DNA from: Acidobacteriota bacterium
GTDB taxonomy: Bacteria > Acidobacteriota > Vicinamibacteria > Vicinamibacterales > SCN-69-37
Assembly: GCA_024640135.1 (NCBI GenBank)
Contig: JAHEFO010000005.1
Span: 1 to 46,753 of the forward strand
Direction: 5' to 3'
DNA: 46,753 bases
Part shown: positions 1 to 46,753 of the stretch, piece by piece
How positions within the stretch are numbered: position 1 is the stretch's first letter
Layout: each line of letters begins with the position of its first letter
Notes under the pieces: generated by a model
What the model saw: the letters and a program-made list of their open reading frames with translations, nothing else
The model's database searches: none
What the model was told of the DNA's origin: nothing
Translations under genes and position numbers: made by a program

Positions 1-621
1 AATCAGGACGATCAGGCATTCATGCCCTACACGACCGTCCAGAAGAAGCTCCTGGGACGGGATTTCCTGAGCTACATCCTGGCATCAGCCCAGTCCGGCG
101 ACCGTATTGAGCAGACCAAGACGCAGATTACGGAGGCGCTGCGGATTCGCCACGAGATCTTCTCCGGCGAGGAGGATGACTTCCGAGTGCAGACGGCGGA
201 TGACCTGGTGGCGATGCGCACGGAGACGACAAGCACCCTGACATCCCTCCTCGCCGCCATCGCCGGCGTCTCACTGCTCGTCGGCGGCATCGGCATCATG
301 AACATCATGTTGGTCTCGGTCACCGAGCGCACCAGGGAGATCGGCCTGCGGTTGGCCATCGGCGCGAAGGGTTCCGACGTGCTCTACCAGTTCCTCGTCG
401 AGGCGCTCCTGATCAGCCTGATTGGCGGAGGCCTGGGCATTGCCTGCGGCTTTGGCGCATCTGAATTCGTGAAGTGGTACCGCGAATGGCCCGCCGTGGT
501 TCCGACTGACGCGGTCATCATCGCGTTTGGCGTCGCGGCCGGCATCGGCATCTTCTTCGGCTACTACCCTGCGCGAAAGGCTGCCGGCCTGGACCCCATC
601 GAAGCGCTCAGGTTCGAATAG
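1..621 (+). CDS. MacB/FtsX-type ABC transporter permease, C-terminal part (5' end outside window)
   Basis: The reading frame is open from the first base, so the first ATG at 22 is probably internal and the gene is truncated by the window edge. About 206 residues are visible. The first third is the end of the periplasmic MacB-like domain. It is followed by three hydrophobic segments and the FtsX signature region, with the family-typical GIGIMNIMLVSVTERTREIG stretch after the first of them. The C-terminus ends in the usual PARKAAGLDPIEALRFE-like tail. Such permeases work as dimers with a LolD/MacB-like ATPase and use ATP hydrolysis to drive mechanical transmission across the periplasm, for example export or lipoprotein release. 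The substrate cannot be told from this fragment. Its stop lies 12 nt from the stop of the convergent murA. Confidence 0.9.
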   Translation, partial: NQDDQAFMPYTTVQKKLLGRDFLSYILASAQSGDRIEQTKTQITEALRIRHEIFSGEEDDFRVQTADDLVAMRTETTSTLTSLLAAIAGVSLLVGGIGIMNIMLVSVTERTREIGLRLAIGAKGSDVLYQFLVEALLISLIGGGLGIACGFGASEFVKWYREWPAVVPTDAVIIAFGVAAGIGIFFGYYPARKAAGLDPIEALRFE

Positions 622-633
622 GCTCCGCCAGGG

Positions 634-1893
634 TCATTCTCGCCTCTCGGCATCGGCGCCCAGGCCTCGCAGGCGATTGACCAGATCGGCGTAACCGCGT
701 TCCACGGTTTCGATCTCGAGGATCCGGCTTTCTCCGTCGGCCACCAGGGCTGCCGCGACCAGCGCCATGCCCGATCGGATGTCACGGCTGTCGAGAACTC
801 GCCCGCGCAAGGGCGACTTTCCGGTGACGATGATCCGGTGGGAGTCGCACAGAAACAAATCCGCCCCCATCGCGCTCAACTGCTCCAGGGCAAACAGCCG
901 AAGCTCGTACATCCAGTCGTGCAGGAGCGTCCGCCCCTCAGCCTGTGTCGCCAGCACCGTGACAAGGCTGACGATGTCGGAGGGAAACGCGGGCCAGAGT
1001 CCGGTGGTAATCCGCTTCGTGGCGCGCAAGGTCGACGGCCGCACGACAAACTCGTCGTCACGCAAATCGCAGTCAAGCCCCATATCCACCAGCACCGACA
1101 CCGTCGGTTCCAGATCGGTCGCCGTGGCGCCCCTGACAACGATGTCGCCGCCAGTGACTGCGGCCACAACTCCCCAACTGGCCGCTTCGATGTAATCGCC
1201 GCGCAGGCTGTGCACCACGCCCTTGAGCGAACGGGCACCGGTAATCCGCAGGGTGCTGGTGCCGCCCCCCTCCACCACCGCGCCCATCGCCGTGAGCATG
1301 TCGCACAGTTCCGCCACGTGCGGCTCACACGCCGCGTTGCGGAACTCGGATGTGCCTTCAGCGGCAGCCGCAGCCAGCAGCGCGGTCTCGGTGCCGGTCA
1401 CGCTCGCTTCGGGGAGGTACATGGAGGCGGCTCTCAGACCAGCAGGAGTCTCGAGCCGATGGCCGCCGGCATGGTCGGTCACGCGGGCGCCCAATGCCCC
1501 CAGAGCGCGCAGGTGTGTGGCAATGGACCGGCGCGCGGGAAAATCGCCCCCAGGCGCCGCCAGCGCCGCCCAGCCGACTCGCGACAGCAACGACCCCATC
1601 AGCAGCACCGACCCGCGCAATCGTCCGACCATGGCGACGTCCGGACTGCCCGACGGGATATTGGCGCACGTCACTCGCAGGGTGGAGGTGCCTTCGCCCT
1701 CAACGGTCGCGCCCAGCGATCGCAGGAGCGAGACCATCACCGACACGTCCCTGATCTGCGGCACATTCCGCAGCTCGCAGGTCTCAGGCGTCAGCACGCA
1801 GGCTGCCAGGAGCGGCAACGCCGCGTTCTTGTTGCCGTCCACCGCTACCTGCCCGGACAATCGCGCGCCGCCGCGAACCACCAGATACGCCAT
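634..1893 (-). CDS. murA: UDP-N-acetylglucosamine 1-carboxyvinyltransferase MurA, Cys-to-Asp active-site variant
   Basis: This cytoplasmic enzyme transfers enolpyruvate from PEP to UDP-GlcNAc, the first committed step of peptidoglycan synthesis. I chose the ATG at 1893 because it gives a normal 419-aa MurA beginning MAYLVVRGGARLSG and sits 1 nt after the murB stop. A longer in-frame start at 1950 would run into murB. K22 and N23 of the substrate-binding VDGNKNAALP motif are present, as are the late FPSD aspartate and a DIRSGMALVAAAL region. The mobile-loop cysteine (Cys115 in E. coli) is replaced by Asp117 within PGGDFPARRS, while the loop arginine is kept. Cys-to-Asp MurAs are known to be active and naturally insensitive to fosfomycin. 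It is the last gene of the nagZ-ldcA-mpl-murB-murA operon. A genome may carry a second MurA; this window cannot tell. Confidence 0.93.
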   Translation of the reverse strand: MAYLVVRGGARLSGQVAVDGNKNAALPLLAACVLTPETCELRNVPQIRDVSVMVSLLRSLGATVEGEGTSTLRVTCANIPSGSPDVAMVGRLRGSVLLMGSLLSRVGWAALAAPGGDFPARRSIATHLRALGALGARVTDHAGGHRLETPAGLRAASMYLPEASVTGTETALLAAAAAEGTSEFRNAACEPHVAELCDMLTAMGAVVEGGGTSTLRITGARSLKGVVHSLRGDYIEAASWGVVAAVTGGDIVVRGATATDLEPTVSVLVDMGLDCDLRDDEFVVRPSTLRATKRITTGLWPAFPSDIVSLVTVLATQAEGRTLLHDWMYELRLFALEQLSAMGADLFLCDSHRIIVTGKSPLRGRVLDSRDIRSGMALVAAALVADGESRILEIETVERGYADLVNRLRGLGADAERRE

Positions 1894-1894
1894 G

Positions 1895-2836
1895 TCACCA
1901 CTCCCCGAGGTACACGATCTCATCCCTGAGCTCGACACCCCACTGCCCACGCACGGCTTCGCGTGCTCGTTCGATCAACGCGCGGATATCCGCGGCCGTC
2001 GCGGTCTCGTCGGCAACGATGAAGTTGGCGTGGACCGCCGAGATCATCGCCCCGCCAACTGTCGCCCCCTTCATGCCGGCCCGATCGACAAGTGCTCCCG
2101 CGGACCAGGGCAGGCCATCCGGCACTCGATCCCGCGAAGGATCAGGGTTCTGAAACACACATCCCGCGCTCGGCAAGTGCAGCGGCTGCGTGCGCTTGCG
2201 ATGGGCCAGTGACGCGCGTGCCACCGTCCTCATCGCCGCCGGGTCGCCAGGCGTCACCCGGACGTCAACCCATGCCACGACCTCGTGCGTGTCGAAGAGC
2301 CGACTGGTGTCGTAGCCAAACCCCATGTCCGTCACCGGCACCGCAGCAAGCGCGCCGAGAGTGGACAGCACTCCGACCTCCACCACGTGCTCACTCAGGT
2401 TGTGTCCGCCGTAGTGCGCGTTGCCGTGAACCGCCCCGCCCACCGTGCCCGGCGTCCCGGCCCATGCCTCGAGTCCCGCCAAGCCCCGCCCAATCAACCA
2501 CCGCACCAGCCCATTCATCGTCACACCGGCTTCGGCCCTGACTCGATCCGCGCCAGGTTGCGAGATCGCCGTCAACCGCGGCCGGACGACCACGCCTCGC
2601 ACGCCGGCATCGGCGACCAGCACGTTCGACCCTCCGCCCAGTACGACCACCGGCGTTCCGGACCCGGCCGCAAGTCGCAGGATGCCCTGCAACGCCTCGA
2701 CTGATCGCGGTTCGACAAGCCAGTCTGCCGGCCCGCCCACGCCAAACGTCGTGAGCCTCCCAAGCAGCACCTGCTCACCAACATGGCCGGGCCCGACAAT
2801 CGCCTCCAACTGTTTCGTGAACGTGGCTGCCACCAT
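1895..2836 (-). CDS. murB: UDP-N-acetylenolpyruvoylglucosamine reductase MurB
   Basis: MurB uses NADPH and FAD to reduce the MurA product to UDP-N-acetylmuramate. The ATG at 2836 gives 313 aa and lies 1 nt after the mpl stop; the longer in-frame start at 2890 would overlap mpl. The FAD-binding segment reads VVLGGGSNVLVADAGVRG and is followed by a GTPGTVGGAVHGNAHYGG loop. The proton-donor position lies in GCVFQNP (Cys where many MurBs have Ser, a known alternative). A late HANFIVADETATAADI block and the C-terminal GVELRDEIVYLG segment, which carries the conserved glutamate, complete the domain 3 pattern. It lies between mpl and murA, so the operon supplies both entry steps to UDP-MurNAc together with the recycling ligase. 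Confidence 0.94.
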   Translation of the reverse strand: MVAATFTKQLEAIVGPGHVGEQVLLGRLTTFGVGGPADWLVEPRSVEALQGILRLAAGSGTPVVVLGGGSNVLVADAGVRGVVVRPRLTAISQPGADRVRAEAGVTMNGLVRWLIGRGLAGLEAWAGTPGTVGGAVHGNAHYGGHNLSEHVVEVGVLSTLGALAAVPVTDMGFGYDTSRLFDTHEVVAWVDVRVTPGDPAAMRTVARASLAHRKRTQPLHLPSAGCVFQNPDPSRDRVPDGLPWSAGALVDRAGMKGATVGGAMISAVHANFIVADETATAADIRALIERAREAVRGQWGVELRDEIVYLGEW

Positions 2837-2837
2837 G

Positions 2838-4235
2838 TCACTGCGCGAGGGAGGCCAACAGCTTTTCGTGAATCCCGCCAAAGCCGCCATTCGACATCAG
2901 CACGACGATATCTCCCTCCCGAGCCTCGTGGGCAATGGTCGACACGATGTCCGCCACCCCTGGCAGCGCCCGCGCCCGGCCGCCGCGCCGAACGAGTTCT
3001 TCGACGACGGCGTCGACCGAGAGCCGGTCGTCCTCAGGCACCGACGTCCGGAACACCTGGGCGAGTACCACTTCTTCCGCACCCGACTCGTCAAACGCGC
3101 GCACGAAGTCGTCCTGGAACACCTTCCGGCATGACGTGGCCGAGCGTGGCTCGAACACCGCCCACACGCGCCGGTCCGGATGGAAGAACTTGACCGCCCG
3201 AATCGTTTCGAGAATGGCGGTGGGATGATGCGCGAAGTCGTCGTAGACTGCGACGCCACGAACCTCGCCACGCTTCTCGAGCCTTCGGCGCACGCCCAGA
3301 AACGACCGCAGGCCCTCGCGCATGCGGGCGGGCGAGATGTCTGCGGCGTGGGCCACCGCGAGCGCGGCCAGCGCATTTCGCACGTTGTGTTCCCCATACA
3401 GAGGCACGTCGAAATGACCGAGTTGCTCGCCGCAGTGGGTCACCTCGAACCGTGTCATCCCGCCGTGCGGCTGCAGTTCCGCGGCCCGCCAGTCCGCCGA
3501 TTCACTCAGGCCGAATGTCTCCACCGGCGAACGCGCCAGGTGCGCCAGTTTGATCGCCTCGGGACAGTCGGCACCCAGCAGCAGGAGCCCATGTTCAGGG
3601 ATCAGGTTCACGAGCCGGCGGAAAGCGATGCGCAACGCTTCCATGTCTGCATAAATGTCAGCGTGGTCGTACTCCATGTTGGCGACCACGGCGATGTCAG
3701 GGAGGTACTTGAGGAACTTGGCCGTCTTGTCAAAGAACGCGCTGTCGTACTCGTCGCCTTCGATCACGAAGTCCCGCCCCGACCCCAGCCGATAGCTGCC
3801 GTCAAAGTTCGACGCGATGCCCCCCACGAGCAGACTGGGATCTTCATTGGCCGATGCCAGCACCCAGGCCGCCAGCGCCGTAGTCGTGGTCTTGCCGTGT
3901 GTGCCGGCAATCACGATGGACCGGCGGTCCCACAGAAAGTGCTCACGAATGGCCTCGGGCAGCGAGCAGTACCTCACCTTCCGATCCAGCACCGTCTCGA
4001 GTTCGGGATTGCCCCTGGAGATGGCATTGCCGACCACGACCAGGTCGATGTCGCTCGTGATGTGGTCGGCGTCGTAGCCGTCAAACACCCTGATTTGCTC
4101 CCGCACGAGGAAGTCGGACATCGGCGGGTACACATTGCGATCGGAGCCCTGCACATCCAGCCCGCGGGCCTTCAGCATCGCGGCCAGCGTGGCCATGGCC
4201 GTTCCGCACACCCCGATGAAATGCACACGCGTCAT
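2838..4235 (-). CDS. mpl: UDP-N-acetylmuramate:L-Ala-gamma-D-Glu-meso-DAP ligase Mpl
   Basis: Mpl re-attaches recycled tripeptide (L-Ala-D-Glu-mDAP) directly to UDP-MurNAc in the cytoplasm. The 465-aa product resembles MurC but carries Mpl-type signatures: HFIGVCGTAMATLAAML at the N-terminus, SDRNVYPPMSDFL, GNAISRGNPELE, EGDEYDSAFFDKTAKF and a C-terminal VLMSNGGFGGIHEKLL. The ATP-binding GTHGKTTTTALAAW loop lies near residues 113-126, and YDDFAHHPTAI is in the C-terminal domain. The start overlaps the ldcA stop in an ATGA arrangement (4232-4235). Automated annotation could easily call this murC. The presence of Mpl implies a meso-DAP-type wall and an active peptide-recycling route. Confidence 0.92.
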   Translation of the reverse strand: MTRVHFIGVCGTAMATLAAMLKARGLDVQGSDRNVYPPMSDFLVREQIRVFDGYDADHITSDIDLVVVGNAISRGNPELETVLDRKVRYCSLPEAIREHFLWDRRSIVIAGTHGKTTTTALAAWVLASANEDPSLLVGGIASNFDGSYRLGSGRDFVIEGDEYDSAFFDKTAKFLKYLPDIAVVANMEYDHADIYADMEALRIAFRRLVNLIPEHGLLLLGADCPEAIKLAHLARSPVETFGLSESADWRAAELQPHGGMTRFEVTHCGEQLGHFDVPLYGEHNVRNALAALAVAHAADISPARMREGLRSFLGVRRRLEKRGEVRGVAVYDDFAHHPTAILETIRAVKFFHPDRRVWAVFEPRSATSCRKVFQDDFVRAFDESGAEEVVLAQVFRTSVPEDDRLSVDAVVEELVRRGGRARALPGVADIVSTIAHEAREGDIVVLMSNGGFGGIHEKLLASLAQ

Positions 4236-5200
4236 GCGGTTCCCTCGCCCACGGCCGACTCCTCAATCACAAGGCCCGGCGCGCCACCATCACCCAGCAC
4301 CCGCGTATGGACGCCGAACGGCAGCGTCACCAGGGGTGTTGTGGCATGACCGGACGGAAACCCATAGAGCACCGGACCGGCGAACCCGGACATCACGTCT
4401 GCCACGGTGGCCCTGGCCGTGACGTCACCGCCGGCTTCGTCACAGCGCGGCATCTGGCCGAACACCACGGCCGACGCCCTCGCCAGCACCCGCGTCTGCT
4501 GCAGTTGCACGAGCATGCGATCCAGACGATACGGCCGCTCCCCCACCTCGTCGATGAACAGGACGTGGCCCGCTGGCGGATCGAACGTCCATGCCGTGCC
4601 CATCGAGGCCAGCAGTTGCGTCAAGGTGCCGCCAAACAGCGGCCCTTCAGCGGCACCTGGCTGCAGTACTTCGACACCATCTGGTCGAAGTTCCCCCATG
4701 GGCGCCGCACGAAGGCTCGCCAGGAACGAGACCGGGTCGTACGCGGCCGGTCCCTCCGACAGCCGCTTCTCGAGCATCGGCCCATGAATCGACACCATTC
4801 CGGCGCAGCACGCCAGCCAGACATGAAGCGACGTGACGTCGCTGTACCCCACCAACGCCGTTCGCGACTGACGCGCCAGGGCGGCGTCTGCCAGGCTGAG
4901 GTGCGGGAGTATCTGCACGCTGCCGTAACCGCCGCGCACGGCAATCACGGCGTCGACATCAGCCCGCCGCCACAAATCGATCAACTGCGCCGCACGGAGT
5001 TCCGAATCACCTGCGACGTATCCCCGGCGCTCGAAGATTCGCTCATCGAAAACGGGCTCGAAGTCCAGCCGCCGCAGTTCGGCGACGCCCTTTTCGAAAT
5101 CGGCCCGATCGAACGGACTCGCCGGCGCGACCAATCCCACGCGACTGCCTGGACCAACGGGTCGAACCTTCAGCAGTCCCGCCCGGGTCTTGAGGCTCAC
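4232..5200 (-). CDS. ldcA: LD-carboxypeptidase LdcA-like (peptidase S66)
   Basis: The enzyme removes the terminal D-Ala from cytoplasmic tetrapeptides (an L,D bond), producing the tripeptide that Mpl uses. The 322-aa sequence shows the S66 layout: N-terminal RVGLVAPASPFD, a RGGYGSVQILPHL segment, nucleophile Ser120 in VGYSDVTSLH, Glu218 in FIDEVGERPYRLDRML, and His285 in GFPSGHATTPLVTLPFG. There is no signal peptide, in line with cytoplasmic recycling. The start ATG overlaps the nagZ stop (ATGA, 5197-5200) and the stop overlaps the mpl start in the same way, so translation is probably coupled through the three genes. Confidence 0.93.
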   Translation of the reverse strand: MSLKTRAGLLKVRPVGPGSRVGLVAPASPFDRADFEKGVAELRRLDFEPVFDERIFERRGYVAGDSELRAAQLIDLWRRADVDAVIAVRGGYGSVQILPHLSLADAALARQSRTALVGYSDVTSLHVWLACCAGMVSIHGPMLEKRLSEGPAAYDPVSFLASLRAAPMGELRPDGVEVLQPGAAEGPLFGGTLTQLLASMGTAWTFDPPAGHVLFIDEVGERPYRLDRMLVQLQQTRVLARASAVVFGQMPRCDEAGGDVTARATVADVMSGFAGPVLYGFPSGHATTPLVTLPFGVHTRVLGDGGAPGLVIEESAVGEGTA

Positions 5201-6279
5201 AACCAGGCCGCCATACGATCTGAAATGCGCTGATGGGCATCAAGCCCCACGCCCGACAATGCGCCCGGGGGGGCCTGCAAGAGGTCGGCGAACCGGGTCT
5301 TGACCCGCCACTGTCTCGCCAGCGCGTCCTCAACCCGCGCCACCGCGAGCGCGCCGGATTCCATCGCATGGATGACGGCCTCGAAGGCTTCAGCCTGCTC
5401 ATCCTGGGTCGAGTTGCACAGCAGCACCGCATCACAGCCAGCCTGCAGCGCGGCCACCATGGCGTCGGGCAACGGCCAGTTGGCGGACACCGCCTTCATT
5501 CCCAGATCATCACTGATCACCACACCCTCGAACCCCATCGTCGTCTTCAGGGCGTCGGTGACGACGGCCGTCGAGAACGTTGCCGGCACGTCGGGATCGA
5601 TCGACGGCACCAGCACGTGCGCGGTCATGATGGTGGCCAGGCCGGCCTCGATGCCGGCGCGAAACGGCACGTACTCCACGGCCTCCAGACGTTCCGGCGG
5701 GTGTTCCACGACGGGCAACTCCAGGTGCGAGTCCGTGCTGGTGTCTCCATGACCGGGAAAATGTTTGCCACAGGCCACGATACCCCCGGCATGCAGGCTG
5801 CGGATCAGCGCCGCCCCACACGACGCCACGACCTCAGGCGTGCTCCCGAAAGCCCGGTCCCCGATAATCGGGTTCTTCGAGTTCGTATGAATATCGAGCA
5901 CGGGGGTGTAGTCGAGGTTGATTCCCACCGCCCGCAGCTCCGCGGCCAGCGCGACCCCGAACGCGTCAGCCAGCGCCGCGTCGCCACTGCGCCCCAACGT
6001 CACCATGGGGGGCCATTCGGTGAAAGGGCGCCGCAACCGCGCCACTCGTCCACCCTCCTGATCGACGCTGACCCACAGCGGCCAGTCGCGACCGACCGAG
6101 GCGACTTCCCTCGACAATTCGCGCACCTGCGCGGGCTCGGCCACATTCCGGGAAAACAGGATGACACCGCCCAGATCGAACGACGCCGACAGCCTCTTCA
6201 CCTCTTCCGGCATCGTGTGGCCGTCGAAGCCCACGATGGCCAGTTGTCCTACCTGACGTCGGAGCTGACGAAGAGACAT
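5197..6279 (-). CDS. nagZ: Beta-N-acetylhexosaminidase NagZ (GH3)
   Basis: NagZ cleaves GlcNAc from GlcNAc-anhydroMurNAc peptides imported from the wall. The product from the ATG at 6279 is 360 aa, beginning MSLRQLRRQVGQLAIVGFDG. The upstream in-frame ATG at 6360 would read into the divergent kinase gene and is rejected. Family marks are DQEGGRVARL, NLDYTPVLDIHTN, the catalytic loop GKHFPGHGDTSTDSH, and the nucleophile segment VVISDDLGMKAVS. No secretion signal is visible, as expected for a cytoplasmic recycling enzyme. It is the first gene of the operon. Its only upstream space is 22 bp shared with the divergent kinase, so its promoter must lie there or inside that gene. Confidence 0.95.
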   Translation of the reverse strand: MSLRQLRRQVGQLAIVGFDGHTMPEEVKRLSASFDLGGVILFSRNVAEPAQVRELSREVASVGRDWPLWVSVDQEGGRVARLRRPFTEWPPMVTLGRSGDAALADAFGVALAAELRAVGINLDYTPVLDIHTNSKNPIIGDRAFGSTPEVVASCGAALIRSLHAGGIVACGKHFPGHGDTSTDSHLELPVVEHPPERLEAVEYVPFRAGIEAGLATIMTAHVLVPSIDPDVPATFSTAVVTDALKTTMGFEGVVISDDLGMKAVSANWPLPDAMVAALQAGCDAVLLCNSTQDEQAEAFEAVIHAMESGALAVARVEDALARQWRVKTRFADLLQAPPGALSGVGLDAHQRISDRMAAWL

Positions 6280-6288
6280 GCCGACGCC

Positions 6289-6296
6289 ATTATAAT
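6289..6296. promoter_or_regulatory. Symmetric ATTATAAT element: shared -10 box for divergent nagZ and kinase genes
   Basis: The 22-bp gap between the nagZ start (6279) and the kinase GTG (6302) holds ATTATAAT. It reads TATAAT on the plus strand (6291-6296) and also TATAAT on the minus strand (6294-6289). The distance from the -10 box to the start codon is 5 nt for the kinase and 9 nt for nagZ, so transcripts would begin at or within a few bases of the start codons. A weak -35 (CTGACG, 6265-6270) exists for the plus direction only, with a long 20-nt spacer. Transcription starts are inferred, not shown. Confidence 0.6.
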
Positions 6297-6301
6297 GCCG
6301 C

Positions 6302-7297
6302 GTGCACATCGCCTGTTCCGCTCCCACCCGCATTGACCTCGCGGGTGGCACCTTCGACATCTGGCCGCTCTACCTGTTCCACGATCGCGCGCAGACAATC
6401 AACGCCGCACTCAGTCTTCGGGCCTCCTGCACGCTCCAGGCCCGAGACGACGGACGGGTGGTGCTGCGGTCGGAAGACACCGGTGAAGAGATTGCCGCCG
6501 CTTCGGCGGCGGCGCTGACTTTCGACCGCCTCCCCCTGCTCGCCCGGCTCGTGCACACGTTCGCGGCGTCGGGCCTCACGCTGACAACACGGTCCGATTC
6601 TCCCGTCGGCGCCGGCATTGCCGGTTCCTCGGCGATGAACATCGCGATCACCAAGGCGCTGTCGGTGTGGACCGGCCGGTTTGAGTCGGATGCCGACGTC
6701 ATGCACACCGCGATGAACGTGGAGGCGCAGGTCATTCGTGTTCCGACGGGCGCCCAGGACTACCGACCGGCGCTCTACGGCGGCGTGTCGGCGGTCGAGC
6801 TCGACGCCACCGGTGTTCGGCGTGTGAAGGTCGACATTCCTGCCGCTGCGCTCAGTGCGCGCATCGTCCTGGCGTATACGGGCGCCTCGCGCAATTCCGG
6901 GATCAACAATTGGGACGTCATGAAGCGCCGCATCGACGGCGACCCGGCCGTGATTGCCGCCTTTGACGGTATTCGTGATGCCGCCGTCGGCATGCGCGCG
7001 GCCCTGCTGGCGCAGGACTGGGAGGCGGCCGGTACTTGTCTCAACGCCGAGTGGCAATGCCGCATGCGGCTCGCGCCTGGCGTGACCACGCCGGAGATTG
7101 ACGTCCTGCTGGCGGCCGCAGGCGCCGCCGGCGCCACAGCGGGCAAGGTCTGCGGGGCCGGCGGCGGCGGATGCCTGTTCTGCCTCGTGGACCCGGACCG
7201 GAAAGCGGCCGTCGCCCACGCCCTCACCGCTGGCGGGGCGACAATACTCCCGTGCTCGATCGAGGAGGAAGGTGTGCGACTATCGAGACTGGACTAG
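6302..7297 (+). CDS. GHMP-family sugar kinase, substrate unknown
   Basis: The 331-aa protein has the three GHMP kinase motifs: N-terminal APTRIDLAGGTFDI (residues 7-20), the ATP-binding SPVGAGIAGSSAMNIA (about 100-115), and a C-terminal AGKVCGAGGGGCLF glycine loop. PTGAQDYRPALYGGVS (about 148-163) carries the probable catalytic aspartate. It resembles the branch that includes heptose-7-phosphate kinases (HddA) and related sugar-1-kinases. The start is the GTG at 6302. A stop codon (TAA, 6293-6295) lies in frame just upstream, so no earlier start is possible, and there is no room for a ribosome binding site after the -10 box. Because it is divergent from nagZ-ldcA-mpl-murB-murA and shares its promoter core, a role in wall-sugar salvage is possible, but this is inference. 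Confidence 0.85.
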   Translation: MHIACSAPTRIDLAGGTFDIWPLYLFHDRAQTINAALSLRASCTLQARDDGRVVLRSEDTGEEIAAASAAALTFDRLPLLARLVHTFAASGLTLTTRSDSPVGAGIAGSSAMNIAITKALSVWTGRFESDADVMHTAMNVEAQVIRVPTGAQDYRPALYGGVSAVELDATGVRRVKVDIPAAALSARIVLAYTGASRNSGINNWDVMKRRIDGDPAVIAAFDGIRDAAVGMRAALLAQDWEAAGTCLNAEWQCRMRLAPGVTTPEIDVLLAAAGAAGATAGKVCGAGGGGCLFCLVDPDRKAAVAHALTAGGATILPCSIEEEGVRLSRLD

Positions 7298-7320
7298 CGA
7301 TCGATCACAGGTTGGCAATT

Positions 7321-7349
7321 TCAGATTCCAGATTTCAGAGTGTAGATTC
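7321..7349. repeat. Degenerate heptamer tandem repeat (CAGATTN type)
   Basis: Four tandem units of 7 bp follow one another just before the 64-aa ORF: TCAGATT, CCAGATT, TCAGAGT, GTAGATT. The AT-rich units stand out from the surrounding GC-rich DNA. The same unit occurs in the opposite orientation at 13280-13300. This resembles short tandemly repeated repetitive sequences known from other bacteria, such as cyanobacterial heptamers. Confidence 0.65.
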
Positions 7350-7352
7350 CCC

Positions 7353-7547
7353 ATGTCCGTGTCCGCCATTCGCAAGCTGTACTTCAATACGAGCAAGGCC
7401 ACCGTCCAGGCTGACCTGACCAGGGCCATCACGCTCTTCAAGAACCTGACCAGCGACGCGGATCGGGAGAAGGCCGCCGTGTTCATGGACGGGCTGTCGC
7501 AGATGCGCTCGGAGTGGGGGGTGCGACCGAAGTCGAAGAAGTCCTAG
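7353..7547 (+). CDS. Small conserved-looking hypothetical protein, 64 aa
   Basis: I do not recognise this protein. The ATG at 7353 opens a 64-residue frame beginning MSVSAIRKLYFN and ending in a lysine-rich KSKKS tail. It is predicted to be mostly helical and soluble, with no signal peptide or membrane segment. The composition (mixed charge, evenly spread hydrophobics in LTRAITLFKNL and AAVFMDGLSQM) looks like a folded small domain rather than random GC-rich frame. Only 55 bp separate it from the kinase stop, and that spacer is largely a heptamer repeat. The start has no clear Shine-Dalgarno sequence. It ends 10 nt from the stop of the convergent RodZ-like gene. It could be co-transcribed with the kinase. 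Confidence 0.6.
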   Translation: MSVSAIRKLYFNTSKATVQADLTRAITLFKNLTSDADREKAAVFMDGLSQMRSEWGVRPKSKKS

Positions 7548-7557
7548 GACGGCCGGC

Positions 7558-7959
7558 TCATCCCGGGTGGCTCAGCCGCCAGGCGATGAACCCGACGATC
7601 AGCGCCAGCGCAACGACGACAAGCACGACCCGCAGAGCCAGCCACGCCTTGCGCTGCTTCTCCAGGAACGCGCGATCATCGTCGGTGACATCAGGCCGAA
7701 GGACTTCGCCTTCATCTGGAACCGCCTCAGCCAGTTCCACGTTGAACTTCTCGACCACCTCGTCAGGGTCCAGCCCCACCTCAATCGCGTAGGACCGAAC
7801 GAACGCGCGACCGAAGAGCCCTCCGGGCAGCCGTTTGAATTCACCGCGCTCAAGCGACTCGAGCACTGAGACCGAAATCTTCGTCGCGGTCGCCACCTGC
7901 CGAAGCGAAATCCCACGGCTGTCGCGCGCCTGCTTCAGTTGTCTGCCGATCTCACTCAT
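7558..7959 (-). CDS. Short RodZ-like HTH membrane protein
   Basis: The 133-aa product has an N-terminal RodZ-type helix-turn-helix (residues about 1-70; IGRQLKQARDSRGISLRQVA, then LERGEFKRLPGGLFGRAFVRSYA). A charged linker and one membrane segment near 108-127 (LALRVVLVVVALALIVGFIAW) follow. It ends only six residues after the membrane segment, so the periplasmic domain of classical RodZ is missing. Full-length RodZ couples MreB filaments to the rod complex; the HTH part is the MreB-binding region. Whether this short form does so is unknown. It is the last gene of the long minus-strand run, 17 nt after the ThiE-like gene. Confidence 0.87.
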   Translation of the reverse strand: MSEIGRQLKQARDSRGISLRQVATATKISVSVLESLERGEFKRLPGGLFGRAFVRSYAIEVGLDPDEVVEKFNVELAEAVPDEGEVLRPDVTDDDRAFLEKQRKAWLALRVVLVVVALALIVGFIAWRLSHPG

Positions 7960-7976
7960 AGGGACACAGTCGATCG

Positions 7977-8645
7977 TTACTGTAGATGACCCGTTGCGGC
8001 AGCGTCAATTGCGTCTCGGAGCGCGGCCACGCCAGCGGCGGCACCCAGTGCGCCTGGCGCCCGTCCGGGAGGAAGAAAAAGGCTGATCCCCGCCACACCG
8101 GCAGCGCCGGCAGCCACACAGGCCGCTGCTCGCGGCACGGTCAACCCGCCTACGGCAATCACCCGCCCCGGGCACACCCGAACAACCGATCGAAGCGCCT
8201 CAATCCCGCGTCCCGGCTTTGGCCCGGACGAGAAGACGGCCCCGAACAGCAGGTAGTCCGCATCCCTGTGCGCGCGCGCCTCGTCAACCGTGTGCACGGA
8301 TCGGCCGACAAGCCATGGTGAGTCCCCGCGGGCGCCAACCGTCCGCATCCGCGCAATTGGCGGTCCATCACCCCGCAGATGCACCCCGTCGCAACCACCG
8401 GCCAGAGCCACATCCGCCCGGTCGTTGACCACGACTCGCGTGCGGGACCCGGAAGCCGTCTCTTTGACTGTGCGGACCAGTTCACAAAGCAACCGCGCGG
8501 ACAGGTCGCGCTCGCGTACCTGGATCAGGTCGATGCCGGCAGCGACGGCCTCTTCGAGCCACCGCGCCAGCGCCAGGATCTGATCGCGTGGAGAGCGCGC
8601 TTCGGGACTCAACTGGGCCCGGTCCGTGACCAGACACAGCGTCAT
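7977..8645 (-). CDS. thiE: Thiamine-phosphate synthase / TenI family protein
   Basis: This is a TIM-barrel protein of the ThiE/TenI family, 222 aa from the ATG at 8645 (MTLCLVTDRAQL). Visible marks are IDLIQVRERDLSARLL (pyrimidine and phosphate side), VVVNDRADVALAGGCDGVHLRGDG, GRSVHTVDEARAHRDADYLLFGAVF, and VIAVGGLTVPRAAA. ThiE joins the thiazole and pyrimidine halves of thiamine phosphate; TenI is a thiazole tautomerase. The segment LFGAVFSSGPKPGRG looks closer to TenI (which lacks the ThiE T-x-T-K pattern), so synthase activity is not assured. No other thi gene is nearby. The start overlaps the stop of the small membrane protein by 4 nt (ATGA). Confidence 0.82.
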   Translation of the reverse strand: MTLCLVTDRAQLSPEARSPRDQILALARWLEEAVAAGIDLIQVRERDLSARLLCELVRTVKETASGSRTRVVVNDRADVALAGGCDGVHLRGDGPPIARMRTVGARGDSPWLVGRSVHTVDEARAHRDADYLLFGAVFSSGPKPGRGIEALRSVVRVCPGRVIAVGGLTVPRAAACVAAGAAGVAGISLFLPPGRAPGALGAAAGVAALRDAIDAAATGHLQ

Positions 8646-8824
8646 GACCGCGCGGACCAACGGCTCATGAACGCATTGCTGAGTTCCCGGACTCCGACCC
8701 ATCCGGTCACCAACCCCACACCGGTCACGGCCCCCCGGACGAAGTGGTTGTCCATTGCCACTTCCAGCCAGGGCCACAGCGCCGCAAAGTAATTCCGGTC
8801 CCACGACACCGTCCATGGCGTCAA
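8642..8824 (-). CDS. Small membrane protein (2 hydrophobic segments if extended)
   Basis: From the TTG at 8824 the frame gives 60 aa (MTPWTVSWDRNYFAALWPWLEV...), with a C-terminal hydrophobic helix around HFVRGAVTGVGLVTGWVGV. The frame is open upstream to the rnhB stop at 8906-8908. The extra residues (ISFLSRIFLAAYLIEAGFLL before the TTG) form a convincing first membrane helix, so the true protein probably begins earlier. No ATG, GTG or TTG exists there. A GGAG motif (8898-8895) lies 7 nt before an ATC codon at 8887. Either a rare start codon is used or the 5' end is damaged. Function unknown. It lies between rnhB and the ThiE-like gene and overlaps the latter by ATGA. Confidence 0.55.
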   Translation of the reverse strand: MTPWTVSWDRNYFAALWPWLEVAMDNHFVRGAVTGVGLVTGWVGVRELSNAFMSRWSARS

Positions 8825-8905
8825 GGTCAGCAGAAACCCGGCCTCAATGAGGTAGGCGGCGAGGAAGATTCGGCTCAGAAAGCTGATGGTGGACTCCGGC
8901 GAAGG

Positions 8906-9541
8906 CTACTTGTGGATCGTATCAGAGAGATCAAAGAGCGACGGCGGCCGAAAGGTGCGGCGATGCGCCTCAGAGTATCCCCACCGATCCAGGGCGGCCA
9001 GATGATCCTGGGTGGCGTACCCCTTGTGGCGGTCGAATCCGTACCGGGGGTCACGCGCATGCAGTTCGCGCATCAGGCGGTCACGGTGCACCTTCGCGAC
9101 AATCGAGGCGGCCGCGATGGCGCTGACCCGCCGATCACCACCGACCAGCGATCGCTGCGCCAGGACCAGTTGAGGAATGGGAAACCCGTCGACGAACACC
9201 AGTCCCGGCAGCGGCACCAGCGCCATCACCGCCTGGTGCATCGCGTGCAACGAGGCCTGATGGATATTGAGTCGATCGATTTCCGCGGCGGACACCACTT
9301 CGACGGTCCAGGCCACGGCGGCGGCGGTGATCTCAGCCGAGAGGCGCTCACGCGTCTGGGCCGACAACAGCTTGGAGTCAGCCACTCCCGGCACATGGCG
9401 ATCGGGGTGCAGGATCACGGCTGCCGCCACGACGGGCCCGGCCAGACAGCCGCGTCCCACTTCATCGACCCCGGCCACATGGACCACGCCCAGACGCCGC
9501 GCGGCGTTCTCCAGTGCGCGCGATGCCCGGGCTTTCGCCAT
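8906..9541 (-). CDS. rnhB: Ribonuclease HII
   Basis: RNase HII cuts the RNA strand of RNA-DNA hybrids and starts removal of misincorporated ribonucleotides. The 211-aa protein carries the metal-binding AGVDEVGRG motif (Asp26, Glu27), ADSKLLSAQTRE, the third acidic residue in LVFVDGFPIP, and the SAIAAASIVAKVHRDRLM helix with the fourth. The GYATQDHLAALDRWG and HRRTFRP C-terminal region is normal for the family. The gene follows rplS by 16 nt in the common ffh-rpsP-rimM-trmD-rplS-rnhB order. Confidence 0.96.
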   Translation of the reverse strand: MAKARASRALENAARRLGVVHVAGVDEVGRGCLAGPVVAAAVILHPDRHVPGVADSKLLSAQTRERLSAEITAAAVAWTVEVVSAAEIDRLNIHQASLHAMHQAVMALVPLPGLVFVDGFPIPQLVLAQRSLVGGDRRVSAIAAASIVAKVHRDRLMRELHARDPRYGFDRHKGYATQDHLAALDRWGYSEAHRRTFRPPSLFDLSDTIHK

Positions 9542-9557
9542 CTCGGCCTTCGCGGGC

Positions 9558-9905
9558 CTACTTCGTGTGCCGCTTTTCCTTCATGCGAGCGGCCTTCCCG
9601 CGCAGTTCGCGCAGGAAGTACAGCTTCGCCCGGCGGACCTTCGCGCTGCGGATGACCTCGATCTTGGCGACCGTGGGCGAGTGCAAGGGGAAGATTCGTT
9701 CGACGCCCTGGCCAAACGACACCTTACGCACGGTGAATGACGCCCGCGACCCGCCGCGATGCATCCCAATCACCATGCCCTCGAAGATCTGGATTCGTTC
9801 CTTCTCCCCCTCGCGCACCTTGACGTGCACGCGCACGGTGTCGCCCGACCGCATCTCCGGCCGGTCCACCAAATGGGGACGTTCGATCATCTCTAACGCA
9901 TTCAT
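9558..9905 (-). CDS. rplS: 50S ribosomal protein L19
   Basis: The 115-aa basic protein matches L19 in length and content: [25 protein letters not shown] near the N-terminus, [26 protein letters not shown] in the middle, then [21 protein letters not shown]19 sits at the 30S-50S interface. Its ATG overlaps the trmD stop (9902-9905), so it is probably translationally coupled. Confidence 0.97.
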
Positions 9906-10663
9906 GAGCTGTGCTCCCTTGCCTTGTCCAACACTTGTGCCAGCGCGTCGCGTTCATCCGCGGACAACGCCGCCGCTTCCACCTTCTCAAGCAGGTCCGG
10001 GCGCCGCGCCCGGGTTCGCGCCACTCGTTGCCGCGCCCGCCATTCCTCAATCGCGCCGTGATTCCCACTCAACAGGACATCCGGCGCTGCCAGTCCCCTG
10101 AAGACGGCCGGTCGCGTGTAGTGCGGGTGATCAAGCAACCCGCGCACAAACGAATCCTGCTCGACTGACGATTCGTCTCCCACCACACCGGGAACCAACC
10201 TGACCACCGCGTCCACCAGCACCAGTGCCGGCAGTTCACCGCCCGTCACCACGTAGTCCCCAATCGAAATCTCGTCGGTGACCAGTGTTTCGGTCACCCG
10301 CTCGTCAATGCCTTCGTACCGCCCGCACAACACCACAAGGCGCGACATCCGGCTGAACCGCAGCGCCTCGGCGTGGGACAACGCCCGTCCCTGCGGCGTC
10401 ATCAACACCACCGCGTCTGCCTGGCCGCGCTCGGCCGCGATGCCCTCCACGGCCGCAAACAACGGCTCGGGCTTGAGCACCATTCCCGGACCACCGCCAA
10501 ACGGCATGTCGTCGACGACCCGGTGTCTGTCCGACGTGTAGTCGCGCAGGTCTCGCGCCTTCACGTCCACCAACCCCCGGCTGCAGGCTCGCCCCACCAC
10601 GCCTTCGGACAGCACCGCGTCGATCACCGCGGGAAAGATCGTCACGACATCAATCGTCGTCAT
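9902..10663 (-). CDS. trmD: tRNA (guanine-N1-)-methyltransferase TrmD
   Basis: TrmD methylates G37 of tRNAs using S-adenosylmethionine and so protects against frameshifting. The ATG at 10663 gives 253 aa starting [11 protein letters not shown]; the longer in-frame start at 10777 would overlap rimM heavily. The SPOUT trefoil-knot motifs are clear: [45 protein letters not shown], and [11 protein letters not shown]. The N-terminal ATG overlaps the rimM stop (10660-10663) and the C-terminal stop overlaps rplS. Confidence 0.96.
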
Positions 10664-11226
10664 CGCGCTTCCCCCACCCCGTCGTCCCCGGCCGCGGGAG
10701 CCGGCAGATTCACCTCCAGCAGGCCCTCCGGCGGATCCACCACGATGCGCTTGCCCGCCACATCGATCACCGGGCACATCGCCTTGACCAGCGGCACCAG
10801 CACCTCGGCGCCATCCCGATCGATGCTCAACAACGCGCCGCCGGCGCCTGTATACACCGCCTGCACACGCCCGACATCGACTCCGGCACTGGTCCGCACC
10901 TCGCAGCCCACGAGGTCGTACAAGTAATACTCGTCTGCTCCCAGCGGCATTCGCGCATCTTCCGGGATGCGCAGTTCAGCGTCGCGCAACTCCTCGGCGC
11001 TCTCGACGGACGTCACGCCCTCGAACGCCACCACCCACCGGTCCGCCCGAACATGGCTCTCGGCGATCGTCAGTGCCCCAGGGCCTTCCCCGATGGACCG
11101 CCACACCTTCGCGCCCACGGCAAAACGCTCGGCACCGAAATCCGTTTCGGGCGCAATGACCACCTGCCCGCGCAGGCCATGTGGGCGCACGACCCGGCCG
11201 ACCACTACCATCGATGCCCACTCCAC
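10660..11226 (-). CDS. rimM: 16S rRNA processing / ribosome maturation factor RimM
   Basis: RimM helps maturation of the 30S head and binds S19. I chose the GTG at 11226 (188 aa, [17 protein letters not shown]) because it has a GGGGGGA sequence about 6 nt upstream and matches the usual family N-terminus. An ATG at 11211 is the alternative. The N-terminal barrel carries [23 protein letters not shown]. The C-terminal PRC-barrel has [31 protein letters not shown] and a [29 protein letters not shown] end. It lies between khpA and trmD. Confidence 0.93.
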
Positions 11227-11269
11227 GACCGGTCCCCCCAGTCTCGCCTGCGCCGCTCCCTCGGAGCCG

Positions 11270-11512
11270 CTAGTCGTCGCGGAAATCCACGCTGACACGC
11301 AGCCCGTCGAGTTCGGCGGCGGCGGCGGCCAGCGTACGGACCGCCGAGGCGGTGCGTCCCTGCCGGCCGATGACGCGGCCCAGATCCCCGGGCGCCATCG
11401 TCAATTCCACGATGGTCAGGTCGCGTCGCTCGAATTCCACCACCTCGACCTCGTCGGGATGGCTCGCCAACGCGCGGGCCACCACGTCAACGACGTCGCC
11501 CGCCCGGCTCAC
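11270..11512 (-). CDS. khpA: KH-domain RNA-binding protein KhpA (YlqC-type)
   Basis: This is an 80-aa single KH-domain protein. The GTG at 11512 forms a GTGA overlap with the rpsP stop (11509-11512) and gives a start of MSRAGDVVDVVARALASHPDEV, like other KhpA proteins. The KH core LGRVIGRQGRTASAVRTLAAAAA includes the GxxG loop (GRQG). The longer open frame to 11614 only overlaps rpsP and is rejected. KhpA binds RNA, often with KhpB/Jag, and influences cell division and length control; the gene between rpsP and rimM is its standard location. Confidence 0.92.
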   Translation of the reverse strand: MSRAGDVVDVVARALASHPDEVEVVEFERRDLTIVELTMAPGDLGRVIGRQGRTASAVRTLAAAAAELDGLRVSVDFRDD

Positions 11513-11784
11513 GACGTGGCCGCGGCGTCGTCGGCCACCGGCGCCACCGGTTCCGGCGCGCGGTCCACCAGCGTGCGCAGCGTGTCGGACGGCGTGGCAC
11601 CGCTCTTCACCCAATGCGCGTACCGGTCGCGATCGATGACCAGGGTTTCCGGCTTTGTGCGCGGGTTGTAGTGCCCGAGAATCTCGATGAACCGGCCATC
11701 ACGTGCCGATGCCGACTCAGTCACCACAATGCGGAAAAAGGCCCGATTCTTCGACCCCGCCCGCCGCATACGAATCACTACCAT
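11509..11784 (-). CDS. rpsP: 30S ribosomal protein S16
   Basis: The 91-aa protein begins MVVIRMRRAGSKNRAFFRIVV, followed by DGRFIEILGHYNPRTKP and YAHWVKSGATPSDTLRTLV, all typical of S16. The C-terminal tail is short and acidic/alanine-rich (PVADDAAATS). S16 is needed for 30S assembly. The gene starts 9 nt after the ffh stop. Confidence 0.97.
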   Translation of the reverse strand: MVVIRMRRAGSKNRAFFRIVVTESASARDGRFIEILGHYNPRTKPETLVIDRDRYAHWVKSGATPSDTLRTLVDRAPEPVAPVADDAAATS

Positions 11785-11793
11785 GCTGTCTCC

Positions 11794-13167
11794 TTAAACC
11801 TGCCTGCCGCCCAACATTCCCATCAGGCGCCGTTTGCCCTTGCGTCCGCCACCTGCGCCACTCATCGCCTTCAGCATCTTGCGCATGTCGACGAATTGCT
11901 TGAGCAGCCGATTGACGTCTTCCACCTTCGTCCCGCTGCCGCGCGCGATGCGCTTGCGGCGGCTGCCATTCAGCAGTTGATGATTCCGTCGTTCCTCGAT
12001 CGTCATCGAACTGATGATCGCCTGCACCCGCTCCACCTGCCCGTCGTCCACCTGAGCGCGCTGTGCGTTCAGGTCCTTCATCGCGCCCATGCCGGGAATC
12101 ATCCCCAGCACCTGGTCCAGCGGCCCCATCTTCTTGATGGTCCGAAGCTGGTCCGCAAAGTCGTCCAGCGTGAAGTCGTCGAGCCGCGTCTTCTTCTCGA
12201 GCTTCTCGCGGCTCTCCTGGTCGAGCGCGCCTTCCGCGCGTTCGATCAGGGTCAGGATGTCGCCCATCCCCAGCAACCGCGACACCAACCGGTCCGCGTG
12301 GAACGGTTCGAAGTCCTGCGGGCGCTCCCCCACACCGACAAACGCGATCGGCACCCCGACCACACCCACCACCGACAACGCCGCCCCGCCCCGGGAGTCC
12401 CCGTCGAGCTTCGTCAGGACCACGCCCGAGACACCGGCGCCGGACGCACTCATGCGCGCGTGAAACTCACCCGCGCTGCGAATCGCATCCTGACCGGTCA
12501 TCGCATCGGCGACATACAACCGGTCCGTCGGCTCCACCGCCCCTGCGATGGCATCCAACTCCGTCATCAGCTCGTCGTCGATGTGCAACCGCCCCGCGGT
12601 ATCAACGATGAGCGTGTCAAACCCCAACTGCCTGGTCGCCGCCAGCGCGCCCGACGCGCGCGCAACCGGGTCCAGTTCTCCCTCCGGGTCGTGCACCCGC
12701 ACGCCCACCTGCCCGGCCAGCACCGATAACTGCTCGATGGCGGCCGGCCGCCGCACGTCAGTCGACACCAACATCGGATGCCGTCCCTGCTGCACCAGCC
12801 AGCGCGCCAGCTTCGCCGAGGTCGTCGTCTTTCCGGACCCCTGCAGCCCAAGCATCAGGACGACTCGCGGCTTCCGCGCCCCTTCTGTCAGCCCTCCGGT
12901 GACATCACCGAAAAGCGCCAGCATCTCGTCGCGGACGATCCGCACGACCTGTTGCGCCGGCGTCAGGCTGCGGAGGACATCGTCGCCCACGGCCTTGACG
13001 CGCACGCGGTCGATGAACGCCTTGACCACCCGAAAGTTGACATCCGCCTCAAGCAGCGCGAGACGAATCTCCCGCAGGGCGGCATCAACACTGGCCTCGC
13101 TCAGGCGCGACTCGCCTCGAAGCGACCGAAAAACGTCCTGCAGACGCGTACTGAGCGTATCCAACAT
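11794..13167 (-). CDS. ffh: Signal recognition particle protein Ffh
   Basis: Ffh binds signal sequences and 4.5S RNA and docks with FtsY. The ATG at 13167 gives 457 aa (MLDTLSTRLQDVFRSLRG). N domain: about 1-90. G domain: G1 LGLQGSGKTTTSAKLA, DVRRPAAIEQL, DTAGRLHIDDELM, TKLDGDSRGGAALS, and the DFEPFHADR closing loop. M domain: methionine-rich from about residue 325 (MGPLDQVLGMIPGMGAM) with the RNA-binding SRRKRIARGSGTKVEDVNRLLKQF helix. Its receptor gene ftsY is upstream in the same strand run (18103-17177). Confidence 0.97.
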   Translation of the reverse strand: MLDTLSTRLQDVFRSLRGESRLSEASVDAALREIRLALLEADVNFRVVKAFIDRVRVKAVGDDVLRSLTPAQQVVRIVRDEMLALFGDVTGGLTEGARKPRVVLMLGLQGSGKTTTSAKLARWLVQQGRHPMLVSTDVRRPAAIEQLSVLAGQVGVRVHDPEGELDPVARASGALAATRQLGFDTLIVDTAGRLHIDDELMTELDAIAGAVEPTDRLYVADAMTGQDAIRSAGEFHARMSASGAGVSGVVLTKLDGDSRGGAALSVVGVVGVPIAFVGVGERPQDFEPFHADRLVSRLLGMGDILTLIERAEGALDQESREKLEKKTRLDDFTLDDFADQLRTIKKMGPLDQVLGMIPGMGAMKDLNAQRAQVDDGQVERVQAIISSMTIEERRNHQLLNGSRRKRIARGSGTKVEDVNRLLKQFVDMRKMLKAMSGAGGGRKGKRRLMGMLGGRQV

Positions 13168-13191
13168 ACCGTTCAACCACACTCAGCCCGA

Positions 13192-13205
13192 TGCCCCGCG
13201 GGGCA
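13192..13205. repeat. Perfect 14-bp palindrome in the leader of ffh
   Basis: TGCCCCGCGGGGCA is self-complementary over all 14 bases and lies about 25 nt upstream of the ffh start codon. It is in the only sizeable gap (about 170 bp) of the long minus-strand run. It could be part of an RNA hairpin in the leader, a weak terminator of the upstream unit, or a protein site. No T-run follows on the minus strand. Confidence 0.5.
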
Positions 13206-13279
13206 CCGGTCCGTCACCAGTGCTTACCGTGGCGCTAACCGGTTCAAGCGCAATCAGTTATGTTACGCCGAAGACCTGG

Positions 13280-13300
13280 GAATCTGCAATCTGGAATCTG
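13280..13300. repeat. Heptamer tandem repeat (GAATCTG CAATCTG GAATCTG)
   Basis: Three exact-period 7-bp units occur in the spacer between the secreted hypothetical gene (stop 13339) and ffh. The reverse complement (CAGATTS) is the unit found at 7321-7349, so the two spacers carry members of one repeat family in opposite orientation. Confidence 0.65.
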
Positions 13301-13338
13301 AGCCCGGCCAGGGTGCCACAAATCAGGAAATCGGACGG

Positions 13339-14196
13339 TCAGTTCTTGATGATGGTGCCGACCGAGACGTTGAATTGCCGGAAATTCTCGTAGAAGGCCC
13401 GGCCGGTGATGAGCGGCTGGCGGGGAGTCGAGTACCGCTCGTTCATGAGGACAGGCAGCCAGAGCTTCAGCTTCGGCTGTTCGGTGTATCCCACCGAAAT
13501 CAGCGCGGTTGTCGCACCGGTGCTCAGCCTCAGCTCCGTCCTGACCACACGCCCGGTGGCCTCATCAATCCAGAACCTGCCCCGCGCCGCGGCCCCATCA
13601 GGAGTCTGAATCAGCCTGGGCACCGCGCGCTCCTGGAAGCGGATTTCGCGGGCCTCGATCCCGACGGCCACCTCGGTCGATCCTCCCCGTGTGAATTCTG
13701 ACCGATGCTGCTCTGACGTCTTGCCGAACTGCAGCACCATGGTGGGAACGTTGATGTTCCGTGTGACCCAGCCCAGATTCATCCGCGCGCTCGCCTCGAC
13801 GATCTTCCTGACCTGGTCGGCGCTGTCGCCCGTGGGTTTGAGAAACAAGTCGACGAGCCGATCATTCCGATCGCGGACCTCCCGGCCGTCCACCTCGAAG
13901 ACATCGCGAAAGGCCACCCAGCCCAGGTCGCCGGCCTTGGCCAGGAGGAGGTCCGACCGCAAAGCTCTTTTTTGTCCATCCAACCCGGCGGACGCCGCGA
14001 CTTCCTGCTCGTACCGCTCCTCGGACACCACCGCCGCCAGGTCACGTTCGTACTTGTCGACGTAGCTTCCCAGCCGCTCCAGCAGGGCTTCGATAGACGT
14101 GTCCAGTTTCTGCTGGCTCTCCGGGGCGTCCTGCGCGGACAACACCAGGCCGGCGCTGACCAAACCGCACACAATCACGCTGACAATCTTTCGCAT
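13339..14196 (-). CDS. Secreted protein of unknown function
   Basis: I do not recognise a named family. The 285-aa product starts with a signal peptide (MRKIVSVIVCGLVSAGLVLSA, cleavage probably after LSA-QDA). A helical, charged segment follows (IEALLERLGSYVDKYERDLAAVVSEERYEQ). The C-terminal half is rich in beta strands (RGRFWIDEATGRVVRTELRLSTG, SVGYTEQPKLKLWLPVLMNERY), reminiscent of LolA-like or other periplasmic lipid-carrier folds, though without a diagnostic motif. It ends FRQFNVSVGTIIKN. It sits between ribBA and ffh in a run of housekeeping genes, 10 nt after the ribBA stop, so it is probably in that operon. Similar proteins occur widely in Acidobacteriota as I recall, but no search was possible. 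Confidence 0.8.
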   Translation of the reverse strand: MRKIVSVIVCGLVSAGLVLSAQDAPESQQKLDTSIEALLERLGSYVDKYERDLAAVVSEERYEQEVAASAGLDGQKRALRSDLLLAKAGDLGWVAFRDVFEVDGREVRDRNDRLVDLFLKPTGDSADQVRKIVEASARMNLGWVTRNINVPTMVLQFGKTSEQHRSEFTRGGSTEVAVGIEAREIRFQERAVPRLIQTPDGAAARGRFWIDEATGRVVRTELRLSTGATTALISVGYTEQPKLKLWLPVLMNERYSTPRQPLITGRAFYENFRQFNVSVGTIIKN

Positions 14197-14206
14197 CGCA
14201 GAATCA

Positions 14207-15451
14207 CTAGACCGACGTCAGTTTGTGCCCCAGCTTGTCTTTCTTGGTCTTCATGTAGCGCCGCGTGAACTCGGTCGCGGCGATTTCGAGCGGCACGGAC
14301 TCAACCACTGAGAGCCCATACCCTTCCAGGCCCACGAACTTCCGCGGATTGTTCGTCAGCAGGCGCATGGTCCGGACACCGAGGTCACGAAGAATCTGCG
14401 CTCCGATCCCGTAATCGCGCTGGTCCGGCTTGAAGCCCAGACTCTCGTTCGCTTCCACGGTATCGAGTCCTTGATCCTGCAACTCGTACGCACGAATCTT
14501 GTTCGCCAGCCCGATGCCCCGGCCCTCCTGATTCAAGTAGAGCAACACCCCCTGCCCTTCAGCCGCGATCAAGGCCATCGCTCGATCGAGCTGCAGGCCG
14601 CAATCGCAGCGCGATGAATGGAACACGTCCCCGGTCAGGCACCTCGAATGCACCCGCACCAGAATCCGTTCGCCCGCGCCCAACTCTCCGCACACAAGAG
14701 CCACGTGCGTCTCGCCATCCAGCCCTGACTCATAGGCATAGACGTCGAATGGACCGTGAACGGTCGGCAGCGCAGCACTCGCCACCCGCTTCACCAGGCT
14801 CTCGGTGCGCATGCGGTACCGGATCAAGTCTGCAATGGTGATCATCAGCAGCTTGTGCTTGCGCGCGAACCTCGTCAACTCCGGCACCCGCGCCATCGTG
14901 CCGTCCTCGTTCATGATTTCGCAGATGACCCCGGCCGGCTCCAGGCCTGCCATGCGGGCCAGGTCCACCGCAGCTTCCGTGTGGCCCGCCCGGACGAGTA
15001 CGCCGCCGGGACGCGCCCGCAGCGGGAACACATGGCCAGGACGCGCGAGATCCTTCGGGGTCGTGCTCCCCGCGATCGCCACCTGCACCGTCCGCGCGCG
15101 GTCTGCCGCCGACACCCCGGTCGAGGTCCCAACCCGCGCATCGACCGACACACAAAAGGCGGTCTCACGCCGCGACGAATTGTCGCTGACTTCGAGCGGC
15201 ACCTCGAGTTCGGCCAACCGCTCGGGCGTCAACGGCAAACACACCAGACCGCGCCCGTGCTTGACCATGAAATTGATGGCGTCCGGCGTCACCTTCGACG
15301 CGGCCATCGTCAGGTCTCCCTCGTTCTCCCGGTGCTCGTCGTCGACGACGACCAGCATCTGTCCGGCCCGAAATGCCTCGACCGCCGCCTCTACCGGCGC
15401 AAACGGTGAGGCTTTGCGCCCCTTGGCCAGACGAAGATCAGGTTTCTTCAC
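14207..15451 (-). CDS. ribBA: Bifunctional DHBP synthase / GTP cyclohydrolase II RibBA
   Basis: RibB makes 3,4-dihydroxy-2-butanone 4-phosphate from ribulose 5-phosphate; RibA opens GTP for the riboflavin pathway. The GTG at 15451 gives 414 aa and has GGGAGG 5 nt upstream, within the end of ribE. RibB domain (about 15-210): VVVDDEHRENEGDLTMAA, FCVSVDARVGTSTGVSAADRA, RPGHVFPLRARPGGVLVRAGHTEAAVDLA. RibA domain (about 220-410): VRVHSRCLTGDVFHSSRCDCGLQL with three zinc cysteines, YLNQEGRGIGLANKIRAYELQD, and RLLTNNPRKFVGLEGYGL. Both halves look intact. Confidence 0.96.
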   Translation of the reverse strand: MKKPDLRLAKGRKASPFAPVEAAVEAFRAGQMLVVVDDEHRENEGDLTMAASKVTPDAINFMVKHGRGLVCLPLTPERLAELEVPLEVSDNSSRRETAFCVSVDARVGTSTGVSAADRARTVQVAIAGSTTPKDLARPGHVFPLRARPGGVLVRAGHTEAAVDLARMAGLEPAGVICEIMNEDGTMARVPELTRFARKHKLLMITIADLIRYRMRTESLVKRVASAALPTVHGPFDVYAYESGLDGETHVALVCGELGAGERILVRVHSRCLTGDVFHSSRCDCGLQLDRAMALIAAEGQGVLLYLNQEGRGIGLANKIRAYELQDQGLDTVEANESLGFKPDQRDYGIGAQILRDLGVRTMRLLTNNPRKFVGLEGYGLSVVESVPLEIAATEFTRRYMKTKKDKLGHKLTSV

Positions 15452-16070
15452 TCGTTCCTCCCGGCCACGACGGCCCGCCCGGCTGCTGTAACGACATGAT
15501 CCGGGCCACGTATTTTCCCAACACGTCGGTTTCGACGTTGACCGACATCCCTGGAGCCCCATCAGAGAGAGCGGTGTGCGCCCAGGTATGGGGAATGATT
15601 TGGACGGCGAACATGCGCGCCTCCAGGGCCGCCACAGTCAAGCTGATGCCGTCCACGCTGATCGACCCCCGGGGAATCACCCAGGCCTGAAGCTCATCCG
15701 GCAACCGGAACTCCACCCAATAGGACCCGGCGTCCGAACGCAGCGCCGTCACCTCCGTGACCGCGTCAACATGGCCCAGGACGAAATGCCCCCCGAGCCG
15801 ATCGTCAGCACGCAGCGGGCGCTCCAGGTTCACACGCCGTCCCGGCACCCATGCACCGAGGGTCGTCACCCGCAGGGTTGCCGGAGAGACATCGGTCGCA
15901 AAGGACGAGGCAGAGCGCGCGACGACCGTCAGGCACACACCGTTGACCGCAATGCTGTCGCCCAGCGCCAGTTCCGCGGCCAGCGGGGTGTCGATGGCGA
16001 TCCGATGTCCGTCATCGACTCCGTCGATTGTCGCGACCCTGCCAACGGCTTCGATCAATCCCGTAAACAT
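15438..16070 (-). CDS. ribE: Riboflavin synthase alpha chain
   Basis: The enzyme dismutates two 6,7-dimethyl-8-ribityllumazines to riboflavin. The ATG at 16070 gives 210 aa starting MFTGLIEAVGRVATI, the standard N-terminus. The two tandem lumazine-binding barrels are visible: SIAVNGVCLTVVARSASSFATDVSPATLRVTTLG in the first and SISVDGISLTVAALEARMFAVQIIPHTWAHTAL in the second. The start overlaps the ribD stop by one base (TGATG) and the 3' end overlaps ribBA by 14 nt. No ribH (lumazine synthase) gene is in the window. Confidence 0.96.
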   Translation of the reverse strand: MFTGLIEAVGRVATIDGVDDGHRIAIDTPLAAELALGDSIAVNGVCLTVVARSASSFATDVSPATLRVTTLGAWVPGRRVNLERPLRADDRLGGHFVLGHVDAVTEVTALRSDAGSYWVEFRLPDELQAWVIPRGSISVDGISLTVAALEARMFAVQIIPHTWAHTALSDGAPGMSVNVETDVLGKYVARIMSLQQPGGPSWPGGTSEET

Positions 16071-17170
16071 CAGGGTTGTCTTCCTTCCACGGACTCCCAC
16101 GGCCCTTCGATCAGCCAGTCGTCTCCCAGCGGCTGCCGGCTCTCATCCGGCATGCCGGCGCACCACCTTCGCACACCAGCCGCCATCGGCACACCCTCAC
16201 CCAACTCTGCCGACGCCATCAGCCACTGAAGGTGATCCACCAGTCCGGCATCAAGCCAGGCTTGCTGGAGCGAGGGGCCGCCTTCCAGAAGGACCGACTG
16301 CACCCCTGCCGAGGCAAGGCCGCGCGCGACCACGCCCAGATCGCGCGAAGACTGGAGATCCAAGTGTATCCCCCGCGCCCGCATCGCCTCGAACCTGGCC
16401 GGATCAGCCTGGACGGTTGAGTCCAGCACCACCATTATGACGGGACCGGCGGACAGGGTCGACCAGACGCGGGCCCCGGGCGGCGTACGGCCCCGCCAGT
16501 CCACAATGACTCTGGTGAGCGGTCGGGCACGCACCGGGCCGCGGGCGGTCAGAACGGGGTCGTCGACAATCAGGGTCTGCGCACCCACGACCAGGGCATC
16601 GATCCAGGCCCGCTGTCGCTGCATCCAGCGATCGGCCACCGGACTCGACAGTTTCGTCCGCTCTCCTCGTCGCCCAACGAACCCATCAGCGGAGGTCACG
16701 GTCTTGAGCACCGTCCAGGGGCGATTGGCCCGAATCCACGTCAGGAAGGGAGCGTTCTGCCGCGCTGCCTCCAGGCCGCCGACGCCCGTGTCGACTGCCA
16801 CTCCATGGGCGCGCAGCCACGCGTGGCCGCGGCCATCGACGTGTGGATTGGGATCCTGCATCGCGGTCACGACACGGCGCACGCCGGCCGCCGCAATCCG
16901 TTCAACACACGGGCCCGTGCGACCGACATGGCAACACGGCTCGAGGGTGCAATACAGCGTGGCGCCGCGCCCGTGCTCGCCGGCCGCATCAAGCGCCACA
17001 ACCTCCGCGTGCGGACCACCCGCGACCAGGTGTGCGCCCTGGCCAACCACGACGCCGCCGGGCGAGACGACCACGGCCCCCACCAGCGGGTTCGGCGCCG
17101 TGCGTCCGCGCCCGCGTTCGGCGAGCGCCAACGCCCGGGCCATCCACGCGGCATCGGTCAGCAGGGCCAT
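16070..17170 (-). CDS. ribD: Riboflavin biosynthesis protein RibD (deaminase/reductase)
   Basis: RibD deaminates and then reduces the pyrimidine intermediate. The 366-aa protein has an N-terminal CDA-type deaminase (residues about 5-145): TAPNPLVGAVVV, the zinc motif HAEVVALDAAG, and TLYCTLEPCCHVGRTGPCVERI. The C-terminal NADPH-dependent reductase (about 150-360) carries RPWTVLKTVTSADGF, DALVVGAQTLIVDDPVLTAR, RVIVDWRGRTPP and VLLEGGPSLQQAWLDAGLVD. It begins the rib block, 6 nt after the ftsY stop. No FMN riboswitch is recognisable because there is no leader. Confidence 0.96.
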   Translation of the reverse strand: MALLTDAAWMARALALAERGRGRTAPNPLVGAVVVSPGGVVVGQGAHLVAGGPHAEVVALDAAGEHGRGATLYCTLEPCCHVGRTGPCVERIAAAGVRRVVTAMQDPNPHVDGRGHAWLRAHGVAVDTGVGGLEAARQNAPFLTWIRANRPWTVLKTVTSADGFVGRRGERTKLSSPVADRWMQRQRAWIDALVVGAQTLIVDDPVLTARGPVRARPLTRVIVDWRGRTPPGARVWSTLSAGPVIMVVLDSTVQADPARFEAMRARGIHLDLQSSRDLGVVARGLASAGVQSVLLEGGPSLQQAWLDAGLVDHLQWLMASAELGEGVPMAAGVRRWCAGMPDESRQPLGDDWLIEGPWESVEGRQP

Positions 17171-17176
17171 GCGGCC

Positions 17177-18103
17177 CTACTTCGACTCTGAGAACAGTGC
17201 GTCCACATAGGCCCCGACCTCAAACGGCATGAAGTCGTCAATGCCCTCGCCTACGCCGACATACCGAATGGGAAGACCGAGCTCGTGGGCAATGGCCACC
17301 ACGATCCCGCCTTTGGCCGTGCCATCGAGCTTGGTGAGTATGATTCCGCTGGCGCCGCTCGCCTGCTGGAACTCGCGGGCCTGCACGAGTCCGTTTTGCC
17401 CGACAGTGGCGTCGAGCACCAACAGCACTTCGTGCGGCGCCCCCGGCACCTCGCGAGCGACCACGCGGCGGATCTTGTCGAGTTCCGCCATCAGGTTCGC
17501 GCGCGTGTGAAGACGGCCGGCTGTGTCCACCAACACGATGTCGCGGCCCCGCGCCTTGGCCGCCGTCACCGCATCGAACGCACTCGCAGCCGGGTCGGAT
17601 CCGGCCTGGGCCCGAACAAGATCCACTCCGGCTCGCTCGGTCCACACGGCCAGTTGCTCGACAGCCGCGGCGCGAAATGTGTCCGCGGCGCACACCAGCA
17701 CGGAGCGGCCCCCCGTCCGATACAGATTCGCCAGCTTCCCCACGGAGGTCGTCTTCCCCGTGCCATTGACGCCCACCACGACAATCACATGGGGCTTGGA
17801 GGTAATCTCCGCAGGCGCGGCCGTTTCGCTCAGAATGCGGTGGACCTCCCTGCCGACACGCGCACTGAGCGATCCCTGACGATCACGGCGGACGGCTTCC
17901 ACAATCCGCTCCGTGGCCGGCAACCCCACATCGGCGGCGATCAACGCCTCTTCGACGGACTCCAGCGTATCCAGCGCCAGCGCGGGTCTCCCGCTCCGGT
18001 TCGGTCCGGTCGCGGACGCACTGCTGTCGGCCTCGCCCAGTCGTTCGCGAATCTGCCTCGCGGTCCGCGCCAGTCCGGCCCGAAGTCGGTCCAGCATCGA
18101 CAT
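17177..18103 (-). CDS. ftsY: Signal recognition particle receptor FtsY
   Basis: FtsY is the membrane-associated GTPase that receives SRP-bound ribosomes. The 308-aa protein lacks the long acidic A domain of E. coli FtsY. It starts MSMLDRLRAGLARTARQIRERLG, followed by the N domain (LESVEEALIAADVGLPATERIV) and the G domain with VVVGVNGTGKTTSVGKLA, AADTFRAAAVEQLAVW, DTAGRLHTRANLMAEL, TKLDGTAKGGIVVAI and GVGEGIDDFMPFEVGAYVDALF. Its start shares one base with the gpsA stop. Ffh is encoded in the same run. Confidence 0.97.
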   Translation of the reverse strand: MSMLDRLRAGLARTARQIRERLGEADSSASATGPNRSGRPALALDTLESVEEALIAADVGLPATERIVEAVRRDRQGSLSARVGREVHRILSETAAPAEITSKPHVIVVVGVNGTGKTTSVGKLANLYRTGGRSVLVCAADTFRAAAVEQLAVWTERAGVDLVRAQAGSDPAASAFDAVTAAKARGRDIVLVDTAGRLHTRANLMAELDKIRRVVAREVPGAPHEVLLVLDATVGQNGLVQAREFQQASGASGIILTKLDGTAKGGIVVAIAHELGLPIRYVGVGEGIDDFMPFEVGAYVDALFSESK

Positions 18104-19140
18104 CAGGCCTGCCCCGATTCCTGCTCGAACCGCTGGGGGCGCAACATCAAGTCCCCCACGGCGGCCCGGGGCGTCTTGCGCCCCGCCAGCACTTCCGCCA
18201 TCTGCGCCGTGATTGGCAACTCGACACCGTGACGCGCGCCGAGCGCCAGCGCGGCCGGGGTGGTGACGACGCCCTCGGCCACCATCCGCATGCCCGCCAG
18301 AATGTCATCAAGCGCCCGCCCTCGCCCCAGCTCGATTCCAACGTGGCGATTCCGGCTGAGCGATCCGGTGCACGTCAGCACCAGGTCTCCGAGTCCACTG
18401 AGCCCCGAGGGTGTTTCCCGTTGCCCGCCGATCGCACAGGACAGTCTGGAAATCTCTGCCAACCCGCGCGTGATCAGCGCAGCCATGGCGTTGTGCCCCA
18501 GCCCCAGTGACTCAACAACGCCGGCGGCGATGGCGATAATGTTCTTCAGCGACGCCCCGATCTCGACGCCGGCAACGTCGGTCGACCTGTACACACGAAA
18601 ATGCGGCCCGCGAAATTCTGCCTGAACCGCCGCGACGGCCGCCGCGTTCGTTGACGCCGCGACCAGCGCGGTCGGCAATCGCTGCGCCACCTCCGCCGCG
18701 AAACTCGGCCCCGACAACACCACCACTGGATAGCGTCCACCGGTCTCGTCCTCGAGCACCTCCGACATGCGCTTGAGCGACTCCGCCTCGAGTCCCTTCG
18801 TGGCACTGACGAGAATTGCGCCGGCCGGCAACTGGGGCACGGCGCTCCGCAGGACCGCGCGGAGGCCGTGCGACGGCACCGCGATGATCACGTGCCGTGC
18901 GCCGTCCAGGGCCGATGCCAGCGACGCCGTCGGCCGCACCCGAGCCGGAAACGTCACATCCGGCAGGTAGGTCGGGTTCGCGCGGCGTTCCGCCATCGCG
19001 CGAAGCAGTTCGCGGTCGCGGCCCCAGAGCGCGGCCTCGTGGCCAATACTTCCGAGATGGATGGCCAGGGCCGTGCCCCAGCTTCCGGCGCCGAGCACGG
19101 CGGCCCGGTACCGGTCCTGACTGACTTCGTCCGACGACAT
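18103..19140 (-). CDS. gpsA: NAD(P)H-dependent glycerol-3-phosphate dehydrogenase
   Basis: GpsA reduces dihydroxyacetone phosphate to sn-glycerol 3-phosphate for phospholipid synthesis. The 345-aa protein has the Rossmann motif AVLGAGSWGTALAIHLG, then VPSHGLRAVL, SATKGLEAESLKRMSEVL, VLSGPSFAAEVAQRLPTALVAAS, and the catalytic lysine segment VEIGASLKNIIAIAAGVVESLGLGHNAMAALITRG. The C-terminal GLGDLVLTCTGSLSRNRHVGIELGRG block is also typical. The gene is 5 nt after cinA and joined to ftsY by a 1-nt overlap. pgpA, another phospholipid gene, lies two genes upstream. Confidence 0.97.
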   Translation of the reverse strand: MSSDEVSQDRYRAAVLGAGSWGTALAIHLGSIGHEAALWGRDRELLRAMAERRANPTYLPDVTFPARVRPTASLASALDGARHVIIAVPSHGLRAVLRSAVPQLPAGAILVSATKGLEAESLKRMSEVLEDETGGRYPVVVLSGPSFAAEVAQRLPTALVAASTNAAAVAAVQAEFRGPHFRVYRSTDVAGVEIGASLKNIIAIAAGVVESLGLGHNAMAALITRGLAEISRLSCAIGGQRETPSGLSGLGDLVLTCTGSLSRNRHVGIELGRGRALDDILAGMRMVAEGVVTTPAALALGARHGVELPITAQMAEVLAGRKTPRAAVGDLMLRPQRFEQESGQA

Positions 19141-19145
19141 TCCCC

Positions 19146-20426
19146 CTAATTGTAGTCGGCGTCGGTCAGTACGCGCCGGATCAGATTCAGCGCAGCGCGC
19201 ACGGCCATCTGCCGGACCATCACCCGGTCACCTGGAAACCGAACGGTCCGCACGACGCACCGGTCACCTGGGCCCGCCACGGCAATAGCCACGGTGCCGA
19301 CAGGTTTCGCGTCCGTCCCTCCTGCGGGGCCGGCAATACCGGTAATCCCGACGCCGAGGCCCGCATTCAGCCGACGCCGCACACCCTCCGCCATCGCCTC
19401 GGCGACGGCATCGCTGACGGCCCCATGCGCGGCGATGAGTTCGGCGGGCACGTCCAGCGACCGCACCTTCACGTCGTTCGCGTACGCCACGACCCCACCG
19501 GCGATCCAGGCCGAGCTGCCGGGGATATCGGTCAACGCGCCAAGCAACAGACCGCCGGTGCAGGATTCGGCGGCCGCCAGCAGGAGCTGACGCGAGACCA
19601 ACAAGTCGCCTACGACTTCCTCGAGGCTGCGTCCATCGACACTGAACACCGCCGGTCCCAGCACGGCCTGAAGAGCCTCGACGGCCTCCTCGAGCGCACG
19701 GTCCACGCGGGCCGCATCCTCCCCCTGGGAAGACAAGTGCAGTTCCACCTGCCCCAGTGAAGCGAGAATCGTCGTACTGATCGCCGGCTCCGCCTGGCGC
19801 CAGGGTCCGTAGACGGGTTGGGCGATCTCGTCGACATCAGACTCGCCCCGCCCGGCGATCTTCAGCGTCCGGCGCCGAAGCACGACGCCCCCGCAGCGCG
19901 CGCGCAGCCGCGGGAGGACGGAGTCTTCATACATCGGCTGGAGTTCACGCGGCGGCCCCGGCAGCGCGATGACGACGCCGTCCCCGACTTCAATCCACAG
20001 TCCGGGCGCCGTGCCATTCGGGTTCGGAAGGACGACCGCGCCCGTCGGCACCTGGGCCTGGCGCCGGTTGATTGGAGGCATGCGCCGTCCGCGGCGCACA
20101 AAGCGCCCGTCAATGACCGCGAGAACCGCCGCGTCCTCATCGGCGCCGACGCCGGCCACCCCTGCCACCGCCTCCCGCGTCACGTCGTCGTCGGTGGGCC
20201 CGAGACCGCCGGTGGTCACCACCACCTCAGCCCGTGCCAACGCCGCGCGCAGGGCTGACTCGACCGCAGCGCGGTCATCAGCCACGACGGTCTTGCCGCG
20301 CACTTCGAGCCCCAGTTCATTGAGACGAGCCGTCAGGTACAGGGAATTCGTGTCGGAGCGAAATGGCGTGAGCAACTCGGTGCCGATTGCGACAATCTCG
20401 GCGGATCGAAGGCGCCCGCTCGTCAC
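19146..20426 (-). CDS. cinA: CinA-family protein (ADP-ribose pyrophosphatase / NMN amidase fusion)
   Basis: The protein has an N-terminal MoaB/COG1058 domain (AEIVAIGTELLTPFRSDTNSLYLTARL, then TTGGLGPTDDDVTREAVA, VIALPGPPRELQPMYEDSVLP). The C-terminal PncC domain (about 270-425) carries LAAAESCTGGLLLGALTDIPGSSAWIAGGVVAYAN and LGVGITGIAGPAGGTDAKPVGTV. The pair salvages nicotinamide mononucleotide. I chose the GTG at 20426 because it forms a GTGA overlap with the pgpA stop (20423-20426), as seen elsewhere in this run. An ATG five codons upstream (20441) is equally possible. Confidence 0.94.
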   Translation of the reverse strand: MTSGRLRSAEIVAIGTELLTPFRSDTNSLYLTARLNELGLEVRGKTVVADDRAAVESALRAALARAEVVVTTGGLGPTDDDVTREAVAGVAGVGADEDAAVLAVIDGRFVRRGRRMPPINRRQAQVPTGAVVLPNPNGTAPGLWIEVGDGVVIALPGPPRELQPMYEDSVLPRLRARCGGVVLRRRTLKIAGRGESDVDEIAQPVYGPWRQAEPAISTTILASLGQVELHLSSQGEDAARVDRALEEAVEALQAVLGPAVFSVDGRSLEEVVGDLLVSRQLLLAAAESCTGGLLLGALTDIPGSSAWIAGGVVAYANDVKVRSLDVPAELIAAHGAVSDAVAEAMAEGVRRRLNAGLGVGITGIAGPAGGTDAKPVGTVAIAVAGPGDRCVVRTVRFPGDRVMVRQMAVRAALNLIRRVLTDADYN

Positions 20427-20878
20427 GCGCCGGGCCACCACCGCAACATCAACATCATCAATCCCCAGCCATACACACCGGCCATCAGATCATCGGCCAT
20501 GATCCCCAGACCTCCGTGCAGCCGCTCGAACTGCCTGGCAGGAAACGGCTTGATGATGTCGAGAACGCGAAAGATGAGGAACCCGACCAGCGCCCCGCGC
20601 CATGTCACCCCTGTCAGCAACAAGGTCACGAGCTGCCCCGCCACTTCGTCAATCACGACCGGCCCGGGGTCTTGCCGCTTCAGCGCCGTCTCCGCCACAC
20701 CAGCCGCCCAGATTCCGACGACCGTGATCCCGACCAGCAGGGCAACCTGGGCCTGCGCCGACCATCCCCGGCTCACCAGATAGATCCCGACGCCCACGGC
20801 AGACCCAACGGTCCCGGGGGCCACGGGAAAGAACCCGACACCACCGACCGTCGCGATGCCGACGCCGACTCGCGTCAC
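20423..20878 (-). CDS. pgpA: Phosphatidylglycerophosphatase A
   Basis: PgpA removes the phosphate from phosphatidylglycerophosphate at the inner membrane. The GTG at 20878 overlaps the stop of the RDD gene (GTGA, 20875-20878) and gives 151 aa beginning MTRVGVGIATVGGVGFFPVAPGTVGSAVG. The family pattern FFPVAPGTVGS, then DPGPVVIDEVAGQLVTLLL (catalytic acidic pair) and LDIIKPFPARQFERLHGGLGIMADDLMAGVYGW is complete, with about three or four hydrophobic segments. The open frame further upstream to 21304 is only an overlap with the RDD gene. Confidence 0.94.
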   Translation of the reverse strand: MTRVGVGIATVGGVGFFPVAPGTVGSAVGVGIYLVSRGWSAQAQVALLVGITVVGIWAAGVAETALKRQDPGPVVIDEVAGQLVTLLLTGVTWRGALVGFLIFRVLDIIKPFPARQFERLHGGLGIMADDLMAGVYGWGLMMLMLRWWPGA

Positions 20879-21786
20879 AAATGCACCACTCGGGTGCGCG
20901 CAACGCGGTCGTGCACCGCAAGGCCGGCGCCGCCAAGCGCTGGAACGAAACCGAGGCCAAGCACCAGGACTGATGGCAACGCCGCGATCGACCGCACGGC
21001 AGCCTGCGCCACGGTCACGCGGTCGTTGATGACGGCCTCCGCCGTCGTACCGACAACACGGATCTTCATGGCCATCTTGCCGACCGTCTGCCCGCCAGCC
21101 GCCGTGAACATCAGGAGATACCCGCCGGCAAGCATCAGAAACAGGGCGACCAAGGGCACCAGCGGCAGGAGGCCGACATCGCCGATCGACAGCCCGACCA
21201 GACGCAACGTGCAATAAACCACCACACCCGCGATCGCACCCAGCAGTGACGCGTCGATTACCGCAGCGGCCAACCGTCTGCCTCCGCCGACTGCCTGCAG
21301 CCATTCGTCGGGCAGCCGCTCGGGTTCGGGTTCACTCGCCCACTGCGACTCTGGAACGGCCGAGAACGACTCGTCATCGGCTACATCGATCTCGTCCAGC
21401 AAGTCGGGCTCACGGCTCTCAGGCGTCCCGTACGTCGCGCGCAGACGGGAAGCATCCGGCGTGGTGCGCCTCACCGAAACCGGAACTCGCGGACGTGACG
21501 GCACCTTGACGAGGGGCTCCAACTCCTCCTCATTCTGGGAACTGTTGAGCGTCCGGGCAAACAGGGGAAACTCCGCCGTCGCTGGCGCAGCCGCGCCTCC
21601 GCCTGGAGCCGACGTCACAGACGACGGGAGGGACGAGGGCCTGACCACCCCCGAGTCGCCGAGCCCACGCAATGTGGTTTCAGCCAGATCGAATTCGGCC
21701 GGCTCGTCCATCGACAAGTCATGGCCACAATTCCGACAACGTGGCTCAGGCTCAAAACTCAGATAGTGGCACTTGGTGCATCTCAT
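20875..21786 (-). CDS. Zinc-ribbon RDD-family membrane protein
   Basis: The 303-aa protein starts with a zinc ribbon (CTKC at residues 3-6, CRNC at 17-20, then GHDL). A long, acidic, proline-rich and probably disordered linker (about 25-165) follows. The C-terminal RDD domain (about 170-300) has GGGRRLAAAVIDASLLGAIAGVVVY, membrane helices, a GGQTVGKMAMKIRVVG motif and a final helix. RDD proteins are membrane proteins of uncertain function, some proposed as transporters. The start overlaps the stop of the TPR gene by 4 nt, and the end overlaps pgpA. Confidence 0.86.
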   Translation of the reverse strand: MRCTKCHYLSFEPEPRCRNCGHDLSMDEPAEFDLAETTLRGLGDSGVVRPSSLPSSVTSAPGGGAAAPATAEFPLFARTLNSSQNEEELEPLVKVPSRPRVPVSVRRTTPDASRLRATYGTPESREPDLLDEIDVADDESFSAVPESQWASEPEPERLPDEWLQAVGGGRRLAAAVIDASLLGAIAGVVVYCTLRLVGLSIGDVGLLPLVPLVALFLMLAGGYLLMFTAAGGQTVGKMAMKIRVVGTTAEAVINDRVTVAQAAVRSIAALPSVLVLGLGFVPALGGAGLAVHDRVARTRVVHL

Positions 21787-22589
21787 CGCGGTCCCTGCCT
21801 TCCATCTCCGGGAGCACGCCCTTCGCCGGCTGCCGCCAGCAGCAAACGCTGAATGTCCACACGCAACGCATCGGACTCATCGCGTCCGACCTGTTCAGAC
21901 TTGACACGGTCCAGGGTCTTGAGGGCTTCGGCCAGCCGGCCCCGGCTATACAGCGCGTGGGCCCGCACCAGCGCCACCTCAGCAGGCGTGAGGACCGGCA
22001 CAGGCGACGAGGGCAGCGTCGGAGCCGGAATCGCAGGGCCCGTTCCCGCTCTCTGTTGTGCCCGCTGCCCGAGGCTGACCAGCACGACCGTCACGACGAT
22101 CACCGCTGCCGCCCCCAGCCACGTCCGCAGAGTCAGGCGATCCGCCAGCCAGGCTCCCCCGCCAGCCGCCGGGGCGCCTTCCGCCGCGCGAATCCGGGGA
22201 CCGCCGGCGATTGCCCGCTCCAACCGCTCCAGCCTGAGTCGCAAGGCTGCCGTCCGCTCGTCTTCGCCGAGCGCGGCGGTGACCAGCGGCAGATGCAGTC
22301 GCGCCTCACGCAAGTGTCCCTGATCGAGCAGAACCTCTACGTGTTGCAGTGCCTCCTCAGCACGCCGCTGCCGCTCGACGATGGCTCCGCGGGCCCGATC
22401 GATGTAGGCGCGGGCGCTCGCGTGGCTGCGGTCGAGAAACAACACCCGCGTCCAGAGGTGAATGGCGTCTTCGTACTGTCCCTGAAAGTAGTGATCCAGG
22501 CCCTCAACCAACAGGGCGTCCACACGGTTGTCCGAACCAGCGTCGGGGCCGGCATTGGACTTGGCGTCGTGGCGCTTCGGATCGGTCAT
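21783..22589 (-). CDS. TPR-like single-pass membrane protein
   Basis: I do not recognise a named family. The 268-aa protein begins with a hydrophilic leader and then TPR-like helices (ALLVEGLDHYFQGQYEDAIHLWTRVLFLDRSHASARAYIDRAR). A coiled-coil-like segment (EERQRRAEEALQHVEVLLDQGHLREAR) follows. One membrane helix (TWLGAAAVIVVTVVLVSLG, about 158-176), a proline-rich linker and a second TPR-like pair (ALVRAHALYSRGRLAEALKTLDRVK) complete it. The layout suggests a cytoplasmic adaptor with a periplasmic arm. It heads the 15-kb minus-strand run, divergent from ftcD, with a clear TATAAT upstream. Confidence 0.8.
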   Translation of the reverse strand: MTDPKRHDAKSNAGPDAGSDNRVDALLVEGLDHYFQGQYEDAIHLWTRVLFLDRSHASARAYIDRARGAIVERQRRAEEALQHVEVLLDQGHLREARLHLPLVTAALGEDERTAALRLRLERLERAIAGGPRIRAAEGAPAAGGGAWLADRLTLRTWLGAAAVIVVTVVLVSLGQRAQQRAGTGPAIPAPTLPSSPVPVLTPAEVALVRAHALYSRGRLAEALKTLDRVKSEQVGRDESDALRVDIQRLLLAAAGEGRAPGDGRQGPR

Positions 22590-22606
22590 GTTCTGGTCCG
22601 AACCGG

Positions 22607-22635
22607 ATTATAGCGATTGGTGTTCAGAAGTACAA
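22607..22635 (-). promoter_or_regulatory. Promoter for the TPR-RDD-pgpA-cinA run
   Basis: On the minus strand a -10 box TATAAT (22612-22607) is preceded, after exactly 17 nt, by TTGTAC (22635-22630) as a weak -35. The expected transcript starts near 22600, leaving a leader of roughly 11 nt before the ATG at 22589. The core also reads TATAGC on the plus strand (22609-22614). Confidence 0.5.
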
Positions 22636-22684
22636 GCCCCGCCTCGCAGCAATTCCCCCGGGGTGTGATAGAACCGTTACCCAC

Positions 22685-23584
22685 ATGCCGCTTATCGAAT
22701 GTATCGCCAATATCAGTGAAGGTCGTCGTCAGGACGTGCTCGACGCGTGCGGACGCGCGATTGCCGCAACTGGCGCGGGCTTGCTCGACGTCAAGTCGGA
22801 CCCGACACACCACCGCACCGTCTTTTCGTTTGCCGGCACCCCCGCGCAGGTCCGCGAGGGCGCACTCGCGCTGTTTGAATCGGCGCTGGCCGCAATCGAT
22901 TTGCGCAAACACAAGGGTGAGCATCCGCGCCTCGGGGCCGTCGATGTCGTGCCCTTCGTCCCCATCAAGGGCGCGACGATGGCGGATTGCGTGGCGCTGG
23001 CCAAGGACGTCGCCGCGGCCGTGGCCGAGCGGCACCAGTTGCCCATCTACCTCTACGAGGAAGCCGCGTCGTCTCCCGCCCGACGGAACCTCGAAGATGT
23101 TCGCCGGGGAGAATTCGAGGGGCTCGCCGAAAGAATGGCCCAACCGGCCTGGGCTCCTGATTTCGGCCCGGCCGCTCCCCACCCGTCAGGCGGCGCCAGT
23201 ATCGTCGGGGCCCGTATGCCCTTGATTGCCTACAACATCAACCTCGCCACGGACCGCCTGGACGTCGCCAAGAAGATTGCGGCGGCTGTTCGCCACAGCA
23301 CCGGCGGCTTTCGCTACGTCAAGGCCATGGGACTCCCGCTGGAGGATCGTGGAATTGTGCAGGTCTCGATGAATCTGACCAACTACGAGAAAACCCCGAT
23401 CTTCAGGGTGTTTGAGTGCGTCAGGCGCGAGGCCGAGCGCTACGGCGTGGCGGTGCTCGAAAGCGAGATTATCGGCCTCGTCCCTTCAGCAGCCATGTTC
23501 CAGTCAGCCGCCTGGTTCCTGCAGGTCAGCGAATTCTCGGAGGCGCAGGTGCTCGAGAACGCGCTCGAGCGAATCGAGACATGA
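22685..23584 (+). CDS. ftcD: Glutamate formimidoyltransferase (FtcD N-type)
   Basis: The enzyme moves the formimino group from formiminoglutamate to tetrahydrofolate in histidine breakdown. The 299-aa product starts MPLIECIANISEGRRQDVLDA, with FTCD motifs LLDVKSDPTHHRTVFSFAG, HKGEHPRLGAVDVVPFVPI, LPIYLYEEAA, DFGPAAPHPSGGASIVGARMPLIAYNINL and LVQ-like RGIVQVSMNLTNYEKTPI. It contains only the transferase domains; the cyclodeaminase domain of the fused eukaryotic enzyme is absent. The other hut genes are not in the window. Upstream, TGATAGAAC (22666-22674) could serve as an extended -10 with a leader of only a few bases. Confidence 0.95.
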   Translation: MPLIECIANISEGRRQDVLDACGRAIAATGAGLLDVKSDPTHHRTVFSFAGTPAQVREGALALFESALAAIDLRKHKGEHPRLGAVDVVPFVPIKGATMADCVALAKDVAAAVAERHQLPIYLYEEAASSPARRNLEDVRRGEFEGLAERMAQPAWAPDFGPAAPHPSGGASIVGARMPLIAYNINLATDRLDVAKKIAAAVRHSTGGFRYVKAMGLPLEDRGIVQVSMNLTNYEKTPIFRVFECVRREAERYGVAVLESEIIGLVPSAAMFQSAAWFLQVSEFSEAQVLENALERIET

Positions 23585-23593
23585 GCTGGTGAC

Positions 23594-23626
23594 GGAGATC
23601 CGCCGGACCTGAAGGTCCGGCTCTCC
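23594..23626. terminator. Hairpin between convergent ftcD and ntrX
   Basis: CCGGACC (23603-23609) pairs perfectly with GGTCCGG (23614-23620) around a TGAA loop. An outer GGAGA/TCTCC arm extends the stem after a small internal bulge. It lies 20 nt after the ftcD stop, facing ntrX. There is no T-run on either strand, so a factor-independent terminator is not proven; it may instead be a dispersed palindromic repeat. Confidence 0.45.
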
Positions 23627-23685
23627 GGGGGACCTGGAGCCCCGGGTCGTCAACCGCGGGGGCGGGGCCCCATTTCCGCCATCAC

Positions 23686-25053
23686 TCAATTCTCCCTGGC
23701 AGGTCCAATGCCCAGGGTCTTCATCTTCTTGTAGAGATTGCTTCGCTCCACATTGAGGATGTCGGCCGTTCGGGCCATGTTGCCTTCACAGGAGTCGAGC
23801 GCGGCCAGAATGTAGTCCCGCTCCCACGCGTCGCGCGCATCGTGCAGGGGCCGCACGACCGAGGAGTCCCCGGCCTCGCGCGACAGCCCCGGCGCGGCCA
23901 CGTCAAGAAACGCCAACTCCGCTTCCGTGATCAGTTCACCGGGCGCCATGATCATGACGCGCTCGACGACATTGCGAAGTTCGCGAACATTCCCCGGCCA
24001 CTGACAGGCAAGCAACATCGCGGCGGCGCCCGGCGAAAATCGCTTCGCGCGCCGGCCGTATTCCCGCGCCAGCTCGGCCACGAAATGCCGGGCCAGCCGC
24101 AACACATCGTCACCACGGTCGCGCAGGGGCGGCACGAGAATCGGGATCACATTGAGGCGAAAGAACAAGTCTTCGCGGAACCGGCCCTCCCGAATCTCCT
24201 CGACGAGATTCTTGTTGGTCGCAGCGATCACGCGCACATCGACCCGTACGCTGCTTTGCCCGCCGACCGGCTCGATGACCTGCTCCTGCAGTGCCCGCAG
24301 CACCTTCGCCTGCGTCTTCAGGCTCATGTCCCCGATTTCGTCCAGGAAGAGCGTGCCCCCGTGTGCCACCTCGAACTTGCCTCGCCGGTCCGCCACCGCT
24401 CCCGTGAACGCCCCCTTGATGTGCCCGAACAATTCGGACTCGATCAGTTCCTCGGGGATGGCCGCACAGTTGACCTCGACAAATGCCCCGGCCTGCCGCC
24501 GGCTCAGCGCGTGCACGTGCCGGGCCACCAGCTCCTTGCCGGTGCCGTTCTCACCGGAAATCAACACGCGGCCGTTGGTGGGGGCCGCCATCGCAATCTC
24601 TTCCCGCAGGTGCTGGATCAGCGGATGTTCCCCGACGATCACGAACCGGCGATCGACGCGCGCACGGAGTGCGCGATTCTCGACTTCGAGCCGATGCTGC
24701 CGCAGGGCGTTGCGCACGGCCAGCGTCGTCTTCTCCAGCGATAGAGGTTTCTCGATGAAATCGAACGCCCCGAGTTTGGTCGCGCGCACGGCGTTCTCAA
24801 TGCTGCCGTGTCCGGAAATCATGATGACCTGCGCATCGACGTGCCGTTCCCGCAGGCGCGCCAACGTATCCAGCCCGTCCAGACCCGGCAGCCAGATATC
24901 CAGCAACAGCAGATCGTACGCCGTGCGCGTGACCTGCTCCAGGCAGGCTTCGCCGCTGTCGACTGCGTCGACGGTGTAGCCCTCGTCCCGCAACACGCCA
25001 CCCAGTGAGGCGCGAACGCCCGCCTCGTCATCAACGATCAGGATGGCGGCCAT
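23686..25053 (-). CDS. ntrX: NtrX-type sigma-54 response regulator
   Basis: The 455-aa protein has a receiver domain (1-120; acidic pair D8 D9, phospho-acceptor Asp52 in LLLLDIWLPG, Lys102 in FIEKP). A AAA+ sigma-54 activator domain follows, with Walker A SGENGTGKE about 167-174, the sigma-54-contact loop GAFTGA at 214-219 and Walker B TLFLDEIGD about 234-242. A Fis-type HTH lies near the C-terminus (NMARTADILNVERSNLYKKMKTLGI). GAFTGA is intact, so true sigma-54 activation is possible. The gene overlaps its kinase gene by 16 nt. NtrYX pairs respond to nitrogen, redox or envelope signals in other bacteria; which applies here is unknown. Confidence 0.93.
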   Translation of the reverse strand: MAAILIVDDEAGVRASLGGVLRDEGYTVDAVDSGEACLEQVTRTAYDLLLLDIWLPGLDGLDTLARLRERHVDAQVIMISGHGSIENAVRATKLGAFDFIEKPLSLEKTTLAVRNALRQHRLEVENRALRARVDRRFVIVGEHPLIQHLREEIAMAAPTNGRVLISGENGTGKELVARHVHALSRRQAGAFVEVNCAAIPEELIESELFGHIKGAFTGAVADRRGKFEVAHGGTLFLDEIGDMSLKTQAKVLRALQEQVIEPVGGQSSVRVDVRVIAATNKNLVEEIREGRFREDLFFRLNVIPILVPPLRDRGDDVLRLARHFVAELAREYGRRAKRFSPGAAAMLLACQWPGNVRELRNVVERVMIMAPGELITEAELAFLDVAAPGLSREAGDSSVVRPLHDARDAWERDYILAALDSCEGNMARTADILNVERSNLYKKMKTLGIGPAREN

Positions 25054-27389
25054 TCGGGTCCTTCCATCGGCAACTCAATCGTAAAGGTGGTTCCGGTCGG
25101 AGCCGCGTCGCCCACCTCGATCCGGCCGCCATGCTCGCTGATAATGCGTCGCACAATCGCCAGACCCAGGCCGCTGCCTCGCCCCTTGGTTGAATAGTAC
25201 GGCATGAACAGTTTGTCCCGGTCCGCCGCCGGGACACCGGGCCCGTTGTCCACGACGGTCAATCGGAGGACCTGCTGTGCCTCATCACACTCAGTCGCGA
25301 GCACAATCCTCGGGGTGGCGCCATCCGGACGGAGCGCGGCGCCTGGCCCGCCCAGTGCCTCGAGCGCGTTGTCCACCAGGTTGATGATCACCTGCCGAAT
25401 CTGCTCCACGTCGACGCGCACCAGTGGCACCCGTGGCGCCAGTCGCGGCTCCAGCACCACCAGAGAGGACTGGAGGACACCGACGTACAGGCGCACGGCA
25501 TCGCCAATGATGGCATTCAAGTCCGCCGGGGCCATCTTCGGGCCGCGCAGCCGGGCAAACTGCGCAAACTCATCCACCAGATTCTTGAGCGCGCCCACTT
25601 CGGTGATGATGGCGCCGGTGCACTCGTCCACCAGCGCCCTGGTGTCCGGTGGTGCCGCCGAGAAATTGCGGCGAAGCCGCTCCGCGCTGAGTTGGATGGG
25701 TGTCAGCGGGTTCTTGATCTCGTGGGCCAGGCGTCGCGCCACATCCCGCCATGCCGCGACGCGCTGCGCCCGAATCAGTGGCGTCACATCGTCGAGCACC
25801 AGCACTGCGCCCTCCGGGTCCCCTTCCGTACTGCTGAGGACGGTGGCGGCGGCGGCCAGATGAATCTCCCGATCCTCGCGCACGAGCATCACTTCTTCGA
25901 GCGTTCCCGCCAGCACGTCTCCGGGCCCCTGGTTGCGCGAGCGAGACTGCCGGACGTGAGCCGTGGCCTCGACCAGTGGCAGCAGCCCCCGGAGTTCCTC
26001 ACGATTGAACACGGCCGAGGCCTCCTCGCCGATCGCCGTTCGGTCCAGGCCAAGCAGCCGCTCCGCCGCACCATTGAGTGTCGAGATTCGCCCCGCCGCG
26101 TCCAGCGAAATGACCCCGGTGGCCACACGCTCGAGAATCGTCTCAATGAAGCGCCGCCGCGTATCCACGTCGATGTTCTTCTGCTCAAGAGCCAGGCGAG
26201 ACTGCTCCAGCCGCTCCTGGCTTGTTCCCAGTTCCGCGGCCATCGTGTTGAAGGCTTCGACCAGAGACCCCAGCTCATCGCCGGTCTGCGGCTCCAGGCG
26301 CATATCCAGACGGCCGGCACCGATGGCCCGCGCCCCCTCCGCCAGCATCTGCACCGGCCGGGTGATCCGTTTCGCCACGTACAACCCGAGCCACGTCGCG
26401 CTGACCAGGATCAACAGCGTGACCGTGACGAAGGTCGCAAGATAGAAGCCCTGGAGCGGAGCCTTGAGGACCTCCATCTGCTTGTAGGTTTCATAACGCG
26501 CGGCAACAATGCGCGCCTGGGCGGCCAGGTCCTGGGGCACGTGCAGCGACACCACAACCACTCCCAGCACGACACCTTCGGCATTGCGCACGGGTGCTGC
26601 CGCCCTGACCAGCACCCCGCCACTGCCAACTTCGTCTTCGGTCGCCTGGACCTGACCGGAGGCGGCCGTCCGAGCCGCGATTCGATCCGCCGACGCCCGA
26701 ACCAAATCGCGGGGAGGCACACCGGCCTCCAACGCGAGCAAGAATACCGCGTCGCGTTCACCCGCGGGAGTGGGAACCGTCTGATACATCTCAATCAGAC
26801 CATCGCGCATGGTGGCCAAATCACTACGGGCAATGGCCTGCAACTGCGTCACATTCCCCGCCGCCATATCCGCGGCCGGAAGGCTCGTGGCCAGCCAGGC
26901 GGCGCGCAGCCTCACGGTCTCCTGCCGCTCCCGGTAGTACTGGGCCGCAATCGTCTGCGCCGCCCCCAGGGCCTCATCAACAGGCACGCTGAACCAGCGG
27001 TTCGCCGAACTGCGCAGGAACTCGCTGCCGACGACAAGCACCAGCGACGCCGGCACAATCGTCATCGCCAGCAGAGCCGCGACCAGTTTCGCGCGGAAAC
27101 GGGCGAAGGGGGCACCATGCCGGCGCTCCACCCACAGCTTGATGATGTTTCGCGCCAGCACGAACACCAGCGCTGCGAGCATCGCGAGATCCACGGCCGC
27201 CAGGGCATAGAGGACGACCTCGCCGATGAGCGCTTCCTCCCCAGCCAGGCTGGGCAACCAGAGCGCCACCGCCAGCACGGCCAACAGGAAGAACACGGCC
27301 AGAGCCAGAACACGTGGATTGTCGAGGGCGCTCCTTCGCGACGGACTGGCCGGCGCGGGAGGAGGCGGGGCGGGGGAATCAAGCAGCAT
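25038..27389 (-). CDS. ntrY: NtrY-type sensor histidine kinase
   Basis: The 783-aa protein shows the NtrY plan. Three N-terminal hydrophobic segments (about 28-130) are followed by a periplasmic region (to about 305), a fourth membrane helix (FVTVTLLILVSATWLGLYV) and a HAMP domain (KRITRPVQMLAEGARAIGAGRLD). A PAS domain (RRFIETILERVATGVISLDAAGRI), a HisKA domain with His556 in LAHEIKNPLTPIQLSAERL, and an HATPase domain (IINLVDNALEALGG, VVDNGPGVP, KGRGSGLGLAIVRRI) complete it. It overlaps ntrX by 16 nt, so the two are probably made together. It follows the DUF4390 gene by 23 nt. Confidence 0.94.
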   Translation of the reverse strand: MLLDSPAPPPPAPASPSRRSALDNPRVLALAVFFLLAVLAVALWLPSLAGEEALIGEVVLYALAAVDLAMLAALVFVLARNIIKLWVERRHGAPFARFRAKLVAALLAMTIVPASLVLVVGSEFLRSSANRWFSVPVDEALGAAQTIAAQYYRERQETVRLRAAWLATSLPAADMAAGNVTQLQAIARSDLATMRDGLIEMYQTVPTPAGERDAVFLLALEAGVPPRDLVRASADRIAARTAASGQVQATEDEVGSGGVLVRAAAPVRNAEGVVLGVVVVSLHVPQDLAAQARIVAARYETYKQMEVLKAPLQGFYLATFVTVTLLILVSATWLGLYVAKRITRPVQMLAEGARAIGAGRLDMRLEPQTGDELGSLVEAFNTMAAELGTSQERLEQSRLALEQKNIDVDTRRRFIETILERVATGVISLDAAGRISTLNGAAERLLGLDRTAIGEEASAVFNREELRGLLPLVEATAHVRQSRSRNQGPGDVLAGTLEEVMLVREDREIHLAAAATVLSSTEGDPEGAVLVLDDVTPLIRAQRVAAWRDVARRLAHEIKNPLTPIQLSAERLRRNFSAAPPDTRALVDECTGAIITEVGALKNLVDEFAQFARLRGPKMAPADLNAIIGDAVRLYVGVLQSSLVVLEPRLAPRVPLVRVDVEQIRQVIINLVDNALEALGGPGAALRPDGATPRIVLATECDEAQQVLRLTVVDNGPGVPAADRDKLFMPYYSTKGRGSGLGLAIVRRIISEHGGRIEVGDAAPTGTTFTIELPMEGPEWPPS

Positions 27390-27412
27390 GGGCGGACGTC
27401 CCCTCAGTCCCC

Positions 27413-27967
27413 CTATCGAATGACCGGAAGTTCGACGCGGCCAGACATTTCGGTGCGCCCCCAGGGCCAGAGCGAGAATCCGCGCGGAAGGCTGTCACGC
27501 GCGCGCACCTGCACGTAGTAATCACTCGAGCCCCTGATACGCGACGCGTCAGCCAGAAGCACGCGCTCGAATTCGGTGACCCACAGCCGCATTTCCTCTT
27601 CCTTTTGCGTCTGCTTGGCCCAATGCACGGTGCCGTCCCGCAACTTCGAGACCTGATAGAGGCCCGTCAACGTATCGAACTTCACCGCGGAGGCGACGGT
27701 GGTCGCGGCCACGGTGTGGTCGAACCACAATGTCGAGGATCTTCGCAGCTCCGCGACGTAGGTCAGCGTGACCGGCAGACCGCTCTGAACGGCGACTCTC
27801 ACGTCCGACGAGAACGCGGCAGTCGCGACAAAGTTCGCGTACACACGATCCTCGGCCACCACAGGCGTAATCCGCACGTCGGCGGCAGCGGCCAGCACAC
27901 CTGCAAACAGCGAGATGGCCACAGCCGACACACCGAGGACACGCAATGATTCTCTATCCCGCATCAT
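27413..27967 (-). CDS. DUF4390-like secreted protein
   Basis: The 184-aa product starts with a signal peptide (LGVSAVAISLFAGVLAAAADV). It continues with a beta-rich domain: VRITPVVAEDRVYANFVATAAFSSDVRVAVQSGLPVTLTYVAEL, then TLTGLYQVSKLRDG, and an end segment DYYVQVRARDSLPRGFSLWPWGRTEMSGR. This pattern matches DUF4390 proteins, which are often encoded next to NtrY-type kinases. The function is not known; a periplasmic or membrane-side helper of NtrY is a reasonable guess from context. Its start overlaps the nrdR stop by 4 nt. Confidence 0.8.
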   Translation of the reverse strand: MMRDRESLRVLGVSAVAISLFAGVLAAAADVRITPVVAEDRVYANFVATAAFSSDVRVAVQSGLPVTLTYVAELRRSSTLWFDHTVAATTVASAVKFDTLTGLYQVSKLRDGTVHWAKQTQKEEEMRLWVTEFERVLLADASRIRGSSDYYVQVRARDSLPRGFSLWPWGRTEMSGRVELPVIR

Positions 27968-28416
27968 GACTTGAACAGATCGTTCAGTTCGTGCTTGAAC
28001 TCATCGATATCGCGGAAATTACGGTACACGGACGCAAACCTCACGTAGGCCACTTTATCAAGTTGCCGGAGCGCCTCCATGACATGCGCCCCAATTTCCT
28101 CCGTGGAGATCTCGCGTTCTGCTTTCTCCTGCAACGCAAATTCGACCTTGTCCGCCACATCTTCGAGGGCCGACACGCGAACCGGGCGCTTTTCGCACGC
28201 CTTGAGGAGGCCGGCCAGCAGCTTCTGCCGCTCAAACCGCTCGCGGCGACTGTCCTTTTTCACCACCATATACGGGATTTCGTCGATCCGTTCATAGCTG
28301 GTGAACCGCCGCCCGCAGTCGAGGCACTCCCGACGCCGGCGAATCACCTCGCCTTCCTTGCTTTCGCGCGAATCCACGACTTTGTCGCCAGGATGGTCGC
28401 AATATGGACATTTCAC
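27964..28416 (-). CDS. nrdR: Transcriptional repressor NrdR
   Basis: NrdR is a zinc-ribbon/ATP-cone repressor of ribonucleotide reductase genes. The GTG at 28416 gives 150 aa (MKCPYCDHPGDKVVDSRESKEG) and overlaps the stop of the YbhN-like gene as GTGA. The zinc ribbon has CPYC and CLDC pairs (residues 3-6 and 31-34) with RRRRECLDCGRRFTSYER between and after. The ATP-cone (about 49-139) begins VVKKDSRRERFERQKLLAGLLKACEKRPV. No nrd gene is nearby and I found no clear NrdR-box pair in the window. Confidence 0.96.
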   Translation of the reverse strand: MKCPYCDHPGDKVVDSRESKEGEVIRRRRECLDCGRRFTSYERIDEIPYMVVKKDSRRERFERQKLLAGLLKACEKRPVRVSALEDVADKVEFALQEKAEREISTEEIGAHVMEALRQLDKVAYVRFASVYRNFRDIDEFKHELNDLFKS

Positions 28417-29441
28417 GTGCGCGTCTCCTCTCCCCCCGCGGGCCGCATCTTGCTGAGGCCGCCCAGCGTCAGGCCATCCTGCCACATGAAGAGGAGTCCC
28501 AGCACCGCGACCGGCGCAAATGACACCAGATGCAGCAAGATGGCGGCCGCGGCCGCGTCATCCACGGTCCCGCCAAAATAGGTGGTGACGGCGAACTGGT
28601 ACGCCACGTGAAACCCCCCGGCGCCCCCAGGAGTGGGCATCGCCACCCCCACAACAAGATACATGACCACAAGGAACGCACCGGAGAACGGCACCGTCAA
28701 ACTGAAAGCGCGAGACACCAGCCAAATGCCCAGACAGATCGACATCCACAAGGCCAGCGACCAGGCAAGCGTGACCACGACCGCACGTGGGTCCCGCATC
28801 ACCGCCAGGCCTTGCGCGAACTTGCGGGCGAACTTCCCGACCGCCACGGCGACCCGTGCGGGCAAGACCCGACTGAACCAGTCCACCCAGAGCCCGACGC
28901 GCTCCGGATGCCCGGCAAAGACGAACATCGCCACCAACCCGGACAGTGCTGCCGCGGCAGCAGCGGCACCCGCGAGCCTGGTCTGGGTGCCGACGTCCAC
29001 ACTCATGAACGGCATGGCCGCCCCAAACAGCAGCAAGACCGCTGTCAGGTCCAGCACACGCTCGATGATCACGGTTGCCAGAATGGCGGAAAAACTGAGC
29101 CCCTGCTGCCGCGCCAGCAGAAAGGGCCGGAGCACTTCACCAGGGCGGGCCGGCAGCAGGAACGTCGCGGTAAACCCGATGACCGTGATGCGGAAGGCCG
29201 GACCGAACGGCACGCGGCCCAGCGGCCGCAGCAGCGCCTGCCAACGCCAGGCGCGAATGAGATACGTCTGCAGGGTGGCCAGCACCGCCAGCCCCACGAG
29301 GCTGAGATCGGCTGCCCCGAAAGCCCGCCGAAGTTCCGCGCCGTCCAGATTGCGGACAAAGAGCCACAACAGGAGAAGGGTCAATCCCGCGACCAGAAGG
29401 CCTGACCAGGGAATGCGGAATGTGGAAGGTGGGCTGGACAT
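28413..29441 (-). CDS. YbhN/LPG-synthase-TM family membrane protein
   Basis: This is a 342-aa polytopic protein with about seven or eight hydrophobic helices, of the flippase-like (LPG_synthase_TM, UPF0104) family. Typical features are TYLIRAWRWQALLRPLG, the loop FLLPARPGEVLRPFLLARQQG, ATVIIERVLDLTAVLLLFG, and a PTPGGAGGFHVAYQFAV segment near the end. Relatives are the membrane half of MprF, which flips aminoacyl-lipids; standalone members are of unknown substrate. The ATG at 29441 is preferred over the TTG one codon upstream. It is divergent from the DUF4097-like gene and coupled to nrdR. Confidence 0.87.
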   Translation of the reverse strand: MSSPPSTFRIPWSGLLVAGLTLLLLWLFVRNLDGAELRRAFGAADLSLVGLAVLATLQTYLIRAWRWQALLRPLGRVPFGPAFRITVIGFTATFLLPARPGEVLRPFLLARQQGLSFSAILATVIIERVLDLTAVLLLFGAAMPFMSVDVGTQTRLAGAAAAAAALSGLVAMFVFAGHPERVGLWVDWFSRVLPARVAVAVGKFARKFAQGLAVMRDPRAVVVTLAWSLALWMSICLGIWLVSRAFSLTVPFSGAFLVVMYLVVGVAMPTPGGAGGFHVAYQFAVTTYFGGTVDDAAAAAILLHLVSFAPVAVLGLLFMWQDGLTLGGLSKMRPAGGEETRT

Positions 29442-29486
29442 CAAGTGGCGGAGCGCGCGAACCCCGCGCCGTAGGTCTATGTTTCT

Positions 29487-29494
29487 ACTATAAG
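29487..29494. promoter_or_regulatory. ACTATAAG core: -10 element between divergent genes
   Basis: TATAAG (29489-29494, plus) lies 15 nt before the ATG at 29510 of the DUF4097-like gene. The same bases read TATAGT on the minus strand (29492-29487), facing the YbhN-like gene 46 nt away. No good -35 is seen on either side. It is the third divergent spacer here with a two-way -10-like core. Confidence 0.45.
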
Positions 29495-29509
29495 ATTGGC
29501 GGCAAGTCT

Positions 29510-30610
29510 ATGGGAAAGCGAGAGTTAATCATCGTCGTGGCATTCCTGGCCGTGGGAACTCTGGTCTTCCAGATAGCCGCGCCACCGGAAACAGCGACCA
29601 GTTCGTTTTCGTTCAACGATTTCTTTCGCTCAGCGCGAAGCGAGATCCGCGGCAACCCGGGGCAGGGGAAGTTCGTTCACGAGGCCAGCCTGCCGGTACC
29701 GGCAGGGCTGATTGAAGTGCGCCTGATTGGCGTGCTTCAGGACGTCACAATCGTCGGCGATGACCGGGACACCATCGACTACGAATTCACGGTGAACTCC
29801 ACCGGCCCCGACGAGGCCAGCGCGATTGAACTGGCCAAGTCCACGGAACTGGTCCGGGACGACGTGGGAGACGCCATGATCCTGCGCGCGACGTATCCCA
29901 GGCCCGCCAGCCAGAGATCAACCATCGTCATGCATGTGCCCACTCGAATGGCCGTCCGCGTCGAAGGCAGCAACGGCGTGCAGGTCAGCGGAGTGGCGGC
30001 CGTCCATCTGGAAGCCGTTCGCGGGGACGTCACGCTGGAAACCATCCAGGGGGCCGTGACGGGCGCGCACCAGGACGGCGACCTCACCGTCGGGGGCGCG
30101 GCATCCGCCCGGCTTCGGCTGCTGCGCTCAGCTGCCAAGATCGCGCGAATCGCGGACGGTCTGGTCCTCGATCTTCGCAACTCGGACGTCGGAGTGACGG
30201 ACTCCGGTGGCGCGCTCGAGGTTGATGAACTTCGCTCTGAACTCGAAGTGTCCGGACATCGGGGCGCCGTCGCCGTTCGCGGCAGCGATGGCCGCGTCAC
30301 GATTCGACGACCGGCAGCGGACACTCGCGTGGACGTGCGTCGCGCCGAAGTGGAAGTCCTCCTCGAACGCGCAGTACCACTCACCGTGATCACGACCGAC
30401 GAACCACTGCGCCTCATTCTTGTCGGCGCCCCGGCGTTCGATCTGGACGCCAGCGCGACGAATGCCAGTATTCAGGCGGCTGATCTGGATTTGAAAGCTG
30501 AGACCTCAGATGCGAACGCCCGCCTGACACATACATTCGGCCGCGGAGGCACCACGAAGATTTCGTTGCGCAACACGCGCGGCGACATCGTGCTCAGAAA
30601 AAGTTCATGA
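29510..30610 (+). CDS. DUF4097-like secreted or membrane-anchored protein
   Basis: The ATG at 29510 gives 366 aa starting MGKRELIIVVAFLAVGTLVFQIAA, an N-terminal hydrophobic anchor or signal. The rest is a repetitive beta-strand pattern (VEGSNGVQVSGVAAVHLEAVRGDVTLETIQGAVTGAHQDGDL, then LRSELEVSGHRGAVAVRGSDGRVTIRR), ending LRNTRGDIVLRKSS. This resembles DUF4097-type beta-helix/adhesin-like proteins. No enzymatic motif is visible. The frame is open upstream to 29420 but that part overlaps the divergent gene. It precedes purC by 76 bp containing a separate promoter. Confidence 0.8.
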   Translation: MGKRELIIVVAFLAVGTLVFQIAAPPETATSSFSFNDFFRSARSEIRGNPGQGKFVHEASLPVPAGLIEVRLIGVLQDVTIVGDDRDTIDYEFTVNSTGPDEASAIELAKSTELVRDDVGDAMILRATYPRPASQRSTIVMHVPTRMAVRVEGSNGVQVSGVAAVHLEAVRGDVTLETIQGAVTGAHQDGDLTVGGAASARLRLLRSAAKIARIADGLVLDLRNSDVGVTDSGGALEVDELRSELEVSGHRGAVAVRGSDGRVTIRRPAADTRVDVRRAEVEVLLERAVPLTVITTDEPLRLILVGAPAFDLDASATNASIQAADLDLKAETSDANARLTHTFGRGGTTKISLRNTRGDIVLRKSS

Positions 30611-30615
30611 CTCGC

Positions 30616-30627
30616 GCCCGTACGGGC
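30616..30627. repeat. Perfect 12-bp palindrome GCCCGTACGGGC
   Basis: The palindrome lies just after the stop of the DUF4097-like gene and 10 nt before the purC -35 box. It could be an operator or chance in GC-rich DNA. No loop or T-run is present, so a terminator is unlikely. Confidence 0.35.
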
Positions 30628-30636
30628 ACAGAATGC

Positions 30637-30665
30637 TTGACGAGCCGAGTTGAAGGTTCTACGCT
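30637..30665 (+). promoter_or_regulatory. purC promoter (TTGACG-17-TACGCT)
   Basis: TTGACG at 30637-30642 matches five of six -35 bases. After a 17-nt spacer comes TACGCT (30660-30665), fitting the TAnnnT -10 pattern. The predicted transcript starts near 30672, 15 nt before the purC ATG. No purine-box sequence is identified. Confidence 0.6.
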
Positions 30666-30686
30666 TCACTCTCCACAGGCGTCGGC

Positions 30687-31598
30687 ATGAGAACATCAGT
30701 AGTCCTTGAAACTCAGTTATCCGGTTTGACCCTCGCACGTCGAGGAAAAGTGCGTGACGTCTACGACATGGGAGACACACTCCTCATCGTCGCCACCGAT
30801 CGCATTTCCGCGTTTGACTGCATCCTCGGTTCGGGTATCCCGGACAAGGGCAAAGTCCTGACGCAGTTGTCGGCGTTCTGGTTCGAACGGATCGCGTCGA
30901 TCACGCCGCACCACCTGATCTCCATCAACGTGGACGACTTCCCCGCCGCCGCGCGTCCGCACCGCGACGTCCTGCGTGGCCGGACCATGCTGGTCCGCAA
31001 GACCGCGCCGCTGCCGGTGGAGTGTGTGGCCCGCGGATACCTGTCCGGATCGGGATGGAAGGACTACCAGAAGACCGGGGCGGTGTGCGGGGTGACCCTG
31101 CCCGCTGGTCTCCGCAACTCCGACAAGCTTCCCGAGCCCATCTTCACGCCGGCGACCAAGGCCGAATCCGGTCACGATGAAAATATCAGCGAAGCCGAGG
31201 CGGCCGGCATCCTCGGCGCGGAGCGCGTCGCCCAGTTGAAGGCGTTGACACTCGACATCTACAAGCTGGGTGTCGCCCACGCGGCCACACGCGGCATTCT
31301 CATTGCCGACACCAAGTTCGAGTTCGGCCTCGGCACAGACGCGGACGGCGGCCAGCAACTGGTGCTGATTGACGAAGTCCTGACGTCCGATTCGTCGCGG
31401 TTCTGGCCTCAGAGCCTGTATGAGCCGGGACGCAGCCAACCGAGCTTCGACAAGCAGTTCGTTCGGGACTACCTCGAGGAAATCGGCTGGAACAAGCAAC
31501 CCCCCGCGCCGTCTCTGCCTGAGGACGTGGTCACACGAACCCGCGAGAAGTACCTGGAGGCCTTTCGGATCCTGACAGGAAGGGATCTGGAGCTCTGA
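30687..31598 (+). CDS. purC: Phosphoribosylaminoimidazole-succinocarboxamide synthase (SAICAR synthetase)
   Basis: PurC joins aspartate to CAIR in de novo purine synthesis. The 303-aa length matches the longer (yeast-like) form. Motifs are LARRGKVRDVYDMGDTLLIVATDRISAFDCIL, GIPDKGKVLTQLSAFWFE, TMLVRKTAPLPVECVARGYLSGSGWKDYQ, PEPIFTPATKAESGHDENIS, and LIADTKFEFGLG followed by LIDEVLTSDSSRFWP. It has its own promoter and runs into the small Fis-like gene with a one-base TGATG overlap at 31598. No other purine gene is in the window. Confidence 0.96.
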   Translation: MRTSVVLETQLSGLTLARRGKVRDVYDMGDTLLIVATDRISAFDCILGSGIPDKGKVLTQLSAFWFERIASITPHHLISINVDDFPAAARPHRDVLRGRTMLVRKTAPLPVECVARGYLSGSGWKDYQKTGAVCGVTLPAGLRNSDKLPEPIFTPATKAESGHDENISEAEAAGILGAERVAQLKALTLDIYKLGVAHAATRGILIADTKFEFGLGTDADGGQQLVLIDEVLTSDSSRFWPQSLYEPGRSQPSFDKQFVRDYLEEIGWNKQPPAPSLPEDVVTRTREKYLEAFRILTGRDLEL

Positions 31599-31810
31599 TG
31601 ATTCGCGATGACCTCGATACGCTCGTGCGCCACCTGATTGACCGGGGCATCCTCTTTGAAGATGCCCAGCGCGAGTTCGAGCGGATGTTCATCACCCGGG
31701 CCCTGGCCAAGACCAACTACAACGTGGGTAAGGCCGCCAAGATCACCGGCCTGCACCGGAATACGGTCACTCGAAAGATGGCCGCCTACCGGATCAAGCG
31801 GGCGGGATAG
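31598..31810 (+). CDS. Single-domain Fis-type HTH protein, 70 aa
   Basis: The protein begins MIRDDLDTLVRHLIDRGILFEDAQREFERMF and ends in a Fis-like helix-turn-helix (NYNVGKAAKITGLHRNTVTRKMAAYRI, about 40-66). It corresponds to the DNA-binding end of NtrC-class regulators without receiver or AAA+ domain, similar in design to Fis itself. It is translationally linked to purC (TGATG). It may be a small nucleoid-type or local regulator; no target is evident. The region after it (31811-31947) contains the groESL promoter and CIRCE operator. Confidence 0.82.
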   Translation: MIRDDLDTLVRHLIDRGILFEDAQREFERMFITRALAKTNYNVGKAAKITGLHRNTVTRKMAAYRIKRAG

Positions 31811-31832
31811 CCCGGCGGCCCGCGCCCCCCTC

Positions 31833-31862
31833 TTGACGGCCAAACCCGGGCTCCCGTAAACT
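31833..31862 (+). promoter_or_regulatory. groESL promoter
   Basis: TTGACG (31833-31838), an 18-nt spacer and TAAACT (31857-31862) form a vegetative-type promoter. Its -10 box touches the CIRCE operator, so HrcA binding would block the initiation site. The leader to the groES ATG is about 80 nt. Confidence 0.7.
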
Positions 31863-31888
31863 TAGCAGTCGGACGCAGGGAGTGCTAA
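31862..31888. promoter_or_regulatory. CIRCE operator (HrcA site)
   Basis: TTAGCAGTC, 9 nt, GAGTGCTAA. This matches the CIRCE consensus (TTAGCACTC-N9-GAGTGCTAA) with a single change in the left arm, C to G at its seventh base. It overlaps the predicted transcription start of groESL. HrcA repression with heat-shock release is the known mechanism for such sites. hrcA itself is not in this window. Confidence 0.93.
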
Positions 31889-31947
31889 CAGTCCATACGA
31901 GAGACTGCCAGGCACGCCCCGCATTTTTTGTCTACGAAAGGACATCC

Positions 31948-33923
<1,976 letters not shown>

Positions 33924-34040
33924 AGACGGTCCACGGGTCCGCGAGATCCGTGGGTTCGAGGAACGGGAAGGGCCCGGTGGCATCAGCCGCCGGGCCTTTT
34001 TTTTTGCTCGCCACCAGACGGTCCACAGGTCCGCAAGTCC
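33924..34040. repeat. Near-identical repeat pair flanking the groEL terminator
   Basis: Copy 1 is at 33924-33949 and copy 2 at 34016-34040. Both begin AGACGGTCCAC and continue (g/a)GGTCCGC(g/a)AG, then TCC, with three small differences. Inside each, GTCC recurs every 8 nt. The intrinsic terminator lies between the two copies. Confidence 0.7.
33971..34005 (+). terminator. Intrinsic terminator of groESL
   Basis: GGCCCGGTGG pairs with CCGCCGGGCC (one G-T pair) around a CATCAG loop and is followed by nine T residues. It lies about 48 nt after the groEL stop. This is the strongest terminator in the window. Confidence 0.95.
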
Positions 34041-34085
34041 GGTGACTCGAGCCGGGCAGCCGAAGTCTGGCGTATGCTACGGCGC

Positions 34086-35444
34086 ATGCGCCGATACCTC
34101 ATGATCTTCGTCGTCACCCTGTTGGCAGCCTGCGCCCCTGCGCCCTCGGCGACCGGCACGCCGGACACCGACACCATGACGCCCGCCAGCGTGCGCGCCC
34201 GTACCGAGCGGGAATGGTCCCTCAAGGCCGACAAGATGCGGCAGCACCTGATTCCCCTCATGCGCAAACACGGGGTCAACCTGTGGGTCATCATGAGCCG
34301 GGAGAATGCGGTCGACCCGACACTTGAGCTGTTCGGCGGCAGCGGCATCACCGGGTGGTACGGCCACCGCAACGCCTATCTCCTCTTCGATCGCGGCGGC
34401 GATGCGGCCAACGCGCTCGAGACCACAGTCTTCGGGACGCACCTGTCCGGCCATCTGAAGCGCTTCTATGACACCGTCCAGAGTTACGGCGAGTCCGGCC
34501 TGAAGCCCCTGCTGCAGCGCTACGTCACCGATCGGAACCCCGGACGAATCGCCATCAACCAGTCACGGACGATCAGCATGGCCGACGGTCTCACCGCCGA
34601 ACTGAAGGACTACCTGTTCGACGCGATTGGGCCGGCATTCTCGGGTCGTACGACCTCCTCGGAGCCCCTGCTTGTCGACTACGTCTCCGTCCACACCGCT
34701 GACGAGGACGCCGTGCAGGCAGAAGCCGCGCAGGCGACCTACGAGATCCTGCGCCGCGCGTTTTCGAATGAAGTCATCACGCCCGGCCGAACCACGCTGA
34801 TGGACGTGCATTACTGGATCACTGCCGAGCGGAAGCGTCAGAATTTTGAGTTCGACTTCAACGCCGGGCTCGACCTCCAGCGCTTCAAGGACGGCGCCGT
34901 CGTCGCGTTGGACGACGCCGACGATCCGGTCATCGAACGCGGCGACGTCCTGCACGTCGACTTCGGTGTCCGGCTGGCGGGCCTCGTCACAGACCAGCAG
35001 AAAATGGCGTATGTCCTCCGCGACGACGAGACGACGCCGCCGGCCGGCATCCTCAAGGCCTTCGCCGACTCCCAGCGCGCCGCCGAGTTGCATGCGGCCG
35101 AACTCGTGCCTGGCCGCACGGGCATCGACATCAAGACCCGTTCCGAAGCGGCCGCCAGGGCCGAGAATATCGACCTGCTCGTGTATTCGCACGTGCAAGG
35201 CTACTGGGTGCACGATGCCGGAACATGGACGGTCTTCGACTGGCCAGAGCGGTACGGCGCCCACCCGCGCACACCGCTTCATCCCGGCGTCTGGTTCTCC
35301 CTGGAGTTCCGCACGCGCACGGCCGTCCCCGAGTGGGGCGACCAACTCGTCGCGATGCAGCGGGAAGAAGACATGATCATCCCTGCCGAGGGCCGGGCAC
35401 GCTACACGGCCGGGCCCCAGACGGAGCTATGGGTGATCAGATAG
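34086..35444 (+). CDS. M24-family (Xaa-Pro aminopeptidase-like) lipoprotein
   Basis: The ATG at 34086 gives 452 aa with a lipoprotein signal (MRRYLMIFVVTLLAACAP; Cys after LAA). The N-terminal domain (about 30-200) is creatinase-like (VNLWVIMSRENAVDPTLELFGG). The C-terminal pita-bread domain carries metal-ligand candidates in LHVDFGVRLAGLVTDQQK (two Asp), VQGYWVHDAG (His), WFSLEFRT (Glu) and AMQREEDMII (Glu). These proteins are taken to be metallopeptidases; the specificity is unknown. A TATGCT box (34073-34078) lies 7 nt before the start, suggesting a nearly leaderless message. The BNR protein gene follows 36 nt downstream and may be co-transcribed. Confidence 0.87.
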   Translation: MRRYLMIFVVTLLAACAPAPSATGTPDTDTMTPASVRARTEREWSLKADKMRQHLIPLMRKHGVNLWVIMSRENAVDPTLELFGGSGITGWYGHRNAYLLFDRGGDAANALETTVFGTHLSGHLKRFYDTVQSYGESGLKPLLQRYVTDRNPGRIAINQSRTISMADGLTAELKDYLFDAIGPAFSGRTTSSEPLLVDYVSVHTADEDAVQAEAAQATYEILRRAFSNEVITPGRTTLMDVHYWITAERKRQNFEFDFNAGLDLQRFKDGAVVALDDADDPVIERGDVLHVDFGVRLAGLVTDQQKMAYVLRDDETTPPAGILKAFADSQRAAELHAAELVPGRTGIDIKTRSEAAARAENIDLLVYSHVQGYWVHDAGTWTVFDWPERYGAHPRTPLHPGVWFSLEFRTRTAVPEWGDQLVAMQREEDMIIPAEGRARYTAGPQTELWVIR

Positions 35445-35480
35445 GGTCCGTCGATCAGAAAGGTCAGGAGTCGTTCGAAC

Positions 35481-38090
35481 ATGAAACGTGTAACGGGTCT
35501 CTCACTCGTGTTGGCTGCCGTGCTTGCCGCGCCATCGGTCCAGTCAGCTTCCCAGGCCCCCGCTGGGGGCGACGTACCGATTGGGCTCACGTGGCGCAAC
35601 GTCGGGCCCGGGGTCACTGGCACCCGGATCGTGGACTTTGCGGTGGTCGAACAGGATCCCGCGATTGTCTATGCGGCCACGGCATCCAGCGGTGTGTGGA
35701 AGACGCTGAACGCCGGCACCACATGGGAACCGCTGTTCCAGCACGAGGAGTCGATCTCCGTCGGTGGGATCGCGGTCTCGCAGTCAGACCCGGACATCGT
35801 CTGGGTGGCGACCGGTGAGCCGAACATGCGGAACCTCCGCAGCACCTCCTGGGGCACGGGTATCTACAAGAGTCTCGACGCGGGCCGCACATGGCGTCAC
35901 ATGGGACTCGCGGATGCGCGCCACATGGGCCGCGTGGTCATCCACCCCGCCAACCCAGACGTCGTCTTCGCGACCGTACTCGGATCGATGTGGCAGAACG
36001 ATCCTCGGCAGAATGCTGTCCGCGGCCTCTACAAGACCACCGACGGCGGTGCGACATGGAGCAAGACGCTCTCGGCCGGCGACCACGCCGGCATCGTGGA
36101 CCTCGTCATGGATCCCACCCAGCCGGACACGCTGTATGCGGCCGCGTGGCACCGCGAACGCCGCGACTGGAGCTTCGTCAACGTCGGCCCTGAGAGCGGG
36201 CTCTTCAAGTCCACCGACGGCGGCGACACGTGGACGAAACTTACAGCCGGCCTGCCGGTGACGCCAACGGGACGGCCCGGTGTCACGGTCTGCCGCTCGA
36301 GGCCGGCGACGCTGTATGCGGTCGTCGAAGGGGCCGACGGGGGCGTGTATCGCTCAACGGACGCCGGAGCGATCTGGACGCGCGTCAACACGATGTCCGC
36401 ATCATCGATGTACTACGGCCAGGTGCGCTGCGACCCGAACAACCCGGAACGGGTATACGTGCTCCAGACCCAGATGGCAATGTCGACGGACGGGGGCAAA
36501 ACCTTCACAACAGATATCCCTGGCCGGAGCGTGCATGTCGATCACCACGCGCTCTGGATCGATCCATCCGATTCGAGTCACCAGTGGCTGGGCAACGACG
36601 GGGGCATTTACCAGACGCGCGACCGCGGCGTGACATGGAGGTTCCACGATCAGCTCTCTGCCACACAGTTCTACGCGGTGGCCGTCGACATGCGCGAGCC
36701 GTTCTACTACGTCTGCGGCGGCACCCAGGACAACAACTCGCTCTGTGGCCCCTCGGCCACCCGAAACACGGACGGCATCGTCAATGCGGACTGGTATGTG
36801 ACGACCGGCGGCGACGGGTTCGCGCTCCAAATCGACCCGACCGACCCGTCGGTGGTGTACACCGAATCGCAGTACGGCGCTCTCGTGCAGTTCAACCCGT
36901 TCACGGGCCAACGGCGGCGGATTCAGCCTCAGGCGCCAGAGGGCCAGACCTATCGCTGGAATTGGAACGCGCCAATGCGGATCTCGCCGCACGACCCTGG
37001 CACGTTCTACTACGGCGCACAGTTCCTGTTCCGAACGCGCGACCGCGGCGCCACCTGGGATGTCGTCAGCCCCGATCTCACACGCCAGGTGGCAATCGAT
37101 CCGGAGCACCTGATCTCGCCCTACAGCACGCTGCTCTGGATTGATGAGTCTCCCCGCCATCGCGGATGGCTGGCGGTCGGCACGGATGACGGGCTGATCC
37201 AGGTGACCGAGGACGACGGAGCGACGTGGCGGCAGGCCGCTGCGATACCGGGCGTGCCCGAGCGCGCGCAGATTCGGCGTGTCTTCCACTCGGCGCATGA
37301 CGACCGCACCCTCTATGCCGCGGCGTCGGCGCATGAAGACGACACCTTCAGGCCGTTCGTCGCGAAGAGCACGGACCACGGCAGAACGTGGACGCGCATC
37401 GACACAGACCTGCCCATGCGCAGTCCGGTGATGTCGCTGGTGGAGGATCCCGTGAATCCCCTCTTGCTCTTTGCGGGCACACAGTTCGGGATCTACGCCA
37501 CCATCGACGGCGGGTCGCGCTGGTTCTCCCTTCAGCTGAACCTGCCCACCAGCCCCGTGCACGACATGGTGATTCATCCGCGCGAGGGCGATCTGGTGAT
37601 CGGCACGCACGGACGCGGGATCTGGCTGCTCGACTCGCTGGCCGGCCTGCGGGGGTTGACGCCTGAGGTACTGGCCGGCCCTGGCACGATCTTCACGCCG
37701 CGGCCGGCCTTCCAGATGACACGCTTTGATCGAGGCCGCAACGCGATGGGCAGCGCGTACTTCACCGCGCCCAATCCGCCAGACGGCGTGTCTCTCGACG
37801 TGTATCTGAACCCTTCGGGCACCGACGCTCCAACCATCGAGATCGCGGACGCCACCGGACGGGTTGTGCGGCGGCTCACCGCGCCGTCCGCCCGAGGACT
37901 CCAGCGCATCCTCTGGGACATGCGGGGCGATCCGCCCGCGGGGGCTCCCGGGAGTCCGGGGCGCGGACGTGGCGGGGCGCGGCCCCTGGTCGCGCCTGGC
38001 ACGTACGAGGCGCGGTTCACCCTCGCCAGCCTGACCACCCGCGTGCCGATCGTCGTACGCCCGGATCCAGGAGGACCTGGGAGGCCGTAG
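35481..38090 (+). CDS. Secreted BNR/VPS10-like beta-propeller protein, copy 1
   Basis: The 869-aa protein has a signal peptide (MKRVTGLSLVLAAVLAAPSVQS). About ten sialidase-type Asp-box/BNR repeats follow (for example SGVWKTLNAGTTWEPLF, GIYKSLDAGRTWRHMG, GLYKTTDGGATWSKTL, GLFKSTDGGDTWTKL), as in VPS10/sortilin propellers. It ends with a FlgD-like Ig segment (ATGRVVRRLTAPSARGLQRILWDMRG). Such proteins are often annotated glycosyl hydrolases, but no catalytic residue can be assigned; binding or structural roles are as likely. It has a clear paralogue at 42832-45492. It converges with the PAS-like gene, 26 nt apart. Confidence 0.88.
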   Translation: MKRVTGLSLVLAAVLAAPSVQSASQAPAGGDVPIGLTWRNVGPGVTGTRIVDFAVVEQDPAIVYAATASSGVWKTLNAGTTWEPLFQHEESISVGGIAVSQSDPDIVWVATGEPNMRNLRSTSWGTGIYKSLDAGRTWRHMGLADARHMGRVVIHPANPDVVFATVLGSMWQNDPRQNAVRGLYKTTDGGATWSKTLSAGDHAGIVDLVMDPTQPDTLYAAAWHRERRDWSFVNVGPESGLFKSTDGGDTWTKLTAGLPVTPTGRPGVTVCRSRPATLYAVVEGADGGVYRSTDAGAIWTRVNTMSASSMYYGQVRCDPNNPERVYVLQTQMAMSTDGGKTFTTDIPGRSVHVDHHALWIDPSDSSHQWLGNDGGIYQTRDRGVTWRFHDQLSATQFYAVAVDMREPFYYVCGGTQDNNSLCGPSATRNTDGIVNADWYVTTGGDGFALQIDPTDPSVVYTESQYGALVQFNPFTGQRRRIQPQAPEGQTYRWNWNAPMRISPHDPGTFYYGAQFLFRTRDRGATWDVVSPDLTRQVAIDPEHLISPYSTLLWIDESPRHRGWLAVGTDDGLIQVTEDDGATWRQAAAIPGVPERAQIRRVFHSAHDDRTLYAAASAHEDDTFRPFVAKSTDHGRTWTRIDTDLPMRSPVMSLVEDPVNPLLLFAGTQFGIYATIDGGSRWFSLQLNLPTSPVHDMVIHPREGDLVIGTHGRGIWLLDSLAGLRGLTPEVLAGPGTIFTPRPAFQMTRFDRGRNAMGSAYFTAPNPPDGVSLDVYLNPSGTDAPTIEIADATGRVVRRLTAPSARGLQRILWDMRGDPPAGAPGSPGRGRGGARPLVAPGTYEARFTLASLTTRVPIVVRPDPGGPGRP

Positions 38091-38116
38091 GAACCGATCC
38101 GGCTTCCTGGCTGGTG

Positions 38117-38719
38117 TCAGCGCTGAGTTCTGCCGGTGGACGCCCGTCGGCCCCTGGGAGGCTTCGGAAGGACGCTGACGGCTGCCTGCAGCTGCGCGCC
38201 CGCCGTGCCGAGCGCGTCAACCAGTGCCCGCAACTCAGGCGTGAGTTCAGCCACCGCCAATGCCGTCGTCACCCGTTCGATCGCGGCAGCGGGCGCGTGA
38301 ACGGCGGAGGCCTGGCGTTCCAGTTGCTCGGCGGCCAGCATGTGTTCGCGCGCCTTCTGCAGCAGCGGCCGTGTGTCGTTGTCACCGGTCAGGCGCTCGA
38401 TGACCAGCAGAGCCCGGCGTTCGACCGTCAGCGCCGTGGCGCGCATGAGCGTCTCTTCGCCGGCGATCGGCACCACGAACGGACCGGAGTCGGCCCGGGC
38501 GCCGCGCCGTTCGTGCCATGCGACCCACGCCTGCGGCAGGAAGTGATCCAGGAACGGAAGCCTGGTGTCGTCGTCTGACGTCTCGGGCGGGTCCACGCCC
38601 AGCGCAGCTTCGAGCCACTCCGGCGCCGTGCCCAGCGTCCGGAATCGTCCATCCATGGTGTGTTCGAACACCGTGACATCCAGGGCCCGCAGGACACTGG
38701 CGAGTAACGTTTCGCTCAT
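38117..38719 (-). CDS. PAS-like protein, last gene of the GTPase operon
   Basis: I recognise no named family. The first half of the 200-aa protein (about 15-115) has the strand-helix pattern of a PAS domain (VTVFEHTMDGRFRTLGTAPEWLEAAL, then GEETLMRATALTVERRALLVIERL). The second half is helical (LLQKAREHMLAAEQLERQASAVHA) with a basic tail ending GRRASTGRTQR. No kinase or HTH part follows. The ATG overlaps the GTPase stop (38716-38719), implying coupled translation, so it is likely a partner or regulator of the GTPase. Confidence 0.75.
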   Translation of the reverse strand: MSETLLASVLRALDVTVFEHTMDGRFRTLGTAPEWLEAALGVDPPETSDDDTRLPFLDHFLPQAWVAWHERRGARADSGPFVVPIAGEETLMRATALTVERRALLVIERLTGDNDTRPLLQKAREHMLAAEQLERQASAVHAPAAAIERVTTALAVAELTPELRALVDALGTAGAQLQAAVSVLPKPPRGRRASTGRTQR

Positions 38720-39249
38720 ACCAGCCCCTGACCAATCAGCGGCCCGGCGGAGGCGCCGGCCAGCATCGCCCGCGTGAGTGTCTCGAACGCCTGTTCCACG
38801 CCTTCGCCGGTCTTCGCGCTCGTTCGAATGACCCGCCAGCCCTGTTCGGCCATCTTGAAGAACATCTGCTCGTCAATCTCCCATTCGTCGGCGAGATCGT
38901 ACTTGTTCAGGAGCAGAATGAACGGCACGGATCCGACGGCCTCAACGGCCTTCTGCTGCATGAGTCGCGCGGTCTCCAATGTCGCGCGCCTGGTCCCGTC
39001 CACCACGAGCAGATACCCTGACATGCCGCGCAGATGCGACACCGGCACCGCCTGATAATCGTCATGACCGTAGATATCCCAGAGCATCAACTGCGCATCC
39101 TGCCCGTCGACGGTGACCTGCTTCTTGTCGATCTTGACGCCAACCGTCGTCAGGTACTTCTCCGAGAACATACTGGTGACGTATTGGGCGACCAGACTCG
39201 TCTTGCCGACGGCGAATCCGCCCAGCATGCAGATTTTCTTCTGAATCAT
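38716..39249 (-). CDS. Rab-like small GTPase
   Basis: The 177-aa protein is a Ras-superfamily GTPase close to Rab in style. G1 is GGFAVGKTS (residues 10-18), and switch I is KYLTTVGVKIDKK with Thr35. G3 is LWDIYGHDDY (Asp58, Gly61), G4 is NKYDL (115-119), G5 is TSAKTGEGVEQAF (143-155). At the position of Ras Gln61 it has His62, and DTAG is replaced by DIYG. There is no C-terminal Cys for lipidation. GGAGG lies 7 nt before the ATG. It sits between the OmpA-domain gene and the PAS-like gene. Prokaryotic relatives include the MglA and Rup families; this one is not MglA. Confidence 0.92.
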   Translation of the reverse strand: MIQKKICMLGGFAVGKTSLVAQYVTSMFSEKYLTTVGVKIDKKQVTVDGQDAQLMLWDIYGHDDYQAVPVSHLRGMSGYLLVVDGTRRATLETARLMQQKAVEAVGSVPFILLLNKYDLADEWEIDEQMFFKMAEQGWRVIRTSAKTGEGVEQAFETLTRAMLAGASAGPLIGQGLV

Positions 39250-39274
39250 GATCGACCTCCTCGTCCGCCGCCGG

Positions 39275-41008
39275 CTATTCGCCCGACCCGGTCCGCCTCG
39301 TCACCGTGATCTGCACCCGCCGGTTGCGTTGCTTGTCGACACTATTCTCGCTCATCACGGCCGGTTGCCGGCTGCCTTCTCCCCGGGACACCACTTCCAG
39401 AAACGTCGTGGCGGCCGGGGCGATCGAGACGCGGACGAAGTCGGCTCTGGCCTGGCTCAGCGGCACATTGGCGGCCTCGATCCCATCCGAATCAGTGTGC
39501 CCCACGACTTCGACCCGAAAACGCAGTCCGGTCACACCGGCGATCTGCTCCAACTGACGGGTCTCCTCTGCCAGGCGGCCCAGGGCCACCTCCTGGCCTG
39601 ACGTCAGCCGCGCCGCGCCGCTGATGAACAGGAGCGTCTGCCCTTCAATGGCATCGACCAGGCTCTGGATCTGCCCTGACAGCGCACCGGCCGCGTCAAG
39701 CGACGTCACGCCGGCGACCAGCGGCGCCAGGCGCGCGGCCTCCGCCACCCATTCGAGGGTCACCGCACCGTCCGCCGACAGCACGCCATCGCGTACCGTC
39801 AGCGTGACCCCCGGCGGTGGCCGCAGGGCGCTGGCGGCACGGGCCGCCACCAGGATCGGGTCAAGCGCATAGTAGGGGGTCCAAACGCCGTGCACGTCAT
39901 CGGACGGCAATCCGGTGTCCACCAGCAACTCCTGCGGATCGCGCGCGAGCGGATCACGAAGCCCGGAGACCGTGAAGCCGCCCCACGTCCGGTCGGAAGC
40001 CACCACGACAATGCCAGGCTCGGCGCGCAACGCCTCGAGGTAGGACGACCATCGCTCGGCCGTGCGCCATCGGAGCCCCGCCCACACGAGGATCCCCAGC
40101 AGGACGAGACCCGCGATGACCCAGGTGCTCCGGCTTCTCGGCGCAGTGTCGTCGGCACGGTACTCGGCCGACAGGCAGGTCTCGAGCGTCTGCTGGGTGC
40201 CCGCGAGGGCGCTGGCATCTCCGGTGAACGACTCCAGCACATCGCCGAATTGCAGGTGGATGGACTCGACGGCCTCCTGGAGCCGGCCGCGCAGCGAGGC
40301 GGGCGCGGATCCGCGAATCACCGCGGCCACGATGGCATGGGGCCCGGGCTCAATCCACACAGACAGATCGCCCACCTTGAGGGCTTCAAGGGAATCCGAC
40401 GATTCGACCCGGAACGAGTCCTGCACGAAATCCTTGATGGCTGTGAGCATGCCCGACACCATGTCGGCGTCCTGAACGGCCGCGTGCGCCGCCGACACGT
40501 GCTGGAGGAGCAGGCCGCTCTTGCGTTCGATCAGGAACACCTGCTCGACCCTGTACAGCAGTGTCTTGATGAGCACCAGTTCGGCGAACGATTTCCCGGT
40601 TCTCCACGCCTCCAGACGCCACTGGAGTGAGCGTCGCGACACGGCTTGTTCCAGTGTTCGATTGAGGCTTTCGACCATGCTGGCCAGGCCGGCGGACACA
40701 GCCTTGCGGATGGCCGGTCCCATCACCGGGAACAGCGCATCGGCCAGCGGCTTCGGGTTGCGCTGGACTGACGTCGTGATGGCCTTTTCGATTGGCGGCG
40801 TCAATGCTGCCGTGAAACGCGGATCCTGCGAGTGTTGCAGGAAGACGCGCGGCAGCACCTCGGCTACGTCGGCAGCGCGCTCCTCAGGATCGTCCAGGCG
40901 CGCCTGCAGATCCGCCAGTTGCTGCTGCTCGGGTCCAAGGAGTAACGTCCGAAGTTCTTCGAGGTCGGCTGCCGGCCCGGGATCGCCTGAATCGGCGCGG
41001 TCATCCAC
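39275..41008 (-). CDS. Membrane protein with cytoplasmic longin/roadblock-like region and periplasmic OmpA domain
   Basis: The 577-aa protein has an acidic N-terminus and helical region (1-145). A segment at about 150-262 (YRVEQVFLIERKSGLLLQH, DMVSGMLTAIKDFVQDSF, LKVGDLSVWIEPGPHAIVAAVIRG) matches the pattern of longin/roadblock-type GTPase-binding domains. One membrane helix follows (296-313, WVIAGLVLLGILVWAGLRW). Two strand-helix units, the second BON-like (about 398-450), precede an OmpA-family domain (455-575) with VVGHTDSDG and NRRVQITV, which binds peptidoglycan in relatives. The order suggests cytoplasmic GTPase contact, inner-membrane passage and wall anchoring. It overlaps the coiled-coil gene by 8 nt and precedes the GTPase gene by 25 nt. 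Confidence 0.88.
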   Translation of the reverse strand: MDDRADSGDPGPAADLEELRTLLLGPEQQQLADLQARLDDPEERAADVAEVLPRVFLQHSQDPRFTAALTPPIEKAITTSVQRNPKPLADALFPVMGPAIRKAVSAGLASMVESLNRTLEQAVSRRSLQWRLEAWRTGKSFAELVLIKTLLYRVEQVFLIERKSGLLLQHVSAAHAAVQDADMVSGMLTAIKDFVQDSFRVESSDSLEALKVGDLSVWIEPGPHAIVAAVIRGSAPASLRGRLQEAVESIHLQFGDVLESFTGDASALAGTQQTLETCLSAEYRADDTAPRSRSTWVIAGLVLLGILVWAGLRWRTAERWSSYLEALRAEPGIVVVASDRTWGGFTVSGLRDPLARDPQELLVDTGLPSDDVHGVWTPYYALDPILVAARAASALRPPPGVTLTVRDGVLSADGAVTLEWVAEAARLAPLVAGVTSLDAAGALSGQIQSLVDAIEGQTLLFISGAARLTSGQEVALGRLAEETRQLEQIAGVTGLRFRVEVVGHTDSDGIEAANVPLSQARADFVRVSIAPAATTFLEVVSRGEGSRQPAVMSENSVDKQRNRRVQITVTRRTGSGE

Positions 41009-41597
41009 GTCGACCCTTGTCGGTGCCAGGAAGCTGCAGCTCGTTCGTGAGCCGCATGGCCATTTCGGTGAGCAGCGACGCCAGGATGGCTCGATCCGCC
41101 TTTTCGGTGCGGAGTTCCGTGGCTTCCTGCGTGAGCCGCGCCAGAACCTCGTCAGTCTTCTGCTGCAGCTCGTCAGTCATGCGCTTGTGCAAGTCGAGTG
41201 CCTGCTGGCGCAACTCCCGCTGCGCGCGGTCGATCTGGTCACCCAGTTGCCCGCTCTTCTTTTCGAACGTCTTGGTCGCTTCACGCGTCTCGCGGGCCAG
41301 GTCCTTGTCGGCGCTCGTGCGCTCGCTGTTTTCGGTCTTGATGCGTTCGCCGATCGACCCGGACTCCTGCTTGACAAACTGCTCGAGGGCGGCGAGGCGC
41401 TTCCGCACGTCCTCCTTCATCGCGCTTGTTTCCTTCAGCAGGCGCTCCTCGAGCCGCACGAAGCGGCGCTCGTAATCGCGCATCTGACCGCCGAACAGGA
41501 TGTCGCGGACCTTGTCGATGTTTCCGGCGCCCAGATCGTCCGAGGGCGTAGCGGCCGGCTTCTTCTTGGATTTTGCTCGGTCGGTCTTGGTGGCCAC
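41001..41597 (-). CDS. Coiled-coil protein, first gene of the GTPase-OmpA operon
   Basis: The GTG at 41597 gives 198 aa (MATKTDRAKSKKKPAATPSDD) with AGAGGA 8 nt upstream. An upstream in-frame ATG at 41666 runs through the intergenic repeat and is rejected. After a basic leader comes VRDILFGGQMRDYERRFVRLEERL and then a long charged coiled coil to near the end (EDVRKRLAALEQFV, KDLARETREATKTFEKKSGQLGDQIDRAQRELRQQ). No membrane segment is present. The family has no function I know of. Its overlap with the OmpA-domain gene suggests a stoichiometric partner. Confidence 0.82.
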   Translation of the reverse strand: MATKTDRAKSKKKPAATPSDDLGAGNIDKVRDILFGGQMRDYERRFVRLEERLLKETSAMKEDVRKRLAALEQFVKQESGSIGERIKTENSERTSADKDLARETREATKTFEKKSGQLGDQIDRAQRELRQQALDLHKRMTDELQQKTDEVLARLTQEATELRTEKADRAILASLLTEMAMRLTNELQLPGTDKGRRG

Positions 41598-41630
41598 GAT
41601 GGGTATCCTCTGTGCTGCGATGTCGTCACA

Positions 41631-41658
41631 CCCGGTCCCGGGTCCCGATCCCGGATCC
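41631..41658. repeat. GC-rich heptamer tandem repeat
   Basis: Four 7-bp units follow each other: CCCGGTC, CCGGGTC, CCGATCC, CGGATCC. They are in the 125-bp spacer upstream of the GTPase operon. The unit differs from the CAGATTN family at 7321 and 13280 but has the same period. Confidence 0.55.
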
Positions 41659-41722
41659 CAAAACAAATATCACACCGGCTCGAACGCGTGATCCCAGTGC
41701 GCCCTGACAAGGCGTGACGACC

Positions 41723-42064
41723 TCAGGCCACGCCGAGCAGTTCCACCTCGAAGACCAGCGTCGCATTCGGCGGGATCACTCGCCCGGCGCCACGCGCTCC
41801 GTAGGCGAACTCAGGCGGCAGCACCAACCGGCGATGTCCACCGACCTTCATTCCCTGGACGCCCTGATCCCAGCCTCGAATGACCTGTCCCGCGCCGATC
41901 CTGAACGAGAAGGGGCCCCTGCCAATCGAGGAATCGAACTGGGCGCCTTTGTTCTCGGGCCCGCTCTCCGAGTAGAGCCATCCGGTGTAGTTCACAGTGG
42001 CGGTCTGGCCCGTCATCGCCATCGCCCCGGTGCCGTCCTGCAGGTCCGTCTGAGAATACGTCAT
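41723..42064 (-). CDS. FKBP-type peptidyl-prolyl isomerase
   Basis: The 113-aa single-domain protein matches the FKBP fold: TATVNYTGWLYSESG, GAQFDSSIGRGPFSFRIGAGQVIRGWDQGVQGMKVGGHRRLVLPPEFAYGARGAGRVIPPNATLVFEVELLGV. The active-site aromatic and acidic residues (Phe/Asp in FDSS, Trp in RGWD, Tyr in EFAYG) are present. There is no signal peptide, so it is cytoplasmic. It starts 5 nt after the DUF937 gene stop, with GGGGAGG just upstream. Confidence 0.95.
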   Translation of the reverse strand: MTYSQTDLQDGTGAMAMTGQTATVNYTGWLYSESGPENKGAQFDSSIGRGPFSFRIGAGQVIRGWDQGVQGMKVGGHRRLVLPPEFAYGARGAGRVIPPNATLVFEVELLGVA

Positions 42065-42069
42065 CCTCC

Positions 42070-42660
42070 CTACCTCCCCACCTTGCCGATCATCCGCATG
42101 ATGTCATCCAGGGGATTGCCGTCGCCGTCCAGATCCAACATCGACGCGAGTCCGCTGCCCGATTTGGCGCCGGCTCCGGAGGCGCTGCCTCCAAGCAATC
42201 CTCCCAACAGATCGCCGAGTCCGCCACCGGCCGGCGCCATCGGTGCCTGGGCGCCACCGCCCTGCTGCTTCGAAATGAAGCCACCGACGAGCATCGCCAG
42301 CATCGGCAACATCTTCTTGAGCACCGATGCATCGAGTCCCGACTGCGACGAGGCGTTTTTCGCCACCGCGCGGCTCACGTCCTTCGAACCGAAGATTTGC
42401 CCGAGCACGTCGTTACCGCGGGCCACATTCGTCGGCCTCGCCCCCAGCACGTCGTCGAGCAGCCCACCACCGCCGAGTTGACCGAGCAAACCGCCGAGCC
42501 CTTCCAGGCCGGAGGTCTGCTGCGCCTGTTTCTTGAACCCTCCGAGAACCGCCGGGCCCAGAGCTGCAGCGCCCTTCGCCGCATCGGCTTCGCTGACGCC
42601 GAGTTCCCGGGCGATTGATTGAAGGCCGCCCATCTGGGCAAGGATGTCTGAAAGCTGCAT
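42070..42660 (-). CDS. DUF937 (YidB-like) protein
   Basis: The 196-aa protein has the DUF937 pattern: an N-terminal helical segment (LSDILAQMGGLQSIARELGVSEADAAKGAAALGPAVLGGFKKQA), glycine-rich loops (GLGGLLGQLGGGGLLDD), DVLGQIFGSKDVSRAVAKNASSQSGLDASVLKKMLPMLAMLVGGFIS, and a C-terminal LDLDGDGNPLDDIMRMI. Function is unknown. AAAGGAG lies 8 nt before the ATG. A weak TTGCAG-17-AATCAT is seen further upstream. Confidence 0.87.
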   Translation of the reverse strand: MQLSDILAQMGGLQSIARELGVSEADAAKGAAALGPAVLGGFKKQAQQTSGLEGLGGLLGQLGGGGLLDDVLGARPTNVARGNDVLGQIFGSKDVSRAVAKNASSQSGLDASVLKKMLPMLAMLVGGFISKQQGGGAQAPMAPAGGGLGDLLGGLLGGSASGAGAKSGSGLASMLDLDGDGNPLDDIMRMIGKVGR

Positions 42661-42795
42661 TGTCGGCTCCTTTGGCTGGTCGTTTGGCGGTGTCGCCCTT
42701 CATGATTGCGTTTGGCACCGCGGACTGCAAGGACAATGGTGGAACACCGGGCTCTGCTGACCGCCGCCCCTGACGATCGGCGGAATCCGGTGACA

Positions 42796-42825
42796 CTGAC
42801 AGAGTCGAAAGTGTGGCTCTACAAT
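42796..42825 (+). promoter_or_regulatory. Promoter of BNR protein copy 2, leaderless geometry
   Basis: CTGACA (42796-42801), an 18-nt spacer and TACAAT (42820-42825) make a good vegetative-type promoter. The GTG start at 42832 lies only 6 nt after the -10 box, where the transcript itself should begin. Confidence 0.6.
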
Positions 42826-42831
42826 ACTGGC

Positions 42832-45492
42832 GTGGATACGAAAGCCCCCCTTCGCCTTATTCTCGCGGCTGCGTTTCTTGCGGCCGCGTCGGCTGCGCCT
42901 GTGGCTCGCCAGTCGGCGCAGGCCACCTCCCCCGCAGAACGCCGTCAATCCTGGATTGACCACGTGGCCATGCGGGACGGGTCTGAGTTTCGCGGCATGC
43001 GCTGGCACGCGCTGGGACCGTCGCAGCAGGGATCGCGAATAGAAGCGATCGCGTTGTCACCGGGCGATCCAGCGACCATGTACGTAGGACCTGGCGGCGG
43101 CAACGTCTGGAAGACCACCAACAACGGAATCACATGGTCCCCAGTCTTCGACCATGAATCCGCATTCTCGATCGGCGACATCGCCGTCGCGCCGTCCGAC
43201 GAATCCATCGTCTGGGTCGGCACCGGAGAGGTGCAGCCAAGGCATAGCGGTCCGTCGTTTTCCGGGACCGGTGTGTTCAAGTCTTCCGACGCCGGGCAGA
43301 CGTGGACCAACCAGGGCCTCGGCGACACGCATCACATTGGCAAGGTCCTGATCCATCCGACCAATCCGGACCTCGTGTACGTGGCGGCCATGGGCCACTT
43401 CCGATCGGCCAACGACGAACGCGGCGTGTTCCGGACGACCGACGGCGGCCGAACTTGGAGCCGGTCGCTTTTTGTCAGCGACCAGACCGGCGTCATCGAT
43501 CTGGTGATGGATTCATCAGATCCCGACACGCTTCTTGCCTGGGCCTGGCAACTGACCGTGGACGGCGAGAGCGGCCCCCAGAGCGGGCTCTACAAAACGA
43601 CTGACGCGGGTGTGAGCTGGAAGAAGATCACGGCCGGATTACCGGCCGGTCCGATGGGGCGCGCGGGACTCGACATTGCGCCGAGCCGGCCCAACGTCAT
43701 GTACGCCTTTGTCGACAACTGGACGCCGGTGACGGGCGATGGCAACCGCTCCATCGTCGGTGGCGAAGTCTACCGCTCTGACGATCGCGGTGAGTCCTGG
43801 AAGAAGGCGAATACCGACGATACCTATGGCGTATTTGGCATCTTTGGATGGAAGTTTGCCGATGTGCGCATATCGCCCATCGACGAGAACGAGCTCTACA
43901 TCCTTGGCAACCGGATGTTCCGTTCCACCGACGGCGGCAAGACCTTCACGCGCATCGGCGAAACGATTCGACGGGTCAACAATACGCCCGGCGAAACAAT
44001 GCACCTCGATCACCATGAACTCGTGATCGACCCCAGGAATCCAGCGCGCCTGATCCTGGGCAACGATGGCGGCGTGTTCATCTCACACGACAAGGGCGCC
44101 ACCTGGCTCCATCTCAACAACATTCCGATCGGCCAGTTCTACTTCGTCACGGTTGATGACGGAGATCCCTATCGCATTTATGCCGGGTCACAGGACACCG
44201 GCGCGCTCGTGGGGCCATCGACGTATCGCTACGCCGCCGATCCGGTTGCGACTGATGCGTGGCGCTACATCTGGCTCGATCAGTGGACCGGCGGCGATGC
44301 ATTTACGACGCTTCCGGACCCCACCCATCCAGGGCTGGTGTACTACGAGCACCAGAATGGCGCGATGCGGCGCATCGACATGTCGGTCGGAAATCCCTAC
44401 TCCGGGGGACCGGCGACCGAAGTGGTTCGGCCGCGTCCGGCCGACGGTGATCCTCCGGTGCGCTTCAGCTGGTTCACGCCGTATCTCATCTCGCATCACG
44501 ACCCGCACACCTTGTATGCCGCGGGCAACGTCGTGTTCAAGACCACCGACCGGGCGGCGACCTGGCGCCGGATCAGTCCCGACCTCGGCGAGCCGGGAAG
44601 CACCGAACGCGCGATGGTGCCGACCGGCGCGATCACGACGCTGAGCGAGTCGAGACTGAAGGCAGGCGTCCTCTATGCCGGCACTGAGGGTGGCAAGGTC
44701 TGGGTGACCCAGGACGATGGTGAACAGTGGGCCGAGATCACGGCAGGCCTGAGAGACAGCAAGTGGGTCACGCGCGTAGTGGCGTCTGAGCATGATGAGG
44801 CGGTGGTCTACGCCGCTCAGAGCGGGTACCGGCAGGACGACTTCAGGTCGTACATCTTCCGATCGGCCGATCACGGCACCACGTGGCAATCGATTGCCAA
44901 CGGCCTGCCTGCCGAGCCCGTCAACGTCATCATTGAGGACCCGACATCACCCTCCATTCTCTACGTGGGGACGGATCTGGGTGTCTACGTCACGCTGGAC
45001 GCCGGCCGGTCCTGGCAATCGCTCGTCGCGGATCTCCCCAGCACGCCCGTCTACGACCTTGTTGTTCATCGGCGGGAAGGCGAACTGATCGCCGCGACAC
45101 ATGGGCGGGGGCTCTTCCTTCTGGATGTGCGGCCGGTTCAGGCGAGTGCGGCGGCCACTTCCGGGCCCGGACTTACCGTGTTCCCGGTACGTCCCGTCCG
45201 ACTGACCTGGCACGTGCGGCGTGAAGTGCCCCCGCAGCCCCCTCGGGGAATCGCGGAAATCCACTACCGAGTGGCTGCGGGCGGCGATGTGCAGATGATC
45301 GTTCGAGACGGACAGGGACGCGTGGTCAGGACCCTGGCCGGTCGCGCCGTGCCGGGCGTCAATGTCCTCGAGTGGGACGCGCGCAATGATGCCGGCCGGG
45401 ACATGGCCCCTGGCACCTACCAGGTGGAGGTCAGCTCGGCAGGGATGCAGGCAACCACGATGGTGGAGTTGTTGCCAGTGGAGCCGCGCTAG
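42832..45492 (+). CDS. Secreted BNR/VPS10-like beta-propeller protein, copy 2
   Basis: The 886-aa protein from the GTG at 42832 has a signal peptide (MDTKAPLRLILAAAFLAAASAAPVA). BNR/Asp-box repeats follow (GGGNVWKTTNNGITWSPVF, GVFKSSDAGQTWTNQG, GVFRTTDGGRTWSRSLF, GLYKTTDAGVSWKKI, EVYRSDDRGESWKKA, and others). The C-terminus is a FlgD-like Ig unit (LEWDARNDAGRDMAPGTYQVEVSSAG). The frame is open upstream to 42706, but only the GTG gives a signal peptide and fits the promoter. It is paralogous to 35481-38090. Function unknown; glycosidase labels would be unsupported. Confidence 0.88.
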   Translation: MDTKAPLRLILAAAFLAAASAAPVARQSAQATSPAERRQSWIDHVAMRDGSEFRGMRWHALGPSQQGSRIEAIALSPGDPATMYVGPGGGNVWKTTNNGITWSPVFDHESAFSIGDIAVAPSDESIVWVGTGEVQPRHSGPSFSGTGVFKSSDAGQTWTNQGLGDTHHIGKVLIHPTNPDLVYVAAMGHFRSANDERGVFRTTDGGRTWSRSLFVSDQTGVIDLVMDSSDPDTLLAWAWQLTVDGESGPQSGLYKTTDAGVSWKKITAGLPAGPMGRAGLDIAPSRPNVMYAFVDNWTPVTGDGNRSIVGGEVYRSDDRGESWKKANTDDTYGVFGIFGWKFADVRISPIDENELYILGNRMFRSTDGGKTFTRIGETIRRVNNTPGETMHLDHHELVIDPRNPARLILGNDGGVFISHDKGATWLHLNNIPIGQFYFVTVDDGDPYRIYAGSQDTGALVGPSTYRYAADPVATDAWRYIWLDQWTGGDAFTTLPDPTHPGLVYYEHQNGAMRRIDMSVGNPYSGGPATEVVRPRPADGDPPVRFSWFTPYLISHHDPHTLYAAGNVVFKTTDRAATWRRISPDLGEPGSTERAMVPTGAITTLSESRLKAGVLYAGTEGGKVWVTQDDGEQWAEITAGLRDSKWVTRVVASEHDEAVVYAAQSGYRQDDFRSYIFRSADHGTTWQSIANGLPAEPVNVIIEDPTSPSILYVGTDLGVYVTLDAGRSWQSLVADLPSTPVYDLVVHRREGELIAATHGRGLFLLDVRPVQASAAATSGPGLTVFPVRPVRLTWHVRREVPPQPPRGIAEIHYRVAAGGDVQMIVRDGQGRVVRTLAGRAVPGVNVLEWDARNDAGRDMAPGTYQVEVSSAGMQATTMVELLPVEPR

Positions 45493-45538
45493 TGGCCTGA
45501 CACCGAAGGCATGGTGCAGAGGCAGACGCGATTGTCGC

Positions 45539-45853
45539 TCACCCGCCGAACGACTTCTGCCCGCCGACTGTCAGCGTCCAATCCGACTCCAACTGCGGAC
45601 CATCCAGATTCTGATAGATCGGAAGCAGCGCTTCGATCGCCAGACGGTGGCCACGAAGGCTGCCACTGCCGGACAGGTTGAGGCCGAGGCCAACGCTCGC
45701 CCGTGTCCCGCCGCGCAGAGACGGATTCGCCGTCGGCACCATCGCCGGGTTGAGCGCGGGGTCGGCACCGTGGATGGTGCCCCAGCGATTCAGTTCCCCC
45801 CTGAACGACAGGCCCGGTAACCGCCGGCACACTCCAAGGCGCCCTGACGTCAT
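45539..45853 (-). pseudogene. C-terminal remnant of an outer-membrane barrel (phenol-MetA-type transporter) protein
   Basis: A 104-aa frame begins at ATG 45853, overlapping the stop of the PLP-enzyme gene (ATGA). Its content is only the end of a beta-barrel: FRGELNRWGTIHGADPALNPAMVPTANPSLRGGTRASVGLGLNL, GHRLAIEALLPIYQNLDGPQLESDWTLTVGGQKSF, with a C-terminal aromatic. As I recall, full-length relatives are several times longer, with a signal peptide and more strands, none of which is visible. The frame upstream of 45853 overlaps the enzyme gene and does not continue the barrel. I judge it a 5'-deleted pseudogene, though a translated short peptide cannot be excluded. 45493-45538 holds nothing recognisable. 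Confidence 0.65.
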
Positions 45854-46753
45854 GCTTTCAGCGCATAGAGCAGGTCGCGCTTCAGGTCGGACAGGTGCTC
45901 GAGACCCACTGAGGCCCGGATCAGCCCCGCGGTCACGCCCAGCGCCTCCAACTCTGCCGGCGGAACGTCGGCATGGGTCATGGCCATCGGGTGCTCCACC
46001 AGGCTCTCGGTGCCACCCAGCGACACCGCCAGCCGGAACACCTCGAACCGGTCGAGGATTGCGAAGGCCGTCTCCTCCCCGCCGTCCACCTCGAAGGCAA
46101 TCAGCGAGCCCGCGCCGGTGCACTGACGATGGAATAGCGCGTGCTGGGGCGAGCCCTCTTCAAGCTGTGACGGGTGCAATACCCGAATCACACGCGGATG
46201 CTCGGCGAGCACTTCCGCCAGGACCCGGGCGCTCTTGGCTTGCCGGCGCATGCGCACCGACACCGTCTCGAGCGAGCGCAGCAGCAGCCAGCCGTTGAAC
46301 GGCGTCGTGATTGTGCCGAGAATCGTGCGCAAGTCCTTGATCGGCCCAACCAGAGACGCGGGACCGGTGAGCACACCGGCCACCAGATCGCTGTGCCCGC
46401 CCAGAAACTTGGTCGCCGAGTAGACAACCAGGTCGGCACCCAGGGGCGCAGGACGCTGAAAGACCGGTCCCAGCAACGTGTTGTCCACAACGACAACCGC
46501 GCCAGGGCCCTCGCGTCCTGGCGACAGTTCGCGCGCCAGCTTCGCGACTGCGGCGATATCAGTGTGAACCAGGTTGGGGTTCGCCGGCGTCTCGACGAAG
46601 ATCACTTTGACACGCTCTGCGCCCACGTCGATCGCCGCCGCGCGCAGGGCGTCAGGTGCGCCGTCTCCCGCAGGCACGAAACGCGCCTCCACGCCAAAGC
46701 GCGCCAGCACGTGCGTGAACAGATAGTGCGTGCCGCCGTACACGGGCGAGGTG
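45850..46753 (-). CDS. Cystathionine gamma-synthase/lyase-type PLP enzyme (5' end outside window)
   Basis: The frame is open to the window edge; the GTG at 46743 is the valine of SPVYGGTHYLF, so the N-terminal roughly 100 residues are missing. Family marks are VKVIFVETPANPNLVHTDIAAVA, VVVVDNTLLGPVFQRP, the PLP lysine in LVVYSATKFLGGHSDLVAG, and the C-terminal LAVSLGGTESLVEHPMAMTHADVP with GLIRASVGLEHLSDLKRDL. Members catalyse gamma-replacement or elimination on cysteine, homoserine esters or methionine. Which one cannot be decided here. Confidence 0.92.
   Translation of the reverse strand, partial: TSPVYGGTHYLFTHVLARFGVEARFVPAGDGAPDALRAAAIDVGAERVKVIFVETPANPNLVHTDIAAVAKLARELSPGREGPGAVVVVDNTLLGPVFQRPAPLGADLVVYSATKFLGGHSDLVAGVLTGPASLVGPIKDLRTILGTITTPFNGWLLLRSLETVSVRMRRQAKSARVLAEVLAEHPRVIRVLHPSQLEEGSPQHALFHRQCTGAGSLIAFEVDGGEETAFAILDRFEVFRLAVSLGGTESLVEHPMAMTHADVPPAELEALGVTAGLIRASVGLEHLSDLKRDLLYALKA

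Follow-up and report, generated by a model that had tools for sequence, protein, structure and literature searches.

An output-less variant of the Group 1 Rup gene set in Acidobacteriota, with a proposed and testable Rab-longin mechanism

Introduction

What can a Rab-like GTPase control when it is encoded beside a cell-wall-anchored membrane protein and a PAS-like protein that carries no output module? The question is raised by a run of four genes on the minus strand (38117-41597) of contig JAHEFO010000005.1 from an Acidobacteriota bacterium (assembly GCA_024640135.1); the window is the whole stretch analysed, 46,753 nucleotides. As read from the open reading frames (ORFs), the genes encode in order a coiled-coil protein, an OmpA protein, the GTPase and the PAS-like protein, joined by an 8-nt overlap, a 25-nt gap and a 4-nt overlap, in exact agreement with the coordinates of a preliminary description. 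The features discussed below are as follows.

41001..41597, minus strand: coiled-coil protein, the first gene (ORF, GTG start, 198 aa)
39275..41008, minus strand: inner-membrane/OmpA protein (ORF, GTG start, 577 aa; 8-nt overlap with the coiled-coil gene)
40160..40558, minus strand: predicted longin/roadblock-like domain, residues 151-283 of the OmpA protein (AlphaFold2, VIA-align, Foldseek)
40073..40129, minus strand: transmembrane helix, residues 294-312 of the OmpA protein (hydropathy maximum 2.09)
39320..39523, minus strand: OmpA peptidoglycan-binding domain, residues 496-563 (PF00691, E 4.6e-7)
38716..39249, minus strand: Rab-like small GTPase of Group 1 Rup type (ATG start, 177 aa, PF00071)
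38117..38719, minus strand: output-less PAS-plus-helical-hairpin protein (ATG start, 200 aa; 4-nt overlap with the GTPase gene)
38384..38719, minus strand: PAS domain, residues 1-112 of the fourth protein (predicted fold)
38348..38359, minus strand: linker-helix Q121-R124 of the fourth protein, near-invariant in the family

A GAGGAGG ribosome-binding site precedes the GTPase gene, and a promoter and terminator scan of the locus found nothing clearly above the shuffled background. Foreign composition was rejected because the GC content of the operon resembles that of the flanking DNA. A phage origin was also rejected, likeness to phage families being limited to the OmpA domain and an elongation-factor similarity, as was an anti-phage system, likeness to Zorya being only of the generic MotB/OmpA and coiled-coil kind (ZorB 2e-6, ZorA 9e-5).

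A Group 1 Rup-type gene set

The GTPase is a single-domain member of the Ras family (Pfam PF00071, E 9e-32), and the closest solved structures by sequence are Rab23 and then other Rabs. Its nucleotide-binding (G) motifs are intact, and the motifs checked are invariant or nearly so among 83 relatives. The position of the G3 catalytic Gln of Ras is occupied by His62 in the window protein and by an acidic residue in 72 of the 83 relatives (Glu in 63, Asp in 9). Group 1 Rup GTPases were described as lacking this Gln (Wuichet and Sogaard-Andersen, 2014; PMC4316618), and Rup GTPases have been described as the prokaryotic group nearest to the eukaryotic Rab/Rho/Ras/Ran families (PMC4915359).

In the published Group 1 Rup neighbourhood, rup is accompanied by genes for a coiled-coil protein, for an OmpA protein of the inner membrane and for a signalling protein with an invariant N-terminal Gln, the last being "typically" a GGDEF/EAL protein or histidine kinase (PMC4316618). 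The window locus shares with this set a GTPase without the G3 Gln, a cytoplasmic coiled coil, a protein in which a conserved domain is followed by a membrane helix and an OmpA domain, and a protein whose N-terminal region bears a Gln. Neither a membrane helix nor a hydrophobic segment is present in the coiled-coil protein, which is predicted to be cytoplasmic and matched no Pfam family above its cut-off. The published trait of being uncoupled from MglB homologues was also found, as the genome has no Robl_LC7 match. Assignment of the locus to the Group 1 Rup type is nearly certain, and the proposal that the four genes form an undescribed system was rejected, since the same neighbourhood is already in PMC4316618. 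The window locus differs from the published set in that its fourth protein lacks an output module; because such a module was reported only as typical, the locus is filed as a variant. It is thus an output-less variant of a known gene set, with a testable Rab-longin mechanism. A literature search, with subscription journals mostly outside its reach, turned up no experiments on any Group 1 Rup system.

How widely is this set conserved? A species-genome collection was scanned with the GTPase alignment, yielding at least 573 relatives. The best 80 of these span more than ten phyla: Cyanobacteriota, Nitrospirota, Acidobacteriota, Bacteroidota, Pseudomonadota, Thermodesulfobacteriota, Verrucomicrobiota, Gemmatimonadota, Deinococcota, Planctomycetota, Latescibacterota and others. 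To count partners, the window proteins were made into profile HMMs, and the surroundings of 82 GTPases with enough flanking sequence were searched with them. An OmpA-type protein was found at 72 loci, a coiled-coil protein at 72 and a PAS-like protein at 64; the full set was present at 57, with the order and strand of the window at 55, and a recognisable PAS-like gene was missing from about one locus in five. As the loci were picked by GTPase similarity to the window, these counts describe the near relatives of its GTPase rather than all Rup proteins, and the GTPase tree likewise holds only relatives found in the present analysis. The preliminary description had read the genes as a GTP-gated trans-envelope signalling module and suggested a gene-neighbourhood search; that reading is supported in part, and the set, which recurs in more than ten bacterial phyla, is co-conserved beyond what chance would give. 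Closer to the window the system is patchy, being present in 20 of 396 genomes of the phylum and 6 of 162 of the order; no further genome searched from the same genus or the same family has it.

A predicted longin-like domain in the wall-anchored protein

The OmpA protein is predicted to have a cytoplasmic N-terminus, one membrane helix and a periplasmic OmpA domain. Residues 514-525 read NxxLSxxRAxxV, which we take to be the peptidoglycan motif of OmpA domains. An AlphaFold2 model was built with 50 homologues. In this model (mean pLDDT 84, with block means of 80-97 across residues 151-280), residues 12-149 are helical, and residues ~150-283 form a beta-beta-alpha-beta-beta-beta-alpha-alpha arrangement that leads into the membrane helix. 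The predicted fold is of the longin/roadblock type, a five-stranded sheet with the longin helix order. The best VIA-align match of residues ~151-283 was the VAMP7 longin (Z 13.5, 2.5 A, 117 residues), followed by Sec22b (Z 13.3), Fuzzy of CPLANE (13.0), Trs23 of TRAPP (12.5), Mon1-Ccz1 (11.3) and MglB (10.9), and the top Foldseek matches were MglB (9e-5) and Mon1-Ccz1 (E ~1e-4).

Sequence comparisons of the OmpA protein did not recover this fold. No Pfam longin/roadblock family was found above its cut-off, a profile search of PDB sequences with the N-terminus gave no meaningful match, and hhalign against roadblock proteins returned a probability of 0.1. The hhalign result is a weak negative, because the roadblock alignment was imperfect, with two of its rows (L182, L184) out of frame. 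On the strength of the structural model, the OmpA protein is predicted to carry a longin/roadblock domain at residues ~151-283. Domains of this type are reported to share a conserved orientation when they bind small GTPases (PMC3521125, PMC10933270), and the longin-like domain would provide the GTPase with a predicted partner. Residues 145-265 had been singled out in the preliminary description as a candidate GTPase-binding region, and they coincide with the predicted domain. The conserved domain of the Group 1 Rup OmpA protein is accordingly longin-like in the present prediction; longins are unmentioned in PMC4316618.

A fourth protein without an output module

The fourth protein had been guessed from its sequence to be PAS-like, and the predicted structure backs this assignment: AlphaFold2 gives a PAS fold, then a long helix bearing Q121 and R124, and then a second helix. 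Matches to the PAS fold were moderate (Z 8.3 for the Ppr PYP domain and 8.2 for the NtrB PAS), and Foldseek matched a LOV-histidine kinase (8e-5). A Pfam PAS domain was detected in 5 of 50 relatives (best 3e-4), and the window protein had no Pfam match at all. Q121 and R124 are each kept in 66 of 68 family members, and we infer that Q121 is probably the invariant Gln of PMC4316618.

What is attached to this PAS-plus-hairpin unit? Among 48 relatives, the fourth protein continues into HATPase in 30 and HisKA in 19; other outputs are sigma-54 activators (8), receiver domains (7) and HD (4), and more rarely GGDEF (2), EAL (1) and SpoIIE (1). At several loci without a recognisable PAS-like domain, an output gene (histidine kinase, SpoIIE, guanylate cyclase or PP2C) still adjoins or stands near the GTPase gene. 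The 200-aa window protein ends 61 residues past the PAS-like match, and a domain search found neither HisKA nor HATPase in it, a feature of the locus that had been missed in the preliminary description. The rest of the genome was also searched for an output protein, unlinked to the operon, that carries the PAS-like domain again; none was found, the sole other match covering the HisKA part. The short form also occurs, at 187-191 aa, in three further genomes of the order. The four output-less loci come from genomes of three families and form one clade on a tree of the GTPase and OmpA protein (SH-aLRT 88; 0 of 500 shuffles as clustered); the short form is therefore not explained by an assembly artefact or by one isolated truncation. 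All four output-less proteins retain R124, and three retain Q121; the remaining one (L175) has R at position 121 and Q at the next residue. The window protein also lacks the Trp81 of the family and a following Glu. The fourth gene of the set thus normally carries a swappable output, whereas the window and three further genomes of the order have the PAS-plus-hairpin alone.

Proposed mechanism and alternatives

In the mechanism proposed here, a wall-anchored longin sets the Rab-like GTPase and the PAS-hairpin protein reads its GTP-bound form; we give this whole scheme an even chance of being correct. The OmpA protein would be pinned to peptidoglycan, holding the longin-like domain at the cytoplasmic face. 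The domain would dock the GTPase at the membrane and set its nucleotide state according to the state of the envelope, serving either as an exchange factor or as a platform. The coiled-coil protein would scaffold the complex, and a dimeric PAS-hairpin protein would read GTPase-GTP. The helix bearing Q121 and R124 may also complete GTP hydrolysis, because the GTPase has no catalytic Gln of its own; the missing Gln, together with a Gln and an Arg that are near-invariant in the PAS linker, accords with the published suggestion that a Gln is supplied in trans to the Group 1 Rup GTPase (PMC4316618). In most relatives, the PAS-hairpin protein would feed a kinase, transcription or second-messenger output. 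Having no output, the window protein would probably contact a partner encoded elsewhere, or act as a GTPase-activating protein (GAP) only. GTPase binding, the guanine nucleotide exchange factor (GEF) and GAP roles, the direction of the signal and envelope sensing are all inferred for the Rup operon. Several observations count against the mechanism: longins act in SNAREs and adaptins without being GEFs, one output-less protein has R at position 121, and about one-fifth of the loci have no recognisable PAS-like gene. Conservation of Q121 and R124 could also reflect helix signalling instead of catalysis.

Could the longin-like domain be a mere membrane-side scaffold or dimerisation module, with control of the GTPase left to the coiled-coil protein or to the products of other loci? 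Longin/roadblock folds do occur in SNAREs and sigma-adaptins and have roles outside GTPase regulation (PMC10933270), and a weak profile comparison found the OmpA-protein sequence to be unlike known GEF or GAP subunits. However, the domain is strongly conserved across phyla beside a Rab-like GTPase, and its nearest folds include the GTPase partners Fuzzy, Trs23, Mon1-Ccz1 and MglB, so that a pure scaffold is considered unlikely. The direction of signalling raises a further alternative, in which sensing falls to the PAS protein while the OmpA protein is the wall effector, as the preliminary description had suggested in letting the switch work on the cell wall by way of a single-pass protein. Sensing is a common role of PAS domains, and in the output-less clade the short form leaves the OmpA protein as the only candidate for a membrane-wall effector. 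Kinases, sigma-54 activators and cyclases nevertheless sit on the PAS protein in relatives, and a domain search found no catalytic domain acting on the wall in the OmpA protein. Since kinase, transcription and c-di-GMP outputs attach to the PAS gene in relatives, anchoring or sensing is the likelier role of the OmpA protein and reporting that of the PAS protein, and the direction first suggested is probably reversed; it is possible for the window locus, fits the relatives less well, and is regarded as improbable.

The absent output could alternatively indicate that the fourth gene is a decayed remnant, whose ancestral kinase or cyclase output was lost in an operon that is disappearing. The loss of Trp81 and the following Glu, together with the missing output, is consistent with decay, as is the absence of the system from those genomes of the same genus and family that were searched. 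Decay should have broken the gene somewhere, whereas the frame of 187-200 aa is intact in four genomes of three families that form one clade with substantial divergence, and R124 is kept in every one of them. Decay is thus judged improbable as well, by a shade more than the reversed direction.

Comparison with other Rab-like and PAS-containing systems

The locus shares with MglA/MglB and the actinobacterial conservons a small GTPase, a partner of roadblock/longin fold and a signalling protein encoded nearby. Unlike in those systems, the longin-like domain sits inside a wall-anchored membrane protein and the GTPase is nearer to Rabs in sequence. A GTPase regulated by MglB was rejected at the sequence level, as no MglB/CvnB-type roadblock (Robl_LC7) protein is detectable in the genome. 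With eukaryotic Rabs and their longin-type GEFs (TRAPP, Mon1-Ccz1, Fuzzy-Inturned) the locus shares a Rab-like GTPase and a predicted longin-fold partner (Z 11-13), but here a single longin protein lies in the bacterial envelope, the exchange role is only proposed, and the GTPase C-terminus lacks the prenylation cysteines of eukaryotic Rabs. PAS-histidine kinases resemble the fourth protein in having a PAS domain followed by a helical hairpin, and its relatives run on into HisKA/HATPase, whereas the window protein matches neither.

Concluding remarks

Four points go beyond the literature found: the prediction of a longin domain, the variety of swappable outputs, the broader phylogenetic range and the output-less clade. 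A predicted longin partner that adjoins the GTPase and is fused to a peptidoglycan anchor in more than ten phyla provides a concrete hypothesis for biochemistry, in which the longin mediates exchange or docking and the PAS-linker helix completes hydrolysis. More tentatively, and with somewhat less than even confidence, Group 1 Rup operons may be a bacterial Rab-longin switch in which a peptidoglycan-anchored longin sets the GTPase, and a PAS port reads it and takes many outputs; in one Acidobacteriota clade, the output would have been shed and the switch itself would be the product. For reconstitution, the output-less clade supplies a minimal version of only four proteins. The pairing bears on the question of whether Rab and longin were associated before eukaryotes, and, if the proposal is true, these operons would represent in bacteria what the Rab/longin pairing is in eukaryotic membrane traffic.

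Residue 62 of the GTPase

The window GTPase (39249-38716) was found to be the only one, among the 83 GTPases compared, with a histidine at the catalytic-glutamine position (residue 62). Translational GTPases also have histidine at this position.

Variation at related loci

Rup-type GTPase genes, encoding Rab-like small GTPases, were observed to adjoin unusual neighbours at the following related loci in other genomes:

L136, 6555-7574: adenylate/guanylate cyclase domain protein
L037, 6786-7610: PP2C phosphatase
L122, 8498-9712: SpoIIE phosphatase

At L144 (5483-6615), one operon contains two Rup-type GTPase genes in tandem, and a PAS-histidine-kinase gene comes after the pair. The OmpA-type partners at L088, L108, L123, L137 and L139, from Meiothermus and Granulosicoccaceae, are only 435-453 aa long, and their OmpA domain is perhaps missing.

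Genes around the operon

In the window, the operon is immediately preceded, on its own strand, by FKBP-type isomerase and DUF937 genes, and is bracketed by two large BNR/sortilin-like repeat genes, which lie on the opposite strand:

35481-38090, plus: BNR/sortilin-like repeat protein, 869 aa
41723-42064, minus: FKBP-type isomerase
42070-42660, minus: DUF937 protein
42706-45492, plus: BNR/sortilin-like repeat protein, 928 aa

The 869-aa and 928-aa proteins are paralogues (43% identity). A search of the organism's own genome returned 19 matches to this family at E < 1e-100, indicating that the BNR/sortilin-like family is strongly expanded there.
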